From positions 1 to 64,000 of the forward strand of contig WHTU01000009.1 of NCBI GenBank assembly GCA_009377575.1: a stretch of 64,000 nt of DNA, given 5' to 3'. Origin of the DNA: Nitrososphaeraceae archaeon. GTDB lineage: Archaea > Thermoproteota > Nitrososphaeria > Nitrososphaerales > Nitrososphaeraceae. Under the pieces are notes generated by a model. That model was not told the origin of the DNA. It saw nothing but the letters and a program-made list of their open reading frames with translations, and made no database searches. Within the stretch, counting starts at the first letter, position 1, and every line of letters begins with the position of its first letter. The translations under genes and the position numbers were made by a program. Of the stretch, positions 1 through 64,000 are shown one piece after another.

Positions 1-2
1 TA

Positions 3-485
3 AATAAGAGTCTAGTCGGCCTAAACTTTTTTGGTCCTGAGGTTCAGGATGCTGTCAACCACAACAAGGTCGTAAACAATTTAACAAAATCACTGATTTC
101 ATTTGGCCAACCTTCCTATGCCGTTTACGATTACGGTGCGGGAGAAAGGATTAACACCCAACAACCCGTGCTAGTGAACGACGAACCTCAGTATTTTTTG
201 CAGGTGATTACTCCAACTACTCAAATATATTCTCAGATTCAGGATGCATTATACATAGAAGAGGTCAAGATCTATCTCTTACTTGCAGGCACTCTTGCGG
301 CTATTGTTGTATTAGTATTTATTCTTGTGGAATGGAACCACATATTGCAGGGAGAGGTCAAGAGGAGAACGACTGAATTGCATGAATCAGAGACGAAAGC
401 AAGAGAACTGGAAAACTCTTATGATGCAATGAAAAATTATTTGCAGGAGGTAATGAAAGAAATTAAAAGAGAACAAACTGGCTAA
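3..485 (+). CDS. C-terminal part of a membrane sensor protein (partial at left edge)
   Basis: The frame is open to the left edge, so the gene starts outside the window. About 85 visible residues look like the membrane-distal half of an extracytoplasmic sensor (Cache-like) domain. They are followed by one strong membrane segment (LLLAGTLAAIVVLVFILVEW) and a cytoplasmic, charged, coiled-coil tail of about 55 residues (EVKRRTTELHES...). The protein then stops. The membrane segment followed by a helix resembles the start of the signalling helix of two-component sensor kinases, but no dimerisation or ATPase domain follows. It is either a stand-alone input protein or a truncated kinase. The sensor assignment is inferred from layout only; the ligand is unknown. 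Confidence 0.6.
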   Translation, partial: NKSLVGLNFFGPEVQDAVNHNKVVNNLTKSLISFGQPSYAVYDYGAGERINTQQPVLVNDEPQYFLQVITPTTQIYSQIQDALYIEEVKIYLLLAGTLAAIVVLVFILVEWNHILQGEVKRRTTELHESETKARELENSYDAMKNYLQEVMKEIKREQTG

Positions 486-827
486 TCTGATACTCTTCCC
501 TTCTCAAATTTACCCATTTTCTAACTTTAATTCATACTCGGCCTCTGGCATCATCAGTGACTTAGTGGAGGGGGGATAGAATCACGTGTATCTTCAAGGG
601 TAACACATACTTTTGAAATTCTAAAATAATTTGAGAGGAAACCTAATCAAATGCCCATTATAAGAGGAAGATAGAGGAACAATGTATGAATACTAGCACG
701 TAATAAGGCCGCTGCTTTCCCTTGTTTTCCTGCAGCCCTTGTAGCCTATCTCTATTCCCACTTAGATAGAGGGCAATTCCTTGAGGGCCAATTGATCTCT
801 AGAAACCCCCCAAGTTCTTCTGCTGAT
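486..827. other. Intergenic stretch, no gene seen
   Basis: This separates the sensor fragment from the convergent aMBF1 gene. It holds a purine-rich GGAGGGGGGATAG near 565 and C- and T-rich stretches near 715-735, but no open frame of useful length and no recognisable RNA gene. Confidence 0.5.
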
Positions 828-1313
828 CTATTCTTTTTCGTCATCTGCTGATACGTATAATTTGATTTGGAGATACCTTTCAAGCTTCTTTGCTAGCAAC
901 TCATCTGGCTTCAATGCCCCTGTCTCTACCTTCTTAAGGAGTGACGCCTTCTCACTCATCTTTATGGCTAACTGTTCATGGGTAAACCCCCTTTTCATAC
1001 GTGCTTCTCGAATCATTTTTCCAAAATCATGTGATAGAAAAGTTTCGTCGGTAAGTGGGATTCTGTTAGTAAGATATCCACGCTTCTTGACTACTGGTTG
1101 GTTTTTTGTAAGAGGTTGGCGAAACGAGGATTGTATTGAAGGACGAGTAGATGGCTTTATATTCTTGGGAATCCCTGGATTGTAGGGCTTTCCTCGTTTA
1201 GAACATTGAGTACATACTCTAAAAATTGTTCCTTCAATTACTACAGCTGTAAGATTTTCGTTAACCTGTCGTCCGCATACTTCGCAAAATGATGATGACG
1301 ACGATGTTGGCAA
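828..1313 (-). CDS. Archaeal multiprotein bridging factor 1 (aMBF1)
   Basis: This is an archaeal homologue of eukaryotic MBF1, a transcription coactivator that in archaea also associates with ribosomes. Residues 10-37 form a zinc ribbon (C10, C13, C34, C37: CEVC...CTQC). A basic linker follows, then a Cro/C1-type helix-turn-helix at about 95-150 (KMIREARMKRGFTHEQLA...KVETGALKPDE), the usual aMBF1 order. The length of 161 residues is normal. The start is TTG at 1313, because the Cys motif begins only ten codons later and no ATG precedes it. It lies 27 bases downstream of the PhoU-like gene on the same strand, so the two are probably cotranscribed. Confidence 0.9.
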   Translation of the reverse strand: MPTSSSSSFCEVCGRQVNENLTAVVIEGTIFRVCTQCSKRGKPYNPGIPKNIKPSTRPSIQSSFRQPLTKNQPVVKKRGYLTNRIPLTDETFLSHDFGKMIREARMKRGFTHEQLAIKMSEKASLLKKVETGALKPDELLAKKLERYLQIKLYVSADDEKE

Positions 1314-1340
1314 TTTTGATAGCCCCTTGAATAAACCTGT

Positions 1341-2402
1341 TTAACCTTTCTTTAAAGTTTGCTGCACCGTCATATTGAGCACGATTTCTGCGATATCGCT
1401 AGAGTATTCTGCAACTCGTCGAATGTTTTCAGTAATTATTTTCACTCGATAAATATCATTCATGTTCCTTAAATTACTTAAACCATTCATAATCGACTTT
1501 TCTAAATAATCTATTTCTCGGGCCTTCTCAATTGCCTTGTCTGCTGAATTATAGTCCTGTTTGAACATAGACAAGCAAGCTTCATCCAAAACCCCCAAAG
1601 CAAAATTACTCATTACTATAATCCTTTTCACAATATCTAGATTGACAGGTCGCTTAGAGTCTATAAGCTCCTTAGCTATTAACACCGCATGATCTGCTAT
1701 TCTTTCTGCAAATTTAGTAATTAGCCTATAACCCAAGCAGTTCCTAGAGTCCTGCAAACCAATTTCACTGAGAAGATATTCGTTCTTAATCGCAATATTT
1801 AGCTGCCTAACTATGTAAAAGCTAAATCGATCTACTTCATCATCTGACTTCAGTACTTCTCTAGCTAATTCTATATTATTTTCCTTCAGTGCCAGCATGA
1901 CGTCTGCGTGCATCGACTTGGCAATAAGAATCATTCTCTTGAAAGCTGCGTCAACGGATAGATCCAATAAATTGATTAGGACTTGCAAAGTCATGCCACT
2001 AGCCGAGTCCGCAATAATCTCCGTCCCCATCAAAAGTCGGCGTACCAAATCTTTGATTACTTCTCGTTGAGCACTAGTTAATCTGTTGTTTTCTTTGGGA
2101 AAAATGTGAATCATGTGATAGCCTAGGAAGTAGAGAGAAACCAATTTTCTAGCAAGATAGTATGGATTGTTCTCCTTTAGTACTTCTATAGTAGCTTCCA
2201 TCTGCTCCTTAATAGATCTACGCGAGGCAGGCGAGATCTGCAAGAATGAGTTTCCTTGCCTAGTAATCAAGACATGATCTCCTTGTTTGAGTCCAAATTC
2301 CTGAATCCATCGCTTAGGTAAAGATACGATAAATGACGAACCTCCTGTATATTGTATCTTCCGGGTTTCTTCCCTTTGATCAGCAGATTGTTTGTTTTCC
2401 AT
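1341..2402 (-). CDS. PhoU-like regulator with N-terminal AbrB/SpoVT domain
   Basis: The protein is cytoplasmic, 353 residues long. Residues 18-58 form an AbrB/MazE/SpoVT-type swapped-hairpin DNA-binding domain (SSFIVSLPKRWIQEFGLKQGD). The rest is helical and matches the PhoU fold, with an RRVAEYSSDIAEIV-type helix near the C-terminus typical of PhoU repeats. Family knowledge: archaeal AbrB-PhoU fusions are linked to control of phosphate uptake. No transporter genes are visible here, so the target is unknown. The start is ATG at 2402. A TATA-like box lies at 2435-2445 and a weak GGTGGT precedes the start, so a short leader is likely. It is followed closely by aMBF1. Confidence 0.82.
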   Translation of the reverse strand: MENKQSADQREETRKIQYTGGSSFIVSLPKRWIQEFGLKQGDHVLITRQGNSFLQISPASRRSIKEQMEATIEVLKENNPYYLARKLVSLYFLGYHMIHIFPKENNRLTSAQREVIKDLVRRLLMGTEIIADSASGMTLQVLINLLDLSVDAAFKRMILIAKSMHADVMLALKENNIELAREVLKSDDEVDRFSFYIVRQLNIAIKNEYLLSEIGLQDSRNCLGYRLITKFAERIADHAVLIAKELIDSKRPVNLDIVKRIIVMSNFALGVLDEACLSMFKQDYNSADKAIEKAREIDYLEKSIMNGLSNLRNMNDIYRVKIITENIRRVAEYSSDIAEIVLNMTVQQTLKKG

Positions 2403-2509
2403 CGATGACCACCGCCAACACTAGTTAGATTAACTATATATTTGTATTTTTTCCTATATAGATCATTCAATCAAAAACATATTTATCCATTTTTATAGTA
2501 GAATTTCCA

Positions 2510-2998
2510 TTGGATACTATTTCTGTTGACCCTCAAGAGAAAATTCGCCATCATTTGAATGCACTATTTGGTGCATATTTTGCTCTCCCAAGATCGACTA
2601 CCTTCAGCTATTCAAGAAGAACTGGGCGGATAAAGAGTTTTAGCTTTGACAATCAGCTGGCTGGGACTTTAAGGACAGACGGTGGAATAGCTTTAACGCT
2701 CTCAGGAGCTGAGACATTAATGAAGAACCCTCTCTTCAAAGCAAATTGTGTTGTCCCAGTTGAAGAAGCTGTTCCATTTGTTAGCGAAGGGCGCTCCCTT
2801 TTTTGCAAACACGTAAAATGGTGTGGCTCTAACGTCAAAGTTGGGTCAGATGTCGTAGTTATAGATGATGATGGAAAGATATTGGCGGTTGGACGTGCTA
2901 GGATTGCGTCAAATATGATGAAAGGGTTTGATTCCGGAGTTGCGGTAAGGGTTAGACAAGGAATAAAAAGCGGGACCAGTATAGAAGGATTTGTATGA
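2510..2998 (+). CDS. PUA-domain RNA-binding protein
   Basis: The protein has 162 residues. The C-terminal half is a PUA domain (KWCGSNVKVGSDVVVIDDDGKILAVGRARI...), the RNA-binding fold found in archaeosine TGT, pseudouridine synthases and stand-alone archaeal proteins. The N-terminal half contains an LPRSTTFSYSRRTGRIKSF segment typical of the pre-PUA region. The RNA target cannot be told from sequence. The start is TTG at 2510. Its stop overlaps the ATG of the NAC gene (ATGA), so the two are translationally coupled. That links it to ribosome-associated processes by context only. Confidence 0.8.
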   Translation: MDTISVDPQEKIRHHLNALFGAYFALPRSTTFSYSRRTGRIKSFSFDNQLAGTLRTDGGIALTLSGAETLMKNPLFKANCVVPVEEAVPFVSEGRSLFCKHVKWCGSNVKVGSDVVVIDDDGKILAVGRARIASNMMKGFDSGVAVRVRQGIKSGTSIEGFV

Positions 2999-3333
2999 TG
3001 CGAGGCGGTAACCGCGAAATGAGACGGATGCTAGACAAGATGGGGTTAGAGATGAAAGATATGGGTGATATTGAAGAGGTCGTTATTCGAACAGAAACTA
3101 AAGAACTTTATCTCATAAAACCGCAAGTGGTTGAAATGAAAGGTAAGGATAGCACCATCTTTCAAGTAGTAGCAACAGATATCGAAGAAAGACAAAAAGA
3201 AGTTCCATCATTGAGAGAGGAGGATGTTGTGCTGGTAATGCAGCAAGCGAGCGTCAGTAAGGATAGAGCTGTCCAAGCACTTATCGATTCGAAAGGCGAT
3301 CTGGCTCAAGCAATAATCAATCTAACGACGTGA
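2995..3333 (+). CDS. nac: Nascent polypeptide-associated complex protein (archaeal NAC alpha)
   Basis: Archaeal NAC is a homodimeric ribosome-associated chaperone that meets emerging nascent chains. The 112-residue protein has the NAC core (MGLEMKDMGDIEEVVIRTETKELYLIKPQV...FQVVA) at about 13-65. It ends in a UBA domain (EEDVVLVMQQASVSKDRAVQALIDSKGDLAQAIINLT) at about 75-112, the complete archaeal layout. ATG at 2995 overlaps the stop of the PUA protein by four bases. Confidence 0.95.
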   Translation: MMRGGNREMRRMLDKMGLEMKDMGDIEEVVIRTETKELYLIKPQVVEMKGKDSTIFQVVATDIEERQKEVPSLREEDVVLVMQQASVSKDRAVQALIDSKGDLAQAIINLTT

Positions 3334-3409
3334 TGATATCCTAATCACCGCCAAGCGTTAATACCTCCAGCACAAGACAAGCTGGATCTCATAATTTTCT
3401 CAATACTTT

Positions 3410-4843
3410 TCAGGATTCCAACAGCTTCTTATTGATTAGACTTAACGCACGTCCTGGATCAACTCTTCCCTTAGAGAGTTCCATCACCTTTCCGAGCAGG
3501 TAGTTTGCTACATTAGGATTTTTTTTGGCATCAAGCACTGCAAGAGACTCTGTCTCGAAGACATTTTCTATAGATCGTAAAATTAGGCTTTCATCATCTA
3601 TCTTTCTAAAGTCCTTCTCATTTTCACTTGAAGTGATCAGTTTACCTGATACTACAGCTTCGTATAGAATATGCTTTGCAGTTTTTCTGTTGACGATTCC
3701 TTCCTTTATCATTCGAGCTATTTCAGCCAATTGTTTAGGTGTCATCTTTATGTTCCTTATTGTAGAACCAAGTTTCTTAGAATTGTCATCTGCATAGCTC
3801 ATCAAGTCAGTCACGATGATATTTGAAATTTCTTTGGGGGCAAAATAGATCTTGACCGATTCCTCGAAGTAATCAGCTAGATCTTTATGATCTATTAATA
3901 CCTTGGAAACGTGCTCTGTGAGCTTATAATAATTGATGAATCGTTCTTTCCGTTCATCAGGAAGTTCGGGCATTTTTGAGTGTAATTCCTTCAAATAATC
4001 TTCATCGATCTGAATTGCTGGTATATCTGGCTCGTAAAAGTATCTGTAGTCTTGTTCCTCTTCCTTACTTCTTGATTGCTTGGTAATTTTTCTTTGTTCA
4101 TCCCAATGTCTAGTTTCACCCTTAATTTCCATTTCATAATTAAGCATAGCTTTTTGTCTGGTCATTTCAAATTTGAGTGCCTTTTCGACGTCTCCAAAGG
4201 AGGAAACATTTTTTATTTCAACTCTTCTTGAACCACCTATGGAGATATTCGCGTCACATCTGACTGCCCCTTCAAGACTCGTATCACAAACTCCCAGATG
4301 TTCAACTATTGAGGCTAATTTATTCAGAAAGAGTCTGACATCTTTTGGATCATGAAAATCTGGTTCGGTGACGATTTCCACCAGAGGCACTCCTGCCCGA
4401 TTATAATCAATCAGTGAAGATGAACTTCCACTCATGTAAACTAATCTACCAGGGTCTTCTTCTAGCTGAACTCTACGTATTCTAGCTTCTCCTTGCCCAT
4501 ACTCCAATTGCCCTTCTACACCAATGCTTGTAATCCCGTGGGCATTATATTGTGTAAGTTGAAAATTCTTTGGTAGATCTAGGTAAAAATAATTCTTTCT
4601 GTAAAACATTATATTATTTGTTATAGTACATTTTAAAGCCATGCAAACCATTGCTCCTTTTTCTATTGCTGTCTGATTGAGTAGAGGCAGAGTACCTGGA
4701 AGCCCTGTGCAAGTTGGACAAATGTTCTCATTAGGGGTATATTCACGATAGTTACAATGACAGGAACAAAATAGCTTACTTTCTAAACCAGTAAGTTGAC
4801 AATGGATTTCCAACCCAATTTTGGGACCGTACATAGATATCAA
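3410..4843 (-). CDS. gatB: Aspartyl/glutamyl-tRNA amidotransferase subunit B
   Basis: GatB is the kinase/transamidase subunit of GatCAB. It phosphorylates the acid side chain on misacylated tRNA and replaces it with ammonia delivered by GatA. The 477-residue protein shows the N-terminal GLEIHCQL signature, a zinc site (CSCHC...CPTC), the core VPLVEIVTEPD and the C-terminal helical YqeY-like tRNA-binding tail (GKVMELSKGRVDPG). Length is normal. It is the last gene of aspS-gatC-gatA-gatB and overlaps gatA by four bases. Because it sits with AspRS, its main substrate here is probably Asp-tRNA(Asn); archaea normally use GatDE for Gln-tRNA. Confidence 0.97.
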   Translation of the reverse strand: MISMYGPKIGLEIHCQLTGLESKLFCSCHCNYREYTPNENICPTCTGLPGTLPLLNQTAIEKGAMVCMALKCTITNNIMFYRKNYFYLDLPKNFQLTQYNAHGITSIGVEGQLEYGQGEARIRRVQLEEDPGRLVYMSGSSSSLIDYNRAGVPLVEIVTEPDFHDPKDVRLFLNKLASIVEHLGVCDTSLEGAVRCDANISIGGSRRVEIKNVSSFGDVEKALKFEMTRQKAMLNYEMEIKGETRHWDEQRKITKQSRSKEEEQDYRYFYEPDIPAIQIDEDYLKELHSKMPELPDERKERFINYYKLTEHVSKVLIDHKDLADYFEESVKIYFAPKEISNIIVTDLMSYADDNSKKLGSTIRNIKMTPKQLAEIARMIKEGIVNRKTAKHILYEAVVSGKLITSSENEKDFRKIDDESLILRSIENVFETESLAVLDAKKNPNVANYLLGKVMELSKGRVDPGRALSLINKKLLES

Positions 4844-6285
4844 AAAGGAGATCTCACCGGGATTTTGGCTGTTCTTTCGAAAAGTAAGGCAGCGTCAAAT
4901 ATCTTCTGTTCTTGAAATTCATCTGACATAATCTGAAGGCCTATTGGGAGACCATTGCTAAACCCAGCTGGGACTGAAATTGCAGGCATTCCTGTGAGAT
5001 TGGATACAACCGTGTCGATATCCACGTAATAAATCTTAATGGGGTCGTCTATTTTTTCACCAATTCTAAAGGGTAGTATAGGCATGGTAGGGGCAATTAT
5101 AGCATCATATTTGGAATACAATGAATTGAACTCTCGTCTTAGTAAGGCTCTCACTTTCTGTGCTTTAAGATAATAACGACCATAGTATCCTGAAGAGAGA
5201 ACATATGTCCCGATGATAATTCGTCTTTTAACTTCCTCGCCAAAGTTACTTCTTACTTTCGAAAAATATGAATTCCACTCATATCCTTCAGGATCCATAT
5301 CGAATCCATAGCGAATATTGTCATATCTTGCGAGATTGCTACTCGCTTCTGCCATAGCGATAACATAGTATGAAGCAAGTGCATATTCCAACGAGTCTAA
5401 AGTTATTTCTTCGCAGATGCATCCTGCTGAGGAAAGAGTATCCATCGCAGAATAGATACACTTGGAAACTTCTGATTGGGCATTGACGGTTAAATTACTT
5501 AGTAACCCTATTCGTAGACGATTCGTAGAAGCTTCAGCAGAATACGGCGTATTCACCGTGCGTGTGGTATCATCATTAGGGTCTGCTCCTGAAATCGCGT
5601 TCATCATTCTAATAACACCTGGTACTGTTCGAGCTATCGGACCTACTTGCTCCAGGCTATTTGAATATGCTATTAAACCGTATCTACTAACCGAACCGTA
5701 TGTGGGCTTAAATCCTACTACTGAACAAAAACTTGCAGGGCATCTAACCGAACCACCAGTATCTGATCCTAATGATGCTGGGCATTCGGCTGCTGCAACA
5801 GCAGCCGCGCTACCCCCTGATGACCCGCCGGTAACATAATCTAGATTCCACGGATTTCTGGTAGGTCCGAATTTACTGAACTCTGTTGTTGAACCCATTG
5901 CAAACTCATCTAAATTCAATTTTCCAATGACGATTGCATCGCATTCCTTCAATTTTCGAATTACAGTCGCATCATAGGGTGGAATATAATCCGATAGAAT
6001 TCTTGAAGCACATGTAGTTCTCAACCCTTTTGTGCTTATGTTGTCTTTTATACCCACTGTGATACCGGCCAAATAGCCAACCTTCTCTCCCTTATGGATC
6101 TTGTTATCTATTCTTCGCGCGGTTTCTATAGCATCATCAGTATTCACACGCACAAAAGCTTTGATATCGACATCGATCTTTGCTATACGTTCCAGAGTTT
6201 GTGATACGTATTCCTCAGCGGAAAAATGCTGATTTCTTATACCTTCTGTAACCTCATCGATAGAGAGATCACATAGTCTATTCAT
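4840..6285 (-). CDS. gatA: Aspartyl/glutamyl-tRNA amidotransferase subunit A
   Basis: GatA is the glutaminase that releases ammonia from Gln and passes it to GatB. It belongs to the amidase-signature family, and the Ser-cisSer-Lys triad is visible: K80 (VGIKDN), S155 in TGGSSGGSAAA, and the nucleophile S179 in SDTGGSVRCPAS. The length of 481 residues is normal. Four-base overlaps at both ends (with gatC upstream and gatB downstream) imply coupled translation and balanced subunit supply. Confidence 0.97.
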   Translation of the reverse strand: MNRLCDLSIDEVTEGIRNQHFSAEEYVSQTLERIAKIDVDIKAFVRVNTDDAIETARRIDNKIHKGEKVGYLAGITVGIKDNISTKGLRTTCASRILSDYIPPYDATVIRKLKECDAIVIGKLNLDEFAMGSTTEFSKFGPTRNPWNLDYVTGGSSGGSAAAVAAAECPASLGSDTGGSVRCPASFCSVVGFKPTYGSVSRYGLIAYSNSLEQVGPIARTVPGVIRMMNAISGADPNDDTTRTVNTPYSAEASTNRLRIGLLSNLTVNAQSEVSKCIYSAMDTLSSAGCICEEITLDSLEYALASYYVIAMAEASSNLARYDNIRYGFDMDPEGYEWNSYFSKVRSNFGEEVKRRIIIGTYVLSSGYYGRYYLKAQKVRALLRREFNSLYSKYDAIIAPTMPILPFRIGEKIDDPIKIYYVDIDTVVSNLTGMPAISVPAGFSNGLPIGLQIMSDEFQEQKIFDAALLFERTAKIPVRSPF

Positions 6286-6587
6286 GGTTTCACATCACTT
6301 TTAGGGCCTTTCAGATATCCATCCTTTCCATTTCTTGTTTTAGGAAGAACGTCCGCACCGAAGTCCTTTGCTTGGTCGATACGCAAGCCGCGTACGGACT
6401 TCTTTAAGTAGATAGGTTCCAGATCATCTAATGCTAAGCTATCTAAGATGTCAAAATGTTGGATAATTCGATCAATCTGAGATTCGTATTTTGATATCTC
6501 TTCCTCCGACAGCTCTATCCTCGCAAGCCAGCCTAAGTGCCTTATCTCATCCTTTGAAACCATTCCGATTGAATTCTCCTCATTCAC
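6282..6587 (-). CDS. gatC: Aspartyl/glutamyl-tRNA amidotransferase subunit C
   Basis: GatC is the small subunit that wraps around GatA and stabilises the GatCAB complex. The 101-residue protein shows the family pattern: an N-terminal helix with HLGWLARIELSEEEISKYESQ, a second helix (IIQHFDILDSLALDDLEP), then an extended tail ending in DGYLKGPK. It overlaps aspS and gatA by four bases each. Confidence 0.93.
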   Translation of the reverse strand: MNEENSIGMVSKDEIRHLGWLARIELSEEEISKYESQIDRIIQHFDILDSLALDDLEPIYLKKSVRGLRIDQAKDFGADVLPKTRNGKDGYLKGPKSDVKP

Positions 6588-7933
6588 GGGGTTAGACGAT
6601 CAATATCCCTTGGATAGAATGTAGCGTCTCTGATATTCTCGATATTCATCAGTACCATGATCAGTCTTTCCAAGCCTACTCCGAAACCTGCATGAGGGGG
6701 AACACCATAGTCAAAAACTCTCAGATGGAAATCAAACAATTCCGTGTTTAGTCCTTGTTTTTTCATATTTCCTAGAAGAGATTCCTTTCTATTTATCCTG
6801 GTACTACCAGAGGAGATTTCAAGAGAACCAAACATTAAATCAAATGATTCACAAAACTTCTCAGATCTGGAGGTTGGCTTAACATAGAATGGTTTTACAG
6901 CAGTGGGCCAGTCTACTATATAGTAAAAAGTATCGCCGTTAAAGACCTCATTTGAAAGTCCTTTCATAATTTGAGGATTGATATCGTCACCCCACCTAAT
7001 ACGTTCTCCCTTTGCTTGAAGTTTATCAATTATCTCATCGTATTTGTATTTTGGGAAGGGTGTCTTTATCTTTGGCAATGTGCGATGCATACTTTCCAGA
7101 TCATCGCGATGTCTTTCATTTATCGAAATGATAATATGCATTATCATTGCTTCTAGTAAATTCATTAGGTCATTATAATCTGAGAAAGCCTGTTCAACGT
7201 CGATCGAGGTTGCTTCTGACAGGTGTCTTCTTGTCCTCGAGGGTTCAGCCCTAAAAATAGGTCCGATCTCATAAACACTCTCAAAGGCCATCGTGAGCTG
7301 TTCCTTATACAATTGGGGACTTTGTGCCAAGTAGGCCTCTTTATTATAATAAAAAATTGGAAACAGGGCAGCTCCCCCTTCGGTGGCCGTTGCGATCATT
7401 TTAGGTGTGTTTACCTCAATGAAGCCTTTCGCATCAAGGAACTCTCTAACAGAACTAAGTGCCGTATGGCGAATTCCAAATAAGCTTCGTAAAAAATTTC
7501 GCCTTAAATCTATAGCTCTAAGATCAAGGCGCGTGTCAATACCTACAGTCGATTTATTTGCCTGGATCGTGAATGGTGCTGCTTGCTTAGCTAACGAGAA
7601 TATTCTTATCTCAGTTGGAATTATCTCTATACCGTTAGGTGATCTAGTTTGTGCTCGAACCGTCCCTCTGACCGCTAGGGATGTGTGCTCCTTTATACGT
7701 GCGAGCTGATCGAGAACCTTGTCTGAACATTCACCACGTTTTGCAATTACTTGTATTTCTCCTAGCCTGTCTCTTATTACAACAAACTGAATATTGCCGT
7801 GACTCCTTGTGCTAGAAACCCATCCCATTACAGTGATCTGCTTGGTATCTAAAGTAGGTAGAATCTCCCTAGAGTAATGGGTTCTTCTCCAATCACCTAA
7901 TTCCTCTTCATGCAATAATTCGCTCAATTTCAA
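6584..7933 (-). CDS. aspS: Aspartyl-tRNA synthetase (probably non-discriminating)
   Basis: This class II synthetase charges tRNA(Asp) and, if non-discriminating, also tRNA(Asn). Residues about 30-125 form the OB-fold anticodon-binding domain (VMGWVSSTRSHGNIQFVVIRD). The catalytic core has motif 2 (YEIGPIFRAEPSRTRRHLSEATSID) and motif 3 (GFGVGLERLIMVL). The length of 449 residues fits the short archaeal AspRS, without the bacterial insertion domain. It is first in an operon with gatCAB. The non-discriminating call is inferred from that context; no asparaginyl-tRNA synthetase is seen in the window. Start ATG at 7933. Confidence 0.95.
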   Translation of the reverse strand: MKLSELLHEEELGDWRRTHYSREILPTLDTKQITVMGWVSSTRSHGNIQFVVIRDRLGEIQVIAKRGECSDKVLDQLARIKEHTSLAVRGTVRAQTRSPNGIEIIPTEIRIFSLAKQAAPFTIQANKSTVGIDTRLDLRAIDLRRNFLRSLFGIRHTALSSVREFLDAKGFIEVNTPKMIATATEGGAALFPIFYYNKEAYLAQSPQLYKEQLTMAFESVYEIGPIFRAEPSRTRRHLSEATSIDVEQAFSDYNDLMNLLEAMIMHIIISINERHRDDLESMHRTLPKIKTPFPKYKYDEIIDKLQAKGERIRWGDDINPQIMKGLSNEVFNGDTFYYIVDWPTAVKPFYVKPTSRSEKFCESFDLMFGSLEISSGSTRINRKESLLGNMKKQGLNTELFDFHLRVFDYGVPPHAGFGVGLERLIMVLMNIENIRDATFYPRDIDRLTP

Positions 7934-8060
7934 AACCTTGATGATGCTTAAGCTTGTATTAATGAGTTTAATTTATCTTTTCACGTAAGGTCTATTCGTC
8001 GACGATGTTTTGCTTCTCCTGGCATAACAAAATACAAAAGACACGAATTTAGAAATATGC

Positions 8061-8070
8061 ATATATATTT
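8061..8070 (+). promoter_or_regulatory. TATA-like box of the 8099 winged-helix gene
   Basis: An ATATATATTT run sits 30-38 bases before the GTG start at 8099, the usual distance for an archaeal promoter giving a very short leader. An AGGTG about ten bases before the GTG may act as a weak ribosome binding site. Confidence 0.45.
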
Positions 8071-8098
8071 ATATTCAATATCTGGTAGGTGAAATCTG

Positions 8099-8680
8099 GT
8101 GTCTATCGAGTTTAGTGATCGGGGTAAGGAAGAAATTGTAGGTACTGCAGACCCGGGAACTAGCGTCAACGTTACAATCTCCATAGGCGACATTCGGGTC
8201 CAGTTCAATGGTTCTGCAGATTCGGTTATATCTTCTGTGATATCATTTCTGACAAAACAAATTCCTGCATTGGACCTAGCAAATAGAATTTCGCTTAATT
8301 ACACTATTTCCGAGCTAATTCAATCATATTCTGATATCATTAAGATAACCCCCGAAGGTCCGAGGATAATTCCACTATTGGATGGAGTCGAACTTCGAAA
8401 GTTTTCAGATAAACAAATTGTTGCCCTTCAACTGGTTGCTTCCCGTATCGCAAAGGGGTTAGGCAAGATCGAAGATGACAGATTGCGTATGTCTGACCTA
8501 CAATCAGCAACTGGTCTAAAGTCGAAATCGATTAGTTCAAGATTGTCTGAATTGGTCAAGGTAGGATATGTTCAAAGGGACGTCGTAAGAGATGGCTCTG
8601 AATTACCAGCATACCGAATCACCACCGCAGGAATCAGCTGGCTAAATTCTATGCTTGCAAAACAGAAAAAAATCCAATGA
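8099..8680 (+). CDS. Winged-helix protein with N-terminal beta domain (paralogue layout A)
   Basis: The 193-residue protein is not recognised by name. Residues about 10-60 form a small alpha/beta unit (VNVTISIGDIRVQFNGSADSVISSVISFLTKQIP). A linker follows, then a winged helix-turn-helix at about 110-185 (DLQSATGLKSKSISSRLSELVKVGYVQRDVVRDG...YRITTAGISWL). The ending resembles MarR/ArsR-like wings. It has no membrane segment or zinc motif. The start is GTG at 8099. The convergent gene at 8733-9245 has the same domain order, so the two look like distant paralogues. Role: probably DNA- or RNA-binding; target unknown. Confidence 0.75.
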   Translation: MSIEFSDRGKEEIVGTADPGTSVNVTISIGDIRVQFNGSADSVISSVISFLTKQIPALDLANRISLNYTISELIQSYSDIIKITPEGPRIIPLLDGVELRKFSDKQIVALQLVASRIAKGLGKIEDDRLRMSDLQSATGLKSKSISSRLSELVKVGYVQRDVVRDGSELPAYRITTAGISWLNSMLAKQKKIQ

Positions 8681-8732
8681 CTGAACTAGTCCCTCGTTTG
8701 TGACAAGATTTGTTTGTTAAGTGAGATCCTCT

Positions 8733-9245
8733 TCAGGTCGTCTTCTGTAGATAGAGATAGTTACGAGCCGTCCCATTTCGGACTATAATGCCTTCTCTGA
8801 CCATATCGGTGAGTGAATGCGAAACTGCTGTTCTGTCGTAGCTGTAACCTCTTCGCATTAATTCTTCGTGAATTTCTGCTAAAAGTCGCTGAGTGACAAA
8901 ATACCCCTCTCCCCATAGTGTTTCCAAAAGTATTCTGCATGTCATACCCGTCTTATGCGGTGATTTTCTCTCCATCTTGATTACTCCTTTACTAGAAGGA
9001 ATGGTGTTTGAATCTAGCAGCATTCTAATATTTTCAAACTGATTTTGCAGTTCACCGATAGCTATTGCATTCTTTTCATCCAATGGACTTGGATGATCGA
9101 TACTGTTCAGGACGTTTTGAACCACTTCTTTGACTTTGTTTTCTGCGCAAGTTATTTCGACTTCCCATCCTTTGTGTTTCAATCTGATCTTTACTTCATC
9201 TGACTGAGCAGCTAGCGGCGACGGGATATCATTCATGTTGAACAA
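8733..9245 (-). CDS. Winged-helix protein with N-terminal beta domain (paralogue layout B)
   Basis: The 170-residue protein repeats the layout of its convergent neighbour. Its N-terminal alpha/beta unit is VKIRLKHKGWEVEITCAENKVKEVVQNVLNSI, followed by a linker and then a C-terminal winged helix (LLAEIHEELMRRGYSYDRTAVSHSLTDMVREGIIVRNG...YLYLQK). The wing ends in a NYLYL strand. It is divergently transcribed from nurA-herA across 90 bases that contain tandem TTGC repeats, so it could regulate that pair or itself. This is inference. Start ATG at 9245. Confidence 0.72.
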   Translation of the reverse strand: MFNMNDIPSPLAAQSDEVKIRLKHKGWEVEITCAENKVKEVVQNVLNSIDHPSPLDEKNAIAIGELQNQFENIRMLLDSNTIPSSKGVIKMERKSPHKTGMTCRILLETLWGEGYFVTQRLLAEIHEELMRRGYSYDRTAVSHSLTDMVREGIIVRNGTARNYLYLQKTT

Positions 9246-9283
9246 GCAACGTTGGAAAAGTTCACACTGATAAACTTGTTCCC

Positions 9284-9308
9284 TTGCATCTTGCGCATCT
9301 TGCGCAAC
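9284..9308. repeat. Three tandem TTGC-type repeats in the nurA divergent promoter
   Basis: TTGCATC (9284-9290), TTGCGCATC (9291-9299) and TTGCGCAAC (9300-9308) follow each other directly. The last contains the palindrome TTGCGCAA. They lie in the 90-base gap between a winged-helix gene and nurA, as expected for an operator. Confidence 0.5.
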
Positions 9309-9346
9309 ATTAATTAACTTCGGTTCTTCAGATATTGTTGATCAAT

Positions 9347-10387
9347 ATGTCTGCAAATGCGCACTTAAACTCCTATCTTGAAGAGGATTGTATTACAGAA
9401 TTTGAAGACACTTTCAGAAAATCGATGAGAATGTGTTTGTCAGATCAATTGGAAGAAACCCTCAAAGGGAAAAGAATTATTTTTGATTCAAATGGGCAAA
9501 CAATTGTTCCACTTAGAAGGGATAGAAGTTTTGACCCAGCAAGCGCAGCGATTCCTAGGGTTATTCATCCAAACGAGAGGATAACCGACATCACAGCAAT
9601 AGATTCAAGTGTTGTTCATCTTGCGAGTACAGAGGAAGGAAGGTTGTATTGTGCAAAATCTGGAGTCGTCGTATCATCAGGTAAAGGAATACGACGCCAT
9701 TTTAGGATAGGTCCGATACTCATTTACTTAACCGAGGGATCCTTGCGTGACTCTAAGATAGATCACAATCTGGCAAATCTATTGTTCTTTGATAGTAACA
9801 TCGCTAAGCGTTTTATCAGAATTAGATTAGAGAGAGCAATTCAATTGGTGCTCTCCCACCGCTTGAATAATTCAATAATGCTAATAGATGGATCCTTAAG
9901 GCCCTCCATATTTGAGGATTACAACTGTACCATCAACAGAGTAATCGAAACGTCCACACTAAACAATAATGATGTCATAGGTCTGTCTAAGAACACTACC
10001 ATGAAGACTCTAAATCAATTTGAATATTTACTCAAAGCAATTCCTTTTTCGGCTTGCATCGACACGGATTGTGTGATCAAGAGTCTGGCAAGAAATACAG
10101 TAGGTAAGAACTTGCTAGTGAAACTTGGCAAAAACGAAAATGAGTATGTCCTCCGAGCGGACATATGTTCTGCGAATGGCGACGAAATAGAATCTTTAGA
10201 GAGACTAATCGGAAATGACGTAATCTTTCGTAGCTATCCCGAATCACTTAGAATTGCACATCACATTTCAACTTTCACAAACACAGAGGTATCATCATTA
10301 AATGGTTTCGTATCAAGGAGCTATGGTGTGGTAGAGATTGACCATACTGATTCTAGAAAGAACCTTTTGGGGGTTTCGTTTGTTTGA
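9347..10387 (+). CDS. nurA: NurA-family 5'-3' nuclease
   Basis: NurA is a dimeric nuclease that works inside the HerA hexamer to resect DNA ends for homologous recombination. The protein has an N-terminal helical part, then the hallmark metal-binding strand ITAIDSSVVHLAS with its Asp at about residue 86. A second acidic strand lies at SIMLIDGSLRPS, and the C-terminal region (YGVVEIDHTDSRKNL) ends the domain. An in-frame TTG lies four codons upstream; the ATG at 9347 is preferred. The stop overlaps the herA start, so the two are coupled. Neither Mre11 nor Rad50 is adjacent, unlike many archaeal nurA-herA loci. Confidence 0.85.
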   Translation: MSANAHLNSYLEEDCITEFEDTFRKSMRMCLSDQLEETLKGKRIIFDSNGQTIVPLRRDRSFDPASAAIPRVIHPNERITDITAIDSSVVHLASTEEGRLYCAKSGVVVSSGKGIRRHFRIGPILIYLTEGSLRDSKIDHNLANLLFFDSNIAKRFIRIRLERAIQLVLSHRLNNSIMLIDGSLRPSIFEDYNCTINRVIETSTLNNNDVIGLSKNTTMKTLNQFEYLLKAIPFSACIDTDCVIKSLARNTVGKNLLVKLGKNENEYVLRADICSANGDEIESLERLIGNDVIFRSYPESLRIAHHISTFTNTEVSSLNGFVSRSYGVVEIDHTDSRKNLLGVSFV

Positions 10388-11877
10388 AAATCCTGCAAAA
10401 AACAAATGATGAATTGATACTGTTGGCAGTAAAGTCAGAAATGGTCTCCAAAGGCGATTACTTTCTGATTGAGGATATTGAATTGAAAAAGAAATTAATA
10501 GTTCAAGTATACAATGAAGAATATCTCTCGAACCCATCTATTATCGAAGACATCGTCAAGGATGAGATAGTTTGTGCAACCAGTCCCGGAATATCATATG
10601 ATCCATTAGAAATAGGAATATTGTCAGGCGTAGTGCGTGACTCAAGACTTTTCAAGGCCAAAATAAGAGCTTCTTCCAGTGATGCAAACGCCAATATGTC
10701 AAGTGACATTACTTGGTTACCATCGAGAGTAAATTCGAAGATTAGGCGTCTCACAATTTCTGAACTGAATCATATACTTAACAGAGGTGGTGAATCTCCT
10801 ATTTCGATTGGTTCAGTCGATAATAGTAAAGATCCCTTCATCATCTATGCTGAAGACCTTGATGGCAGACTAAACATAATTGCAGGTAAGAAGGAATCAG
10901 GTAAATCACATTTGTCAAAATTACTTGTCAAGTCTCTCCTTGAGCACGGAGCGTTTATCCTGGTATTTGACCTAAATAATGAATATGCTGGATTGAGAAT
11001 TAGGACTGATGGGTCAGGATCAAATGTTGATTCGAAGATCGTTTTACTTGAACCAGGAAAGAATCTGCGCTTCTCATTAGAATATTGTGGCAAACCTTCT
11101 GTATCCTCGATGCTTAAGAATGCACTAGATATGCCTTCGACGTCGTTGCGTGAGTTCTTTAGAATATGGGATAATCTTTACAAAAGACAGGCTCTGACAT
11201 TAGAAGCATTTTCAAATGCCATTAATAATTGGAATTTCAATGATCTTGTACGTGATGCGCTAATCTCAAGGTTCCATACGGTATATAACTCAAGGCTATT
11301 TCTCAACGATGAAAAAAATGATGGATATGAAGGATTAAGATTTGAACAATTGATTTCCAATAATGTTCAGGGACTGGCAATGATCGTGAATATGGGAGGT
11401 TTTACACCTACTATAAGACACATGGTCGTTGAGTTGATACTAAACAAATTGGTTGAGTTGTTGGGAAATGATCTGATCCCTCCTATATTTCTCTTTGCAG
11501 AGGAAGCCCATCTTTATATCAAAGAGACTTACTGGGACGACATCATCACAAGAATGCGTCATTTTGGAATCTATTCCACGTTTATTACTAACCACCCGGA
11601 GGCATTGGGAGAAGGGATCTTGAGGCAAGTCGACAATATATTCTTGTTCAACTTCGTGAATGAATCTGACCTAGAAAGAATTTCTAAAATTTCCCTGGTT
11701 GACAAGGATACGATTAAGTCGATAGTTAGGACCCTGCCTCAAAGATATTCACTTTTAATCGGTAAAATGGTTCAGGAACTTCCAATAGTAGTCAAGGTTC
11801 CTGAGTTAGATATCAAAACCTATGGAGAAACTAAAAAATTCTTTAGAAAAAAAAGCCCTACCCTTTTGTCTTTCTAA
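10384..11877 (+). CDS. herA: HerA-family hexameric DNA translocase
   Basis: The protein is a 497-residue FtsK/HerA ATPase that pumps DNA and drives NurA. The N-terminal ~100 residues form the HAS-barrel region. Walker A is GKKESGKS at 168-175, followed by the HerA-type strand FILVFDLNNEYAGL. Walker B is PPIFLFAEEAHLYI, with the two Glu and His typical of the family. Later comes MRHFGIYSTFITNHPEAL, the sensor/arginine-finger region. The start is TTG at 10384, overlapping the nurA stop (TTGA). Its stop overlaps that of the convergent PII gene by four bases, so there is no room for a terminator between them. Confidence 0.9.
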   Translation: MKILQKTNDELILLAVKSEMVSKGDYFLIEDIELKKKLIVQVYNEEYLSNPSIIEDIVKDEIVCATSPGISYDPLEIGILSGVVRDSRLFKAKIRASSSDANANMSSDITWLPSRVNSKIRRLTISELNHILNRGGESPISIGSVDNSKDPFIIYAEDLDGRLNIIAGKKESGKSHLSKLLVKSLLEHGAFILVFDLNNEYAGLRIRTDGSGSNVDSKIVLLEPGKNLRFSLEYCGKPSVSSMLKNALDMPSTSLREFFRIWDNLYKRQALTLEAFSNAINNWNFNDLVRDALISRFHTVYNSRLFLNDEKNDGYEGLRFEQLISNNVQGLAMIVNMGGFTPTIRHMVVELILNKLVELLGNDLIPPIFLFAEEAHLYIKETYWDDIITRMRHFGIYSTFITNHPEALGEGILRQVDNIFLFNFVNESDLERISKISLVDKDTIKSIVRTLPQRYSLLIGKMVQELPIVVKVPELDIKTYGETKKFFRKKSPTLLSF

Positions 11878-12221
11878 ATAACCGCCTCATCGCCACGTTG
11901 TCTTGTTCCTATATCTATCGTGTCACTTACAGGTGAGATGAATATTTTTCCATCTCCTGCTGAACCCGTACTAACCGAGTCAAGTATCGCACTCACTACA
12001 TTTTCTACTTGGGAATCAGGAACGACGGTAACGATAATGGCACGGACGGAAAATTCAGACACAAACCTACTGGTTCCTCTTCCGCTTTCCACGATGGGCT
12101 TTTCACCCTTACCTCTACCTTTTGCCTCGAGGATGGTACATCCGCCTATACCTGCCTTCTTGAAGGCTTCACTTACCGTGCTAATCTTTTCATTAGGTAT
12201 AATTGCTTCAATCCGCTTCAT
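11874..12221 (-). CDS. PII signal-transduction protein (GlnB/GlnK family)
   Basis: PII proteins are trimers that sense ATP/ADP and 2-oxoglutarate and control nitrogen enzymes and ammonium transporters. The 115-residue protein has the complete core: KRIEAIIP at the start, the GCTILEAKGRGK strand entering the T-loop, IIVTVVPDSQVE, and the nucleotide-binding TGSAGDGKIFISPV. The T-loop (about 36-56) lacks the Tyr51 used for uridylylation in enterobacteria: the usual YRG-S-E-Y aligns with GRG-T-S-R. No amt transporter is adjacent. A TATA-like box at 12243-12252 makes the mRNA probably leaderless. Confidence 0.92.
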   Translation of the reverse strand: MKRIEAIIPNEKISTVSEAFKKAGIGGCTILEAKGRGKGEKPIVESGRGTSRFVSEFSVRAIIVTVVPDSQVENVVSAILDSVSTGSAGDGKIFISPVSDTIDIGTRQRGDEAVI

Positions 12222-12242
12222 AGGCTCGTATATATTAGCTCA

Positions 12243-12252
12243 CGATATAAGG
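12243..12252 (-). promoter_or_regulatory. TATA-like box of the PII gene
   Basis: CCTTATATCG on the minus strand lies 22-31 bases before the ATG at 12221. That spacing supports a leaderless transcript and this start codon. Confidence 0.5.
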
Positions 12253-12344
12253 CTTTCAAACTATATTTGCGATATAATAAAAAAAAGTAAAATTTGATAA
12301 AACGTGAAAATATCACAGAAATGTGCCATATCATACTGAATGCC

Positions 12345-13256
12345 TTATTTTCGACGTTGGGATATCCCGCTTACTTTCTCATTGAGCGCATTTCTTTTTA
12401 TGTACAGTGCCAGAGCATCGATCATTGGTTTCATTTTAAAGACTGATGGCACAACATCTACCATTACACCGTTCTTGTCTAGCTCTCTAGCTGTGGAAGG
12501 TCCAACCGCCACGACTATCGCAAATGAATTAAGTGAATTTTGTAGAGTTTCCCATAACTCGTGTCTTTTTGCGAAATTGAATAGTCCTCTTACAGACGGG
12601 GGACTCGTAAAGGTTATGGCATCGATATTCCCGAGATTAATATTCCTCACTAAATCTAAAACCTGGGTATCGTCACTTAGAAAAGTTTTAAAACCCATGC
12701 TCTCGAGGACCCTGGTTTCGTTCCGCTCAGAGGTTTCTGAATATTCATACACAAATACCTCAATAATGGTATTTCTCAGTCTCTCAAGTCCATCAATTAA
12801 ATCTGGAGAAGAGGTGCCATGCCAGACTATTGCTATTCTCTTCTTCGTCACTCCCATACCCTCGAAGAGTTTCAACACTCCAACAGACGTGTAATCGAGA
12901 TTTGGGATAAGAATCGGCTTCAGGCCGAAATTAAATAACGACATCTGGGTTTTTGGGCTTCGTGCAACCAATATCGAATTTTGAAGTATTTTGATTAATG
13001 GTTCTTTCTTCCCAAGTTCTGAGGATAAATCAATTAGTGAATATACACTAGGCCCTGTCATAAACACGACGTAGTCAGGTTTGCTTTCCTTGGAGAGTTC
13101 TATAAATTTTGATACCTCGATAGCGGTACGTTCCTCTCTTTTAATTCCTGTGGTGGGAGCAATATACGGCTTTCCTCCCTGCGATCTTACGACCTGGGCT
13201 AGCTCGGCTGCTCTTCTACTCGCTGTAACTGCGATGTTTAGGTTAGAGAGGGACAA
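12345..13256 (-). CDS. hemD: Uroporphyrinogen-III synthase
   Basis: HemD closes and inverts ring D of hydroxymethylbilane to give uroporphyrinogen III, the common precursor of haem, sirohaem and cobalamin. The 303-residue protein shows the two Rossmann-like lobes. Lobe 1 starts NIAVTASRRAAELAQVVRSQGGKP and contains DYVVFMTGPSVYSL. Lobe 2 contains IAIVWHGTSSPDL, and DAITFTSPPSVRGLFNFA near the hinge is the best family marker, followed by VVAVGPSTARELDKNGV. It sits 11 bases after valS on the same strand, so it is likely cotranscribed. No other haem genes are in the window. Confidence 0.88.
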   Translation of the reverse strand: MSLSNLNIAVTASRRAAELAQVVRSQGGKPYIAPTTGIKREERTAIEVSKFIELSKESKPDYVVFMTGPSVYSLIDLSSELGKKEPLIKILQNSILVARSPKTQMSLFNFGLKPILIPNLDYTSVGVLKLFEGMGVTKKRIAIVWHGTSSPDLIDGLERLRNTIIEVFVYEYSETSERNETRVLESMGFKTFLSDDTQVLDLVRNINLGNIDAITFTSPPSVRGLFNFAKRHELWETLQNSLNSFAIVVAVGPSTARELDKNGVMVDVVPSVFKMKPMIDALALYIKRNALNEKVSGISQRRK

Positions 13257-13267
13257 TCTGTTATTTC

Positions 13268-15667
13268 TTACTGCGCTGATCTCCTTATGTTGTGCATCAT
13301 CCTTAGATCTTCCTCGAAGAGCGATAGGTACTCAGGAATCGCCAATTCTATAGGATCTTTTAGTGAAAGAGGCTTGCCTGTTTCGGGAGATCTATACGAC
13401 TTTTTTTTGTTCCAGACCATTGAGTTGAAATTAATAATCGGCTGGGTATACTTTGAATAGTTACTATAGTCTTCCTCTATTTCAGGTAGCTTACCGAGAT
13501 GGATGCTTTTATTGTTGTACATTGTTGTCCAGATCTCCTCAGTGATATACGGACATATCGGAGCCAGCAGTGTAAGGATAGTTGTCATACATTTATGAAG
13601 GGTATAGATCGAAGATTGCCGCGACTGACTTGAATCATCAAGGTAAGCCCTCCACTTGACCATCTCGATGTAGTGAGCTGCAAAAATGTTCCAAGTGTAT
13701 TCGCGAATGGCGTTTGCAGGGATAAAGAAGTTAAAATCTGAATATCCTTTCCTACATTCCTCAATTAGTTTCTGCAATTCTCCTAGCAACCACATGTCAC
13801 TTTGCGCTAAGGATGTTGGCTTTTCAGAAATAGTGTCAAACGAGGATATGAATCTTGCAACGTTCCATAATTTAGACAAGAAGTTCTTCGCAACTGATAT
13901 CTTTTGTTCAGAGCACCTAAAATCATAACCCAAATTACATTCTGATGCAGACCAAAATCTGAACGCATCCGCACCATATGTCTTGATTATGGGTATAGGA
14001 TCCATTACATTGCCTCTGCTTTTGCTCATCTTCTCGCCCTTTTCATCAACTCCAAAACCCATTATCCAGGCCTTTGACCAAGGCAGCTTATCGGTTAACT
14101 GAACACAGCGTAGCATTGAGTAGTATAGCCAAGTCCTAACGATATCCTTTGCCTGAGGTCGGATCGAACTTGGGTAGGGATGTTGTATTGTATCGGTTTT
14201 CCCATACGTGCCTATGTATAATGCTGTCAAGCTGGAATCCATCCAAGTATCGAACGTTCTTTCCTCTCCAACAAATTTTCCTGCTCCGCAACTGGAACAT
14301 TTATCGAATGGAGGATCTTCTTCCCAAGGTCTGTAGTATTTGCCAGGCGGTGGTAAGTTAGGATATTTGCAATTCGCGCAATACCAGATAGGAATCTCTG
14401 TCCCGTAGTAACGTCTCCTTGAAATGGGCCAATCAGTTGCAACTGAATCCAACCAGTTCATTAGGATTTGTCTGTGGATTTCAGGATAAAACTTAAGGCG
14501 AGCTGCAAACTGCTTTAGTTGGGGGATGCACTCCAATTGTTTCAGGTAATAATCTTGCAATGGAACAATCTCCACAGGGGTTTTGCTTCTCTCGCATAAG
14601 GGAGTCCTATGCATGATATCCTCTGTTTTTTGTAGAAAGCCATATGTCTTCAAGTCAGAGATTATCCTGGCTCTAGCCTCTTGGATGGGAAGATTGGCAT
14701 ATGGTTCAGCTTCAACCGTAGTGCGACCATAGATATCGGTAGCGATAATTTCTTTTAATCCAAGCTCTCTAAATAATAAAACATCATTCTGATCGCCATA
14801 GCTACAGACCATGACTGCTCCAGTACCAAATTCTGGCCGAGCTGAATAATGTGCGTAAACTGAGACTTCTTTGTCAAAGAGAGGAACAGCGACTCTCTTC
14901 CCCACAACATCCCCATAGCGTTTGTCATTAGGATTCACTATCACAGCCTGACAAGCAAAAAGCAATTCTGGTCTGGTTGATGCCACTATTATGCCCCTAG
15001 ATTCATCCTTTATACTAAAGTTCATGTAAACGAGCTTAGTAGGAACTTCCTCGTATACAATTTCCGCATCAGCTATAGTGGTACCGCAGTCTGGACATAA
15101 GTTGTTAGGCCTATTAGCAATGTAGATCATCTTCCTGTTCCATAACTCGATGAAAGTACTTTGAGTTAACGCTCTAAATATACTTGAATCAGTCCTATAG
15201 TAATTCTTGAAATCTGCACTCAAACCAAGCGACTTCATAATTTCAATCATCTCCTGCTCAAGTTCGTCTAAAGCACTCTTGCATAATTCTAGGAATTTTC
15301 TTCGATCTGTTTTCCTCATCCTAATCTTGTACTTCTTTTCAGTATAGATTTCAATTGGTAGACCATTTCGATCAATACCTATTGGAAACAGGACATTAAA
15401 ACCGCTCATTCGTGCTGTCCTAGCTATCATATCGATCTGCGCATAATGAGCCGCTGCTCCGATATGCCATGGCCTACCAGAAGGGTATGGAGGGGGAGTA
15501 TCGATCACAAAAGGAACTAGTTGTCTAATGTTTGGGGCGTTGTCAACCCTTGCATTCTCCCATTTTTGACGAATTTTCTCTTCATTATTCGAATTCCATT
15601 TCTTCTCTTCAATTCTATGCGTTCGACTCAATCCTAGATTATTTCTAAATATACGATTATTAAACAT
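13268..15667 (-). CDS. valS: Valyl-tRNA synthetase
   Basis: This class Ia synthetase has 799 residues, the compact archaeal length. It has the HIGH-type motif PYPSGRPWHIGAAAHYAQ, an editing (CP1) domain with VASTRPELLFACQAV and EFGTGAVMVCSYGD, two Cys pairs of a zinc finger (CANC...CSSC), FDTWMDSSLTALY typical of archaeal ValRS, and KMSKSRGNV. The C-terminal anticodon-binding helices follow, with ICPYITEEIW. Start ATG at 15667; an alternative lower start inside the first 25 residues is possible because the N-terminus is weakly conserved. Confidence 0.95.
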   Translation of the reverse strand: MFNNRIFRNNLGLSRTHRIEEKKWNSNNEEKIRQKWENARVDNAPNIRQLVPFVIDTPPPYPSGRPWHIGAAAHYAQIDMIARTARMSGFNVLFPIGIDRNGLPIEIYTEKKYKIRMRKTDRRKFLELCKSALDELEQEMIEIMKSLGLSADFKNYYRTDSSIFRALTQSTFIELWNRKMIYIANRPNNLCPDCGTTIADAEIVYEEVPTKLVYMNFSIKDESRGIIVASTRPELLFACQAVIVNPNDKRYGDVVGKRVAVPLFDKEVSVYAHYSARPEFGTGAVMVCSYGDQNDVLLFRELGLKEIIATDIYGRTTVEAEPYANLPIQEARARIISDLKTYGFLQKTEDIMHRTPLCERSKTPVEIVPLQDYYLKQLECIPQLKQFAARLKFYPEIHRQILMNWLDSVATDWPISRRRYYGTEIPIWYCANCKYPNLPPPGKYYRPWEEDPPFDKCSSCGAGKFVGEERTFDTWMDSSLTALYIGTYGKTDTIQHPYPSSIRPQAKDIVRTWLYYSMLRCVQLTDKLPWSKAWIMGFGVDEKGEKMSKSRGNVMDPIPIIKTYGADAFRFWSASECNLGYDFRCSEQKISVAKNFLSKLWNVARFISSFDTISEKPTSLAQSDMWLLGELQKLIEECRKGYSDFNFFIPANAIREYTWNIFAAHYIEMVKWRAYLDDSSQSRQSSIYTLHKCMTTILTLLAPICPYITEEIWTTMYNNKSIHLGKLPEIEEDYSNYSKYTQPIINFNSMVWNKKKSYRSPETGKPLSLKDPIELAIPEYLSLFEEDLRMMHNIRRSAQ

Positions 15668-15837
15668 AATACTGATTATCTGAAGTATAATACGAGTGTA
15701 TACCAGGCTTCACCCTATCGCTCTATAGATATACCATTTTATCTTTCTGCTCAAAAATTGAAAATGCGGAATGGAATGTGATTGGATCAGGGGAGCAAAC
15801 CGGGATATGCAAGAAACATATGTGACCATTTCACAGG

Positions 15838-17655
15838 ATGCTGATGGGCATGAAGCTTATTACGCGGCCTAAACTGACAATATGGAACCTCTCACAGTTG
15901 ATAGAAAACCACAAGGGACAAGGATTGCAGAAACAAATAAGGTCGATTGAACAGGCTGTAAAGCGGATCGAAGTCGAACGTGAGATACTTAAAGAAAACA
16001 TTTCTTCAAATCAATTTCAAAATCTAATGAATCTCGTCGAAGGAGTAGATGAGCAGATCAGCATCGTAGTTGGGTATGCCCATCTGAAGTATGCTTCTGA
16101 TACCTCGTCAAACGAGGCCGCTGCCTTGCTGACAAAAATGGAAATGCTCTCAGCCGATGTATCAAACCGCTTGCTATTTTTTGATATCTGGTTTAAAAAA
16201 CAACTAGATGATGAGAACGCCAGTCGTCTGATAAATTCGGCACCGACGGTTTATAGAGAGCATCTTAGACACAGTAGGCTTCTGGCAAAATTCACATTGT
16301 CTGAACCGGAAGAGAAGATAATTAGTACACTAGAGGTGAGCGGATCAGGAGCCCTCACAAGGATATACGACAGAATGACAAGCTCTCTAGAATTTGTTGT
16401 ACGGCTAAAGAAGGGTAAACGTGTAATAGAGAAGAAATTCACCAATAAGGAAAAAATGCTTTCGATGATTAGGAGCACAAAGAAGGAAGAGAGAGCGTCA
16501 GCTTACAAGTCACTGCTAAAGGGATACAAAAGGAATAGTGGCGTTCTAGGCGAGATTTATTTCAATAAGGTGATACAGTGGCATGATGAATTCATAAAAT
16601 TACGTGGATTTAAGTCACCAATCTCAGTACGGAATACGTATAACAATCTAGATGATTCAACTGTAGAATCTCTTCTCCAGGCTTGTCGTTCTAATGTGAA
16701 GGTGTTCCAGAGATATTTTGAAGAAAAGGCTGCGATGATAGGCATACGAAAGCTTCACAGGTACCATTTGTACGCGCCACTAACCCTGAGTGAGAGGTAT
16801 CGGGAAAGATTTAGCTACCAGAACGCGGTTAGCACTGTCATTGACACATTTTCTGATTTTGATCCGAGATTTGGTAAATTTGCAGCAAAAGTATTCAATG
16901 AAAAACATGTGGATTCCGAAATAAGGAAGGCAAAACAAGGTGGTGCATTCTGTTACACGGTTACACCAAGACTCACGCCATATGTACTGCTTAATTTTGA
17001 TGGGAGAGTTAGAGATGTTAGCACGATGGCTCATGAATTAGGCCATGCCATACATAGTATGGCAGCTTCAGATAAGCCAATATCTGTCGCTCATGCTCCA
17101 TTACCATTGGCCGAAACAGCGTCAGTCTTTGCGGAAATTCTTCTCAATGACAGGCTCAGCAGCAAATTATCACGCGAGCAGAAAGCTATCCTGCTAGCTT
17201 CACAGATCGATGATATGTATGCTACTATTATGAGACAAGCATACTTTACTCTTTTTGAGATTGAAGCTCATAAGTCTATAACAGAAAAGAATGCTAATAT
17301 AAGTGAAGTATCAGACCTTTACTTACGAAATCTTGAAGATCAGTTCGGTGACTCGGTAACTATTTCAGATGATTTTCGATGGGAGTGGCTATACATTCCA
17401 CACTTATATCATACTCCTTTCTATTGCTACGCCTATTCATTCGGAAATTTGCTTGTTCTATCCCTCTACCAGCAATTCAGAAAAGAGGGAAAGTTGTCAT
17501 TTATTCCCAAATACTTCAAGTTACTTTCATCTGGAGGATCTCGCAAGACAGAGGAAATTTTGTCTGATATAGGAATCGACATCTCTTCCAGAGACTTTTG
17601 GCAGCAAGGATTTGATCTAGTTGAAAAAAATGTGCAGGAACTACGGGATTTATGA
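15838..17655 (+). CDS. M3-family oligoendopeptidase (PepF-like)
   Basis: This is a cytoplasmic zinc metallopeptidase that trims short peptides, probably finishing what the proteasome leaves. The 605-residue protein is almost all helical. The catalytic site is MAHELGHAIHSM, with HELGH at about 399-403, followed about 25 residues later by PLAETASVFAEILL, which carries the third zinc ligand (Glu). The C-terminus contains HTPFYCYAYSFGNLLVLSLYQQFRKEG, typical of the PepF/M3B group, which also carries the substrate-binding His and Tyr residues. It diverges from valS across 170 bases. Confidence 0.92.
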   Translation: MLMGMKLITRPKLTIWNLSQLIENHKGQGLQKQIRSIEQAVKRIEVEREILKENISSNQFQNLMNLVEGVDEQISIVVGYAHLKYASDTSSNEAAALLTKMEMLSADVSNRLLFFDIWFKKQLDDENASRLINSAPTVYREHLRHSRLLAKFTLSEPEEKIISTLEVSGSGALTRIYDRMTSSLEFVVRLKKGKRVIEKKFTNKEKMLSMIRSTKKEERASAYKSLLKGYKRNSGVLGEIYFNKVIQWHDEFIKLRGFKSPISVRNTYNNLDDSTVESLLQACRSNVKVFQRYFEEKAAMIGIRKLHRYHLYAPLTLSERYRERFSYQNAVSTVIDTFSDFDPRFGKFAAKVFNEKHVDSEIRKAKQGGAFCYTVTPRLTPYVLLNFDGRVRDVSTMAHELGHAIHSMAASDKPISVAHAPLPLAETASVFAEILLNDRLSSKLSREQKAILLASQIDDMYATIMRQAYFTLFEIEAHKSITEKNANISEVSDLYLRNLEDQFGDSVTISDDFRWEWLYIPHLYHTPFYCYAYSFGNLLVLSLYQQFRKEGKLSFIPKYFKLLSSGGSRKTEEILSDIGIDISSRDFWQQGFDLVEKNVQELRDL

Positions 17656-17972
17656 CACACAAATAAATGGTTGCTTACTTTCCTCTCCCCTAACAGTCGT
17701 TCCAAAAATAGATCATGGACTTAAAAAAGTCCAGGTACTCTTATTAGACATTTATGGCATTAGCTAATTTTCTCCTAACTAATAACCTCAAGAAATTCCG
17801 GTGTTAAGGATCCACGAGATTACGAGCACCCAAGTTACCTTCGAGCTCCAAAAGTCATGACCATTTTTGTGGTTACTGTGCGTTACGTTTGATTTACCCA
17901 CCGCTTAAATAAAACTGTCATAAGAAAAAATATAACTCGAATGATTATGTTAAAAATAGGGGACACAATAAA
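17656..17972. other. Intergenic stretch upstream of the GINS gene
   Basis: No coding frame or RNA gene seen. It contains a short inverted pair GGACTT-AAAAAA-GTCC near 17717-17732 and AT-rich runs at 17906-17938 (CTTAAATAAA, AAAAATATAAC) that are candidates for the promoter of the replication genes. Confidence 0.4.
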
Positions 17973-18518
17973 ATGCCAAACTACCAATGCTCCTCAAATG
18001 AGAAGCGACTGACGAGAATTCAAGATTCGTACAAGATGGGATACCTAGCAGAAGATGTCAAGGTGCAGTACAAGAGTGCTTTGGATGTGTCAGTGGACGA
18101 TATTGTTATCGATGCGAAGGAGGGTGACATTAGTTCGATGCCTAGGTGGATGGCACAGACCTTCTCGGAGTCCGGAATAGTCACAATCCACGACAAGGAC
18201 AACGCTGCTTACGTCTCAAGAACACTTAACTTGGAAAGAATCGCAAGGGCTCACGATCTTTCCGGCATAAATGCCGACTTTTACATCCGTGTTAACGACT
18301 TTCTTTCTTCTTTGGACGAAAAAGATCGGGAAAGAATAATCGTATCACTCAATTCATTTGTAGTTTCGAGAATCGAAAAAATTGTAAAGCTGGCTGCAAC
18401 ATCTACATTAACGGCCGCAATAAGAGAAAAATTATCAGTGGAAGAACGTGAATTGTATGATTTAATACATGAGTCGACTTTTGCATTCAAAAGAAGGGTT
18501 TTAAGGAAATTTGACTGA
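17973..18518 (+). CDS. GINS complex subunit
   Basis: GINS joins MCM and GAN/Cdc45 in the archaeal CMG helicase. The 181-residue protein has a small N-terminal beta part and a helical A-domain (INADFYIRVNDFLSSLDEKDRERIIVSLNSFVVSRIEKIVKLAATS). Its end, LSVEERELYDLIHESTFAFKRRVL, is the conserved GINS helix. It overlaps the mcm start, as the Gins23-type gene does next to mcm in Sulfolobus. From sequence alone I cannot decide between Gins23 and Gins51. The ATG at 17973 is used; an in-frame ATG at 18036 is an alternative start. Confidence 0.85.
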   Translation: MPNYQCSSNEKRLTRIQDSYKMGYLAEDVKVQYKSALDVSVDDIVIDAKEGDISSMPRWMAQTFSESGIVTIHDKDNAAYVSRTLNLERIARAHDLSGINADFYIRVNDFLSSLDEKDRERIIVSLNSFVVSRIEKIVKLAATSTLTAAIREKLSVEERELYDLIHESTFAFKRRVLRKFD

Positions 18519-20580
18519 ACAGCAGACTTCTGCATCTTTAGCCAATGAACTCGAAAAATTTTTGCGAAGTTTTAAGGATAACCTAGGCAATTACAAATAC
18601 TTTGAAAGAATAAATCACATGATGGCCCTCGGCTCCGCATCTGTTGTAATCGACTATATTGATCTTGATACATTTACTCCTGACCTTGCAAAGGAAATAA
18701 CCCACCGTCCTGATGACATGCTTGAAGCATTCAACTCTGCAGTATTGACAATATTGAGCGAAATTCATCCTGATTATGCTGGAGAAATAATCGACAGAAT
18801 TAAGGTTAGGATTGGCAATTATTCGGTTCAGAGAACCTTACGCGACATTAATGCTGAGGTGATCGATAAGCTAATAGGTGTCTGGGGTATGGTTGTAAGA
18901 ACTTCAGAAGTCAAGCCCTTAGCCAAGAAGATCGGGTATCGATGTATGGATTGTCATACGATTAATGAAGCGCAGCTCAAAGGTCTGTTATTGAAGAAAC
19001 CCACAAAATGCGTCAATTGTGCAGAGAAGGAGCTTGAGATGGACCCGGAAAATAGCATCTTTACCGACTTTCAATTGGTACGACTCCAAGAGCTACCAGA
19101 AGATTTGCCAGCAGGTCAATTACCACATTACGTGGAAGTAACTGTTTTGGGAGACCTTGTCGATCAGTGTCGTCCCGGCGACAGAATTATGTTAACTGGA
19201 ATCGTACGAATAGAACAAGAACAAATTGCCCCCCAAATCAGAACCAGTCTATTCAGACTAAGAATGGAAGGGAATAATATCGAATATCTTGGGGGTGGGA
19301 CCGGCAATAAGGACTCACGCACGATAGAGCGTCTAACTATAAGGAGCGAGGATGAAAGACAAATCATATCTGTATCTAGTAAGCCTGATGCATATGACAA
19401 ATTGATCGCGTCTTTCGCGCCACACGTGTATGGGCACGAAGTGATAAAGGAGTCTATATTACTTTTGATCGTTGGTAGTTTAACAAAGAAACTTAGTGAC
19501 GGATCAACAAGAAGAGGAGATATGAACGTCTTCCTGGTAGGTGACCCAGGTACAGCAAAATCTGAGATGCTAAAGTTTGCTGCAAAGATCGCTCCTCGAG
19601 GGCTTTACACGTCAGGAAGAGGATCTACTGCGGCTGGACTTACTGCCGCTGTTATTAGAGACAAATCTGGCATAATGATGCTCGAAGCAGGAGCAGTCGT
19701 ATTGGGTGATCAAGGATTGGTTTGTATAGATGAGTTTGACAAGATGAGGCCGGAAGATCGGTCTGCGCTGCATGAGGTAATGGAACAGCAAACCTGTTCT
19801 GTTGCGAAAGGAGGAATTGTAGCTACGTTGAATGCAAGAACATCTATTTTGTCCGCTGCCAACCCAATGTATGGAAAATACGATCCATTCAAGAATATTA
19901 CTGAAAATGTCAATCTACCTATCCCCCTTCTTACGAGGTTTGATCTTATTTTCGTGGTTCGGGATACTCCGGAAAGAGAAAAGGATAGTAGGGTTGCAAG
20001 CCATATTTTGGAAATTCATAGAGACGCTAATCGTGCCGCTCAACCCGCGATTGATACAGAACTACTTAGTAAATATCTTGCATATGCAAAGCAAATCGAA
20101 CCTTCACTGTCGAATGAAGCAATGGAAATTATTAAAGACTATTACATGAAAATGCGAAATGTAGAGGCTGAGGGGATGATCACTGTTACTCCCAGGCAGC
20201 TTGAAGGGCTCGTGAGGCTAGCTACAGCTCGAGCTCGATTGTTGTTAAAGGACACAGTGGAGACTGATGACGCAGAACGTGCAATATATTTGGTTCAAAG
20301 AATGCTGGAGACGGCTGGCATGGATGTAAATACCGGAAAGGTAGATCTTGGGGTTTTACACGGTAAACCACACAGCGAAGTCTCTAAACTGAAGCTGTTT
20401 ATAGAGATATTTAATGCTCTTGCAGGCGAAGATAAGAATGACGTAAGTGAAAGAAACTTCATTGACGAACTCATAAATACTGCAAAATTTTCGGAAGATG
20501 AAGCCAAGACGTATCTAAGGAAAGCCATGCAAAACGGTCAGATCTTCGAACGAAAAGCAGGATTTTATGCAAAGGCATAA
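18511..20580 (+). CDS. mcm: Replicative DNA helicase MCM
   Basis: This is the AAA+ hexameric replicative helicase, 689 residues. The N-terminal domain carries a zinc site (C145, C148, C167, C170). The AAA+ core has Walker A GDPGTAKS at 344-351, Walker B VCIDEFDKM, sensor 1 (SILSAANPMYGKY) and the arginine finger LLTRFDLIF. A C-terminal winged helix follows (about 620-689). There is no intein. The start is TTG at 18511, overlapping the GINS stop, so helicase and GINS subunit are made together. Confidence 0.97.
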   Translation: MTEQQTSASLANELEKFLRSFKDNLGNYKYFERINHMMALGSASVVIDYIDLDTFTPDLAKEITHRPDDMLEAFNSAVLTILSEIHPDYAGEIIDRIKVRIGNYSVQRTLRDINAEVIDKLIGVWGMVVRTSEVKPLAKKIGYRCMDCHTINEAQLKGLLLKKPTKCVNCAEKELEMDPENSIFTDFQLVRLQELPEDLPAGQLPHYVEVTVLGDLVDQCRPGDRIMLTGIVRIEQEQIAPQIRTSLFRLRMEGNNIEYLGGGTGNKDSRTIERLTIRSEDERQIISVSSKPDAYDKLIASFAPHVYGHEVIKESILLLIVGSLTKKLSDGSTRRGDMNVFLVGDPGTAKSEMLKFAAKIAPRGLYTSGRGSTAAGLTAAVIRDKSGIMMLEAGAVVLGDQGLVCIDEFDKMRPEDRSALHEVMEQQTCSVAKGGIVATLNARTSILSAANPMYGKYDPFKNITENVNLPIPLLTRFDLIFVVRDTPEREKDSRVASHILEIHRDANRAAQPAIDTELLSKYLAYAKQIEPSLSNEAMEIIKDYYMKMRNVEAEGMITVTPRQLEGLVRLATARARLLLKDTVETDDAERAIYLVQRMLETAGMDVNTGKVDLGVLHGKPHSEVSKLKLFIEIFNALAGEDKNDVSERNFIDELINTAKFSEDEAKTYLRKAMQNGQIFERKAGFYAKA

Positions 20581-21200
20581 GCCTGGCCTGCAAATTTGTA
20601 TCCTATTCGCTTTAGGATGATTTTTTTGAAAATTCATTGTAGTATGGTTGTCTATTGTATCATAAAGGGGAGGTCTGTTCTAATGGCATTTGAGATGCCA
20701 TGGTACGCCGGGTTCGAGGAGAAATGTAAATAATCGGCACATGATAAGAGATTCTATTTTTAGAAGTAAATGTACTTCCAACGACCATATGTTATTTATA
20801 CTAGTGGTTTTTTCTAAATACAATAAACTTATTTCTACTTATGGTATGTACTACTTCCTTGTCTTCAATTCAATTCAAGTGCTCCAAATAGTAAAATAAT
20901 GACAAATCCAAAAGACAGACAGACATCTTCTGACTTCTGATCCGTATGATGGATAAAAGCAATGTATAAAATAATCAAACTTATTATATTATGGAAACAG
21001 GATATTCGTTATCCAACTAATCTCTGTTCATCTGTAGTCTACCTTCATATAAGTAATGTACGGATAGGTTCATTGAATGGTTGATTTTGTTCCATAGTCG
21101 ATATCTTTTTTATATGACAGGTTCTTGCTTGCCAAGTATGTGGGGCGTTGCATTGTTTCTAAAAAATGTTAAATATGCTTACTTCCTAAGATGACTGAGG
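20581..21200. other. 620-base intergenic stretch with one hairpin
   Basis: No convincing gene. A perfect 7-bp inverted repeat (ATGGCAT-TTGAG-ATGCCAT) lies at 20683-20701 without a following T-run, so it is not a clear terminator. The rest is AT-rich. An untranslated RNA cannot be excluded. Confidence 0.4.
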
Positions 21201-21578
21201 ATGCGTCATAGTATTCTTGTTATTGTGATAGCTGCTATAATTGTGTCATCAGGGGTTTTGATAATTGTCTATGGGCTTAATTTATTTTCTGAGGATTATA
21301 GTCTTGAAATGGATCCTCTCAAGGATGAGCAAAACCTCTTCAGTACTGCAAGGGTCGCGCTATCTAACACAGGCAAGCTTCCACTTACCAACGTAATAAT
21401 AACCTATGGTGGACAGAGTACCGAGTCACTGGAATCAATTACACCAGGACAGAAATTGCTGTTATCGCCGCCTGAAAATGTTTCACTTGACTTCGTTACT
21501 GTCACCACTAGCGAGGGTCTGAACATAACGAAGATGTATAGGACACCCATCAAGCTACCAGGAATGATGGGATCGTAG
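21201..21578 (+). CDS. Small membrane-anchored extracytoplasmic protein
   Basis: The 125-residue protein starts with one membrane segment (SILVIVIAAIIVSSGVLIIVYGLNLF). It continues outside as a short beta-rich domain: FSTARVALSNTGKLPLTNVIITYGGQSTESLESITPGQKLLLSPP. The NTGKLPLTNV...PGQ pattern recalls CARDB/immunoglobulin-like surface domains, but I do not recognise a family. Topology is inferred: N-terminal anchor, domain outside. It is alone between long intergenic stretches. Start ATG at 21201. Confidence 0.7.
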   Translation: MRHSILVIVIAAIIVSSGVLIIVYGLNLFSEDYSLEMDPLKDEQNLFSTARVALSNTGKLPLTNVIITYGGQSTESLESITPGQKLLLSPPENVSLDFVTVTTSEGLNITKMYRTPIKLPGMMGS

Positions 21579-21943
21579 TAACGATCATAGTGTAATACCA
21601 GCAGCACTCCTTGGGCAAACCAGTCAGCCCCCACTCTTGGATTAGTTACATCTTCATCCAACTTCCCAATCGAAATACAACTGGACGGATCATGTCACGT
21701 ATAATACACACACTTCAAAGTTGAAAGCAGGATAAATGTACGTAAATGAAAGGTAACCAGCAAGGTAAGGCTTTCCCCGTATGGCAAATTCCTTTTTTGA
21801 CTTTAATACGTCCACATTATCTCGCTATTCACCAGCTTGAGCGACAGGAAACATTTACATAAAAAAAGTACAGCTTCTCACTTTACAAAAATCCAACGAT
21901 AATCTAATACACACTTAATTATTCATTTTTATTGTTACTGGAT
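21579..21943. other. Intergenic stretch before the riboflavin operon
   Basis: No gene seen. A TATA-like CTTAATTATT lies at 21914-21923, 21-30 bases before the ribE ATG at 21944, and is the likely promoter of the operon. Confidence 0.4.
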
Positions 21944-22570
21944 ATGTTCACTGGCATTATTGAAGGGCTAGGCGAGGTAAGCTCTATCTCAAGATTGAAC
22001 AAAGGGTTGGGACAGTTTGCAGACATGAGGTTAAAATTGAAAATCCCTATAAAATTACTGAAAGGGCTCAAGTTGGGCGATAGTATGAATCTCAATGGAA
22101 CCTGTCTGACAGTCATGAACTTAAAAAACCATTTGGTAGAATTCGAAATGGTACGAGAGACTACTAAGAAGTCATGCATGGGACAGGTGAAAAAGGGCGA
22201 CTTGGTTAATATTGAAAGAAGCCTACGGTTAGGCGACAGACTAGGGGGCCACATCGTTTTAGGGCATACCGATGGAATTGGAATTATTGATCTAGTCAAA
22301 ACAAAGGATGGGGAGACAAAAATGTGGATAACGTCAGAAGACCATTCACTCATGCCCTATATCGCCCAGAAGGGTTCTATAGCAATAGATGGGATAAGCC
22401 TCACCTTAACCGATGTAGAGAGGAAAAAAAATAGATTTTCTGTCTCACTTATTCCCTTTACAATGCGAAATACTACACTAGGATTGAAAAGGCGAGGAGA
22501 TCTAGTAAATTTAGAGATTGATGTGCTAAGCCGCTACGTAATTAATTACCAAAATATTGGTAATAACTAA
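21944..22570 (+). CDS. ribE: Riboflavin synthase, bacterial-type (alpha subunit)
   Basis: The enzyme dismutates two 6,7-dimethyl-8-ribityllumazine molecules to riboflavin. The protein begins MFTGIIEGLGEVSS, the hallmark start of the two-barrel bacterial/eukaryotic riboflavin synthase. It shows repeat 1 (SMNLNGTCLTVMNL) and repeat 2 (GHIVLGHTDGIGIID, GSIAIDGISLTLTDV), about 208 residues in all. This is not the archaeal RibC type related to lumazine synthase. The ATG at 21944 is chosen over the upstream TTG at 21932 because the family starts exactly there and the TATA box fits. It is the first gene of the riboflavin operon. Confidence 0.95.
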   Translation: MFTGIIEGLGEVSSISRLNKGLGQFADMRLKLKIPIKLLKGLKLGDSMNLNGTCLTVMNLKNHLVEFEMVRETTKKSCMGQVKKGDLVNIERSLRLGDRLGGHIVLGHTDGIGIIDLVKTKDGETKMWITSEDHSLMPYIAQKGSIAIDGISLTLTDVERKKNRFSVSLIPFTMRNTTLGLKRRGDLVNLEIDVLSRYVINYQNIGNN

Positions 22571-22597
22571 AGAATTAGTAAGATATATAAAAAATCG

Positions 22598-23299
22598 ATG
22601 CTGACAAGTATTAGATTGTATTCGCTCGAAGATGCAATAGTCGCATTCTCAGCCGGGAAATTTGTACTTATCCATGACGATAAGGGGAGAGAGAATGAAG
22701 TCGATATGGTGATCGCAGCAGAGTTCGTCACTCCTGAACACGTTGGCATTATGCGCAGACATGCAGGTGGATTGATTTGTACTGCAATCACTAACGAAGC
22801 GGCATTAAAACTGGGCTTAATGTACATGCACGACATCTTGGAGCATATGTCTACAACAGCTCCAATGCTTTCGAAAATTGCGTCCAGTAAAGCGCCATAT
22901 GGTGATCGGCCTGCTTTTTCTATCTCTGTGAACCACCGGGACACTTATACGGGTATTACTGACTACGACAGGGCATTAACAATAAACAAAATTGCAGATG
23001 TATGTAAAAATATTAATTCTAATGGCCCGGAAAAGTTCTCCAATTCTTTCAGAGCTCCAGGCCATGTTCCAATCTTAATTGCATCTAAGGGACTACTTGA
23101 TGATAGGATAGGTCATACAGAACTGTGTGTGTATTTGGCTCAAGTCTCTGGACTTACTCATTCAGTTGTAATGTGCGAGATGCTTGACTTAAATACACAT
23201 CGTGCATTGACCATTGACGAGGCCAAAAAATATGCCAAAGAAAATAACATCCTTATACTTGAAAGCAGTCAACTAGCAAATTATGCTAAGGCGGTATAA
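22598..23299 (+). CDS. ribB: 3,4-dihydroxy-2-butanone 4-phosphate synthase
   Basis: RibB converts ribulose 5-phosphate to the four-carbon unit of lumazine plus formate. The 233-residue single-domain protein has the acidic magnesium loop (DDKGRENEVDMVIAAEFVT), RRHAGGLICTAI, the substrate loop DTYTGITDYDRALTI and the C-terminal FRAPGHVPILIASKGLL...GHTELCVYLAQ. No GTP cyclohydrolase II domain is fused. It lies between ribE and ribH on the same strand, with a 27-base gap to ribE. Confidence 0.95.
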   Translation: MLTSIRLYSLEDAIVAFSAGKFVLIHDDKGRENEVDMVIAAEFVTPEHVGIMRRHAGGLICTAITNEAALKLGLMYMHDILEHMSTTAPMLSKIASSKAPYGDRPAFSISVNHRDTYTGITDYDRALTINKIADVCKNINSNGPEKFSNSFRAPGHVPILIASKGLLDDRIGHTELCVYLAQVSGLTHSVVMCEMLDLNTHRALTIDEAKKYAKENNILILESSQLANYAKAV

Positions 23300-23308
23300 C
23301 GAATTTTT

Positions 23309-23776
23309 TTGGACAAAATCAGGATAGCTATTGTAGTATCTGAATTCAATAAAGAAATCACCTATAAAATGCTTGATCTGGCGAGAGAAAACACAAACAA
23401 GCAAAACGGAGTCACATTGAGGTATGTGTGTTATGTCTCTGGTTGTTACGATATGCCTCTTATCATTAACGAGTTATTAAAGCGAAGGGATGTTGATGCA
23501 GTAATCACACTCGGGGCCATTATCAAAGGAGAAACAAGGCACGACGAGCTAATTGCCAATAGCGTAGCTAAGAGCTTCATTGACCTATCATTAAAGTATT
23601 GTAAACCGGTCATACTGGGCATCAGTGGGCCAGATATTACTCTCCAACAGGCAAGAGATCGAGTTGAAATTATTTCTTCAAGAACTGTACTCGCAGCAAT
23701 TAGCATGACGCGACGACTAAAAAAATTAAAGACGCAACGTTCTGGTTCGAGTAGGTCCACAGAAGTGATAATGTAG
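23309..23776 (+). CDS. ribH: 6,7-dimethyl-8-ribityllumazine synthase
   Basis: RibH condenses the RibB product with the ribitylamino-pyrimidinedione. The 155-residue protein shows the lumazine synthase fold: IAIVVSEFNKEITYKML at the start, CYDMPLIINELLKRRDVDAVITLGAIIKGETRHDELI (catalytic His in the RHDE element), and PVILGISGPDITLQQARDR. The start is TTG at 23309, nine bases after ribB ends. Confidence 0.94.
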   Translation: MDKIRIAIVVSEFNKEITYKMLDLARENTNKQNGVTLRYVCYVSGCYDMPLIINELLKRRDVDAVITLGAIIKGETRHDELIANSVAKSFIDLSLKYCKPVILGISGPDITLQQARDRVEIISSRTVLAAISMTRRLKKLKTQRSGSSRSTEVIM

Positions 23777-23782
23777 TTGGGT

Positions 23783-24538
23783 ATGCATTTAACTATAATC
23801 AAGATAGATAGGTATGGTCCATGGACTCTAACTCTAGGAAGCGATCGAGAATCAGTACTCCAAATGCTTCAAGCAAGGATTTATTTCGATATTCAACGAT
23901 TATTTTCGGAAAGGCATTGCATAGTTTACCCTAACAGATTTGATGAATATTTTGCTATCACCAATGGTTTACTAATTTCAGAATTAGTCGATATACAAAG
24001 GGAGCTTACCAAATTGTATCCGCAGTTGGGCTTTTCGATGGCCTTAGGGTATGGTGACACCCCTTATCAGGCAGACAGAAGTGCTTTTGAAGCTCGAAAA
24101 AATGGAGTTCAAATCGCTTCTGGTGGAATCTATGCACATGACTCTGATAAGAACCGACTTGGGAATCATAGCACCGATATCAGAATAATGCACATCGATG
24201 TCAATGGGTTAAGTAAGCTGAATTTGGAAATGTCTCCATACCAAGTGACATCCATGATTTTCAGTATATATTCGCGATTAGTCGATAAATTTATGGAAAA
24301 AGATTGCCTTACTTTTTATCTTGGAGGGGATAATTTTATGGTGATCGCAAGCAATATACTTAAAGAGGAAGTAGAAAATATACTACTTGGAATTACAAAA
24401 GATACACGTGTTCCCCTTAACTGTGGAATAGGAAAAGGAAAAACAGGAAGAGAAGCTGCTATGGTAGCGACAAAAGCCCTTGACACAATTAGAGAATTGC
24501 GAGATAATGGAACACACCTATCAATTTATGAAATCTAA
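23783..24538 (+). CDS. arfA: GTP cyclohydrolase III (ArfA type)
   Basis: This enzyme opens GTP to the formamidopyrimidine 2-amino-5-formylamino-6-ribosylamino-4-pyrimidinone 5'-phosphate, the first step of archaeal riboflavin (and F420) synthesis. Markers are IKIDRYGPWTLTLGSDRE at the N-terminus, RFDEYFAITNG, the mid-chain GYGDTPYQAD, and a second cyclase-like half with LGGDNFMVIASN and GIGKGKTGREAAMVA. The ATG at 23783 is preferred over a TTG two codons earlier because family members begin just before the ITVIQIDNYGPW-type strand. Its stop overlaps the next ATG (TAATG). Confidence 0.92.
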   Translation: MHLTIIKIDRYGPWTLTLGSDRESVLQMLQARIYFDIQRLFSERHCIVYPNRFDEYFAITNGLLISELVDIQRELTKLYPQLGFSMALGYGDTPYQADRSAFEARKNGVQIASGGIYAHDSDKNRLGNHSTDIRIMHIDVNGLSKLNLEMSPYQVTSMIFSIYSRLVDKFMEKDCLTFYLGGDNFMVIASNILKEEVENILLGITKDTRVPLNCGIGKGKTGREAAMVATKALDTIRELRDNGTHLSIYEI

Positions 24539-25812
24539 TGTCTGTACTGATAAAAAACGCAAGTCTTCTAAAGGGACCAGATCTAATATTCATTGAAAGG
24601 GGATTCATTCAGATCTCTGATAGCGGAATCATTACTAGGGTTGGTACTGATCAGGAACTCGGCTGCATGGAAAGGGAGTCGCCATCAATTCTTGATGCGG
24701 AAGGTCTTTTGTTACTACCCGGGCTCATAAATGCGCACACACATATCGGAGATTCTATTGCGAAGGACTTTACCTCGGATCCAGATTTATCATCGACTGT
24801 TGATCCAATTATCGGGATAAAACGTAAGATCCTTTCCAGAACGGATCCCAACTACCTAAGGGTATTTATGAGAAATGCCGCCATTTCAATGTTAAAAAAT
24901 GGAATTGTTGCATTTGCAGATTTCCGTGAGGGAGGTCTGGATGGCGTAAAACTATTGCGGAGAGCCGTTTCCGGATTAAAAATTAAATCGGTTATATTGG
25001 GAAGAATAGAGAAATACTTTGAGCCCTCTTCTTCATATTCTAACTTGAACAGTGGTACTAATGGATCATCGATCGATTCTTCTGCTTTAACCCAGGATGT
25101 ATTCGATTTGCTTGACGTTTCGAATGGTTTCGGAATAAGTGGAACAAATGAGAACACTGATCAATCGCTAATTGAATATTCAAGAGCCGCTAGAAACTAC
25201 TGTAACACAAGTAACTTGGAGACGAAGCGGTTGCTAGCTATCCATGCTGCCGAGTCACGAGAAACAACCACTTTGTCAATTGGCAAAACGGGGTTGACAG
25301 AAGTTGAAAGATCGATCAAATTCCTCCAACCCGACTTCGTAGTACATATGACACAAGCGACTGATAAAGACATTGAGGCTATATCGGCAAATAAGATAGG
25401 AATAGTGGTTTGTCCAAGATCTAACGGATTAATAGGTTGTGGTATCCCTAGAATTGCTGACATGATGAACAATGGTTGTCTAGTAGGAATAGGAACTGAC
25501 AACGTAATGCTCAATTCCCCGGATATCTTCAAGGAAATGGACTACATTTGGAAGGTTTCCAGGGCTACAGGTGCACATCAAATAAGCGCTAGAGATATAT
25601 TGAAAATGGCTACTGTTAATGGAGCCAAGATTCTCCACTTGAATTCTGGTTGTATAGAACCTGGTCGATCCGCTGACATGTTGTTAATTGATAAGAAACA
25701 TGTGGACTTATTTCCTATCCACGATCCGTATGCATCTATCGTACAGAGGGTTAGCCAAGGTTCGATAAGGGGTGTCATGATAAACGGAGAATTTGTAACA
25801 GAGAATTCGTAA
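24538..25812 (+). CDS. Amidohydrolase / deaminase-family enzyme inside the riboflavin operon
   Basis: The protein is a 424-residue metal-dependent hydrolase of the TRZ/ATZ (S-adenosylhomocysteine deaminase-like) amidohydrolase superfamily. Metal ligands are visible: HTHIGD near residue 62, LAIHAAESRET, DFVVHMTQA and the GIGTDNVMLN aspartate. The C-terminus folds back in the usual GCIEPGRSADMLLID pattern. It is embedded between arfA, whose stop it overlaps, and the pyrimidine reductase gene 17 bases downstream. That placement suggests a riboflavin-pathway step: formamide hydrolysis or the poorly assigned archaeal deamination. The substrate is inference from position only; a separate nucleoside deaminase is the alternative. 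Confidence 0.85.
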   Translation: MSVLIKNASLLKGPDLIFIERGFIQISDSGIITRVGTDQELGCMERESPSILDAEGLLLLPGLINAHTHIGDSIAKDFTSDPDLSSTVDPIIGIKRKILSRTDPNYLRVFMRNAAISMLKNGIVAFADFREGGLDGVKLLRRAVSGLKIKSVILGRIEKYFEPSSSYSNLNSGTNGSSIDSSALTQDVFDLLDVSNGFGISGTNENTDQSLIEYSRAARNYCNTSNLETKRLLAIHAAESRETTTLSIGKTGLTEVERSIKFLQPDFVVHMTQATDKDIEAISANKIGIVVCPRSNGLIGCGIPRIADMMNNGCLVGIGTDNVMLNSPDIFKEMDYIWKVSRATGAHQISARDILKMATVNGAKILHLNSGCIEPGRSADMLLIDKKHVDLFPIHDPYASIVQRVSQGSIRGVMINGEFVTENS

Positions 25813-25828
25813 GAGGCAGTTGTAGTAG

Positions 25829-26476
25829 TTGAAGATTGTTATCAATGCAGCAATGACTGCTGACGGAAAAATCGCCACAAAAAATGGAAATTCAGCTATA
25901 TCGTCAAATGTTGATTTGAGGAGAGTTCATCAATTGAGGAATTCTGCAGACGTAATAATGGTCGGTATATCTACTGTACTAGCCGATGACCCCCAGCTGA
26001 CAGTTAGGTTTGGCACGACTGGTTCAAAGTCTCCTGCAAGGGTGATCGTTGATAGCACCGGAAGGATTCCTTCAAATTCTAAGATCCTTAAGAAAGCTAG
26101 TGAATTGAATACCATAGTTGCTACTTCTAATAGGATTTCTTTTGAGAATATCCGCAGAATAGAGAGCACTGGCGCGAAGGTTCTAGTTGCAGGACGGAAT
26201 AAGGTTGAACTTAGAAAGGTTTTCAGATTGTTGGAAAAGATGGGACATAAGAAGATATTAGTGGAGGGAGGCGGAGAGCTAAATTGGTCGGTTCTAAGAC
26301 TTGGTATTGTTGATGAATTGATAATTACCATATCTCCGCGGATTGTAGGGGGGAGATCTGCAGTCACACTAGTAGAGGGTGAAGGTTGTGACCGGATGTC
26401 CGAAGGTATACCGCTAAAGCTTAGGGACGTAAGAAGGAATGCAAACGGGGAAATGACCTTATTCTATGAACTTTAA
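25829..26476 (+). CDS. arfC: 2,5-diamino-6-ribosylamino-pyrimidinone 5'-phosphate reductase
   Basis: This NADPH-dependent enzyme of the DHFR/RibD-C fold reduces the ribose of the pyrimidine intermediate to ribityl. Fungi and archaea do this before deamination. The 215-residue protein has VINAAMTADGKIATKNG at the start, VHQLRNSADVIMVGISTVLADDPQLTVR, PARVIVDSTGRIP and the NADPH-loop ILVEGGGELNWSVLRLGIVDEL. The start is TTG at 25829. It is the last gene of the riboflavin operon; the next sequence is T- and C-rich. Confidence 0.93.
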   Translation: MKIVINAAMTADGKIATKNGNSAISSNVDLRRVHQLRNSADVIMVGISTVLADDPQLTVRFGTTGSKSPARVIVDSTGRIPSNSKILKKASELNTIVATSNRISFENIRRIESTGAKVLVAGRNKVELRKVFRLLEKMGHKKILVEGGGELNWSVLRLGIVDELIITISPRIVGGRSAVTLVEGEGCDRMSEGIPLKLRDVRRNANGEMTLFYEL

Positions 26477-26627
26477 ACCTTGATTCTTCCGCCCCCTCTG
26501 TTTCATGAACCTCTACTTTTCGAAATATAAATGACAATGTTTCTTTTGTTCTGGTACGATTCTTGTCGCAGGAAAAAGCTACAATTGGTTGATAAAACTA
26601 AAATTAGTCAACATAGTCAAATGTACG

Positions 26628-26798
26628 ATGAATAGAAAGGAATTATCTAATAGTTGTAAAAGCGGAAATCATATTGATTGTGAAGAATGCGTGTGTAAGT
26701 GTCATATCCCTGGTACTATGGAATACATGTCACGCAATATAGCTCGATTAGAAAAGGAGCGTCCTGGGTTGGGTGAATCGCTTCCAGCTTTCACTTAG
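26628..26798 (+). CDS. Very small Cys/His-rich protein
   Basis: The ORF has about 57 residues from the ATG at 26628 (an in-frame TTG at 26589 would add 13). The N-terminal half carries CKSGNHIDCEECVCKCH, five Cys and two His in 17 residues, a likely zinc- or iron-binding knuckle. The rest is a short charged helix. I do not recognise a named family; the dense Cys pattern argues for a real gene. It is in the same orientation as the riboflavin operon but 150 bases beyond it. Confidence 0.55.
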   Translation: MNRKELSNSCKSGNHIDCEECVCKCHIPGTMEYMSRNIARLEKERPGLGESLPAFT

Positions 26799-27033
26799 TA
26801 AAATTACATATCTCAGTTCCAATGGAGTTGGGATAATATTTAACCTTTGGACAATTGAATATGGAGTGCTACTATTCTGAATCGGGAAGCTTAATGTGTC
26901 GATTTTCTGCCCTTGCCATCGAAGTAACTTCTCTATTTTGCGCATTTTTCCTAAAAGTGAATCTAAATCGATGTAACCATGCCTATTGATTGAGGCTTTA
27001 GAACAACCCCGAGAAATCGGATTAGTAATTCAG

Positions 27034-27807
27034 CTAGTTTTGTTGTGAGGGTTGTATCATATTTGACAAGTCTAAATTGAAGAATTCCTTCAAAATCCCA
27101 ATATACGCATTCACCGGGGGTGGTATTTCGCTTTCACATGCAACACCTATGTTCCAGGCATTTATCCAGATAACCATGCATTGAATCATGGTCACAAATC
27201 GCTGGTATTCCCCTGGGACTACATCCATCTCCGTAACATATCTGCTCGCTAGGTTCCATGATCCTGTGAAGTCTAAGCACTTGGTACCATGAATGGTTTC
27301 AATCTGCTCCTGCAAGTCCCTATAAAATCTAAAAGGTTTCATAGTCATGAAGAATGGAAAATTTACCTTTGATGGCTTGATCAACCCAAGCGGTGATAGG
27401 ATTGTTAGTATCCTAATGCTATCCTTGGTCTCTTCCTTGAACTTCGCAGTCATCTGATCTACAATTTGTTCATCGTTAAACCAAAACAAAACTACCGTCG
27501 CATCTGAAAGACTAACGTTTCTAATATCATCGACAATTATTTGTGCATTCTTCAGTCCGCTAATGCTTTTTTTTGCCACAGAGGCTATTTCGTTTCTTTT
27601 CTCGACACCGATAGAACGTTTTACGCCAAACTCCTTGGCCGCAATTTGTACCGCATTCCCAACTCCACACCCAAGATGATAAAAGATATCATCATTGTTA
27701 ATCTCTCCAAACCTAAAGATTTTTTTTATTACACCTTCGGGTAAAGTTATATCATCACCCATAAGTACATTCTGCGGTAATGAAGACACAAACTCCGAAA
27801 TATCCAA
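27034..27807 (-). CDS. Class I SAM-dependent methyltransferase (DOT1-like)
   Basis: The 257-residue protein has a Rossmann core. Motif I is DDIFYHLGCGVGNAVQIAAKEFG, followed by RSIGVEKRNEIASVAKKSI (motif II acidic residue), IIVDDIRNVSL and VVLFWFNDEQIVDQMTAKFKEE, the pattern of DOT1/KMT4-like methyltransferases. About 110 C-terminal residues are less typical and may shape the substrate pocket. The substrate is unknown. Start ATG at 27807. It is alone between intergenic stretches. Confidence 0.75.
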   Translation of the reverse strand: MDISEFVSSLPQNVLMGDDITLPEGVIKKIFRFGEINNDDIFYHLGCGVGNAVQIAAKEFGVKRSIGVEKRNEIASVAKKSISGLKNAQIIVDDIRNVSLSDATVVLFWFNDEQIVDQMTAKFKEETKDSIRILTILSPLGLIKPSKVNFPFFMTMKPFRFYRDLQEQIETIHGTKCLDFTGSWNLASRYVTEMDVVPGEYQRFVTMIQCMVIWINAWNIGVACESEIPPPVNAYIGILKEFFNLDLSNMIQPSQQN

Positions 27808-28261
27808 TTTGAGTTTCTAGATTTCATGACTATAAATACCATCGTCTCAAAAACATCCATCTCACAACTATGCGAAGTACCCAAGGGGAGCAAATAAGAA
27901 TTTTCTCAGATCATAAATACTCTTACCTATGGCATTTCTATTTGTTGATTTCAAAGTAAGCAGGAAGAGGAGAATCAATAAAACCATTAAAAGAGATTAT
28001 TTTGATAGTAAAAGCGAAAGGTTGTCGCAACTAAATACAAAAACTTGGTATCTATCGTGATGCGCCTGGCGCGCTTATAGAATTAAGCTTTATTGACATT
28101 GCTCGGATGAGCACTAAAACTGTGTAACCGTGATCTAAAATAGATTCCTGTATAACATCTATCACAGACCTTAAGCTGGAATCAATTAAAATAAAATCCA
28201 AAAGTCATAAAAAATTATAAAAAAATTGCGGTAGTTAAAGAAATTTGCTAGCTCGCTACGA
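27808..28261. other. Intergenic stretch, no gene seen
   Basis: The 454 bases are AT-rich and contain A-rich runs near 28200-28225 downstream of the ferredoxin gene, plausible as a T-tract terminator on the minus strand. No coding frame or RNA gene was recognised. Confidence 0.4.
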
Positions 28262-28555
28262 TTAACCTTCTTCCCAACCTTTCTCAAATACACCATTCTT
28301 GTGGAGAGGAATCGGTTGACCTGAAGTGTATTCCATAGGTCTCATCCAGAATATCGCATGGGTAGGACATACCCCTAAGCATGCGCCATCTGATATGCAT
28401 CTTTCAGGGTAAAAGATGAATGCTTTTCCTCTTTTCCATCCTTCCACTGGCTTTACTCTGAGCACATCTGGACCTAAAGCTGTACAAATCTCTACGCAGA
28501 GAGCACAACCTATACATCTCTGTTCGTCTATATCTGGGATTATGGCCATTGGCAT
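28262..28555 (-). CDS. Ferredoxin with two iron-sulphur cluster motifs
   Basis: The 97-residue electron carrier has a first motif CIGCALCVEIC (CxxCxxCxxxC). Its second motif, CISDGACLGVCP, has a five-residue gap between the first two Cys, so the two clusters are not equivalent; a 4Fe-4S plus a 3Fe-4S or altered 4Fe-4S is possible. The C-terminal tail (MRPMEYTSGQPIPLHKNG) resembles that of dicluster ferredoxins of ammonia-oxidising archaea, from memory. ATG at 28555; TATA-like box at 28588-28600. Monocistronic. Confidence 0.85.
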   Translation of the reverse strand: MPMAIIPDIDEQRCIGCALCVEICTALGPDVLRVKPVEGWKRGKAFIFYPERCISDGACLGVCPTHAIFWMRPMEYTSGQPIPLHKNGVFEKGWEEG

Positions 28556-28587
28556 CTTCTAATTCACTAATGGTGCATCTCCTCAAG

Positions 28588-28600
28588 AGTATTTAAACAC
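28588..28600 (-). promoter_or_regulatory. TATA-like box of the ferredoxin gene
   Basis: GTGTTTAAATACT on the minus strand lies about 35 bases before the ATG at 28555, as expected for a short leader. Confidence 0.45.
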
Positions 28601-28630
28601 TATGTCAATTGTAAAACACTGTTATATCAT

Positions 28631-28660
28631 TAAGAAATAAAGAATAAAGAATAAAGAAAA
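28631..28660 (-). terminator. T-rich tract with three AATAAAG (CTTTATT) repeats
   Basis: On the plus strand AATAAAG occurs three times head to tail at 28636-28656. On the minus strand this is a T-rich run starting about 23 bases after the stop of the 73-residue gene. That fits archaeal T-tract termination separating it from the ferredoxin promoter. Confidence 0.45.
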
Positions 28661-28682
28661 CGATTACAAATATTACTAGAAT

Positions 28683-28904
28683 TTATTTTTTAGTCATCCT
28701 AAGAACATCTACTTGTCCGCTGTGCAGCCAATCCTTCAGCTCTTCGTGACTTGGTTTGGCATCATGTTTCCCAGATAAATGGAGATGCAATAGTACATAG
28801 TTAACCTGATTTAGCAGTGGCTTGTTTTGCTCATCACCTTGTCGACTCTTCCTTCTCAAATCGTCAGGAACAGTAGCCCACCATTCTTCGAATTTTCTAA
28901 CCAT
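28683..28904 (-). CDS. Small hypothetical protein, 73 residues
   Basis: This soluble, mostly helical and Trp-containing protein (KFEEWWATVPDDLRRKSRQGDE...KPSHEELKDWLHSGQVDVLRMTKK) has no zinc motif, signal peptide or membrane segment. Composition and the Glu/Lys-rich end look like a real protein, but I recognise no family. Start ATG at 28904. A T-rich terminator follows its stop. Confidence 0.6.
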   Translation of the reverse strand: MVRKFEEWWATVPDDLRRKSRQGDEQNKPLLNQVNYVLLHLHLSGKHDAKPSHEELKDWLHSGQVDVLRMTKK

Positions 28905-29028
28905 ATTTCCAAATTCTATTGGAACTTAATAAGCCTTTTGGGAACATACAACATTTTATTTCACTGTATCGAGTTTGGTATATTAGTTGATTACAGATAT
29001 TAAAACAAAAAGATAAAGGAGGAAAAAT

Positions 29029-29862
29029 ATGCCTTTCGATAGCCAGGACCTGCTTAATGCATTTCAAGAATATCTAAAATTCGCTAGAAGTTCGGATTAT
29101 CGCAATCACGCACGATATATTTTCCCTTTCTTCGAAGGTACATACTTTACCTACCGCAAAATTGATGTGTTAAGGATCGTTACTATCGCAAAAGCAATAA
29201 CCTCCGACCCACAATACTTGGACATAGGCTGTGGATATGGAGACTTTTTAAATAAAGTCATTCAGTATATCCCTAGTGCAATTGGTGTAGAAAAAGACGC
29301 AACAATTTACTATTACTTGAACACACCCAAACCCGAATACATTATTTCACTCCCAATAGAATGCGTGACCCAACCAATAGATGTCGCATTCGTTGGATGG
29401 ATGGAGCCAGGAGTAGATTTTAGGCTTGGTGTAGCTGATACCGCTAAATGTGTCATAACTACGTTCGACGAAGGCGGACAATGTGGTATCAATGGTGGTT
29501 GTGAATATGAAGAATTTGGATACAGCCGTGTTGCTTGGTGGCGGACTCCATCATGGATCGATGTAAATCATGAATTAATGAATAGCTACTATTCCCGACA
29601 ATTGGCTAACGACAGCCTCCTCAGAAATTCGCTGAGAGACCTTCGATCTGCTCACAACCTATGGTACGTATATGTTCGCGATGAATACCTGAAAAACAGA
29701 ATCAAATTCCGCCTGATGAATTGGTTAAAAAAAGAAGGTCCCACTTCACAGGAGGAAAAATTTGAGTTTGAGCAGATACTTGATGAATGCGGGTTTCAAT
29801 ATAAAACTAGGCTACCTTCTATGCATTCAAGCGAAAAGCTATGGGAGGTATATTTTGATTAG
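29029..29862 (+). CDS. Methyltransferase-like protein of unknown substrate
   Basis: The 277-residue protein contains a SAM-binding-like core at about 60-140: PQYLDIGCGYGDFLNKVIQYIPSAIGVEKDATIYYYL, then IDVAFVGWMEPG. After that it diverges: a Cys-rich FDEGGQCGINGGCEYEEFG loop, a Trp-rich stretch (RVAWWRTPSWIDVNHELM) and a helical tail. The substrate is unknown. Unusually for this window, the ATG is preceded by a strong ribosome binding site (AAAGGAGGAAAA at 29016-29027). It may therefore have a leader, unlike many neighbours. Confidence 0.65.
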   Translation: MPFDSQDLLNAFQEYLKFARSSDYRNHARYIFPFFEGTYFTYRKIDVLRIVTIAKAITSDPQYLDIGCGYGDFLNKVIQYIPSAIGVEKDATIYYYLNTPKPEYIISLPIECVTQPIDVAFVGWMEPGVDFRLGVADTAKCVITTFDEGGQCGINGGCEYEEFGYSRVAWWRTPSWIDVNHELMNSYYSRQLANDSLLRNSLRDLRSAHNLWYVYVRDEYLKNRIKFRLMNWLKKEGPTSQEEKFEFEQILDECGFQYKTRLPSMHSSEKLWEVYFD

Positions 29863-30134
29863 ATCCCCGGTATCAAGTCTAATCGTTTGGGAATTGGTAT
29901 TAAATGAAAAGCGCTCAAAGCAAGCATTCGCAATAGGTCATATTGGTCTCATGCATTTCCGGCTTCGTCATGGAATATTACGGTGATCCGATAATATCTC
30001 CTGCATGCTCCCCTACCAAGATCCTCGAATACCTGCTACTTTCCATCTCTACTTTATCCCGAATATTTCGCAAATAAATATTATCAATAGATAATTTCAT
30101 AAATGAATTCAAGGTTTAATGATCGAGTCGCTAA

Positions 30135-30722
30135 TTGGATGGTAATATTTCGGATTCATTTACGTTAGTCATAACTGGGAATCCTGGTGTGGGCAAACAC
30201 ACCACGGCGTTTGAGCTAAAAAAAATTTTGGACTTGGTGCTGATTGATATTAATGATTTGGCTGTTCAACATCATGCCTTTCTACAAACGCCTAACCTAG
30301 AAATTGATTCAAGGAAAATAGCTACTATTATTGAGTCTAAGCTGGGAGAATCACAACGAACAGTCATAGTGGGACATCTAGCTCCTTATGTCCTGAAAAA
30401 GGAATGGATCGACTTAACAATAGTGTTGCGTAGGTCTCCATACGCCATTCTTAGCACTTTAGAAAGCAGAAAATATTCTGCAGAAAAGATTAGAGAAAAT
30501 GTAGCCAGCGAAATTTTAGGAGTAATTTTGTACGACTCAGTTCAGTGCTTTGGAAAGGAAAAAATCGCAGAGTTAGATACGACCCAAACTACATCGACCG
30601 AAATTTGTGAGAAGATAATTTCCCTAATTAAGGGCAAGACGGGTAGAAAAATCGGGGTTGTAGATTGGCTATCACTGGTAAACGAAAGAGGTGATGTAGG
30701 ACGATTCTTAGAATATTCTTGA
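30135..30722 (+). CDS. Adenylate kinase 6 / Fap7-like NTPase
   Basis: Fap7/AK6 proteins bind uS11 and help mature the small ribosomal subunit. The 195-residue protein has the P-loop VITGNPGVGKHTTAFELKK near the N-terminus, with His after the Lys. It also has the DINDLAVQHH segment, VIVGHLAPYVL (NMP-binding part), and TIVLRRSPYAILSTLESRKYSAEKIRENVASEILGVILYDSV, which matches the AK6 pattern. A C-terminal ~35 residues (GRKIGVVDWLSLVNERGDV) are extra. The start is TTG at 30135; no better in-frame start precedes the P-loop. Confidence 0.8.
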   Translation: MDGNISDSFTLVITGNPGVGKHTTAFELKKILDLVLIDINDLAVQHHAFLQTPNLEIDSRKIATIIESKLGESQRTVIVGHLAPYVLKKEWIDLTIVLRRSPYAILSTLESRKYSAEKIRENVASEILGVILYDSVQCFGKEKIAELDTTQTTSTEICEKIISLIKGKTGRKIGVVDWLSLVNERGDVGRFLEYS

Positions 30723-30818
30723 TTTTATTAAATTGTTATATCCATTCAATTTTTACCCGAGGAAGTGGTCCTTCTCTTCCCTATGATATTTCTTAGCCTG
30801 GTCTTCCTTGTAATTCAA

Positions 30819-30828
30819 ATATATATAT
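30819..30828 (+). promoter_or_regulatory. TATA-like box of lsm-tgtA
   Basis: ATATATATAT lies 29-38 bases before the ATG at 30857, spacing typical of a leaderless or short-leader archaeal transcript. Confidence 0.45.
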
Positions 30829-30856
30829 CCAAGTCTATAAAGCCGGTGTTAAGATC

Positions 30857-31270
30857 ATGTCCACAGTGTTAATACGCAAATTCGGCGAAGAAGCGATTCA
30901 GTTTCTTAGTAAAAAGGTTTCTGTAGAAACCTCAGATCAGAGAGTATATAAAGGAACTTTAACCGGCATCGACGAGAGACTTGACTTGGTCCTAAATGAC
31001 GTTGAAGGTACTGGAATACTGAAAATGATCATCAATGGTGTATATGTAAAGGAGATAAAGCTAATGGAGAAGCCCTTTGATTTTAAAGCCCTTTCCGAAA
31101 GACTTTCCAAGGTTTTTCCTGGTCTTGTAAGAATTAGAGAAGATGTAGGCGCGATTATAGTTATGGATAAGATAAAAGTCACAGAAACGGGGATAGAAGA
31201 AGGATCTGGTTTAGCAGCCGATAGAGTCAGAGTAATATATGATGAGTTCATGAGGGAGAATAGGAAGTAA
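30857..31270 (+). CDS. Lsm/Sm-like RNA-binding protein with C-terminal extension
   Basis: The protein has 137 residues. The Sm fold spans about 12-70: VSVETSDQRVYKGTLTGIDERLDLVLNDVEG (Sm1), then the ILKMIINGVYVKEIKL strand in place of the usual IRG motif (Sm2). A second alpha/beta domain of about 60 residues follows (LSERLSKVFPGLVRIREDVGAIIVMDKIKVTETG), as in the SmAP3-type archaeal proteins. It probably forms a ring that binds RNA; the partner is unknown. tgtA begins two bases after its stop, so the two share an mRNA. Confidence 0.85.
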   Translation: MSTVLIRKFGEEAIQFLSKKVSVETSDQRVYKGTLTGIDERLDLVLNDVEGTGILKMIINGVYVKEIKLMEKPFDFKALSERLSKVFPGLVRIREDVGAIIVMDKIKVTETGIEEGSGLAADRVRVIYDEFMRENRK

Positions 31271-31272
31271 AG

Positions 31273-32850
31273 TTGTCCTTTGAGGTCAGATATACTGACC
31301 TAGCTGGAAGAATTGGGCAATTGAAGACACTGCATGGGGTCCTCGAAACTCCTGCCTTTCTTCCTGTTGTACATCCCGCTGATCAGGTAATTCGTCCTCA
31401 GTTCTTGAGAGATTTAGGATTCAACGCTGTGATCACTAATGCATATATCACGCTTAAGCGTCATAAAGAACTAGCAATACGAAGAGGCATACATAACCTA
31501 ATCGATTTTGACGGAATAGTGATGACTGATTCGGGAGGGTACCAGGTGTTAGAGTATGGAGATATTGAAATAGGGCCAGAAACGATGGCGAAATTCCAAA
31601 TTGATATTAAAAGTGATCTGCCCGTGATATTAGACAGACCAACTGGCTACAGATTGGATTATGAGCGTGCTAGAGACTTTGTAGAAGAGACCCTCCTAAA
31701 TGCCAGATCTACTATAAATATGATTAAAGATCACCTCGGTCATCGGAATCAAATAGCGGCAGATGAAACGAGTGACATGCAGAGGCCGATTTGGGTTGGT
31801 ACAATTCAAGGGGCCGAACACCTCGATTTAGTCAAGCATTCTACCGAGGAACTTGCTAAAATCGGATTTGATTTTTTTGCTCTCGGAAGTCCTGTCGAAG
31901 TCATGGAAGCTTATGATTTCCGCTTATTGGCAAAGATGATCCTAACAGCTAAGGAGTCCATACCCAATAAACCATTACATGTTTTTGGTGCAGGTCATCC
32001 ATTAGCCATTTCCATTGCTGTTGCATTGGGATGTGACACTTTTGATTCTGCTTCCTACATTTTATACGCACGTGACAATAGATACATTACTCCGTATGGA
32101 ACTGCTAAACTCAATGAATTAACCTATCTTCCTTGTAGCTGTCCCGTATGTAGTTTTATTTCTGTAGAGCAGTTTCGTAGTATGGATTACGATACGAGGA
32201 TAATTCAACTAGCAAAACATAATCTGTATATCTTGAAATTGGAGATCAGTATGTTAAAACAGGCGATAATGGATGGTAGGTTGTGGGAATATATAGTACA
32301 GAAAGCACGCTCACACCCCAAGCTCATGGAAGCACTGATTTACATAAAAAACCATCCAATTATGGATTCTGGGACTAAGAGATTTAAAAATAAGGCGGCT
32401 TTTTTCTATGATTCAATAGATTATTACAGGCCCGAAGCAAAACAATACAGGGAGATGGTTGCCAGGTTTAAGTCGTCGAGGGCAAGGGTGCTATTCTACC
32501 CTGAACAAGACATAAAGCCGTTTTATTCTAGTACTCATTATACAAATCTTGTTAAGGAATATGAAGGATTTCAGATTTGCTCGTATAGTGCATTCTTGGG
32601 TATAATTCCGGTCGAACTATGTGATATTTATCCAGCTGCACATAATCTGTCGAATGAGTCTCATTATGACGATGGCGAGGTAATGGAGAATTCGCGCGAC
32701 GAAATCATTAGGGCCTTCAAAGCGTTTCTCAGTTCCAACGATTTTGAAGAGGTTGTAATTTATGGGAACAAGGCTGTTAGGAACAGTTTGAATAGGAACC
32801 CATTAAACCATCGTAATATAAGAATTCTTGAATATGAGGATGACAGATGA
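31273..32850 (+). CDS. tgtA: tRNA-guanine(15) transglycosylase (archaeosine synthesis)
   Basis: TgtA exchanges guanine 15 in the D-loop of archaeal tRNAs for preQ0, the precursor of archaeosine. The 525-residue protein has the TIM barrel with VMTDSGGYQVLEYGDIEIGPE (catalytic Asp), FFALGSPVEVMEAYDFRLL (nucleophile Asp region), FGAGHPLAISIAVALGCDTFDSASY, and the zinc cluster CSCPVC at about 286-291. The C-terminal part holds the C1-type domain (FKSSRARVLFYPEQDIKPFY). A terminal PUA domain is not obvious, and the protein is shorter than Pyrococcus TGT. The start is TTG at 31273, right after lsm. Confidence 0.93.
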   Translation: MSFEVRYTDLAGRIGQLKTLHGVLETPAFLPVVHPADQVIRPQFLRDLGFNAVITNAYITLKRHKELAIRRGIHNLIDFDGIVMTDSGGYQVLEYGDIEIGPETMAKFQIDIKSDLPVILDRPTGYRLDYERARDFVEETLLNARSTINMIKDHLGHRNQIAADETSDMQRPIWVGTIQGAEHLDLVKHSTEELAKIGFDFFALGSPVEVMEAYDFRLLAKMILTAKESIPNKPLHVFGAGHPLAISIAVALGCDTFDSASYILYARDNRYITPYGTAKLNELTYLPCSCPVCSFISVEQFRSMDYDTRIIQLAKHNLYILKLEISMLKQAIMDGRLWEYIVQKARSHPKLMEALIYIKNHPIMDSGTKRFKNKAAFFYDSIDYYRPEAKQYREMVARFKSSRARVLFYPEQDIKPFYSSTHYTNLVKEYEGFQICSYSAFLGIIPVELCDIYPAAHNLSNESHYDDGEVMENSRDEIIRAFKAFLSSNDFEEVVIYGNKAVRNSLNRNPLNHRNIRILEYEDDR

Positions 32851-33130
32851 TATGTTAGGAATAGCAAAGATAAGTTGACCTGTACAGGATTTTGGATCCT
32901 GTTTCCTGTTACACATGTCCAGAATAAGGAGGAGACAATTTTGGCGTGTTGTTGGAAGGATAATTGTTGGAGTAATTCAAGTAGGAAAGCCTCGTCTTCG
33001 CTGGTGCTCTTTCCTGCTGTCATCGTGTATTCAAGTCAATTTGTAATGGTGAAAATTCCATGTGGGTGGACCACATATCTGGGTATTATTTCTATTAGAG
33101 GTACAAGCTATCTACTTAACTTTGCCATAT

Positions 33131-33790
33131 TCAGTAGGGTACTTCAACTGCATTCTTCATCTCCTTTGGGAGTTCTCGATAACCCTCCTTATCTATGATG
33201 ACAACGTTAATACCGTCGCCTGTGCCTGCATTTCTTCTGATAGCCGCAGCTATCGCGTGGATAGCAATTTTGTAACCATCATCCACTTTCAAGTTATCTC
33301 GGAATTCAGTTTCGAGATATCCATATGCAACTGGAGAACCACTTCCCGTTGAGATGAACTTTTCAGTAGTCATTGATCCAAACAGATCAATATTATAAAT
33401 CTGGGCTACTTCTTCGGAGTCATAGCCAGCCATTATGATCTGCACGTAAAACGGGAAATATCTTTGATTGAAGAGCACGTTTGAGCATAGTCTAGCGGCA
33501 GATTTAACGGGCATCAATTTTCTGTTCGAAATTCTAAATATATTGGCATTATACCTCATGATGTCGACCATATTTTGAGCGTCAGCTACGCCGCCTGCAA
33601 TTGTCATGCCTAAATGCCTATCAACCTTCTGAATTTTCATGACATGTCTGTCTGCGATGAAATATCCTGCACTTGCCCTCGTGTCAGCAGCAAGAACTAC
33701 TCCATCGCTACAAGCTAAGGCGCATGTAGTAGTACCTTTCTTAATATGCTCAAGAACATACTTTGAATATCCGCTATTCTGTAAATCCAT
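33131..33790 (-). CDS. psmB: Proteasome beta subunit
   Basis: This is the catalytic subunit of the archaeal 20S proteasome. A 19-residue propeptide ends in Gly, and T20 (G-TTTCALA) becomes the N-terminal nucleophile. The active-site pattern continues with D36 (LAADTRAS) and K52 (the MKIQKV Lys). The RYFPFYVQIIMAGYD and STGSGSPVAYGYLE segments and GDGINVVIIDKEG are all typical. The length of 219 residues is normal. A TATA-like box at 33813-33822 (23-32 bases upstream) supports the ATG at 33790 as a leaderless start. Confidence 0.96.
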   Translation of the reverse strand: MDLQNSGYSKYVLEHIKKGTTTCALACSDGVVLAADTRASAGYFIADRHVMKIQKVDRHLGMTIAGGVADAQNMVDIMRYNANIFRISNRKLMPVKSAARLCSNVLFNQRYFPFYVQIIMAGYDSEEVAQIYNIDLFGSMTTEKFISTGSGSPVAYGYLETEFRDNLKVDDGYKIAIHAIAAAIRRNAGTGDGINVVIIDKEGYRELPKEMKNAVEVPY

Positions 33791-33812
33791 CCTACACGTA
33801 TGAAACAGGTAC

Positions 33813-33822
33813 TAAATTTAAG
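33813..33822 (-). promoter_or_regulatory. TATA-like box of psmB
   Basis: CTTAAATTTA on the minus strand lies 23-32 bases before the psmB ATG. Confidence 0.45.
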
Positions 33823-33951
33823 TATTGTCCAATCTAATGTCTTTTAAGCAACTGAATTGGTTTTAAGTAGGTCAACGTATCATTTCTTCTTGTGTATCAC
33901 TCTATAATCTTCATCCAAGGTATCTGTTCAGTTTCAGAGTGTACTGCCAAT

Positions 33952-33960
33952 AATTATATT
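33952..33960 (+). promoter_or_regulatory. TATA-like box of leuC-leuD
   Basis: AATTATATT lies 26-34 bases before the ATG at 33986 and supports that start over the TTG three bases earlier. Confidence 0.45.
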
Positions 33961-33985
33961 CGAGTAGATTGAAATTGCTGTATTG

Positions 33986-35413
33986 ATGGGAAGGACGCTG
34001 TTTGATAAGATTTGGGATAGTCATGTCGTTTTTCAAGAAAAGGACGCAGCAAACGGAAATCCATCTCTAATTTATGTAGATTGTCATTTAATACATGAGG
34101 TCACATCCCCTCAGGCTTTTGCTGGTTTGAAGCAGCATGGACGAAAGGTCAGACGCCCCCACCTGACATTTGCAACAATGGATCACAACGTTCCAACGAC
34201 TAACCGTTCCCTACCAGTAATTGATGGTGACTCATCCATCCAAATGCATACTTTGAGAGAGAACTGTACAGAGTTTGGCATTACGCTCTTTGACATGCTC
34301 AGCCCGCAACAGGGCATAGTCCATGTCATCGGTCCCGAACTAGGCCTTACGCTGCCCGGTATGACAGTTGTTTGTGGAGATAGTCATACATCCACTCACG
34401 GCGCATTTGGAGCCTTTGCGCTGGGTATAGGTACAAGTGATGTTGAGCACGTACTTGCCACACAATGTCTCTGGATAAACAAGCCGAAGAGCCTCAGCAT
34501 TAAATTCACTGGAACGATTAATAACCGACCTGGAATATCTGCTAAGGATATTATTCTTTCAACAATTAGACATATAGGCATATCTGGAGGGATTGGTTCA
34601 GTGATCGAGTACAGTGGTGAAGGAATTTCTACTCTTTCAATGGATCAAAGAATGACAATCTGCAACATGTCTATTGAGGGTGGAGCAAGGGCTGGATTGA
34701 TAGCTCCAGATGACGTGACCTTCGATTACATAAGAGGACGTCCATTTGCACCCTCCGGAGAAGAGCTAGAAAAGACGATTGAATATTGGGAATCATTCCT
34801 AGCTACAGATTCTGAAACTTGTCACGACAAATCTGTCAATATGGATCTTTCGAGACTGGTCCCTCAAGTCTCTTGGGGCACTAATCCCTCGATGGTAGTG
34901 GATGTTACAGAAAATATCCCGTACCCAGAAGAATTTGCAGATGGAAACGTCGAACAAGAAAAATCTGCAAAACGGGCATTAGAGTACATGGATTTGAAGC
35001 CGGGTGTGCCTATAACCGAAATAGACATAGATCGTGTATTTATTGGATCTTGCACGAATGCTAGGTTGGAAGATTTAATGGATGCCTCTAAACTACTTGA
35101 GGGAAGAACTGTCTCATCCAGAGTCAATGCTATGGTTGTTCCGGGCTCTCAATCTGTGAAAAGAGCTGCCGAAGTTAGAGGTATCGATAGAATTTTTAAG
35201 GATGCTGGTTTTGATTGGCGCGAATCTGGTTGTAGTATGTGTCTAGGAATGAATCCTGATGTTCTTGCCCCTAAGCAGAGATGTGCAAGTACTTCTAATC
35301 GTAACTTTGAAGGTAGACAAGGAGTCGGAGGAAGGACTCATCTAGTTAGTCCAATCATGGCCGCCGCTGCAGCAGTGGAAGGAAGATTTGTAGACGTACG
35401 TGAATGGTTTTAG
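33986..35413 (+). CDS. leuC: 3-isopropylmalate dehydratase large subunit
   Basis: LeuC carries the 4Fe-4S cluster that isomerises 2- and 3-isopropylmalate in leucine synthesis. The protein begins MGRTLFDKIWDSHVV. It shows MDHNVPTTNR, VVCGDSHTSTHGAFGAFALGIGTSDVEHVLATQ, the first cluster Cys in FIGSCTNARLEDL and the pair in GCSMCLGMNPD, with the final GRTHLVSPIMAAAAAVEGRFVDVR. About 475 residues, the bacterial-type length. leuD starts 16 bases downstream. Confidence 0.95.
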   Translation: MGRTLFDKIWDSHVVFQEKDAANGNPSLIYVDCHLIHEVTSPQAFAGLKQHGRKVRRPHLTFATMDHNVPTTNRSLPVIDGDSSIQMHTLRENCTEFGITLFDMLSPQQGIVHVIGPELGLTLPGMTVVCGDSHTSTHGAFGAFALGIGTSDVEHVLATQCLWINKPKSLSIKFTGTINNRPGISAKDIILSTIRHIGISGGIGSVIEYSGEGISTLSMDQRMTICNMSIEGGARAGLIAPDDVTFDYIRGRPFAPSGEELEKTIEYWESFLATDSETCHDKSVNMDLSRLVPQVSWGTNPSMVVDVTENIPYPEEFADGNVEQEKSAKRALEYMDLKPGVPITEIDIDRVFIGSCTNARLEDLMDASKLLEGRTVSSRVNAMVVPGSQSVKRAAEVRGIDRIFKDAGFDWRESGCSMCLGMNPDVLAPKQRCASTSNRNFEGRQGVGGRTHLVSPIMAAAAAVEGRFVDVREWF

Positions 35414-35429
35414 ACGGGACTAAATTGGG

Positions 35430-36020
35430 ATGAAATCCTTCAAATTCATATGCGATAAGGCTATTCCCTTGGATATGATAAACGTTGATACTGACCAGAT
35501 CATCCCTAAACAGTTCCTTAAAATGGTAAAGAAGGAAGGCTATGGCGAATTTCTCTTTTACAACTGGCGATATCAAAACGACGGGACGCTTTTAACTGAC
35601 TTTGTTCTAAACGACAAGAGATATTCAGGAAGACGAATCCTTCTTACCCGAGATAATTTTGGCAGCGGGAGCTCCCGCGAGCATGCGGTATGGGCATTAA
35701 GGGATTTTGGTATTACTGTGCTAATTGCTCCATCATTTGCCGACATCTTCTATAATAATTGCTTCAAGAATGGGATCTTACCTGTCCAGCTTGAGCGCCA
35801 AAATGTAGAATTTCTGTTTAAGAATTCTGAAAATGAGGATATTGTAGTTGATTTAGATAAACAAAAGGTAGTTTGTTGTGATCATTCATTCAGTTTTCTT
35901 ATAAATGAATTTCACAAGAGGATGTTGATGCAAGGACTAGATGAGATAGGACTAACCCTTGAACTGGAGAGCGCTATAGTAGACTATGAATCTAAAAGAC
36001 GCAATCATTCTTCTGCATAA
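35430..36020 (+). CDS. leuD: 3-isopropylmalate dehydratase small subunit
   Basis: LeuD is the swivelling domain that completes the active site of LeuC. The 196-residue protein shows the family pattern AIPLDMINVDTDQIIPKQFLKMV, RILLTRDNFGSGSSREHAVWALRDFGI, and VLIAPSFADIFYNNCFKNGILPVQL. Length is normal. It is cotranscribed with leuC. Confidence 0.95.
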   Translation: MKSFKFICDKAIPLDMINVDTDQIIPKQFLKMVKKEGYGEFLFYNWRYQNDGTLLTDFVLNDKRYSGRRILLTRDNFGSGSSREHAVWALRDFGITVLIAPSFADIFYNNCFKNGILPVQLERQNVEFLFKNSENEDIVVDLDKQKVVCCDHSFSFLINEFHKRMLMQGLDEIGLTLELESAIVDYESKRRNHSSA

Positions 36021-36804
36021 TGCTTCCTCATTCTTCCCCACCTGTCCTTATATGTTATAGTAATAAATACTTGATTATGCAAACGTCGTAGATTGTTATA
36101 ATTGATATGGACCGCTAGTACAGTATTATCAATTTACTTACTCCTTAGTAAAATGGCAATTCTGATTAATTACTATTACACAATGGTGCCTGTCACAAGG
36201 CTTTTGAAATATTAAAAGGAGGTGCTTCGATCGCTTGTGTATTGAGATAACCAAACAAATGAGAAGGTATGATTCAATATTATATTCACGAGTTAGGAAT
36301 CTCGTCACAGTAGAATCAACTGAAGACCAATCAATTCTTCACAAAAGATGCTCCCCCAGCAAGTTTATTCTCTTGTCGGTAACAGCAGATAAGGTTACAA
36401 TCATTGGATATTCTTAATTCTTATTTGGAATTTAAGCGTTAAAGGTGATCAGCAGTATATCTACGACATACGAAGTTTGGGAGGTTCATTGCAGCCATTA
36501 AGTTTGATCTATTTTTGAAAACGCATACGAAAAATTAGGATGAGGTAATAGTAAATATTCGAAAATAAAATACTAGAAGTAATCTCATATAATAAAGACT
36601 GAACTAATGAGCGCCATATAGAAAAGAAGTTCAATGTACCTAGGTTGAAATCTTGGAAAAGAACCCAAATATCTGTGTAACAAAGAAGCGGCAGAGTACG
36701 AGGATCCACTTTTGAATTTCGGGTGTAATGGACGTATACGTATCAAGATGGACTTCGTCCAACCATCCAATACAATTATTAGGGGTTTTTCTTACCCACA
36801 CCTT
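36021..36804. other. Gene-poor stretch before rpl15e
   Basis: The 784 bases hold only one weak small frame (36235-36417, listed separately), preceded by a strong ribosome-binding-like AAAGGAGGTG at 36215-36224. The rest is AT-rich. No RNA gene was recognised. Confidence 0.4.
36235..36417 (+). CDS. Possible small protein with strong ribosome binding site
   Basis: The frame has 60 residues from a TTG at 36235 (MCIEITKQMRRYDSILYSRVRNLV...KVTIIGYS). The only strong support is AAAGGAGGTG ending ten bases before the start, a near-perfect Shine-Dalgarno element in a window where such elements are rare. There is no recognised domain or membrane segment. It may be fortuitous. Confidence 0.3.
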   Translation: MCIEITKQMRRYDSILYSRVRNLVTVESTEDQSILHKRCSPSKFILLSVTADKVTIIGYS

Positions 36805-37263
36805 ATGCGACATTACATTGCTGACACTTGGCTTAAAATGTGGAAATCAAATTCAGACGAGCTAAAGGGAAAGGCAATTAATTGGAGGAAAGAACCGTCA
36901 ATTCATAGGATTCCAAGACCGAGTAGGCTAGATCGGGCTCGAAAGATTGGTTATAAGGCTAAACAAGGCATAGTTGTGGTACGCGCAAGAGTAGGCAGAG
37001 GCGGAATGAGAAAACAAAGACCCGTGTCAGGTAGAAGACCTAAACACTTAGGCGTTGTACGTATTAAGCAAGGAACCAGTATGCGAAAAGTCGCAGAAAA
37101 AAGAGTGGGTGAGAAGTTTCCAAATTTGGAAGTAGTGGGATCTTATTACTTGCATAAGGACGGAATGCATCAGTGGTTTGAGGTAGTCCTGGTAGATCCT
37201 ATGCATGGATCCATTTCCAAAGATAGAGAAATGAGAGGAAAGCTTGTCGCTTTTTCCAAATAG
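36805..37263 (+). CDS. rpl15e: Large ribosomal subunit protein eL15
   Basis: This is the archaeal/eukaryotic ribosomal protein L15e. The conserved body is ADTWLKMWKSNSDELKGKAINWRKEPSIHRIPRPSRLDRARKIGYKAKQGIVVVRARVGRGG. It then runs through PVSGRRPKHLGVVRI and ends KLVAFSK. From the ATG at 36805 it has 152 residues. The frame extends to 36712, but the upstream part lacks family similarity, so 36805 is used. It is very basic, as expected for an rRNA-binding protein. Confidence 0.95.
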   Translation: MRHYIADTWLKMWKSNSDELKGKAINWRKEPSIHRIPRPSRLDRARKIGYKAKQGIVVVRARVGRGGMRKQRPVSGRRPKHLGVVRIKQGTSMRKVAEKRVGEKFPNLEVVGSYYLHKDGMHQWFEVVLVDPMHGSISKDREMRGKLVAFSK

Positions 37264-37294
37264 ACAAGCGGCGTTGCATACCATTAGTATATTC

Positions 37295-37693
37295 TCAATT
37301 GCTCATGCTGGGATCTCCATGCATTTTAATAGATTCAACTATCTTTAGGATTTCTTGGTTTTCTGCGTCTTTTTCCAAGGTAATATAGAAAAATCCTCTA
37401 GTTATTGGTATCGTTACTATTTTGACCTTTTCATTTTCAGTAATTGTGAATCTTGTCTTACCTATAGCCTTTTCAAATTTCTTTCTTAGTTGGTTCCTAG
37501 TTGCTTCCAGAAAGTTCTCATCTCTAGCCTCATCAGGAGAAAACAATGGTATAACACCTTTGCGAAGCTGTCCTGAAATAGTTCTTCCAAAATTGTTCAT
37601 CAAACCGACATACCTAATTTTGGGTGACAGCTCTAAAAATTGTCTACATAACTTTCTGTTTTTTTGTAATTTCTCTTCATCAGCGCCATTCAT
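37295..37693 (-). CDS. Conserved-looking hypothetical protein, 132 residues
   Basis: This soluble alpha/beta protein has LSPKIRYVGLMNNFGRTISGQLRKGVIPLFSPDEARDENFLEATRNQLRKKFE, then a beta hairpin region (TRFTITENEKVKIVTIPITRGFFYITLEKDAE). From memory the pattern resembles a thaumarchaeal domain of unknown function (DUF6659-like), many copies of which sit near regulators; I cannot confirm this. The roadblock-like alpha/beta layout is only an impression. It converges on rpl15e. Start ATG at 37693. Confidence 0.7.
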   Translation of the reverse strand: MNGADEEKLQKNRKLCRQFLELSPKIRYVGLMNNFGRTISGQLRKGVIPLFSPDEARDENFLEATRNQLRKKFEKAIGKTRFTITENEKVKIVTIPITRGFFYITLEKDAENQEILKIVESIKMHGDPSMSN

Positions 37694-37949
37694 CGCGTAG
37701 AGCTATAAAATTCTAGAAATATATTTGTTCAATCTTTGAGCATTATTGTGATTATGTGAAAGCGGTGATCTTGAAAGCGAAAAACCCCACTATTTGAAAG
37801 CAGAATGAGGCGACCTCCCCCCCTCAAATTGGCTTTGATTATTCTGGCAAAATTGGTTGCTCATCATTTTAATGTGTATCACGGCATTTATTCCAGTTAC
37901 AGTTAAATTCAATAACCAGTGAGGTGTTACTTGTATTCGTAATCTATCA

Positions 37950-38267
37950 TTGGCGCTGGATTTGCTCCGTTCAAAAGCACTTTTCCAAAACACTATCGAT
38001 GTATGGATCATGTTTTGCGAAGAGAGGGGAATCGATTGGTATGATATTAATACGTATCGGAGTTTTGTGAGTTATCTTAAATCAAATGGGTTTAAGATGC
38101 AGAAATTCCCTCTGTGCATTAAGGAATCAGCAGGAGTATATGAAAGAGGCAAAGACAAGGCCAAATTTCTAGAGGAATTATCTCATATTTCAACGGACGA
38201 AGCAGGAGCTTTCACAATAAAATTGGCGGATAATACAATGACTACTATACGAAAATTTAGGACTTAG
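37950..38267 (+). CDS. Hypothetical protein, 105 residues
   Basis: The protein begins with a helical segment (LLRSKALFQNTIDVWIMFCEERGIDWYDINTYRSFVSYLKSNGFKMQKF) and continues with a more extended, charged end. There is no signal peptide or known motif. The start is TTG at 37950, the first possible start after an in-frame stop at 37920. Codon composition looks coding; function unknown. It converges on the serA-like gene. Confidence 0.5.
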   Translation: MALDLLRSKALFQNTIDVWIMFCEERGIDWYDINTYRSFVSYLKSNGFKMQKFPLCIKESAGVYERGKDKAKFLEELSHISTDEAGAFTIKLADNTMTTIRKFRT

Positions 38268-38327
38268 CTTTACAACCTTTTGATGCAACTCTAGGTAGAT
38301 TCTAGACCAATTTCATTTAGATTATTG

Positions 38328-39263
38328 TCAAACGGATACCTCTTGGAATCTGTGAATGAGTTTCTCAGCAATCACTCTGGCTGCCAATTCCTGTGCTTCT
38401 TTGGTTTGCGCACCAATATGAGGAGTACATAAGACATTAGGCATTTCTAAGAATTTTCTATTAATAGGTGGCTCGACCTCAAAGACGTCCAGTCCAGCTC
38501 CAGCTATTTTTTGATCTTTCAAAAGGTCGTACAGAGCGTTTTCATCCACGATCCCTCCTCTTGAAGTATTGATAATGTAGCTTGACTTTTTCATTCTAGA
38601 AAGAAGATTACTATCGAAAAGATGGTATGTGTCGGACGATAGCGGAACATGGATGGTTATGAAATCAGAACTCTCAACTAGTGTATTTAGATCAGCATTA
38701 ATCATGCTAACTTCGTTGATGTATTCTCTGCTAATAGGGTAAATGTCGTAGCCTATGATATTCATTCTTAATGCTCTAGCAATACGCCCTACGTTTCTTC
38801 CTATATTCCCTACACCGACAATGCCTAGATACTTCCCACTCAGTTCTGTTCCCATCAGAGACTTTTTGATCCAATTTCCTTTTGACGTTTCAGAATGCGC
38901 ATGTGTAATAAAGCGAGCCAATGATATCATGGAACCGATGACCAACTCTGACACTGCGTTTGTTGCAGCTTCTTGAGCATTTATGACTTGTATGTTCTTA
39001 CTTTTCGCATAGTTGGTATCAACGTTATCTAGTCCTACTCCCACACGTGCAATGACTTTAAGTGAACGTCCATTTTCAATAATGTCTTTAGAAACATTCG
39101 TCCTGCTCCGCACAACTAAAACGTCGTAACCATTAACAAGGGACATGAGTTTTTCAAGCGTAATATCTGGCTGATAATCAACTATCATTCCAGCCTTTGT
39201 TAATATGTCAACCCCTATCTTATCAATTGAGTCACAGATAAGAACTTTCCAAACACCGCTCAT
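38328..39263 (-). CDS. serA: D-3-phosphoglycerate dehydrogenase-like 2-hydroxyacid dehydrogenase
   Basis: This NAD-dependent enzyme probably makes 3-phosphohydroxypyruvate for serine synthesis. The 311-residue protein has the NAD-binding GIVGVGNIGRNVGRIARAL and the catalytic Arg in the YIINTSRGGIVDENAL element. It also has Glu in LDVFEVEPP and His in TPHIGAQTKEAQELAA. It lacks the C-terminal ACT regulatory domain of long PGDH, so it is the short type. Related enzymes act on glyoxylate or other acids, so the substrate is not certain. A TATA box at 39285-39294 supports the ATG at 39263. Confidence 0.85.
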   Translation of the reverse strand: MSGVWKVLICDSIDKIGVDILTKAGMIVDYQPDITLEKLMSLVNGYDVLVVRSRTNVSKDIIENGRSLKVIARVGVGLDNVDTNYAKSKNIQVINAQEAATNAVSELVIGSMISLARFITHAHSETSKGNWIKKSLMGTELSGKYLGIVGVGNIGRNVGRIARALRMNIIGYDIYPISREYINEVSMINADLNTLVESSDFITIHVPLSSDTYHLFDSNLLSRMKKSSYIINTSRGGIVDENALYDLLKDQKIAGAGLDVFEVEPPINRKFLEMPNVLCTPHIGAQTKEAQELAARVIAEKLIHRFQEVSV

Positions 39264-40079
39264 ATTGGTCAGGCAACTATTAGCCTATATATACTATTTC
39301 AAGATGAATTCAAGATTTCATATGTCCTCGGTGGAGATTCCAAGTGACAACTATGATATATGTGATCGGTCGTGTAAGTCATGTTGAAGCCCCTAATTAG
39401 AAACTATAGAACTCCCTTCTTAAATATGCCTTATTGGTAACGCAATACATGATTATGTTCAAGAAACAAATTATTACTAGAAATTTGAAAATACTTTATC
39501 ATTGACACGGTTCATTTTAATCACCATTTCTAATCGAATGGGTTCGAATCAAATCAAATATTGCTGCTACCCGGCCCGACACACGTACTATCGGATTTGT
39601 GATTGAATATGTCTTTTGTGTGATCAAATAATGAACTATTAAATTATTCCCTCAACTGGCTGTCACAATTTGAAGTAATTTTTCATTGCCGCAACCATTG
39701 AATGCCTTGAATTAACCTAGTAGTCTTGATACGATACAAAGTATCTAATTAGCCCGATCCTTTCTGGGAAGAGCAACTATTGCTAAGGCCATTAGAAATA
39801 CTAATTTTCCTCTTGTGCGGGCATTAATAAATAAGATCGTTAATGGTCTCCATGTATTCTATTTATGACAAAGGTTGTTAAAACCGTTACTAACTGCCAG
39901 GAGCGTAGCATGGGAAGAAAATATAGCTAGCAATATTATTAGACTAATTGTATGATAAGGTTTATCGTTGTCATGATTCTTGTTGTGAGCCCTCTTTATG
40001 CCCTAGATAGTTGCTCATCGTGCTACCACGGGTCGTCGATATTCGCCCCATCTAACTGGAATAATAAGGGTTAAAGCCT
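39264..40079. other. 816-base intergenic stretch
   Basis: A symmetric TATA run (CTATATATAC) at 39285-39294 serves serA. In the other direction it lies about 30 bases before a tiny frame (39322-39387, 21 codons, ending CDRSCKSC), which may be a microprotein or chance. GGTTCGAATC at 39541-39550 looks like a tRNA T-loop, but no stems fit. Otherwise nothing recognised. Confidence 0.4.
39285..39294 (-). promoter_or_regulatory. TATA-like box of the serA-like gene
   Basis: GTATATATAG on the minus strand lies 22-31 bases before the ATG at 39263. Confidence 0.45.
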
Positions 40080-41798
40080 TCACGAGACGAGTATTTCTGA
40101 TTCTAGTTCCTCAATCGCTTCTTGCAACTTGTTCTGTGTTCTGCTATTTAGCATGTAATTCAATCTGGAATGCATTATGCCCATAGCTCTAATTACGGAT
40201 ACTTTCAAGTCTTCACGATCAACATACTGCCCTCTTGCGGCTTTTACTAGAGGAGAAAATTCTGCAGTAGCTCCAATCTTCTGAAAAAGATCAAGTTGTT
40301 GCTTAGTATTGGCGTCAAGAGTTTGTAAGCTTTTTACTGTCTGTTCAGCGATGGACATTGATTGCTGCTTTACAGATCGGAGGGACTCTTCTGTAGCTTT
40401 ATTCGATTCAGCAATCTTTGCCTCCAGATCCTTCAAAAATATCTGAATTAATCTAATTCCGAGTGACACTTCGAATTTTATGCTTAATGATATCTTTTTA
40501 GCCTCTTCTTTCAATACTTTTACTCTGTCTGTTAGATGTTCCTCCTCCAACCTTAATGCCTTCACTATTGATTCAAGTTGTGTCCTCGCATTCACTAGGC
40601 CGCCGTATTGAAGCAAATCCTCATTCATGCTGGACGGGTCTCTTGTATATCCCTTCACAATATTGTTCCAATATACAATATCGCTCTGTGAAACCCCGTA
40701 TTCAAAGAGTTCTCCAAGTTTAACATGAATATCCTTAAGTTTCGAGCACTCAAGTGAAATTGATCGAAACTCCTGTTGGGCGTCAATCAATGATTTGTTC
40801 ATCTCCTCAATCCTCTTCTCGAAGCCAAGTTTAGCATCATATTGATCTTCGATATCACTACAAAATTTCTTAAATGCTAATTGTGGATGGATATTGTTAC
40901 TCTTGGAAATTTCAAAAATAGTATTTCTCAGCATTGTTAGCTCTTTCAGACCACACTCCATACTCTCAAGCTGATCATACAAACCAAGACACATCTGGCA
41001 GAGGGATAACCTATTCTCGTTTTCCACTCGCTCGCGGACAGTTTTGTTTAATCTTTGTTCTTCTACGACTACTTTGTCCTGTAGCTCCAGCTGTCTTTCC
41101 TGAAGGTTATCAATTGCAGATAGTTTGGTCGTGATTGTTCTGGGTTCGTACAAACATTCTTTTACGTTATAAAGCACCCTTGCTAGCTTGTTTATTTCAG
41201 GGAGATTGTCAAATGATAACCCAGATTTCGATAACATATCCTTCAAACCGATAAACTCATTAATGTTACTAATTGCAATCTTGCTGTTCTTCAATGCCTC
41301 TTCTCGTTCTTTCTTGGCGGTTGCTTGATCCCTTCGCAATATACTCAGCTCCTGCTCTAATTTTTGCTTTTCCACGATCATCGTCTGAACGATTTGTGGG
41401 ATTCGTGAAATTGGAGTTTTTTCTGCCATGGAAAGTATCTCTTGTGAGCAATCAACAATCGCCTGAGGTGTTATGCTCTTACTTTGACATCTTTGATACA
41501 CCTGAGAAACAAATGATTCGAGATTTTCTTCATCTACTCTTAACTTTCTTAGCACTCCGAGAATTCTACAACCTAGAACGCACTGCGATGCGGTAATTCC
41601 CAATCTCCTTAACTCGGTCGAAAATTGCCTAAGTGTATCAGCATTGGGAATTCCTATCTCTGCCTTCCACTCAGAGATTATAGCAGAAATTGTCCCGGCT
41701 CCTAATCCCATAGCAGCGGAGATCTTGTCTCTCTGTTCTCCCTTGAGCCATCTTGTAATTATCTCAATCCTCGAATTATGAAGCAATTCTACTGTCAT
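40080..41798 (-). CDS. Helix-turn-helix / long coiled-coil protein
   Basis: The 572-residue cytoplasmic protein begins with a Hin/sigma-like helix-turn-helix (IIEITRWLKGEQRDKISAAMGLGAGTISAIISEWK type, about 8-45). A helical region with a conserved-looking LRRLGITASQCVLGCRIL follows. The rest is long coiled coil (about 135-550), interrupted near 200-235 and 345-395. The Glu/Gln/Lys heptads are clear. Such HTH-coiled-coil proteins are, to my knowledge, multi-copy in Nitrososphaera-type genomes but have no assigned function. Its promoter has a TATA box at 41830-41838 and, directly upstream, a cluster of six TGACGA-type repeats. Leaderless start at 41798 is likely. Confidence 0.75.
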   Translation of the reverse strand: MTVELLHNSRIEIITRWLKGEQRDKISAAMGLGAGTISAIISEWKAEIGIPNADTLRQFSTELRRLGITASQCVLGCRILGVLRKLRVDEENLESFVSQVYQRCQSKSITPQAIVDCSQEILSMAEKTPISRIPQIVQTMIVEKQKLEQELSILRRDQATAKKEREEALKNSKIAISNINEFIGLKDMLSKSGLSFDNLPEINKLARVLYNVKECLYEPRTITTKLSAIDNLQERQLELQDKVVVEEQRLNKTVRERVENENRLSLCQMCLGLYDQLESMECGLKELTMLRNTIFEISKSNNIHPQLAFKKFCSDIEDQYDAKLGFEKRIEEMNKSLIDAQQEFRSISLECSKLKDIHVKLGELFEYGVSQSDIVYWNNIVKGYTRDPSSMNEDLLQYGGLVNARTQLESIVKALRLEEEHLTDRVKVLKEEAKKISLSIKFEVSLGIRLIQIFLKDLEAKIAESNKATEESLRSVKQQSMSIAEQTVKSLQTLDANTKQQLDLFQKIGATAEFSPLVKAARGQYVDREDLKVSVIRAMGIMHSRLNYMLNSRTQNKLQEAIEELESEILVS

Positions 41799-41829
41799 TA
41801 TTCTTCTAATACATTATTATTCTCATTTC

Positions 41830-41838
41830 TTATATAAG
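41830..41838 (-). promoter_or_regulatory. TATA-like box of the HTH/coiled-coil gene
   Basis: CTTATATAA on the minus strand, part of the palindrome TCTTATATAAGA, lies about 32 bases before the ATG at 41798. Confidence 0.5.
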
Positions 41839-41852
41839 AGTTTTCGGCACAA

Positions 41853-41904
41853 TCGTCAAAAAACCTCGTCAAAATCGTCGTCGATCTTGTCGTCATTCTC
41901 GTCA
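41853..41904. repeat. Cluster of six TCGTC(A) repeats (TGACGA on the gene's strand)
   Basis: TCGTC begins at 41853, 41866, 41875, 41878, 41890 and 41899, four of the six followed by A. The cluster starts about 15 bases upstream of the TATA box of the HTH/coiled-coil gene, which places it where an activator or self-regulating factor would bind. Confidence 0.6.
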
Positions 41905-42158
41905 TTTGAAATCTGCCCCTCAATGGGGCCAATGGGTTATTACAGTAGGATATTTCAGCAAGCCAGCGATATAGTTATATTGAAAAGTAGATAAAACAGT
42001 ATCAAAAGCCCCAGGATGTCATTCATCAGATATCGAATTATGAGAATTAGAAGGCTAACTAAGAATAGAGCATATTTGATCGTTAGAGCTTTGCTTTTCC
42101 TGTATTTGAAAATAAAAATAAAATTAGGCTGGTATTGACTTCAACGCAGTCAATCGGA
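41905..42158. other. Rest of the intergenic stretch after the acyl-CoA synthetase
   Basis: The sequence is AT-rich with A-runs near 42110-42122. On the minus strand these give T-runs upstream of neither gene. No gene seen. Confidence 0.3.
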
Positions 42159-44276
42159 CTATGCTTTAGCTAAGCCAATTCTTACATCTACGGCCCTTGT
42201 TCCTGCTCCTTCTTCGAACACAAGGAGTGGATTCATATCGAACTCTTCTATTTCCGGAAAATCAGTTACTAACTGTGATAATTTCTGAAGATTTTCCGCC
42301 AATGCTTTTAGGTCTGAGGGTTTCTCGCCCCTGGCTCCTTTCAATAATTTAATCGACTTTATCGACTCAATCATCTCAGTAGCGTCTTTTTCGGTTACGG
42401 GGGCTATTCTAAACGTAACATCTTTGAGAACTTCAACATAAATCCCCCCGAGACCAAACATTAACAGTGGACCGAACAAAGGATCGCGTTTGGCACCGAT
42501 AATAGTCTCCTTGCCGGATCTGACCATCTCCTGAATTAAAATGCCTTTTATTAACGCATCCTTATTGTATTTTTGTATATTTCCGATGATATCATTGTAA
42601 CCCTTTCTTACTTCTTGCTCATTAGAAAGGCCTATCTTAACCCCTCCTGCATCAGATTTGTGAATGATCTGCGGGGAGACTATTTTCATAACTAAAGGAT
42701 ACCCGATGTTTCTTGCTGCCTCGGCGCATTCATCTTCTTTTTTTGCCAAGTAACTCTTGGGAGTTTGAAAACCGTAAGCTTGAAGAACTTCGTACCCCTC
42801 TTCCTCTAACAGGTTAGATCGTCCTTCTCTCTTAACATTATCGAAAATTTTGGTTACCTTGTCGATATCCACCGGGAAATTCTTTGGTGGTTCCTCCTCT
42901 CTTGAGAGCCACCCTCTAAATCTATACATCGCGGCAAGTGTTTCTATAGCAGGTTCAGCGTACATAAAATGTGGGATATCTCCATCTGACAATACTTTCT
43001 TGTTTTCCTCACCCTCTGCCAAACCCATTAGAGCGGCAAGCATAGTCCTCTTTGTTCCTTTTGAAGTGCTCACGATAGTCCTTGCGAGTTCAGTATAGTC
43101 TAGAGTGGCTGATGGAGTACACATTGTTACAATTGCTCCAACGTTACTATTGGACAGCAATTCAACCAATACTTTCTCGAATCTCTTGTGATCAGCGTCT
43201 CCAACTATATCAACCGGATTTCTAGCCGATCCATGAGGAGGAATAACATTTGAAATTACATCTCTTGAGGAAGATATGTCTGCCATTTTCAGGCGATATT
43301 CGGCACATATATCGGTGGAGATTATAGCTGGTCCTCCTGCGTTTGACACTATAGCAACTCCCGAATCTTTAGCAGGTACTAATTGTTTTGAAAATGCCGT
43401 AGCCAGCTCGAATAGGCTTTGCATTGTATTCACACGTATAACTCCTGACTGATCAAATAGCGCATCATATGCCTCATCTGATCCCATTAGAGCTCCTGTG
43501 TGAGACATTGCTGCTCTTGCTCCTTCAGGGGTTCTTCCAGATTTAAGAACAATGATAGGCTTCTTATTTTCCTTGGTTATCTTCTTGGCTACCTTCATGA
43601 ATTTCCTCGCATCGTGAATATCTTCTAGGTACATTACGATTACCCGTGTCTCTACGTCATCGGCTAAAAGTTCTAGCACATCATTTTCATCCATATCAAC
43701 TTTGTTTCCCATGCTAACAACTTTAGAAAATCCTATCCCTTGTGCGATGGCATCTTCTACTGTAGCAGCACAAATTGCTCCGCTTTGCGATACCAACGCA
43801 ATCCCTCCATGCTTAGGTGTAATCTTGAGAAAAGTCGCATTCATCATATTTTCGGGCGAAAGGCTCATTATTCCTAAACAATTTGGACCGATGATTCTTG
43901 TTCCGTACTTCGCACCTATCTCCCCAACTTCCTTTTCTAGTTTGGCACCCACACTGTCAACCTCTTTAAATCCCGCGGTTACTATAATTGCTCCCTTTAT
44001 TCCTTTCTTTCCTACTTCATCAATGACTGAGGGGACAGTTTTATTAGGAGTCACAATGACCGCAAGATCGATATCGTCAGGAATGTCCAGTACGCTCTTG
44101 TAGGCCTTCAAGTCGAAGACTGTAGGATTGGAAGGAGTAACCGGATAAATCCTTCCCTTATACCCTTTCTGTATATTTGAAAATATAGCCCTACCTACAC
44201 CTGGTTTTTCTGACGCACCAATCACTGCTATTGAGGAAGGTGACAAAAATACTTGGCGGGATCCCTCAACTGGCAT
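42159..44276 (-). CDS. ADP-forming acyl-CoA synthetase (3HP/4HB-cycle type)
   Basis: The single chain carries both halves of ADP-forming acetyl-CoA synthetase. N-terminal CoA-binding (SIAVIGASEKPGVGRAIF) and succinyl-CoA-ligase-like domains come first, with the phospho-His in AMSHTGALMG. A C-terminal ATP-grasp domain follows (YPLVMKIVSPQIIHKSDAGGVKIGL). About 705 residues. Nitrosopumilus uses enzymes of this family to activate 3-hydroxypropionate and 4-hydroxybutyrate; which acid this copy uses cannot be read from sequence, and acetate is also possible. The ATG at 44276 is preferred because a TATA box lies 28-36 bases before it; an upstream ATG at 44324 would add 16 residues. Confidence 0.88.
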   Translation of the reverse strand: MPVEGSRQVFLSPSSIAVIGASEKPGVGRAIFSNIQKGYKGRIYPVTPSNPTVFDLKAYKSVLDIPDDIDLAVIVTPNKTVPSVIDEVGKKGIKGAIIVTAGFKEVDSVGAKLEKEVGEIGAKYGTRIIGPNCLGIMSLSPENMMNATFLKITPKHGGIALVSQSGAICAATVEDAIAQGIGFSKVVSMGNKVDMDENDVLELLADDVETRVIVMYLEDIHDARKFMKVAKKITKENKKPIIVLKSGRTPEGARAAMSHTGALMGSDEAYDALFDQSGVIRVNTMQSLFELATAFSKQLVPAKDSGVAIVSNAGGPAIISTDICAEYRLKMADISSSRDVISNVIPPHGSARNPVDIVGDADHKRFEKVLVELLSNSNVGAIVTMCTPSATLDYTELARTIVSTSKGTKRTMLAALMGLAEGEENKKVLSDGDIPHFMYAEPAIETLAAMYRFRGWLSREEEPPKNFPVDIDKVTKIFDNVKREGRSNLLEEEGYEVLQAYGFQTPKSYLAKKEDECAEAARNIGYPLVMKIVSPQIIHKSDAGGVKIGLSNEQEVRKGYNDIIGNIQKYNKDALIKGILIQEMVRSGKETIIGAKRDPLFGPLLMFGLGGIYVEVLKDVTFRIAPVTEKDATEMIESIKSIKLLKGARGEKPSDLKALAENLQKLSQLVTDFPEIEEFDMNPLLVFEEGAGTRAVDVRIGLAKA

Positions 44277-44303
44277 ACTTAGAGGTAAAGACCCAGAAGG
44301 ATA

Positions 44304-44312
44304 GTTATAAAT
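44304..44312 (-). promoter_or_regulatory. TATA-like box deciding the synthetase start
   Basis: ATTTATAAC on the minus strand lies 28-36 bases before the ATG at 44276 and would fall inside the gene if translation began at 44324. Confidence 0.5.
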
Positions 44313-44324
44313 GCACTTGTTCAT

Positions 44325-44757
44325 CTTACACTGGCAACGTGAAATTAGCTACTTTAAACACAATTTACTCAGCTAAAAACATGGCAACGCAAATCACATG
44401 GTGCAAAAATCTGGGTGGTACAATTATCTGATTATCAGTGGACTACTGCGATAAATTGTGATAATTAACAGAAGAGAATACTTGGAGGTGGAGTTGAAAG
44501 GAATGAATTCGATTTCATTGTTAGATTTGTCTAAAATGACGCAAAAGTTCTGTATCCTCATGCTCTTAGAAAGTAGTATCGATTTATTTGGGTACGATTG
44601 TGGCCCCTATGGAGAAGGATATTCCGATGCTATTACATGCTTCGTTACAGGTAACCATTTCTAGGGAATATTATTTTCAAACATAAGTTATTCAAACCAT
44701 TTTAGATAGCCAAAATGGTAGAAATCATATTGTCAGTTGTCAATAAGTCTAGATGCA
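44325..44757. other. Intergenic stretch, no firm gene
   Basis: It contains a plus-strand frame ending at 44664 with a GGAGGTGGAG element in front of a TTG at 44494. The peptide (about 56 residues) has no known feature, so I do not call it. Confidence 0.35.
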
Positions 44758-45594
44758 TTATCGCGGTCTTCTATCTATTCCACATATTATGTGTGCACCT
44801 TTACTGGCTCCCTCGTAAATATACACCCCCAATGCGTCAATATTGGTTGGCATCTTTGGAGCGAGCAGCCTTATTATTTCGGTTGAGAGATTTTCAACTG
44901 TTGCCTCGCCTGATAGCATAAATGTCGTAGCCTTTGGCACCTGTAAATTGAAATCACCTTGTAGACCTTTGAAGGAAACAAAATAATGCTTCTCGTCTTC
45001 TTTTACAACGTATTTCTTGGATATGAAAAACTTGTGATCCATCAAATTCAAGGTCTGTTTGATGATCCGTTTGGCATCTCCAAAATCTATCACAAGATTG
45101 TTCCTGGTTGTACCTATTATCTCTACCATCACGTTAGATGTATGTCCGTGCAGTATAGAGCACTTTTCGACCATTGGAAGAATATGTGCGTAATCAAAGG
45201 CTAGAGAGGGATCCTCTATAAAAATAGAACTAGTTTCATTATCTTGAGAGTCGTACAAGAAGACTGAATCCAATTCGTCTACCTTTGCGAGATACCTAGA
45301 TGATCCAAAAGCAATAATATTAAGGTCGGGATTTTTCTGCTTTATAGTTCTGAATTTCTGAAGATCTGTCTCAGAATCAACTACCTCGATATACTTGTTT
45401 TTTGTTTTGAAATCTATAGTGACTGGCTTACCATTAGTGAGTCCTGGGATGACCACGTCATATTCAAATTGATTGTCTAAAAATGATAGCAATCTTGCGA
45501 GGGTTGATTCAGTCCTACTCCTATAAGTTACTCTTTTATGATCTAAATACCTAATGTCTTTGTCTTGAAGGCTCTTCATATAAAATACCGTCAA
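44758..45594 (-). CDS. 6-carboxytetrahydropterin synthase (QueD/PTPS) with extra N-terminal domain
   Basis: The C-terminal half (about 130-278) is a complete PTPS/QueD domain. The zinc ligands are H137, H149 and H151 (DYAHILP...LHGHTS), the catalytic Cys is C145, LVIDFGDAKRIIKQTLNLMDHKFF carries the Asp-His pair, and YEGASKGA the terminal Glu. Its likely job is the QueD step toward preQ0/archaeosine, fitting tgtA elsewhere in the window. Residues 1-125 are a second domain (RTESTLARLLSFLDNQFEYDVVIPGL...VTIDFKTKNKYIEVVD...NIIAFGSS) that resembles a degenerate PD-(D/E)xK nuclease fold with D61 and E70. The fusion is unusual. Start ATG at 45594. Confidence 0.82.
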   Translation of the reverse strand: MTVFYMKSLQDKDIRYLDHKRVTYRSRTESTLARLLSFLDNQFEYDVVIPGLTNGKPVTIDFKTKNKYIEVVDSETDLQKFRTIKQKNPDLNIIAFGSSRYLAKVDELDSVFLYDSQDNETSSIFIEDPSLAFDYAHILPMVEKCSILHGHTSNVMVEIIGTTRNNLVIDFGDAKRIIKQTLNLMDHKFFISKKYVVKEDEKHYFVSFKGLQGDFNLQVPKATTFMLSGEATVENLSTEIIRLLAPKMPTNIDALGVYIYEGASKGAHIICGIDRRPR

Positions 45595-46166
45595 CTTATG
45601 AGCGATTCACATATAAACTGTTTTTGTCCCGTGGTTTTCTTCTCACCCACCCGTCTCTACGGCAACGTATATGCCGCAACCTCGGCATGCATTGATAAGC
45701 CTATCTGAATACGCAGAATCCCCGATAGATGATATTCCAGTGCCATCGTATTTGTCAAGTGAGGTCAAAAACTCTGCAAAAACTTTGAAAGCTCCTATGA
45801 TTAACCGAAATAAATATTGTAACCTTACAGTATATAATTTATTTTTGAGATATCTTGTAGTCCCCTTCCAATTATTGAAACATGCTTATGGCATCCCCAT
45901 AGTTTGGTACCTACAAATAATCTAACTCCAAGTCGGCTTGCTGAATTAATCGTAATCACCTGCAACTGTTGGAGGAGATAAGGCAAATTGCGTTTTATAG
46001 CGAAGCTTAAAAAGTGTTAAGCTATTAGATGGTCTGACAAATAATCTCTTTTACAAGATTAAATGGATCTATCGATTCAAAATCTGACGAAATAAGGCTA
46101 TACTGAAATTCCAATACTTTTAAAATCAAAATATTCATACATTCATACGATTGAAGGGTTATTGTA
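45595..46166. other. Intergenic stretch, no gene seen
   Basis: The 572 bases are AT-rich in the second half. One plus-strand frame (45671-45925) has no family features and is not called. No RNA gene recognised. Confidence 0.4.
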
Positions 46167-46658
46167 TCAAATTGATATTATCTTCAATGTTGAGCTTGTT
46201 GAAACATTGTGGTTCGCAATGAATCCTGATGAAGCAGCTATCACATACTTAGCGGGTGAGGTATTCTTGTAAGTGCATTTTGAAGGATCAAATGGATTCG
46301 TGCAAATTTGTGCATTTTCTTTTGCATACACCACATGCCCATTTTCATCAAGCCAGATCAAATCAAGATTATATTGAATGTTGATCAGCCATAGGGCGTA
46401 CAGATCTGGTTTTCCATAAGCCAATAACATTGCTGAATCCAGAGGAATCGGATCCTCTCTGAACATTAACCACCTTTGTCTCTCCTCAGGTGATTTGGCT
46501 ACCTCAACTTTGATAGTATCATTGTCAATTTTTATTGTGCCCGTAGGAAAACTGAGATCTCTATTCCTGACCTCTGAAGGGGCCAGAAGGAGACCTAATA
46601 CTCCGATAATAAAGGCGGCTAAAATGGCAGGTAACAAAACTACCATCTTACTAGCCAT
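46167..46658 (-). CDS. Membrane-anchored DUF192 protein
   Basis: From the ATG at 46658 the protein has 163 residues. An N-terminal signal/anchor segment (VVLLPAILAAFIIGVLGLLLAP) is followed by a DUF192 domain. Markers are TIKVEVAKSPEERQRWLMFRE, SAMLLAYGKPDLYALWLINIQYNLDLIWLDENGHVVYA, and PAKYVIAASSGFIANHNV. DUF192 proteins are small secreted or periplasmic beta proteins of unknown function. The frame is open to 46781, but a TATA-like run at 46677-46688 lies 19-30 bases before 46658, and the upstream part would put charged residues before the signal. The shorter start is therefore preferred. Confidence 0.82.
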   Translation of the reverse strand: MASKMVVLLPAILAAFIIGVLGLLLAPSEVRNRDLSFPTGTIKIDNDTIKVEVAKSPEERQRWLMFREDPIPLDSAMLLAYGKPDLYALWLINIQYNLDLIWLDENGHVVYAKENAQICTNPFDPSKCTYKNTSPAKYVIAASSGFIANHNVSTSSTLKIISI

Positions 46659-47762
46659 AACCACACAAACTAGGCAATAAATAAATTTGAACTTTGCTAT
46701 GATTGACCTAATAAATGAGAACCAATTCAGATCCATCCTCTCCTGACATGTCTCTACAAGATATAATGTGGTTTTTATCATGGTTATTTTGAGAATCCCA
46801 AATACAAAGCGACTTGCAAAGAGTACAGGAAGGGTATCAAGCTTGGTATGTGATGTACCAAGATTGGTATGTGAAGTAAAAGATAATCCGAGCGCTGTTG
46901 GGGGTTTATGTCAGAACTATCCTTGTCTTTGTCTAGTTTACGAACGTATAACTAGCATTAACAGTGGCTGTAAATCAATCCCGTTCGTTGCGAGTGACGA
47001 TTGGAACCTGAACTTGTGTGTGAGTAAACAGACCAAAATGAAGAGAAAGGTTTATGATTTTAATGTTACAGAACTAGGTAGATCCAACCTATTTTTTTGG
47101 CTACTAACCCCTTCTCACAAGGCCGATCTGGGATCCGACAATATATCTAGATCAAGCCGATAAGAATAGAACTCGATTTTAGTCGCATTCTTTCATTGGC
47201 AGGGTTCATTTTGCCTTGGCTAGCAAAGAGTGATGCACACGCGTATGTTATGGTACCAGGGATCCTAAGAAAGTTGCACGATAAAGCTAATCTGGGATAC
47301 CAAGCGTCTGATAGATCCATGTGATGATCCAAAAGTAGACTTATACCTACCCATGATCAAATCGTAATAATTCATTTTTATCTGTATACCATTACTGAAT
47401 TGGAGACCAATACTAACTATTCGAATTTTGCACAACCAATTGTATCCGCGATCGAGGAACCGTGGGAATTACTATTCTAATTGATTATCCAGATCAAATG
47501 ATTATGAATAAAAAGATTCTTGCGAACATAAGTGCGAAACTATACCATACCTGTAATTGGGAAAAATCTTGTCATTCTCAATTTGAATGGATGTTTTTTG
47601 AGATTAATCGATTACCCTTTTCTAGGTTCAAATTGCTAGTGAACTAACAGCGTACAAGGAGGGTTCAGTCATTCTCAGAATCGATCTGTTCTGTGAATCA
47701 ATATATGCTTCAAGTCAAGGATCGAAACCGTTATTACTCTATTTAACACGGCATACAAAGTA
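46659..47762. other. 1.1-kb gene-poor stretch before alaS
   Basis: A TATA-like AATAAATAAATT at 46677-46688 serves the DUF192 gene. A direct repeat of GGTATGTGA occurs at about 46844 and 46868 (TTGGTATGTGATGTACCAAGATTGGTATGTGAAGT). No convincing gene or RNA was recognised; a 131-codon plus-strand frame here lacks protein-like features. Confidence 0.4.
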
Positions 47763-50492
47763 TTGGGCAAAAAGGAACTTTCTGCTCTGTTTTCTGCTAA
47801 TCCGGACCAATACTATAAAGTAGCACTTTTCGATAAAGTTGGATTTCAGCGGCACAAATGTATTCATTGTGGTAAATTTTTTTGGTCTCTTGTAGATAGG
47901 ACGGTTTGCCCCGATCATGAGATTTATGGATTTCTTGGAAATCCCCCAACGAGCAAACGTCTAGATTATATTGATACGTGGAAGGAAGTCGAAAAATTCT
48001 TTGGGTCAAATGAACATACGGTAGTAAACAGGTACCCTGTTGTCTGCAGATGGCGCGACGACCTTTATTATACGATAGCCTCTATTGTGGATTTTCAGAG
48101 AGTAGTTGAAAACAAGGTGTTTTTTGAACTCCCTGCCAATCCTTTGGTAGTACCTCAAATGTGTGTTCGATTCAATGACATAGAAAATGTAGGCCTAAGC
48201 GGCCGCCATTACACAACCTTTTGCATGATAGGACAAACCTGCGACGCAGATGCAGAAGGAGGATATTGGAAGGATCGTTGCATGGATTTAGATTACCAAT
48301 TGTTGACGAAAATATTGGGAATTGATCCCAAGGCCATTACCTTCGTAGAGGACGTCTGGATCGGGGCAGGTGCTTTTGGATATTCGCTAGAATATTTTGT
48401 CAATGGGCTTGAACTGGGTAACGCAGTCTTTACTGAATTTGAAGGAAATGAAAATGAATATCGAACAATGAAACACCGGATTATAGATATGGGGGCAGGA
48501 TTGGAGCGTTTCTCATGGATAACAATGGGCACTCCAACCAGTTATGACTGTACATTCGGTCCAGTCATTAATGAGATGATGAGCAAAACTGGGACGATGC
48601 TCGATAAAGAAATACTTGGAAGCTACTTTAGGTTTGTCTCAAATGCGCTAGAGAGAACAGAGGTGGATCTAGGAGCTCTCAAAGCCACATTTGTGAAGGA
48701 AATGAAAATCTCATTTGAAGATTTGAATACGATCGTTAATCCGTTCGAAGCAATGTATACTATCGCTGATCATACGAGGACTCTACTCTTTGCCATTAGC
48801 GATGGTTCTATTCCCTCAAACGTGGGAGGTGGCTATAATCTAAGGGTGATTCTTAGAAGAGCATTGGCAATACTAGAAAGATTAGGTTGGAAATTTGATT
48901 TAGCTGAAATCGCTGACATACATATTGAATATCTGAAGAGGATGTACCCAGAATTAGAAGAACATGTAAATGATGTTAGAACAATTTTACAAATTGAGTC
49001 TAATAGATATCTGGGGTCTAAGGAAAGAATGAATTCCATTACCTCTTCAATAAAGGGCAAGAAGCAAGGCCTTTCGGTTGATGATCTTATAAGATTGTAT
49101 GAATCAGATGGTATCACGCCTGAATTCCTTACTGAGTCAGGAGCAATCAAAAGTATTCCCCAAGCTTTTTATGCCAAGTTATCTGAACTACATGAATCTC
49201 ATCATTCATCACACAATCTTAAGCCAATTACAGGCATTGAAGAACTGCAACCAACTAGGTTGTTATATTATGAATATGATTTAATGACTGAATCTGATGC
49301 TAAGATCTTGGCTATCGTAGAAAACAAATACGTTATACTTGATCAGACCATATTTTATCCTCGAGGTGGAGGTCAGGAGCCTGATACCGGCGATATCGAA
49401 GGAATTAAGGTATTGGACGTAATAAAGCAGAACGATATCGTAATTCACAAGGTAAGTTCCTCTAAGGGCCTCTTGCCCGGAAAGACGGTTCGGATCCGCA
49501 TAAATCCAAGAAGAAGAGATCTAATCACTAAACATCATACTGCTACGCATATTGTAAATGCATCTGCGAGAAGTATCCTTGGGCCGTGGGTATGGCAAAA
49601 TTCCGCGTTCAAGGACGAGGATTATGCGAGACTGGATATCACCCACCACTCATCACTTACCCGGGAGGAGATCGAAGGAATAGAGAGAGCCGCAAACAAG
49701 GTTGTCAGACAGGATAGCCCAGTACTAATAAACACATTCGATCGTATCGATGCGGAAAGAAATTACTCCTTTAGAATTTATCAGGGAGGTGTGGTGCCAT
49801 CCGGGACTGTCAGAATTGTAAATATTAAGGATTGGGATATAGAAGCCTGTGGAGGAACTCATGTTAATCATACCGGTGAAATCGGTTTGATAAAGATATT
49901 TAGGACTGAAAGAATTCAGGATGGTGTAGTAAGACTAGAATTTGTAGCAGGTGAGGCTGCTATAGACTTTGTTGAAAAACAAGATAATCAGCTTAATACC
50001 ATCTCACGCGTCCTAGGAGCAAGCAAAGAAAAGGTGGTAGAATCAGTGCGTAAGTCTGTTGACGAAGCTGACGAGACCAAAAGGAAGCTTAGAGCTATCA
50101 TAAGGAAAACTCTACCCTCCGTAATGAATACAATTTTCAAAGATGCGAAAGTGATCTCGTCTGATGGAATCAAGTTGTATAGTACTCATGATGAAGAGCT
50201 TGACGAAGATTACTATATCTCATTAGGTGAGACAGCGACCCAGAATGATCCATCCTTAATTTTTGTCGCACTTATTGGAAAAGGTCAAGGTGTACGAGTT
50301 ATTACATTTGTTGGAGAAGTGGCAAGAAAAAGGATCAAGGCAGGCGAGATAGCCCAGCAGCTTTCACTGACCCTCGGGGGATCCGGGGGAGGAAATGCTG
50401 CATTTGGTCAGGGAGGGGGGAAGTTTAAGCACAAAATACGAGAAACGATATCATCATTAGAAGAGATGGTTTCACAAACCATTGGGCGATGA
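47763..50492 (+). CDS. alaS: Alanyl-tRNA synthetase (archaeal type)
   Basis: The 909-residue protein is the archaeal AlaRS. An N-terminal extension carries a small zinc site (KCIHCGKFFWSLVDRTVCPDH). The class II core has RFNDIENVGLSGRHYTTFCMIGQ and MGAGLERFSWITMGTPTSYD. The editing domain has zinc ligands in HHTATHIVNASAR and CGGTHVNHTGEIG. The C-terminal DHHA1 region ends LGGSGGGNAAFGQGGG. The start is TTG at 47763, just before the conserved KKELSALFSANPDQYYKV. leuS begins six bases after its stop. Confidence 0.95.
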   Translation: MGKKELSALFSANPDQYYKVALFDKVGFQRHKCIHCGKFFWSLVDRTVCPDHEIYGFLGNPPTSKRLDYIDTWKEVEKFFGSNEHTVVNRYPVVCRWRDDLYYTIASIVDFQRVVENKVFFELPANPLVVPQMCVRFNDIENVGLSGRHYTTFCMIGQTCDADAEGGYWKDRCMDLDYQLLTKILGIDPKAITFVEDVWIGAGAFGYSLEYFVNGLELGNAVFTEFEGNENEYRTMKHRIIDMGAGLERFSWITMGTPTSYDCTFGPVINEMMSKTGTMLDKEILGSYFRFVSNALERTEVDLGALKATFVKEMKISFEDLNTIVNPFEAMYTIADHTRTLLFAISDGSIPSNVGGGYNLRVILRRALAILERLGWKFDLAEIADIHIEYLKRMYPELEEHVNDVRTILQIESNRYLGSKERMNSITSSIKGKKQGLSVDDLIRLYESDGITPEFLTESGAIKSIPQAFYAKLSELHESHHSSHNLKPITGIEELQPTRLLYYEYDLMTESDAKILAIVENKYVILDQTIFYPRGGGQEPDTGDIEGIKVLDVIKQNDIVIHKVSSSKGLLPGKTVRIRINPRRRDLITKHHTATHIVNASARSILGPWVWQNSAFKDEDYARLDITHHSSLTREEIEGIERAANKVVRQDSPVLINTFDRIDAERNYSFRIYQGGVVPSGTVRIVNIKDWDIEACGGTHVNHTGEIGLIKIFRTERIQDGVVRLEFVAGEAAIDFVEKQDNQLNTISRVLGASKEKVVESVRKSVDEADETKRKLRAIIRKTLPSVMNTIFKDAKVISSDGIKLYSTHDEELDEDYYISLGETATQNDPSLIFVALIGKGQGVRVITFVGEVARKRIKAGEIAQQLSLTLGGSGGGNAAFGQGGGKFKHKIRETISSLEEMVSQTIGR

Positions 50493-50498
50493 AATGCC

Positions 50499-53400
50499 AT
50501 GCCTGACCCGCACCTACACCCTCAAAAGCACGCTGCTCGTCCAGACTGGAATCTGATAGAGAGAAAGTGGAGACAGGTATGGGATGAACAAAAAACTTTC
50601 GAATCGAATCTTGATTCTGCAAAGCAAAAATATTTGGTAACCGTCGCATATCCATATCCAAATTCTCCTCAGCATATAGGGCATGGAAGAACGTACACAC
50701 TAGCCGACGTTCACGCTCGCTACAAGAGGATGAGAGGTTACAATGTTCTATTTCCAATGGGCTTTCACTATACGGGTACACCCATACTAGCGATGTCTCG
50801 TAGATTGGTATCTGGAGATAAGGATCTATATAATACTTTTCGCAATGTGTATGGCGTTCCTTCAGAGGTTATCGAATCATTTAACGAACCCGTGAATATA
50901 GCAAGATTTTTCCACCAAGAAATAAAACAAGGTATGAAGGAGATGGGATTTTCAATAGACTGGAGGAGGGAGTTCACTACTATCGATGAAGCATTTTCTA
51001 AATTTATCTCATGGCAATTTAACCTTCTCAAGAGAAAAGGTCTTATAATTCAAGGCTCTCATCCTGTAGGGTGGTGTCCTAGAGACCAGAATCCCGTTAG
51101 CCAGCATGATACATTGGGAGACATAGAGCCTAATTTCATTGAATATACTCTGATTAAATTCAAACTAGATGACACATATGTGTTACCGGTAGCTACGCTA
51201 AGACCTGAAACTGTTTATGGTGTTACCAATCTATGGGTTAATCCTCATATGAGGTATGTAGTCGCACGTGTAGATGAAGGTAACAACCCTATGTGGATTA
51301 TTAGTCGTGATGCAGTAATGAAACTAAAACATCAAGGTCATAATGTGGACATTGATCACGAAATAGATGGGATGAAATTAGTAGGGGAGTATGTGAGTAA
51401 TCCTGTAACGCAGAACAGGCTTCCCATATATCCTGCGTCCTTCGTAGATCCTAAAGATGGCAGTGGTTTGGTTATGTCAGTCCCAGCTCACGCTCCTTAC
51501 GATTTTCAAGCCCTACTAGATTTCACAAATGGTAATACCTCTAAGGAATTGCATAATTACAACGTAGTCAAGCCAATAACAATTATCGAATCTGAAGGTT
51601 ATGAAGGTGACAATATAGTTCCATCTCGGATCATAATTGAAAGGTTAGGTGTAAAGGATCAACACGATCCGCTTTTGGAGAAAGCTACGGCAGAGTTATA
51701 TTCTCATGAATTCTACAAGGGAAGGCTGAAAGAAAATACTGGAAAGTATGCGGGAATGACGGTGTCAGAGGCAAAGGATCTTATTAGATCTGAACTATTG
51801 CAGAACGGAATTGGAGAAATCCTTTACGAATTTGTCAAAAAACCAGTCAAGTGTAGGTGTGGCGAAGTATGTGTAGTAAAGGTACTAAGTGATCAATGGT
51901 TTCTTAATTACAGTGATGTTCAATGGAAAGACCTAGCTCACGAATGCATTACTAGAATGGATATCGTTCCCGATGAAATAAGATCTGAATTCAATTATGT
52001 AGTAGACTGGCTGAAGGAGAGAGCGTGTGCGAGGAAGTCTGGCCTTGGGACGCGATTGCCTTGGGACCAAGATTGGATTATTGAATCCCTATCTGATTCG
52101 GTCATATACACTGCATACTACATTATTTCAAGATATATTCATTTTAACGATGATAACTATATTACTGCGCAAAATTTAACCGAGTCCTTTTTCGATTATG
52201 TATTATTAGGGGAAGGTTCTCTCAAAGAAATTTCCGAAGAGACTAAACTTTCTGAGGAACTTATATTGAATATGAGAACAGAATTTATGTACTTTTATCC
52301 CGTTGACACACGGCATTCTGGAAGGGATTTGGTCCCTAATCATCTCACCTTCTTTGTCTTTAATCATGTAGCTATATTCGATAGAGCCTATTGGCCTAGG
52401 CAAATTGTAGTAAATGGTTCGGTGCTTATGGATGGTAAGAAAATGTCTAAATCATTCGGAAATATTATTCCCCTGCGACAAGCCGTGAGAGATCATAGTG
52501 CGGACACAATTCGAGTTGCTTTGTTGAGCTCAGCTGAACTTCTTCAAGACGCAGATTTCTCATTCGAGGCTCTTCGAGGGATTAGATCTCGGTTGGATGA
52601 TATTTACCAAATGGGGATACACCTTTCCAACTCTCATAATAATATCCAAGAGTCGCTAGAACAGCTATATCATGGTCAGAGCGTTACTGAGTCTGAGGAT
52701 AAGTGGTTATTGAGTATGATACAGAGAAGGATAGGAGACACTACGGAATTGATGGATCGGCTAAGAGTGAGAGAGGTGCTTCATACCATATTGTACTCGA
52801 TGGAGCAAGATTTACAATGGTACAACAAACGGGTCAAATCTAAGGGCAGAACTGAGTTATTAGTGGGTACGATACTGTCAATGTTTCTTGAGACGAGAAT
52901 CAAATTGCTCGCACCTTTTGCCCCTTTTTTGGCTAGTGAGGTTTGGAATAGCGTCATCAAAGAGACTTCTGAAATTAGAGCGAACTTGGATTGGCCGAGC
53001 GTAAGAGAAGAAAACATTAATCCCGCCGCTGAAGAATCTGAAGACTTGATCAGGAACCTGATACAAGACATACAAAATATCCTCAAGGTTACGAGAATGA
53101 AACCTTCTCGTATTAATATATACACATCGGCAAAATGGAAGTGGAAAGTATACCAAAGAATACTTGAACTAATTATCGTGAATCGAAATTCGAGCCTGAG
53201 TGATGTTATGAAAGCACTAGGCGATGATTCAGAAATATCTCGAGCTAGGTCAGATGTAAAGTTAATAAAGAAAATTATGGAGGACGTTCTTTCCATTCCA
53301 GCAGAACGGCGTTCGTTAAAGTTGAATATTAAAAATTTAAACGAACTACTAGCAATTGAAGATGCTGCCTCGTTGATTTCTTCTGAATTGGGCAATGTGA

Positions 53401-53510
53401 ATATTGAAATTTCTGTGTTTAGTGAAGATGAGGAGAATGTAAAGAAAAACGATCCACAATCTAAAGCGAGATTATCTCGTCCCTTTAAGCCTGCCATATA
53501 CCTAATCTAA
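50499..53510 (+). CDS. leuS: Leucyl-tRNA synthetase (archaeal type)
   Basis: This class Ia synthetase has 1003 residues, the longer archaeal/eukaryotic-like form. It has the HIGH motif YPYPNSPQHIGHGRTYTLADVHARYKRMRGYNVLFPMGFH, a CP1 editing domain (VLPVATLRPETVYGVTNLWVNP and GTGLVMSVPAHAPYD-like SGLVMSVPAHAPYDF), KMSKSFGNIIPLRQAV, and a helical anticodon domain. The C-terminal extension runs about 860-1003. It starts with ATG at 50499, directly after alaS, so the two synthetases share an mRNA. Confidence 0.95.
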   Translation: MPDPHLHPQKHAARPDWNLIERKWRQVWDEQKTFESNLDSAKQKYLVTVAYPYPNSPQHIGHGRTYTLADVHARYKRMRGYNVLFPMGFHYTGTPILAMSRRLVSGDKDLYNTFRNVYGVPSEVIESFNEPVNIARFFHQEIKQGMKEMGFSIDWRREFTTIDEAFSKFISWQFNLLKRKGLIIQGSHPVGWCPRDQNPVSQHDTLGDIEPNFIEYTLIKFKLDDTYVLPVATLRPETVYGVTNLWVNPHMRYVVARVDEGNNPMWIISRDAVMKLKHQGHNVDIDHEIDGMKLVGEYVSNPVTQNRLPIYPASFVDPKDGSGLVMSVPAHAPYDFQALLDFTNGNTSKELHNYNVVKPITIIESEGYEGDNIVPSRIIIERLGVKDQHDPLLEKATAELYSHEFYKGRLKENTGKYAGMTVSEAKDLIRSELLQNGIGEILYEFVKKPVKCRCGEVCVVKVLSDQWFLNYSDVQWKDLAHECITRMDIVPDEIRSEFNYVVDWLKERACARKSGLGTRLPWDQDWIIESLSDSVIYTAYYIISRYIHFNDDNYITAQNLTESFFDYVLLGEGSLKEISEETKLSEELILNMRTEFMYFYPVDTRHSGRDLVPNHLTFFVFNHVAIFDRAYWPRQIVVNGSVLMDGKKMSKSFGNIIPLRQAVRDHSADTIRVALLSSAELLQDADFSFEALRGIRSRLDDIYQMGIHLSNSHNNIQESLEQLYHGQSVTESEDKWLLSMIQRRIGDTTELMDRLRVREVLHTILYSMEQDLQWYNKRVKSKGRTELLVGTILSMFLETRIKLLAPFAPFLASEVWNSVIKETSEIRANLDWPSVREENINPAAEESEDLIRNLIQDIQNILKVTRMKPSRINIYTSAKWKWKVYQRILELIIVNRNSSLSDVMKALGDDSEISRARSDVKLIKKIMEDVLSIPAERRSLKLNIKNLNELLAIEDAASLISSELGNVNIEISVFSEDEENVKKNDPQSKARLSRPFKPAIYLI

Positions 53511-53524
53511 TGCCTTGTGAGCCC

Positions 53525-53725
53525 TTAATTTCTCGTCTTCCTGGGAGCAATAACAGAAGAAGCGAAATACAACACGAAACCAGCTATAACAAAAAATAAG
53601 CCGTACAGTGAAATGGCACCACGATCATAATAGGTTCCTAATCCGACTATAATTGCTCCAACAACAAGTAACGCTATACCTAGCCTTGTGAATGGAGACA
53701 TTCGAAGTTTCTTATGTTCAGGCAA
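53525..53725 (-). CDS. Small two-helix membrane protein
   Basis: The 66-residue protein has two membrane segments (LGIALLVVGAIIVGLGTYY and ISLYGLFFVIAGFVLYFASSVIA), a short polar start and a basic end (PRKTRN). This layout is common for small archaeal membrane proteins of unknown role. It converges on leuS with 14 bases between stops. Confidence 0.7.
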   Translation of the reverse strand: MPEHKKLRMSPFTRLGIALLVVGAIIVGLGTYYDRGAISLYGLFFVIAGFVLYFASSVIAPRKTRN

Positions 53726-55229
53726 TTTGTATGGTTCGATTTATTCCATTATGCATCGGAAACTGACACTTTGAAAAGCTTCTCGTCCTAAATCTGACAA
53801 AACTACAATTACTGTAGTTGTCTTTCATGTTCTCTAGCATTGAATTGAACGGCTAACTGAATTTCGAGCTCTGAATAATTTCATAGTAAAACCAATTGAG
53901 CCCTTCGCAACTTGCGTGTTGCCACGATCCTTATGCGAATCTAATCCAATTATAGTTGTATAGTGAGCTTGAGTGTGCTTTCTAGCAAAAATTCCTCTTC
54001 CCAATCTTACTCCATCTCAACAGCTCATTGAGTAGCGGTTTATTTATCTGTTCACTTGCAACTAGTATACACTATGTTCTTTTCACATTTTCTAGGATAA
54101 ATGCAATTTAGATAACATTTGTCATTCAATTTATGAGCAATGTTAATCATTTTTAACTTTGCTTGTACCCTTTGGTCGATCAGATCTCACAATGGCGCAG
54201 TGCTTCATATTCGAAAGGGTTGTATTGTAATGGATTTTGCTAGAACTACGGGTGTAGTTAGAATAGTGAGGATGTCTCAATCTAAGTCGATTGTGTCATT
54301 AGATCATTTAGTGACATATTTCATATTACGGTAGAACGACCCACTTGATCCTGAGAATTGGTCACCCTACCCGCTAGAGGGACGATATTATATGGCCTAC
54401 TCCTCTATGGGAAATATCTTCAAGCGGATTCAAACCGGCACTGTGATTATTCCTTGATTCCGAAACCTTCAAAGAATTATTTCCTGTTATCAGAAGATAC
54501 GTGATTCAAAATAAGGAGGAGTGGGTAAACTTCTATCATGCATTTCCACTCCGCCTGATCAAAGATTTGGCTATTGCATTAAAGGCATTGGAACTGAACG
54601 CTTGCAATACTTTGGGCCAACTTCAAGGGTCAAGTGGACTGTAAGGGGATATCTCATCCACAAATCACAACCTATCGGTATAGGATGCTTGGGAAATTTC
54701 TCTGACGAGACAGGCACCTATCAAACCAGCCCGCTGATATATAAGAGGCAGAAAAGAACGACTGAAATGATGAGATCCATACAGAAAAAGCTGTAGATAG
54801 TAATAAAACCTAAGTCTTTGGAAAAAGATCCCTATTCATATTCCCTTAATGTGCCCAATTCGTTCTAATCAGATCCAGCGGCCGAAACTAATCATTTATC
54901 GAATACAGAACACAGAGATAGGCTGTACATTAAAGGATGAGAAAATGTGCGGTGGAAGATGATAATTGTAGTGGATTGTTGGATGGGGTAGCTGTAAATT
55001 AACAGAAATGGCTGCAGCCAATGAATCAGGACAGAGTCTAGGTATACCACAGATGGCGATTGCTCCTTACACATATCATCAGATTACCCAAGATACTTCC
55101 AAGATAATCTATTCTCTTGAATCTGAAAATTTATTGTTTGATACCATTCAATATAGATAACTTATCGGATTATTGATACACTACAGGTTTGCAAAACTGT
55201 ATAAGGAGTTACTGATAAGCTGAATTAGT
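53726..55229. other. 1.5-kb gene-poor stretch before cdc48
   Basis: A 7-bp inverted repeat (AACTACA-ATTAC-TGTAGTT) lies at 53801-53819. One weak frame at 54521-54796 is listed separately. A TATA-like TGTATAAGG at about 55198-55206 precedes cdc48 by 24-32 bases. No tRNA or other RNA gene recognised. This may be a decayed region or hold an unrecognised untranslated RNA. Confidence 0.4.
54521..54796 (+). CDS. Possible small protein or gene remnant, 91 residues
   Basis: The frame begins at a GTG immediately after AAGGAGGA, too close for a good ribosome binding site. It encodes a mixed sequence (FGYCIKGIGTERLQYFGPTSRVKWTVRGYLIHKSQPIG...) with a basic helical end. The composition looks protein-like, but no family is recognised. 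It could be a remnant of a larger gene in this gene-poor stretch. Confidence 0.3.
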   Translation: MGKLLSCISTPPDQRFGYCIKGIGTERLQYFGPTSRVKWTVRGYLIHKSQPIGIGCLGNFSDETGTYQTSPLIYKRQKRTTEMMRSIQKKL

Positions 55230-57452
55230 ATGCACAGCAAAGATACTCGAAGTTTAAATCTCGATTTAAAGATACTTGAGGCTTATAGTAGAGACGTGGG
55301 TAGAGGAGTCGCCCGTCTTGATTACGATTCTATGGATTCTCTCGGAGCTTCAACTGGAGATATTATAGAATTGAAAGGTGGTGAAAAAAGCAGAAGTGCC
55401 AGAAGGACTGTAGCTAAGTGCTTACCTTTGTATCCTTCCGATGAGGGTAAGGGGGTGATCAGAATTGATGGTCTAGTTAGGAATAATGCAGGTCTAGCCA
55501 TAGGTGACATTGTAATCGTAAAAAAGATCAAAGCCACACTAGCAGAAAGGGTTATTGTTGCACCGCTTGAAGCAGTATCTTCAATTGATGAAAGGTATCT
55601 TGCAGACTCCCTTGATAGCGTTTCCATGATAAAAGGAGATAACGTTATGGTCCCGTATTTTGGTGGAAGACTTACCTTTCAGGTTGTAGGCCTTGCGCCT
55701 GATGCCTGCGACGCAGTCATAATAGGCCAGAAGACACAGTTCACTATAGCAACTTCTGACGTGGCACTGGCAGGGACAACCGCGAAGGCTATTGCTTATG
55801 AAGATATCGGGGGATTAAAGGATGAAATACAAAGGGTAAGAGAAATGATAGAACTCCCTTTAAGACATCCTGAGATATTTGAAAAACTTGGTATAGAAGC
55901 ACCGAAAGGTGTGCTATTGCATGGACCACCAGGAACAGGCAAGACTCTATTGGCTAAGGCAGTAGCCAATGAAAGCAACTCGCATTTTATTAGTATATCA
56001 GGACCAGAAATCATGAGTAAATTCTATGGGGAATCCGAAGCGCGTTTACGGGAAATATTTAAAGAGGCGCGAGAAAAAGCCCCCTCCATTATATTCATAG
56101 ATGAAATAGACTCTATTGCACCAAAAAGAGAAGAGGTCATGGGAGAAGTAGAGCGAAGAGTAGTTTCTCAAATGCTTTCAGTCATGGATGGATTGGAGAG
56201 CCGCGGGAAAGTCATAGTTATAGCAGCAAGTAACAGACCAAACGCAATAGATCCTGCATTGCGTAGACCGGGAAGATTTGATAGAGAAATCGAGATCAAA
56301 GTTCCAAACAAACGCGGCAGACTAGAAGTACTCCAGGTTCATACAAGAAATATGCCCCTAAATGCTGACATAGACCAAGATAGGATCGCCGCTGTTACCC
56401 ATGGATTTGTGGGAGCAGATCTTGAGTACTTGTGCAAAGAAGCAGCTATGAAGTGTTTGAGAAGACTTTTACCTGAACTCAATCTGGGGGATGAAAAACT
56501 TGCACCGGAGGTGCTAAATAAACTGGTAGTTACTATGGCCGATTTCCAGAATGCAATTAGGGAGATTGCCCCTTCTGCTATGAGGGAAGTCTATCTAGAG
56601 TCACCTGACGTGAAATGGGATGATATTGGTGGATTAGACTTAGTAAAGCGAGAGTTACAGGAAGCCGTCGAATGGCCAATGCGCTTTCCGGAAATGTACA
56701 AGCAATTAGGACATAATGTGCCTAAGGGAATACTGTTACACGGCCCTTCAGGAACGGGTAAGACTATGCTTGCAAAGGCGGTAGCAACTGAGTCAGAAGC
56801 AAATTTTATCAGTGTTAAGGGCCCAGAGCTCTTATCAAAGTGGGTAGGAGAGTCTGAAAAAGGACTGAGGGAGATCTTTAGAAAGGCAAGACAGGCTTCA
56901 CCATGTGTTATATTCTTTGATGAAATTGATTCTATTACCTCTATCAGAGGAGGTGGGATTGAAGGTCTTGGAGGTCTATCTAGTTCAGATAAGATGATGT
57001 CGCAACTGCTCACAGAGATGGATGGTATACAGGAAATTCATGATATCGTTATATTGGCTGCCACTAATAGAATAGACATGATGGACACTGCATTATTGAG
57101 ACCCGGTCGCTTTGACAAGATCATTTACATACCAAATCCAGACAAGGTCACAAGAGAAAGAATTCTACAAATCCATGTTAAAGGAAAGCCAATCAGTAAC
57201 GATATTGATATAAATAGAATAGTAGAAGCGACAGAAGGATTCAGTGGAGCTGATGTATCGTCAGTTGTAAATACTGCCGTATCTTTAGTTTTGCATGATT
57301 ATATACAGAGGTATCCATCTGCTGAAGAAGCATTCAAACATGCCTCAGAAGCACTTGTGACCATCAGACATTTAGAAGATGCTGTAAAAAAAGTAAGAAG
57401 ACAAAGAGAAATGAAACCGGAAGAGAAAATGCATATATCACACTATGGATAA
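55230..57452 (+). CDS. Cdc48/VAT AAA+ ATPase
   Basis: This protein unfoldase is the archaeal p97/VAT, which feeds substrates to the proteasome. The 740-residue protein has a double-psi-barrel N domain (about 8-185: [40 protein letters not shown]). The D1 module has Walker A GPPGTGKT at 232-239 and [14 protein letters not shown]. The D2 module has Walker A GPSGTGKT at 505-512 and [15 protein letters not shown]. Arg-finger elements LRRPGRFD and LLRPGRFD are present. The C-terminus ends HYG, with Tyr in the penultimate position as in proteasome-docking HbYX tails, though His replaces the hydrophobic residue. Confidence 0.96.
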
Positions 57453-58112
57453 GGGAAATAAATATTTCTGAAAATGCATAGTCCTACACGACTATAATAT
57501 AACTATTGTACATAATTATATTATTGGTGATTCTTATTCCTCCGCTGAATTGATTATTAATAGTTGCAATCCACCAAAAAATGATATTGCATATTCAATT
57601 AGTGATAAATCTCGATCGAAAGGTTTGAAGTAGTGCGGTCTGCTTTATAATACCATTGTACAATACTTTCAATTATTTCTAGTAGTAAATACTCTCAGTT
57701 GTTTTCTTCTTTCTTTTATTTCTGCCACAATAATGTATATTCAAGCTAGAAATTCGATTTCGATACGAAAACCTATAGTAGATTCACCAAAAGCAGGAGA
57801 TGCGATTATTAGTCCAGCTATTGCAACTTCCAACCCGTTCATACGAATGCGAAATCCTCTAGCCCACGCTTTGCTTTCCTTGTCTCCAATACTATATGCA
57901 ATGCTGGAAATTCAGTCGAATGGTGATGCGACTGCCATTCCCAATATTAAGAATGGTGTAGTTCCTATTGGAAATGCTATTACTTTAGCTGCTGGCAATG
58001 ACTAATATTCCCAATCCAATGTAACTAGACGAAACCTGTTGTTTATGTGAACGAACAAACCCATAATAACTCTCAATAGCTTCTATTAATAAAAGAATTG
58101 AAGCTGTCAGTA
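57453..58112. other. Stretch after cdc48 with a possible decayed membrane-protein gene
   Basis: On the minus strand 57741-57998 an 86-codon frame contains an internal TGA (57912-57914) and reads like a two-segment membrane protein. The opposite strand is also open (57733-58005), so coding is uncertain. The rest is AT-rich. Confidence 0.35.
57741..57998 (-). pseudogene. Possible remnant of a small membrane-protein gene (internal TGA)
   Basis: The minus frame reads VIAFPIGTTPFLILGMAVASPFD, a TGA stop, then continues in the same frame with KAWARGFRIRMNGLEVAIAGLIIASPAFGE. Two hydrophobic segments are separated by a charged turn. A plausible single-gene product broken by one stop would explain this. 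Antisense chance is the alternative. Confidence 0.25.
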
Positions 58113-58259
58113 CTATCGAGACTTGGAAACAAATTCAGCGTATTTCTCTGGACCTAGGTATTTAGTTCGTTGCCTGCACCTTAGACATATGATACTAGTA
58201 CGTTTATCTGGATAGATACAGGACCAACCACAATATCTACATCTTTCCCCAATTCCCAT
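58113..58259 (-). CDS. Tiny zinc-ribbon protein, 48 residues
   Basis: The frame runs from ATG at 58259 to TAG at 58113. It has two Cys pairs, CRYC (7-10) and CLRC (25-28), with an extra Cys at 14, giving a compact zinc ribbon, then a basic tail (RQRTKYLGPEKYAEF). An AGGTG precedes the ATG by a few bases and a TATA-like TTATAATAT lies near 58288-58298. The pattern C-x2-C-x14-C-x2-C and these signals support a real gene. Nucleic-acid binding is likely; no family name. Confidence 0.6.
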   Translation of the reverse strand: MGIGERCRYCGWSCIYPDKRTSIICLRCRQRTKYLGPEKYAEFVSKSR

Positions 58260-58480
58260 GTTTATCACCTATAGACCCAATACCATATTATAACTACGAA
58301 GGTAAAAGAGTATACCCACTATCACAATAATGACAGAAACAATGAATAGGATAGTTCTATGGTTATTCGTCATGCGTCGTTTAACACTGGCGATGAGTAA
58401 TCCCTTCTATCCTACGCTTAAAATACTCTCCACAAGCCTAATCTACGCTCACTACTCTCCTACGCTTAAGATTGCTAGTG

Positions 58481-58657
58481 TTAGGCATCAATTTCGTGCT
58501 CCAGCCCGTAATAGTATTTTTCTTCCTCCTTCTTGATAGCTTTAACGGCAGCTGCGATACAAGATAAACAGACGTTAATATTCGATCCTAAATGATTCTC
58601 TAACCTGTTCTCTATAGTGAGAGGTTCACCACATGAGCGGCACAGACGTCTAGACAT
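58481..58657 (-). CDS. Tiny zinc-finger protein, 58 residues
   Basis: The frame runs from ATG at 58657 to TAA at 58481. The Cys pairs CRSC (6-9) and CLSC (30-33) are separated by 20 residues. A Lys/Glu-rich helix follows (AVKAIKKEEEKYYYGLEHE). A TATA-like GGTTTAAAACC at 58685-58695 lies 28-38 bases upstream, so the transcript is probably leaderless. It probably binds zinc; function unknown. It is separate from the 58113-58259 gene by about 220 bases but in the same orientation. Confidence 0.6.
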   Translation of the reverse strand: MSRRLCRSCGEPLTIENRLENHLGSNINVCLSCIAAAVKAIKKEEEKYYYGLEHEIDA

Positions 58658-58684
58658 GCCCTCGTCCCTTTACACTCATTCGAG

Positions 58685-58695
58685 GGTTTTAAACC
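58685..58695 (-). promoter_or_regulatory. TATA-like box of the 58-residue zinc-finger gene
   Basis: GGTTTAAAACC on the minus strand lies 28-38 bases before the ATG at 58657. Confidence 0.45.
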
Positions 58696-58951
58696 TCATC
58701 ATTTCCATTCTCATCAAAAACGTTCTGATAGTTATTGTTGATGTATCTCCCGTCTTACAGTTTCTCACTTGTATCTGAGCTTACGATTATGTAATCTGTT
58801 CCGTCGTCTTAAGAGATTAGCTTTTAGTAGCCTGGATCTTAACTAAACGAGGCTTCTTCTTCAGGCATAAATCTCAGCACGTTATAGACCGAAGATTCCT
58901 TTAGTGTCATTTGTAATTATAACACGAATACTGCATATCCTATCTTATGCC

Positions 58952-60541
58952 TCAAGACTTCGTTCCGAATTCCTCTTCGTACCAATGTGGAGTAAATTCT
59001 TCATATCTAGATGTTCTCTCGGGCTCTTCAACGATCTTCTCGTTCACGGTATGTTGAAAATCTATTACGTCTTTCTTCCAATTATCGAACCATTTACTTA
59101 TTTCCCGATCCTCTTTTAGGATCTGTGTAAATTGTTTCGCTGGGATCGAGGCCCATCTGGTCGTAGGCAATTCCGATTCTTCCAAATACATACTAAATCG
59201 ATCTAAATTTGCATAGTATTTATCCCTTGCAATCAGATTTAGATAATACACAAGGCTTATTTCTTCTGGCCTCATGTTTATCGGCTCAGAAATATCCTTT
59301 AATTTTTGATATAGTGCAAAAAATTTTGTCATGTCATTTTTTTCACGTTTGTTTACTTGTTTGTATCGAGTAATACCCTCTAGCTTATTAACTTCATATC
59401 TTTCTAGTGAATTTATTCCAGTGTCGAAGATTAGTCGCAGATTACTAAAATTATATTGTATAATCGATCGTGCGCTTTGATAAAGTTCCTTATAACCATG
59501 CAGGATTACTGATTTACTAGAACGACTGATACGAAAATCTTTACTGAGTATCACGTCAAAATTGAACATTGAATCATTCCCTAGATTATCCTTTAGTAAA
59601 GACCACTTTCCAAAGATTAAGGGAACGACGCCGGAATAGTTTGAGGCTATTTTATCATAATAATACATTATATGCTTAGAATTTTCGAAATTTCGACGCA
59701 GCAAGATAGTTAGAAATAATAATATTCCAAATAGTGATAATTGACATGTTTTCTTTCCCGAATCATTCTGAGTATTTATGATTATGCTACGTTGCAAGAA
59801 ACGTCTTTGCTCTAAATACTTTTTTAAATAAGAGCCAACCGACATTCCATGTTTTTTTGCTTGATTCCGCATATACTTCCAAGAATCAGCAGGACTGTGA
59901 TGATCCTGTATTGGTCCCGTAGAGAAATCCAGAAGTATTTCATCCAGATCAGAATTTGACACTCCCATTAACTTGGAACTAATCTCTTCTTTTGTAATGT
60001 TTGGATAGCTAACCAGGATTTCCAGAATTCTTGTAATAAGGCTAGACTCATTAATTTTTTGTGCAGAGAGCCATTTTGCATAAAAGTCATTCAATTCGTC
60101 TAGAAAAAGACCTGCTTCTCTTCCTGATGCATACTTCAAATATTTCGATATAAAAAGTTCATAGAGATCGTTAACGGTCTGTAAGTCAATTGGATCAGAT
60201 CTGTAATGACACACTCTAATTATGTATGACCAAAAATTCTCAGGATTAGTCTCATCAGATACAATAGCAGCAAGACCGTTGTATGTAATATTATAAAATT
60301 TCTCTGGTTTACCACTTCTGCTCGTGTCCACACATTTTGGTTCTATCAATTTCTTCTTAAGCAAATTGTCAAATGCTTCTGAGATTTCGCCATAGTGATG
60401 TTCCTTCAGGTATTCATTCTTTGCCTTACTTTTAGATAGAGATTCATGATTAGTCAATTCTTTGAGTATTTTGAGTTGTAAATCTGGCTTCTTCTTTTTT
60501 TCGTTATAGAATTTGTGAGTAAACAAATATCGTGATATCAC
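58952..60541 (-). CDS. Large winged-helix protein of unknown function
   Basis: From the GTG at 60541 the protein has 529 residues. The first ~90 contain a winged helix (LQLKILKELTNHESLSKSKAKNEYLKEHHYGEISEAFDNLLKKKLIEPK...SGKPEKFYNITYNGLAAI). The remainder is helical with no known domain. One hydrophobic stretch near 280-300 (CQLSLFGILLFLTILL) could be a membrane or buried helix. The open frame extends to 60700, but that part is Phe/Tyr/Cys-rich and precedes the shared TATA box, so 60541 is preferred. It diverges from the Cas4-like nuclease. Accessory; function unknown. Confidence 0.6.
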   Translation of the reverse strand: MISRYLFTHKFYNEKKKKPDLQLKILKELTNHESLSKSKAKNEYLKEHHYGEISEAFDNLLKKKLIEPKCVDTSRSGKPEKFYNITYNGLAAIVSDETNPENFWSYIIRVCHYRSDPIDLQTVNDLYELFISKYLKYASGREAGLFLDELNDFYAKWLSAQKINESSLITRILEILVSYPNITKEEISSKLMGVSNSDLDEILLDFSTGPIQDHHSPADSWKYMRNQAKKHGMSVGSYLKKYLEQRRFLQRSIIINTQNDSGKKTCQLSLFGILLFLTILLRRNFENSKHIMYYYDKIASNYSGVVPLIFGKWSLLKDNLGNDSMFNFDVILSKDFRISRSSKSVILHGYKELYQSARSIIQYNFSNLRLIFDTGINSLERYEVNKLEGITRYKQVNKREKNDMTKFFALYQKLKDISEPINMRPEEISLVYYLNLIARDKYYANLDRFSMYLEESELPTTRWASIPAKQFTQILKEDREISKWFDNWKKDVIDFQHTVNEKIVEEPERTSRYEEFTPHWYEEEFGTKS

Positions 60542-60560
60542 ACAAGTTACTTCAATTACC

Positions 60561-60570
60561 CTATATATAT
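60561..60570. promoter_or_regulatory. Symmetric TATA box shared by two divergent genes
   Basis: CTATATATAT reads as a TATA box in both directions. It is 20-29 bases before the ATG at 60590 on the plus strand and 20-29 bases before the GTG at 60541 on the minus strand, so one element could drive both genes. Confidence 0.5.
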
Positions 60571-60589
60571 GACTTACCATATGATAATT

Positions 60590-61453
60590 ATGACACAAAA
60601 AGTCAAAAAAATAGAAGTAATAAGCAAAAATGAATGCAAGATAGGACCTACAATAGCTACAGCCAAAAGCATTGAATCGATAGATAATTCGACAGGGCAA
60701 AGAAAAGATGTCAAGGAATCAGAGGGTGCAGATCCCCAAACCGAGGTAGATGAAGTGAAAGGGACCGAGGAAAAAACACATGCATTAGACCTTGGTGAAT
60801 ACTACATAGATCGTGCCATAGATACAATGGAGGAATGGCATTCAAAACCTAGAGATTTTGGCCACGTCTCAGATGTTGTTATGTGTCACAGGCAAAGATT
60901 ATACCGTGAAATAGACCGCCGACCACTCGGTTCCAAGAATGTAAGCATCTATTCATCAGGAAAAGCAATTCATGAAGCGGTACAATTGCTATTTCGTAGT
61001 GATAAGAGGACATTTGAAATAGAAAAATACGTGGAGTTCAAGGACATTTTAGGCTCGGTGGACATTTATGACAGGAAACGTAACATTCCTATCGAATTCA
61101 AGACTAGTCGAGCGTCTGATATAAAAGAACCCAAGAGCTTTCATGTGGACCAGCTAAAATACTATATGTCCATGTTAGGTGCCGAACAAGGATACATCAT
61201 ATATCAATTGCTAATGCATTTCGAAGACACACCATTCAAAACCTTCAGAATATTGATGAATGCGCAAGAAAGGAAGGACCAGCGTGATAAGTTAGTAAAG
61301 GAAGTAAATTCTCTAAAGAGAGCGATAGAAGCAAGAGACCCTTCTCTTGCAAGACCAGTAAACCATGATCCTTCGCTGAATTGGCTATGCAAATCGTGTG
61401 AGTATTTGGCGGATTGTAAAAAGATACAGCAGACCGCTGCGGTGGCGGCCTGA
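60590..61453 (+). CDS. Cas4-like iron-sulphur PD-(D/E)xK nuclease
   Basis: The protein has 287 residues from the ATG at 60590; the frame also has an ATG at 60569 inside the TATA box. A charged N-terminal ~70 residues lead into a RecB/Cas4-type nuclease. The first cluster Cys is C99 (VVMCHRQRLYRE), then GKAIHEAVQLL with H128, D158 in GSVDIYD and E169/K171 in IEFKTS. Motif IV is VDQLKYY (Q188, Y191), and the remaining cluster Cys are C267, C270 and C276 (WLCKSCEYLADC). This is the complete Cas4/Dna2-like active site with a 4Fe-4S cluster. No cas genes or CRISPR array are in the window, so a repair, viral or mobile-element role is as likely as spacer acquisition. Confidence 0.82.
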   Translation: MTQKVKKIEVISKNECKIGPTIATAKSIESIDNSTGQRKDVKESEGADPQTEVDEVKGTEEKTHALDLGEYYIDRAIDTMEEWHSKPRDFGHVSDVVMCHRQRLYREIDRRPLGSKNVSIYSSGKAIHEAVQLLFRSDKRTFEIEKYVEFKDILGSVDIYDRKRNIPIEFKTSRASDIKEPKSFHVDQLKYYMSMLGAEQGYIIYQLLMHFEDTPFKTFRILMNAQERKDQRDKLVKEVNSLKRAIEARDPSLARPVNHDPSLNWLCKSCEYLADCKKIQQTAAVAA

Positions 61454-61477
61454 TTTTGAATGGAGGTAAATATAGCA

Positions 61478-61690
61478 ATGGCATCCGGTGAAAATAAATG
61501 CAAGTACTGCGGCTCTAAAGAGTCATCTCTCGCTGTCAATGAGGTAGGAAATACGTACCAAAGATGGACTCGAAATCATTACGAAGAAGATAGTTGGATA
61601 TGCGGAATATGTTACAGAAACCTTCTGTATCTGAAAGCCCGTCCTCTAACTTATTTTCGTAGAAGGAAGCTTGAAAAGGAGCGGAAATAA
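61478..61690 (+). CDS. Single CxxC-x30-CxxC zinc-finger protein
   Basis: The protein has 70 residues from the ATG at 61478, preceded by GGAGGT (61462-61467), which decides against the ATG at 61460. It is essentially one finger: C8, C11, C42, C45 with 30 residues between the pairs. Trp sits 19 and 29 residues after the second Cys, and YRNLLYLKARP follows the last Cys. A basic tail ends the protein (RRRKLEKERK). The finger closely matches the first finger of the downstream composite nuclease (61692-62666). They lie one base apart, so they are in one operon and look like a duplicated module. Confidence 0.7.
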   Translation: MASGENKCKYCGSKESSLAVNEVGNTYQRWTRNHYEEDSWICGICYRNLLYLKARPLTYFRRRKLEKERK

Positions 61691-61691
61691 A

Positions 61692-62666
61692 ATGTCGAAT
61701 AGTCTATCAGGCAATACTATTGAACGAAAATGCGAGTACTGCGGCAATGACAGGACATATATGGCTGTTACTAAGGGAGGAACATCTTATCCAAAATGGA
61801 ATAGTAATCCTTTCAAAGAAGAGACGTGGATATGCGGAAAGTGTTACAGAAACCTACTGTATCACAAGGCTTTTCCTCCTATTCAAGTTCGTAGAAGTAT
61901 TCGGATAAACAGAATTGCAAAGCGAGTTTGTCATAAATGTGGCGGCAAGACAACAACTCAAAAAAGCAAGACCTCACCTAATGATTATCATATATGGCAT
62001 AGACATCCCGAAGTATCGAGCAAATGGCTGTGCGGTAGGTGTTATGCAAATTGGCTCTTTGAGCCTAGGCGAAGATTCAAGACTAAAGAAGAACGTTACC
62101 AATACATCAGCAAGTTATTTAGTGGCACAGGAAATCCCCAGTACGGAAATCATACATTAAATGTGGGTAGGGTTTACACTGAAGAGCGAAACAAAAAGGT
62201 TTCTGAAGCAGTCAAGCAGTGGGCCAAATTACACCCTGAGCATTACTATAGAATAGGCATTCTCGGCGCTATAAAGGCGAGAAAATTAGGGTTATCCGGT
62301 CTACCTACTGGTCTGGAGATCCGAATGGAGAAAGCGCTTAAGGAACATAAGATACAGTACATCCCTCAATATCGATATGGCATAGGCATAATGGATTTCT
62401 ATCTCCCTGAAGGAAACATAGCGTTATTTGTTGACGGAGGAGTATGGCACGCTGATCCCAGACTATTCGATGCCACAGATATTCTATTTTTCAAATTCAA
62501 GACTTCAAGAAATGAACCGATAACCGCCGAAGAGGTTTGGAAGAAGGATAGAATTCATACGAATTATCTAAAGTCGAAAGGGTATACCGTAGTTCGTTTC
62601 TGGGAGAAGGAGATAAAAAGTGAAATTGATAGATGTATAAAGATACTTCTTTATCAAAAGACATGA
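61692..62666 (+). CDS. Two-finger / NUMOD3-like / Vsr-type nuclease composite protein
   Basis: The protein has 324 residues from the ATG at 61692, with AAGGAGCGG at 61675-61683 as ribosome binding site. Finger 1 is C14, C17, C48, C51 and finger 2 is C80, C83, C114, C117, both with exactly 30 residues between pairs and Trp at the same two places. Residues about 144-175 (SGTGNPQYGNHTLNVGRVY / TEERNKKVSEAVKQ) resemble NUMOD3, a DNA-binding motif of homing endonucleases. Residues about 205-310 form a Vsr/EDxHD-like nuclease: E209 (GLEIRMEKAL), D235 (IMDFYL), H253 (FVDGGVWHADP), KKDRIHTNYLKSKGYTVVRFWEKEI. It is probably a free-standing homing or mobile-element endonuclease; the function is inferred. 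Confidence 0.72.
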   Translation: MSNSLSGNTIERKCEYCGNDRTYMAVTKGGTSYPKWNSNPFKEETWICGKCYRNLLYHKAFPPIQVRRSIRINRIAKRVCHKCGGKTTTQKSKTSPNDYHIWHRHPEVSSKWLCGRCYANWLFEPRRRFKTKEERYQYISKLFSGTGNPQYGNHTLNVGRVYTEERNKKVSEAVKQWAKLHPEHYYRIGILGAIKARKLGLSGLPTGLEIRMEKALKEHKIQYIPQYRYGIGIMDFYLPEGNIALFVDGGVWHADPRLFDATDILFFKFKTSRNEPITAEEVWKKDRIHTNYLKSKGYTVVRFWEKEIKSEIDRCIKILLYQKT

Positions 62667-62810
62667 GGGTATACGCTACATTAGAATATTTATAGATATT
62701 ATCGTTGATTCGTCATGTGAATAACGATTATCGGCAATGAAAGTAGAGGATTCGTGATAGACAGTACAACCTGGAGTGTGTCCTTCCCGGAGCATATACC
62801 CACAGCACAA

Positions 62811-63233
62811 CTAACTAAACATATCATCATGCAACCCTTTTGCGCGGGATGAAATATATTCTTCTGTTGAATCTATCAAGGTATACAATTCCGGCAAAAT
62901 AGATTCTCTATTTTCCTTACTAGCATAGATTAGATCGTTTATGAAATAGCGGGTGTACTGTTCGAATCTATGATCCTCTTTGACTTCTCTCATGCATTTT
63001 TTCCACGAATTCCAATATATCTGGAATCTTTCATCAGGATTAGCAAGATATTCTAGAATTTGTTTTGAGATAGATTTATGATGCTCTGAACTTTCGTCAG
63101 TAGAAGCCAATATTTCCTCTAGTTTACTCTTGTATTGCTGGCGTGCTTTTCTAGGCACATCCTCTGACCCTGGATCGTCTTTAGATGTGATTAAGATCCT
63201 GCTAAGTACGGATAGGGCTCCGGCTAGGAACAA
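62811..63233 (-). CDS. Downstream part of a split gene (C-terminal half)
   Basis: The 140-residue helical segment (AGALSVLSRILITSKDD...FQIYWNSWKKCMREVKED...RYFINDLIYASKENRESILP) opens at a TTG at 63233 without any ribosome binding site. The frame is the same as that of the upstream gene, and the 19 codons between that gene's TAG and this TTG are all sense (KIPEVWEKLDDEILSDHYS). It therefore looks like the C-terminal half of one protein interrupted by a stop rather than an independent gene. No domain recognised. Confidence 0.45.
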   Translation of the reverse strand: MFLAGALSVLSRILITSKDDPGSEDVPRKARQQYKSKLEEILASTDESSEHHKSISKQILEYLANPDERFQIYWNSWKKCMREVKEDHRFEQYTRYFINDLIYASKENRESILPELYTLIDSTEEYISSRAKGLHDDMFS

Positions 63234-63290
63234 ACTGTAGTGATCGCTTAGTATTTCATCGTCCAGCTTCTCCCATACTTCGGGGATTTT

Positions 63291-63902
63291 CTAAATCCGT
63301 TTTGTTATTGCTTGTTTCTCCAGGTCGCGCCACGCTGTAAGTTGAATTTTTTCAGTTGATGTAGAGTTAATTCTGTTCAGATACAACTTTAATTTTTCAA
63401 GAGATGTGTCTTCTAGATGATCACTCGTTTCGGTTGGCAAAACTGAAACGTTAATAGTATTACTAATAGTATTCTTGTCTTTGAAATGTTTCAACGATTT
63501 TGTGACTATATCCTTTACGTGATTCTCTATATGGCCAGGATCTTCTAAAATCTTGTTTCCATCAAGCATCTCAGGTACTACCGTTCCTTTTTTCGATTCG
63601 CTAATCCGTGTCTTTTGAAACTCTCTGACAAACTTACTGTTCTGTACAACTGTTGATTGAGCTACTACAATCTTAATATGCGCATCCGATCTTATTAAAA
63701 GAAGCATATCACGGAAAAAGTTTGCAAGTGAATCAGTCCAGATAATCTCAATCATCAACTCAATTCCATCTGAATTAATTGAAAAAATGTCCAATTCTTG
63801 TCCCGATGAAGGATATTCAGTTATAGTGACGCCAAACCAGTCACTTAGCTTCTTTGCCATTAATATTTTGATTGAGTTATGCTTGCTGGTTTCACCTATC
63901 AA
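63291..63902 (-). CDS. Nuclease-like N-terminal half of a split gene
   Basis: The protein has 203 residues to a TAG at 63291-63293. Residues about 20-100 look like a PD-(D/E)xK-type fold: KKLSDWFGVTITEYPSSGQELDIFSINSDGIELMIEIIW, then LIRSDAHIKIVVAQSTVVQ. The acidic residues D38 and E52 are in the expected strands, but the usual Lys is not clear. The rest is Lys/Glu/Ser-rich helix. Reading through the TAG would extend it to 62811 for a total of about 363 residues. Start ATG at 63902. Confidence 0.55.
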   Translation of the reverse strand: MIGETSKHNSIKILMAKKLSDWFGVTITEYPSSGQELDIFSINSDGIELMIEIIWTDSLANFFRDMLLLIRSDAHIKIVVAQSTVVQNSKFVREFQKTRISESKKGTVVPEMLDGNKILEDPGHIENHVKDIVTKSLKHFKDKNTISNTINVSVLPTETSDHLEDTSLEKLKLYLNRINSTSTEKIQLTAWRDLEKQAITKRI

Positions 63903-64000
63903 TTAATTTTAGTCTCCCTGATTAACAGAAGTAGACGGCATTCAATTATATTAACCAAAAACGAATTAAAGATATTATCATACTTTAATAAGGTAGCCCT

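Follow-up and report, generated by a model that had tools for sequence, protein, structure and literature searches.

The usual route of homing genes is repair-based copying after cleavage; free-standing homing genes are common, a location inside an intron or intein is not required, and the nucleases are thought to acquire new targets through domain exchange. Among the closest described systems, EDxHD homing nucleases built with modular parts for DNA binding are already known, as is the combination of EDxHD and NUMOD3 as such in phages (PMC3943268), and nucleases as well as Cas4 homologs are on record from integrated elements of these archaea (PMC6563490). I-Bth0305I (PDB 3r3p) shares with the protein considered here, P0002, a catalytic fold, the E-D-H-D residues and a multi-domain layout with separate DNA-binding parts (PMC3943268), whereas its PDB name is that of a mobile intron protein and P0002 is free-standing, archaeal and equipped with two CxxC-x30-CxxC fingers. 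Phage NUMOD3-DUF559/Vsr-like proteins (for example A0A6J5L561) and the NUMOD3-EDxHD proteins of the same archaeal order (L017, L018 and L026) resemble P0002 in joining a NUMOD3-type linker to an EDxHD domain, but they have long NUMOD3 arrays and lack fingers of the P0002 type; at one of these loci (L018:1486-3391, genome G375) two NUMOD3-array EDxHD nuclease genes stand in tandem. The Vsr mismatch endonuclease has a fold like that of P0002, yet forms a separate clade, has another motif and carries no fingers. Odn (Gp88) of phage ICP1 is, like P0002, a homing-type nuclease built by exchange of a DNA-binding domain (PMC8263062), but combines a GIY-YIG-type catalytic domain with a RepA-type binding domain. 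Set beside these systems, P0002 is, by its sequence, a new finger-bearing variant among the known EDxHD homing-type nucleases.

The window analysed is a stretch of 64,000 nucleotides from a soil-dwelling Nitrososphaeraceae archaeon, on the contig that we call C380, and the cassette of interest consists of the following features.

60569-61453, plus strand: Cas4-like PD-(D/E)XK nuclease gene, assigned from TIGR00372, phrog_1706 and an alignment of relatives
61462-61467, plus strand: Shine-Dalgarno-like GGAGGT before the P0001 start codon, from the sequence and the junction alignment
61478-61690, plus strand: P0001, a stand-alone zinc finger protein of 70 residues, its finger at 61499-61612
61692-62666, plus strand: P0002, a composite nuclease of 324 residues with fingers, NUMOD3-like linker and EDxHD domain
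61731-61844, plus strand: finger 1 of P0002, residues 14-51
61929-62042, plus strand: finger 2 of P0002, residues 80-117
about 62120-62240, plus strand: NUMOD3-like linker of P0002
about 62304-62663, plus strand: EDxHD domain of P0002

The P0001 and P0002 frames lie on the same strand with a gap of one base, and the GGAGGT before P0001 is mostly retained in the other copies of the junction alignment. Right behind the cassette, two minus-strand frames of 140 and 203 residues (62811-63902) have no confident family match. A pattern count finds exactly three CxxC-x30-CxxC units, at P0001 residues 8-45 and at the two positions in P0002, just as the preliminary description of this DNA had it (one finger in the small protein, two in the composite, 30 residues between the cysteine pairs). 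Its two common tryptophans and CGxCYxN follower were equally borne out by alignment: both cysteine pairs, Y27, W30, W40, C42, G43, C45, Y46 and N48 (P0001 numbering) are common to all three fingers. With P0001 as query, both fingers of the composite are retrieved from the same genome (E 2.6e-17 for finger 1, 2.3e-5 for finger 2), and since P0001 and finger 1 are about half identical, the likeness stems from duplication rather than chance. The predicted model of P0001 (mean pLDDT 76, moderate confidence) has strands and then a helix past the second CxxC, the order seen in treble-clef fingers; inside the AlphaFold model of P0002 the fingers are of low confidence. Searches of the finger against Pfam, NCBIfam, PHROGs and PDB chains gave sub-threshold matches only and no significant family, and the predicted finger structure had no significant match in the PDB, where a GATA finger, a kinship considered from the pattern, appeared only at E 7.2. 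That the finger is new, as far as these four libraries go, is a supported reading of its sequence.

The catalytic part of P0002 is of the EDxHD kind. E209, D235 and H253 stand where the preliminary description had placed them, D286 completes the set of EDxHD positions, and across 56 family members D235 and H253 are invariant and D286 nearly so. The protein matches Pfam DUF559 at E 1.4e-5, over the cut-off, and a family profile built from eleven relatives finds PDB 3r3p as its best solved match (7.7e-11), followed by Vsr (6.5e-8). A Vsr-like fold, on which the preliminary description had let its reading stand or fall, was indeed recovered: in the AlphaFold domain model, made with 56 sequences, most residues between 205 and 324 have a pLDDT above 90, and in a fold search with it the catalytic domain of I-Bth0305I heads the list (3r3p, target TM-score 0.77), followed by Vsr. 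The proposed NUMOD3-like segment fared less evenly, since the match to PF07460 in P0002 stays below the gathering cut-off (E 0.0087, 16.4 against 20.4 bits), whereas the homologous stretch in a sister protein, from genome G140, runs into a strong NUMOD3 array (8e-30, 102.9 bits). By sequence, fingers and linker are predicted to bind DNA as parts that are separate from the catalytic domain but joined to it. The best viral match of P0002 is a phage protein named for NUMOD3, and viruses encode many relatives of the catalytic domain, one of which lies in a phage DNA polymerase gene between its split-intein-like halves.

L011:6872-9862, in IMGVR_UViG_3300017991_001303: phage DNA polymerase III alpha with an EDxHD frame between intein-like halves

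This phage nuclease belongs to the same catalytic family as P0002 but, unlike it, sits inside a split phage gene and has no fingers; its arrangement is comparable to the fractured-gene homing family reportedly described by Dassa et al. in 2009.

Of particular interest is where else the finger occurs, for which we searched 400 genomes of the order with a profile of ten fingers and 70 genomes of the family with one of thirteen. The sister protein in G140 has two fingers, then five NUMOD3 matches and then a LAGLIDADG domain; its finger-finger N-terminus is 52% identical to that of P0002 over 215 residues (E 2e-68), and its gene sits behind the same Cas4-like gene as the P0002 cassette. Pfam gives no LAGLIDADG match in this protein, the domain being reached through phrog_4645 and through a LAGLIDADG_3 protein encoded on contig C353 of our own genome, to which it is 31% identical (4e-24). 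The C353 protein (346 residues) itself carries two shorter fingers before its LAGLIDADG_3 domain, a weaker but consistent match (finger E 9e-5, LAGLIDADG_3 4.2e-5, profile comparison 1.5e-5). In addition, HNH_3 nucleases in G197 and G137 have one finger each at the C-terminus, and a free-standing finger is found with confidence in G143 and more weakly in G195 (2.3e-4). The first profile scores G197, G137 and G143 at 2e-7, 2.6e-4 and 4.5e-7; because these three entered the second profile, their scores with it are not independent. The finger profiles also pick up decayed copies in G205 and G122, and in G205 an HNH nuclease frame (L061:2294-2737) directly follows a frameshifted copy of the finger pair. 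Weak matches in other families of the order mostly cover half the motif and were not counted, and a draw of 398 genomes from the phylum yielded no additional genome with the finger at 1e-5. Searches of IMG/VR found no viral finger and no kin of the finger-bearing HNH or finger-bearing LAGLIDADG proteins; phages have many HNH kin, and among the matches listed the alignments stop short of the finger part. Confident and weaker matches together thus fall on EDxHD, LAGLIDADG and HNH proteins, so that one reading part has been joined to three kinds of cutter. The preliminary description had spoken of a new module, and while its newness holds in the libraries searched, the module is not confined to P0002. 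On the sequence comparison, fingers have been exchanged between cutting domains at one locus, and they look like a portable DNA-reading part.

The slot directly behind the Cas4-like gene is itself variable, and the junction alignment distinguishes three states. It is empty in G140, where 192 bp including P0001 are missing; it holds P0001 in C380 and in C374, another contig of the same genome; and it holds another small zinc protein in C358 (L008:8824-9024) and G205 (L061:3116-3315). The preliminary description had taken P0001 for the nuclease's own small finger partner; with one sister locus that manages without P0001 and another that has a different zinc protein in its place, such a partnership is hypothetical, and the interpretation as a whole is partly supported. 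Between C380 and C374 the slot lies within a tract of unusual similarity.

61435-61736, no strand assigned: tract recently copied, C380 against C374, about 300 bp

Here 15 of 299 bases differ (5%) as against 23% outside, no window of the tract's length had fewer than 34 differences in 5000 permutations, and dS between the two contigs is 0.99 for the Cas4-like gene and 1.14 for P0002 but 0.05 for P0001. Because the tract has diverged so little, and P0001 is absent from the sister locus, P0001 and about 50 bp to each side of it were copied recently. The copied tract would be the trace expected from repair of a break near the slot; plain gene conversion would look identical, and the tract is compatible with any ectopic gene conversion, whether or not nuclease-driven repair was behind it.

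Neither the upstream Cas4-like gene nor the roughly 17-kb, integrase-bearing mobile-element setting had figured in the preliminary description.

57479-64000, no strand assigned: left part of the inserted element, which as a whole spans about 57.5 to 74-75.5 kb of C380
C380:72141-73292: phage-type integrase (E 4.9e-12), downstream on the cassette's contig

Several genes of no assigned family also lie downstream of the cassette on C380. In G205 the two chromosomal flanks are about 750 bp apart, with cdc48 (which ends at 57452) on the left, and the sequence of the right flank lies 18 kb further on in our own genome, although on the right the match extends over just 197 bases, at 69.5%; from this spacing it follows that about 17 kb including the cassette were inserted in our own genome. 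G140, too, lacks the insertion, with a rearrangement. The stretch 57596-58100 has further copies at about 72% identity in the genus (C353, G205 and G176), which makes it a repeated element at the left end of the insertion. By eye, a protein beside the finger-LAGLIDADG gene of C353 (L182:2128-3573) resembles one beside the C374 cassette (L007:2504-3835), and these look-alikes are perhaps a marker of the carrier element.

The cassette recurs in various stages of completeness. C374 holds the one other intact copy, with the Cas4-like gene, P0001 and P0002 in about 1.87 kb at 80% identity; this block ends on the right near the end of the nuclease and on the left inside the Cas4-like frame. Truncated copies are found on contigs C358 and C22 and in genomes G176, G205 and G122. 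On C358 the Cas4-like gene survives together with another small zinc protein and an EDxHD domain that has been cut short, and in C22 and the sister genome G176 no more than a fragment is left. The Cas4-like gene and truncated domain of C358 have a STAND-type ATPase on one side and, on the other, an HNH protein that matches defence-effector models (L008:4848-12703). A single-protein scan of genome contigs found one locus, in Nitrososphaerales archaeon TH526. Such scatter and decay of cassette copies is, to judge from the sequences, the pattern expected of homing genes. An intron or intein host for P0002 was considered and rejected: an Rfam search of 57-64 kb gave no match, no group I intron or intein lies around P0002, and the gene is free-standing. 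The homing-type endonuclease put forward in the preliminary description stands as the best reading, with viral kin that include the split-intein-like polymerase case, although we found no intron or intein and, among the genomes compared, no allele lacking exactly the nuclease gene.

We consider it probable (at roughly 0.72) that P0002 is a free-standing homing-type EDxHD endonuclease residing on an integrated element, with the finger as its portable targeting module and P0001 as a recently copied duplicate of that finger. The two treble-clef-like fingers and the NUMOD3-like linker would bind DNA, the metal-dependent EDxHD domain would cut it, and relatives that have been cut would most likely acquire the adjoining DNA when the break is repaired. 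P0002 would travel with the Cas4-like gene on a mobile element integrated in archaea of the Nitrososphaerales type, its finger serving equally as targeting module when joined to LAGLIDADG and HNH nucleases; P0001 would have been copied into or between slots behind Cas4-like genes, and the cassette would spread and decay along with integrated elements. A bolder extension, which we regard as doubtful, is that the finger is a new reading module for any catalytic domain and that the slot behind the Cas4-like gene is the target, P0001 shielding the carrier's own copy of it, P0002 cutting copies without P0001 and the Cas4-like exonuclease preparing the ends.

It is unlikely that the nuclease is a weapon between mobile elements, whose fingers would recognise a site shared with rivals and which would destroy them, by analogy with Odn of phage ICP1 and its target PLE; P0001 might then be the element's DNA-binding protein or a shield for its own site. 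The element setting and the several related cassettes within one genome would suit such a role, and the same finger occurs both stand-alone and fused to a nuclease, in the way that one DNA-binding domain is common to Odn and RepA (PMC8263062), but P0001 is absent from the LAGLIDADG version in G140 and P0002 has no convincing match in a defence library.

The Cas4-like gene raises a different idea, that it forms one machine with P0001 and P0002, in which P0002 would cut, the Cas4-like exonuclease would resect and recombination would copy the cassette. The Cas4-like protein matches phrog_1706 at 1.2e-27 and TIGR00372 at 2.2e-11 (43.9 bits, below the 65-bit cut-off), and C106, C274, C277 and C283, of the Fe-S kind, are invariant in an alignment of 7 relatives together with the D165/E176/K178 motif; its start is uncertain because conservation is lacking upstream of about 60778. 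The gene occurs in only 4 of the 70 genomes of the family, no cas genes were found among its scanned neighbours and no kin in viral contigs. Wherever the locus is intact it stands directly upstream, in the same gene order and with short gaps at C380, C374 and (without P0001) G140, and both nucleases are under strong purifying selection (dN/dS 0.15 for the Cas4-like gene, 0.14 for P0002 and its paralog), so this constant neighbour could mean joint function rather than hitch-hiking. Nuclease fragments do, however, occur without the Cas4-like gene, and a Cas4-like relative in G234 (L059) stands without the nuclease, which leaves the one-machine idea quite improbable. Like the one on C358, another Cas4-like gene, in G234 (L058), has an ATPase neighbour, here a large ATPase-like protein.

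That P0002 is by now inactive, a dead remnant, is very improbable, since, for all the truncated and frameshifted copies in the genus, this one is full length, retains every catalytic and zinc residue and shows the low dN/dS just given. A Vsr mismatch-repair endonuclease, which the Vsr-like fold and a TIGR00632 match might suggest, can be dismissed: Vsr models match P0002 below their cut-offs (TIGR00632 at E 3.3e-6, 27.4 against the curated 97.85 bits), P0002 lacks the Vsr start motif, Vsr has no such fingers, and in a tree of 86 domains, whose deeper forks are poorly resolved, the four copies from our own genome form one clade (100/100) outside a well-supported 21-row Vsr clade (100/99) with members in the same archaeal order.

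Within the libraries searched, then, three things are new: the finger itself, the way in which it has changed cutters at one locus, and a stand-alone copy that has moved recently. What makes the finger-bearing endonuclease of particular interest is that domain exchange is visible at one locus, where the same fingers and the same upstream gene accompany an EDxHD cutter here and a LAGLIDADG cutter in the sister genome. This pair furnishes a natural test of whether the choice of target lies with a small finger, in elements that are little studied in archaea, and the compact finger may be explored as a DNA-binding part.

What the first reader, a model, noticed from the sequence alone, without database searches (positions are those of the whole stretch)
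62811..63902. Gene split by a single in-frame TAG: pseudogene, readthrough or recent mutation
The nuclease-like frame ends at TAG (63291-63293), but the same frame continues with 159 further sense codons to 62811. The second half has only a TTG start without a ribosome binding site, 19 codons after the stop. A single base change would restore one protein of about 363 residues.
Basis: seen in the sequence. Interest (0 to 1): 0.55.

Follow-up and report, generated by a model that had tools for sequence, protein, structure and literature searches.

The report
Archaeal nuclease-like gene cut by stop
A rare accessory gene of an archaeon, probably for a two-part defence-like protein, appears to have been cut in two by one recent stop codon; this is an ordinary broken-gene pattern rather than a new way of reading the genetic code.

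Summary
On the minus strand a 203-codon frame (63902-63294) ends in TAG (63293-63291), and the same frame runs 159 more sense codons to a TAG at 62813-62811. The second part is coding by codon usage, and so are the 19 codons between the stop and the first possible restart, which a separate gene would leave untranslated.

Searches of up to 400 genomes each found four relatives of the first part. All four are uninterrupted frames of 417-455 codons with a further C-terminal domain. Three are APAZ proteins beside a short prokaryotic Argonaute. The window protein shares their N-terminal, presumably PD-(D/E)XK domain but not APAZ, and its genome has no such Argonaute. Its C-terminal part is an orphan, predicted all-helical.

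TAG is an ordinary stop here (7 of 40 other ORFs). No pyrrolysyl-tRNA synthetase or CTA-anticodon tRNA was found. Best reading: one gene for about 363 residues, interrupted by a recent nonsense change, a strain polymorphism or a consensus error; reads were not available to separate these. Two cistrons are less likely; programmed readthrough is unsupported. Interest is low.

The parts
63291..63902 (-). First part of the interrupted gene: TTG start, 203 codons, then TAG; residues 1 to about 140-165 are the domain shared with archaeal nuclease-APAZ proteins
63291..63293 (-). In-frame TAG that separates the two parts
63234..63290 (-). 19 codons between the TAG and the first possible restart; coding-like (+4.08 bits, above all 40 other post-stop segments)
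62811..63290 (-). Second part of the same frame: 159 sense codons and a TAG; orphan sequence, predicted all-helical

Best explanation
One accessory gene coded for a protein of about 363 residues: an N-terminal domain of the type that heads archaeal nuclease-APAZ proteins beside short Argonautes, followed by an unrelated helical C-terminal part, presumably for binding a partner or substrate. A single TAG at codon 204 now interrupts it. Ordinary termination there gives a 203-residue product with the N-terminal domain and only the start of the helical part; the rest is not made, or only at trace level. The gene is therefore a very young pseudogene (or a strain polymorphism, or an error in the assembled consensus). 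Shown: both frames, coding signal on both sides and in between, uninterrupted relatives of the first part, ordinary use of TAG as a stop. Inferred: nuclease activity, the role of the helical part, loss of function, recency.
For: Both halves are coding-like and open. The 19 codons between TAG and TTG 63233 score above all 40 other post-stop segments. 4 of 4 relatives of the N-terminal domain continue without a stop into a C-terminal region. Single-sequence models put the TAG inside one predicted helix (low to moderate confidence). TAG ends 7 of 40 other ORFs; no PylS above its cut-off and no CTA tRNA. Only one disruption in 363 codons although 5.5% of single changes would make a stop. Broken copies of neighbouring accessory genes occur in the same genome.
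Against: No homologue covers both halves: the second half has no confident relative and does not resemble the C-terminal parts of the relatives. Same-frame neighbours occur elsewhere in the contig. Coding score dips in the two 40-codon windows just after the stop, 0.03 and 0.00.
Confidence: 0.78

Rival explanations
1. Two adjacent genes that share a frame by chance: a 203-residue protein and a 140-residue protein started at TTG 63233.
For: 5 other same-frame coding-like neighbours lie in the contig; TTG is the first start codon of many ORFs here; the N-terminal domain is complete before the TAG; no full-length homologue is known.
Against: The 19 codons skipped by this reading are coding-like; the 5 other pairs have a start 0-9 codons after the stop; none of 4 relatives ends after the N-terminal domain.
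Confidence: 0.15
2. Programmed or suppressor-driven readthrough of the TAG gives a regulated full-length protein.
For: The downstream frame has no further disruption. Reports exist that in-frame stops in bacterial genes need not mean pseudogenes (PMC7918605, abstract and section 2.1 read).
Against: TAG is an ordinary stop, no PylS above cut-off, no CTA tRNA among 35 tRNA matches (list incomplete), no unusual RNA structure after the stop (z -1.14), and the TAG is not seen in any relative.
Confidence: 0.04
3. The gene is intact in the organism and the TAG is an error, or a minority allele, in the consensus of this fragmented assembly. This is a sub-case of the single-gene reading; its probability is counted within the 0.78.
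For: The genome is in 380 contigs with 2.41% contamination, which suits assembly from a mixed sample; one base is all that is needed.
Against: The TAG is not in a homopolymer run, and substitution errors in a consensus of good depth are uncommon (general knowledge). No reads were available.
Confidence: 0.2

Closest known systems
Nuclease-APAZ (REase-APAZ) proteins of short prokaryotic Argonaute systems (PADLOC Aga_REase-PNTD1-PNTD2; cf. DUF4365-APAZ of PMC10810196, abstract and passages seen)
   Same: N-terminal domain is 32-39% identical to that of three such archaeal proteins (L007, L031, L041/L032)
   Different: No APAZ domain, no pAgo_I match in the own genome, different helical C-terminal part
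[quoted passage not shown] 2021, PMC7918605)
   Same: Single in-frame stop in an otherwise open coding frame; [quoted passage not shown]
   Different: No set of close orthologues here, so persistence and dN/dS could not be tested
L002, a 417-codon protein in genome G035 of the same family
   Same: N-terminal domain 34% identical; no APAZ match; no pAgo seen among the ORFs of its 6,971-base contig
   Different: Uninterrupted; its C-terminal region does not resemble that of the window protein

Membership tests
Recent pseudogene by nonsense change | Coding signal continues beyond the stop in the same frame | tested here: met
Recent pseudogene by nonsense change | Relatives are uninterrupted at this architecture | tested here: inconclusive
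   4 of 4 relatives of the first half are uninterrupted, but none shares the second half
Recent pseudogene by nonsense change | Stop codon really present in the organism's DNA | not testable with these tools
   no reads; only one genome per species is held
Short-pAgo-associated nuclease-APAZ protein | N-terminal effector domain of that kind | tested here: met
   32-39% identity to three of them; profile E 3.2e-86 own, 1.2e-49 and 6.6e-49 others
Short-pAgo-associated nuclease-APAZ protein | APAZ domain | tested here: not met
Short-pAgo-associated nuclease-APAZ protein | Short pAgo gene beside it or in the genome | tested here: not met
   no pAgo_I match in own genome; none among neighbouring ORFs
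PD-(D/E)XK nuclease | Catalytic motif and fold | tested here: inconclusive
   D38 and E52 invariant in 5 sequences, W55 where K is usual (motif recalled); no Pfam or PDB match; model of this part too poor
Pyrrolysine / UAG recoding | PylS in the genome | tested here: not met
   best 27.8 bits against cut-off 178.15
Pyrrolysine / UAG recoding | tRNA with CUA anticodon | tested here: not met
   none among 35 tRNA matches after resolving one false call; list incomplete
Pyrrolysine / UAG recoding | TAG rare as a stop | tested here: not met
   7 of 40 other ORFs end in TAG
Lamassu LmuA | LmuA profile match | tested here: inconclusive
   E 1.1e-4 for the second half alone, nothing at E <= 10 for the joined frame

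The most novel reading that the evidence does not exclude
The N-terminal effector domain of an archaeal short-Argonaute system is also used without Argonaute, on a different helical sensor part, as an undescribed defence protein, and the TAG sets a low or switchable level of the full-length effector rather than destroying the gene.
Probability: 0.04. Interest if true: 0.5.

Novelty: new member of a known kind. Interest (0 to 1): 0.17.

Why it matters
Little as it stands: single in-frame stops in accessory genes are common. The useful by-product is that an N-terminal domain of Argonaute-linked nuclease proteins in these archaea also occurs without APAZ and, as far as seen, without Argonaute (the window gene and G035), which points to an effector domain exchanged between systems. 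Annotators should record one interrupted gene here instead of two small proteins.

Tried and rejected
Recoding of TAG: rejected on stop usage, absence of PylS and absence of a CTA tRNA. My first probe, PylC-like_N, was uninformative because its control shows that it rings in genomes of many kinds. LmuA for the second half: one weak profile hit, not reproduced with the joined frame, not used. Matches of the second half to proteins of about 600 residues: two of these were read (L037, L018) and look like DEAD-box/XPD-type helicases by eye, so I took them as chance. A match to a 294-residue helical protein of the same genome (C348) beats 500 of 500 shuffles over 78 residues but was picked as the best other place of the genome at E = 0.0083, and the rest of the two proteins shows nothing: left open. 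PDB fold search of the helical part: best E 0.27, no match. PDB sequence searches: nothing credible. Phages, plasmids and viral contigs: no relative. Genome contigs: none. A structure behind the TAG: z = -1.14, ordinary. In one search the frames printed for several minus-strand loci (e.g. L034, L035, L020) were taken at a wrong offset and were not used.

Full report
What is there. On the minus strand, TTG at 63902 opens a frame of 203 codons that ends in TAG at 63293-63291; the same frame has 159 more sense codons and ends in TAG at 62813-62811. The window is bases 1-64000 of contig C380 (89,824 bases) of a 3.89-Mb genome in 380 contigs, 99% complete. A CDC48-like ATPase and introns in the tRNAs fit an archaeon; that it belongs with the Nitrososphaeria is my impression from such genes and comes from no call.

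Is the second half coding? A codon model trained on 40 other ORFs of the window gives 0.133 bits/codon for the first half and 0.092 for the second; 80 true coding chunks of 159 codons have median 0.114 (5th percentile 0.016), and 400 wrong-frame chunks have 95th percentile 0.003. Five of the six frames of the second half carry 6-17 stops, the sixth none. The training ORFs were chosen by length and little overlap, not by annotation, so a few may not be genes.

One gene or two? If the second half were its own gene, it would start at TTG 63233 and the 19 codons before it would be untranslated. Those 19 codons score +4.08 bits, more than any of the 40 segments that follow the stops of the other ORFs (mean -1.6, highest 3.1) and at the 75th percentile of 804 true coding chunks. 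Against this, the two 40-codon windows just after the stop score only 0.03 and 0.00 bits/codon. In the contig, 8 places have 100 or more open codons on both sides of one stop in one frame; 6 are coding-like on both sides, and the other 5 of these have a start 0-9 codons after the stop, against 19 here. Two single-sequence AlphaFold2 models place the TAG inside one continuous helix (185-212 of the joined frame; 31-53 of the C-terminal piece, where the TAG is residue 45). Confidence is low in the first (mean pLDDT 44.8) and moderate in the second (64.2, pTM 0.57); the letter at the TAG was an arbitrary Q.

Relatives. The searches were: 101 genomes of relatives including the own one (at E <= 0.001 own and G035), 400 genomes of the class with the joined frame (28 listed at E <= 1, of which only own and G103 reach 0.001), 398 of the phylum with a profile (own, G709, G715), and 400 of the class with a better profile (own, G103). 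These sets overlap. So there are four relatives besides the window gene: L002 (417 codons), L007 (450), L031 (435) and L032 (455), lengths being open frames. All four run without a stop from the N-terminal domain into a C-terminal region. Three of them match PADLOC APAZ-type profiles (E 2.1e-44, 2.5e-37 and 4e-35) and are followed directly by a short pAgo. In these profile matches the N-terminal domain itself is mostly not covered, so 'nuclease' is inferred from its place in a nuclease-APAZ protein and from the motif (invariant D38 and E52, with W55 where K is usual; the motif is recalled). Pfam, NCBIfam and PHROGs gave no family for the N-terminal part of the window protein, and the PDB nothing credible.

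The C-terminal part. It does not resemble APAZ or the C-terminal part of L002 (positive controls in the same call score 218-413 against shuffle means of about 33). It has no relative in genome contigs or, as part of the joined frame, in viral contigs, and only weak matches in 70 genomes of the family; the best of these is a 294-residue helical protein of the same genome at E 0.0083. The own genome has no pAgo_I match. So the gene is not a short-pAgo partner of the known make-up, although its first domain is shared with such partners.

Recoding. TAG ends 7 of 40 other window ORFs, TGA 19 and TAA 14 (the 41st row of that table is the ORF in question). The best PylS match is 27.8 bits against a cut-off of 178.15. 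Of 35 tRNA matches none has a CTA anticodon: 30 loci were read by ARAGORN without introns, and 13 loci again or for the first time with introns; two that remained (L075, L078) were read by eye as Arg(CCT) and probably Ser(CGA). ARAGORN's intron mode reported a tRNA-Pyl at L079 218-321 (C44), but the same place is a tRNA-Asp(gtc) without intron. The list is not complete (150 of 216 candidates scored). RNA folding after the TAG is ordinary. A review of archaeal recoding (PMC8211752, passages seen) speaks of UAG recoding through pyrrolysine in those passages.

How it most likely works. An accessory gene for a two-domain protein, an effector-like domain shared with nuclease-APAZ proteins plus a helical part, acquired one stop. 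Ordinary termination leaves a 203-residue piece with only the start of the helical part. By analogy with DUF4365-APAZ/pAgo (PMC10810196; abstract and passages seen), where the nuclease acts in a complex with its partner after target recognition, a domain without its binding part is probably inactive or unregulated; this is inference. Only one disruption in 363 codons, when 5.5% of single changes would make a stop, suggests that little time has passed. The setting fits: the neighbouring genes at 60569-62666 have partial and frame-broken copies elsewhere in this genome.

Verdict. Observation confirmed; one interrupted gene about 0.78, separate cistrons 0.15, programmed readthrough 0.04. Within the single-gene reading, a true mutation, a polymorphism and a consensus error (about 0.2 of the whole) cannot be separated here. 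It is ordinary, with a small point of interest in the shared domain.

Noticed in passing
1341-2402 and 828-1313, minus strand: Another same-frame pair split by one stop (TAA at 1343), both sides coding-like, next start 9 codons later; either two neighbours or a second interrupted gene.
   Followed up: no
60569-62666, plus strand: A Cas4-like PD-(D/E)XK gene and zinc-ribbon/DUF559-Vsr-like endonuclease genes have further copies in the same genome (C374 at 80% DNA identity, C358, C22), one with an in-frame TGA and several partial: a repeated, decaying module.
   Followed up: partly
L007 1483-2835 and L032 upstream of 1845: In two nuclease-APAZ relatives the homology begins upstream of the first ATG/GTG/TTG-started ORF listed in that frame, so their true starts are unclear.
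   Followed up: no
L026 13898-18796, minus strand (contig C380 about 65.9-70.8 kb): A run of small ORFs with a 505-codon ORF that has a P-loop-like motif by eye lies just beyond the window; none of the five of these ORFs that I scanned has a Pfam match at E <= 0.01. It may be an integrated mobile element.
   Followed up: partly
C348:10552-10788 of the own genome (L042 1922-2806): The end of a 294-residue helical protein resembles the end of the second half over 78 residues (E 0.0083; 0 of 500 shuffles as good); possible shared helical module.
   Followed up: partly
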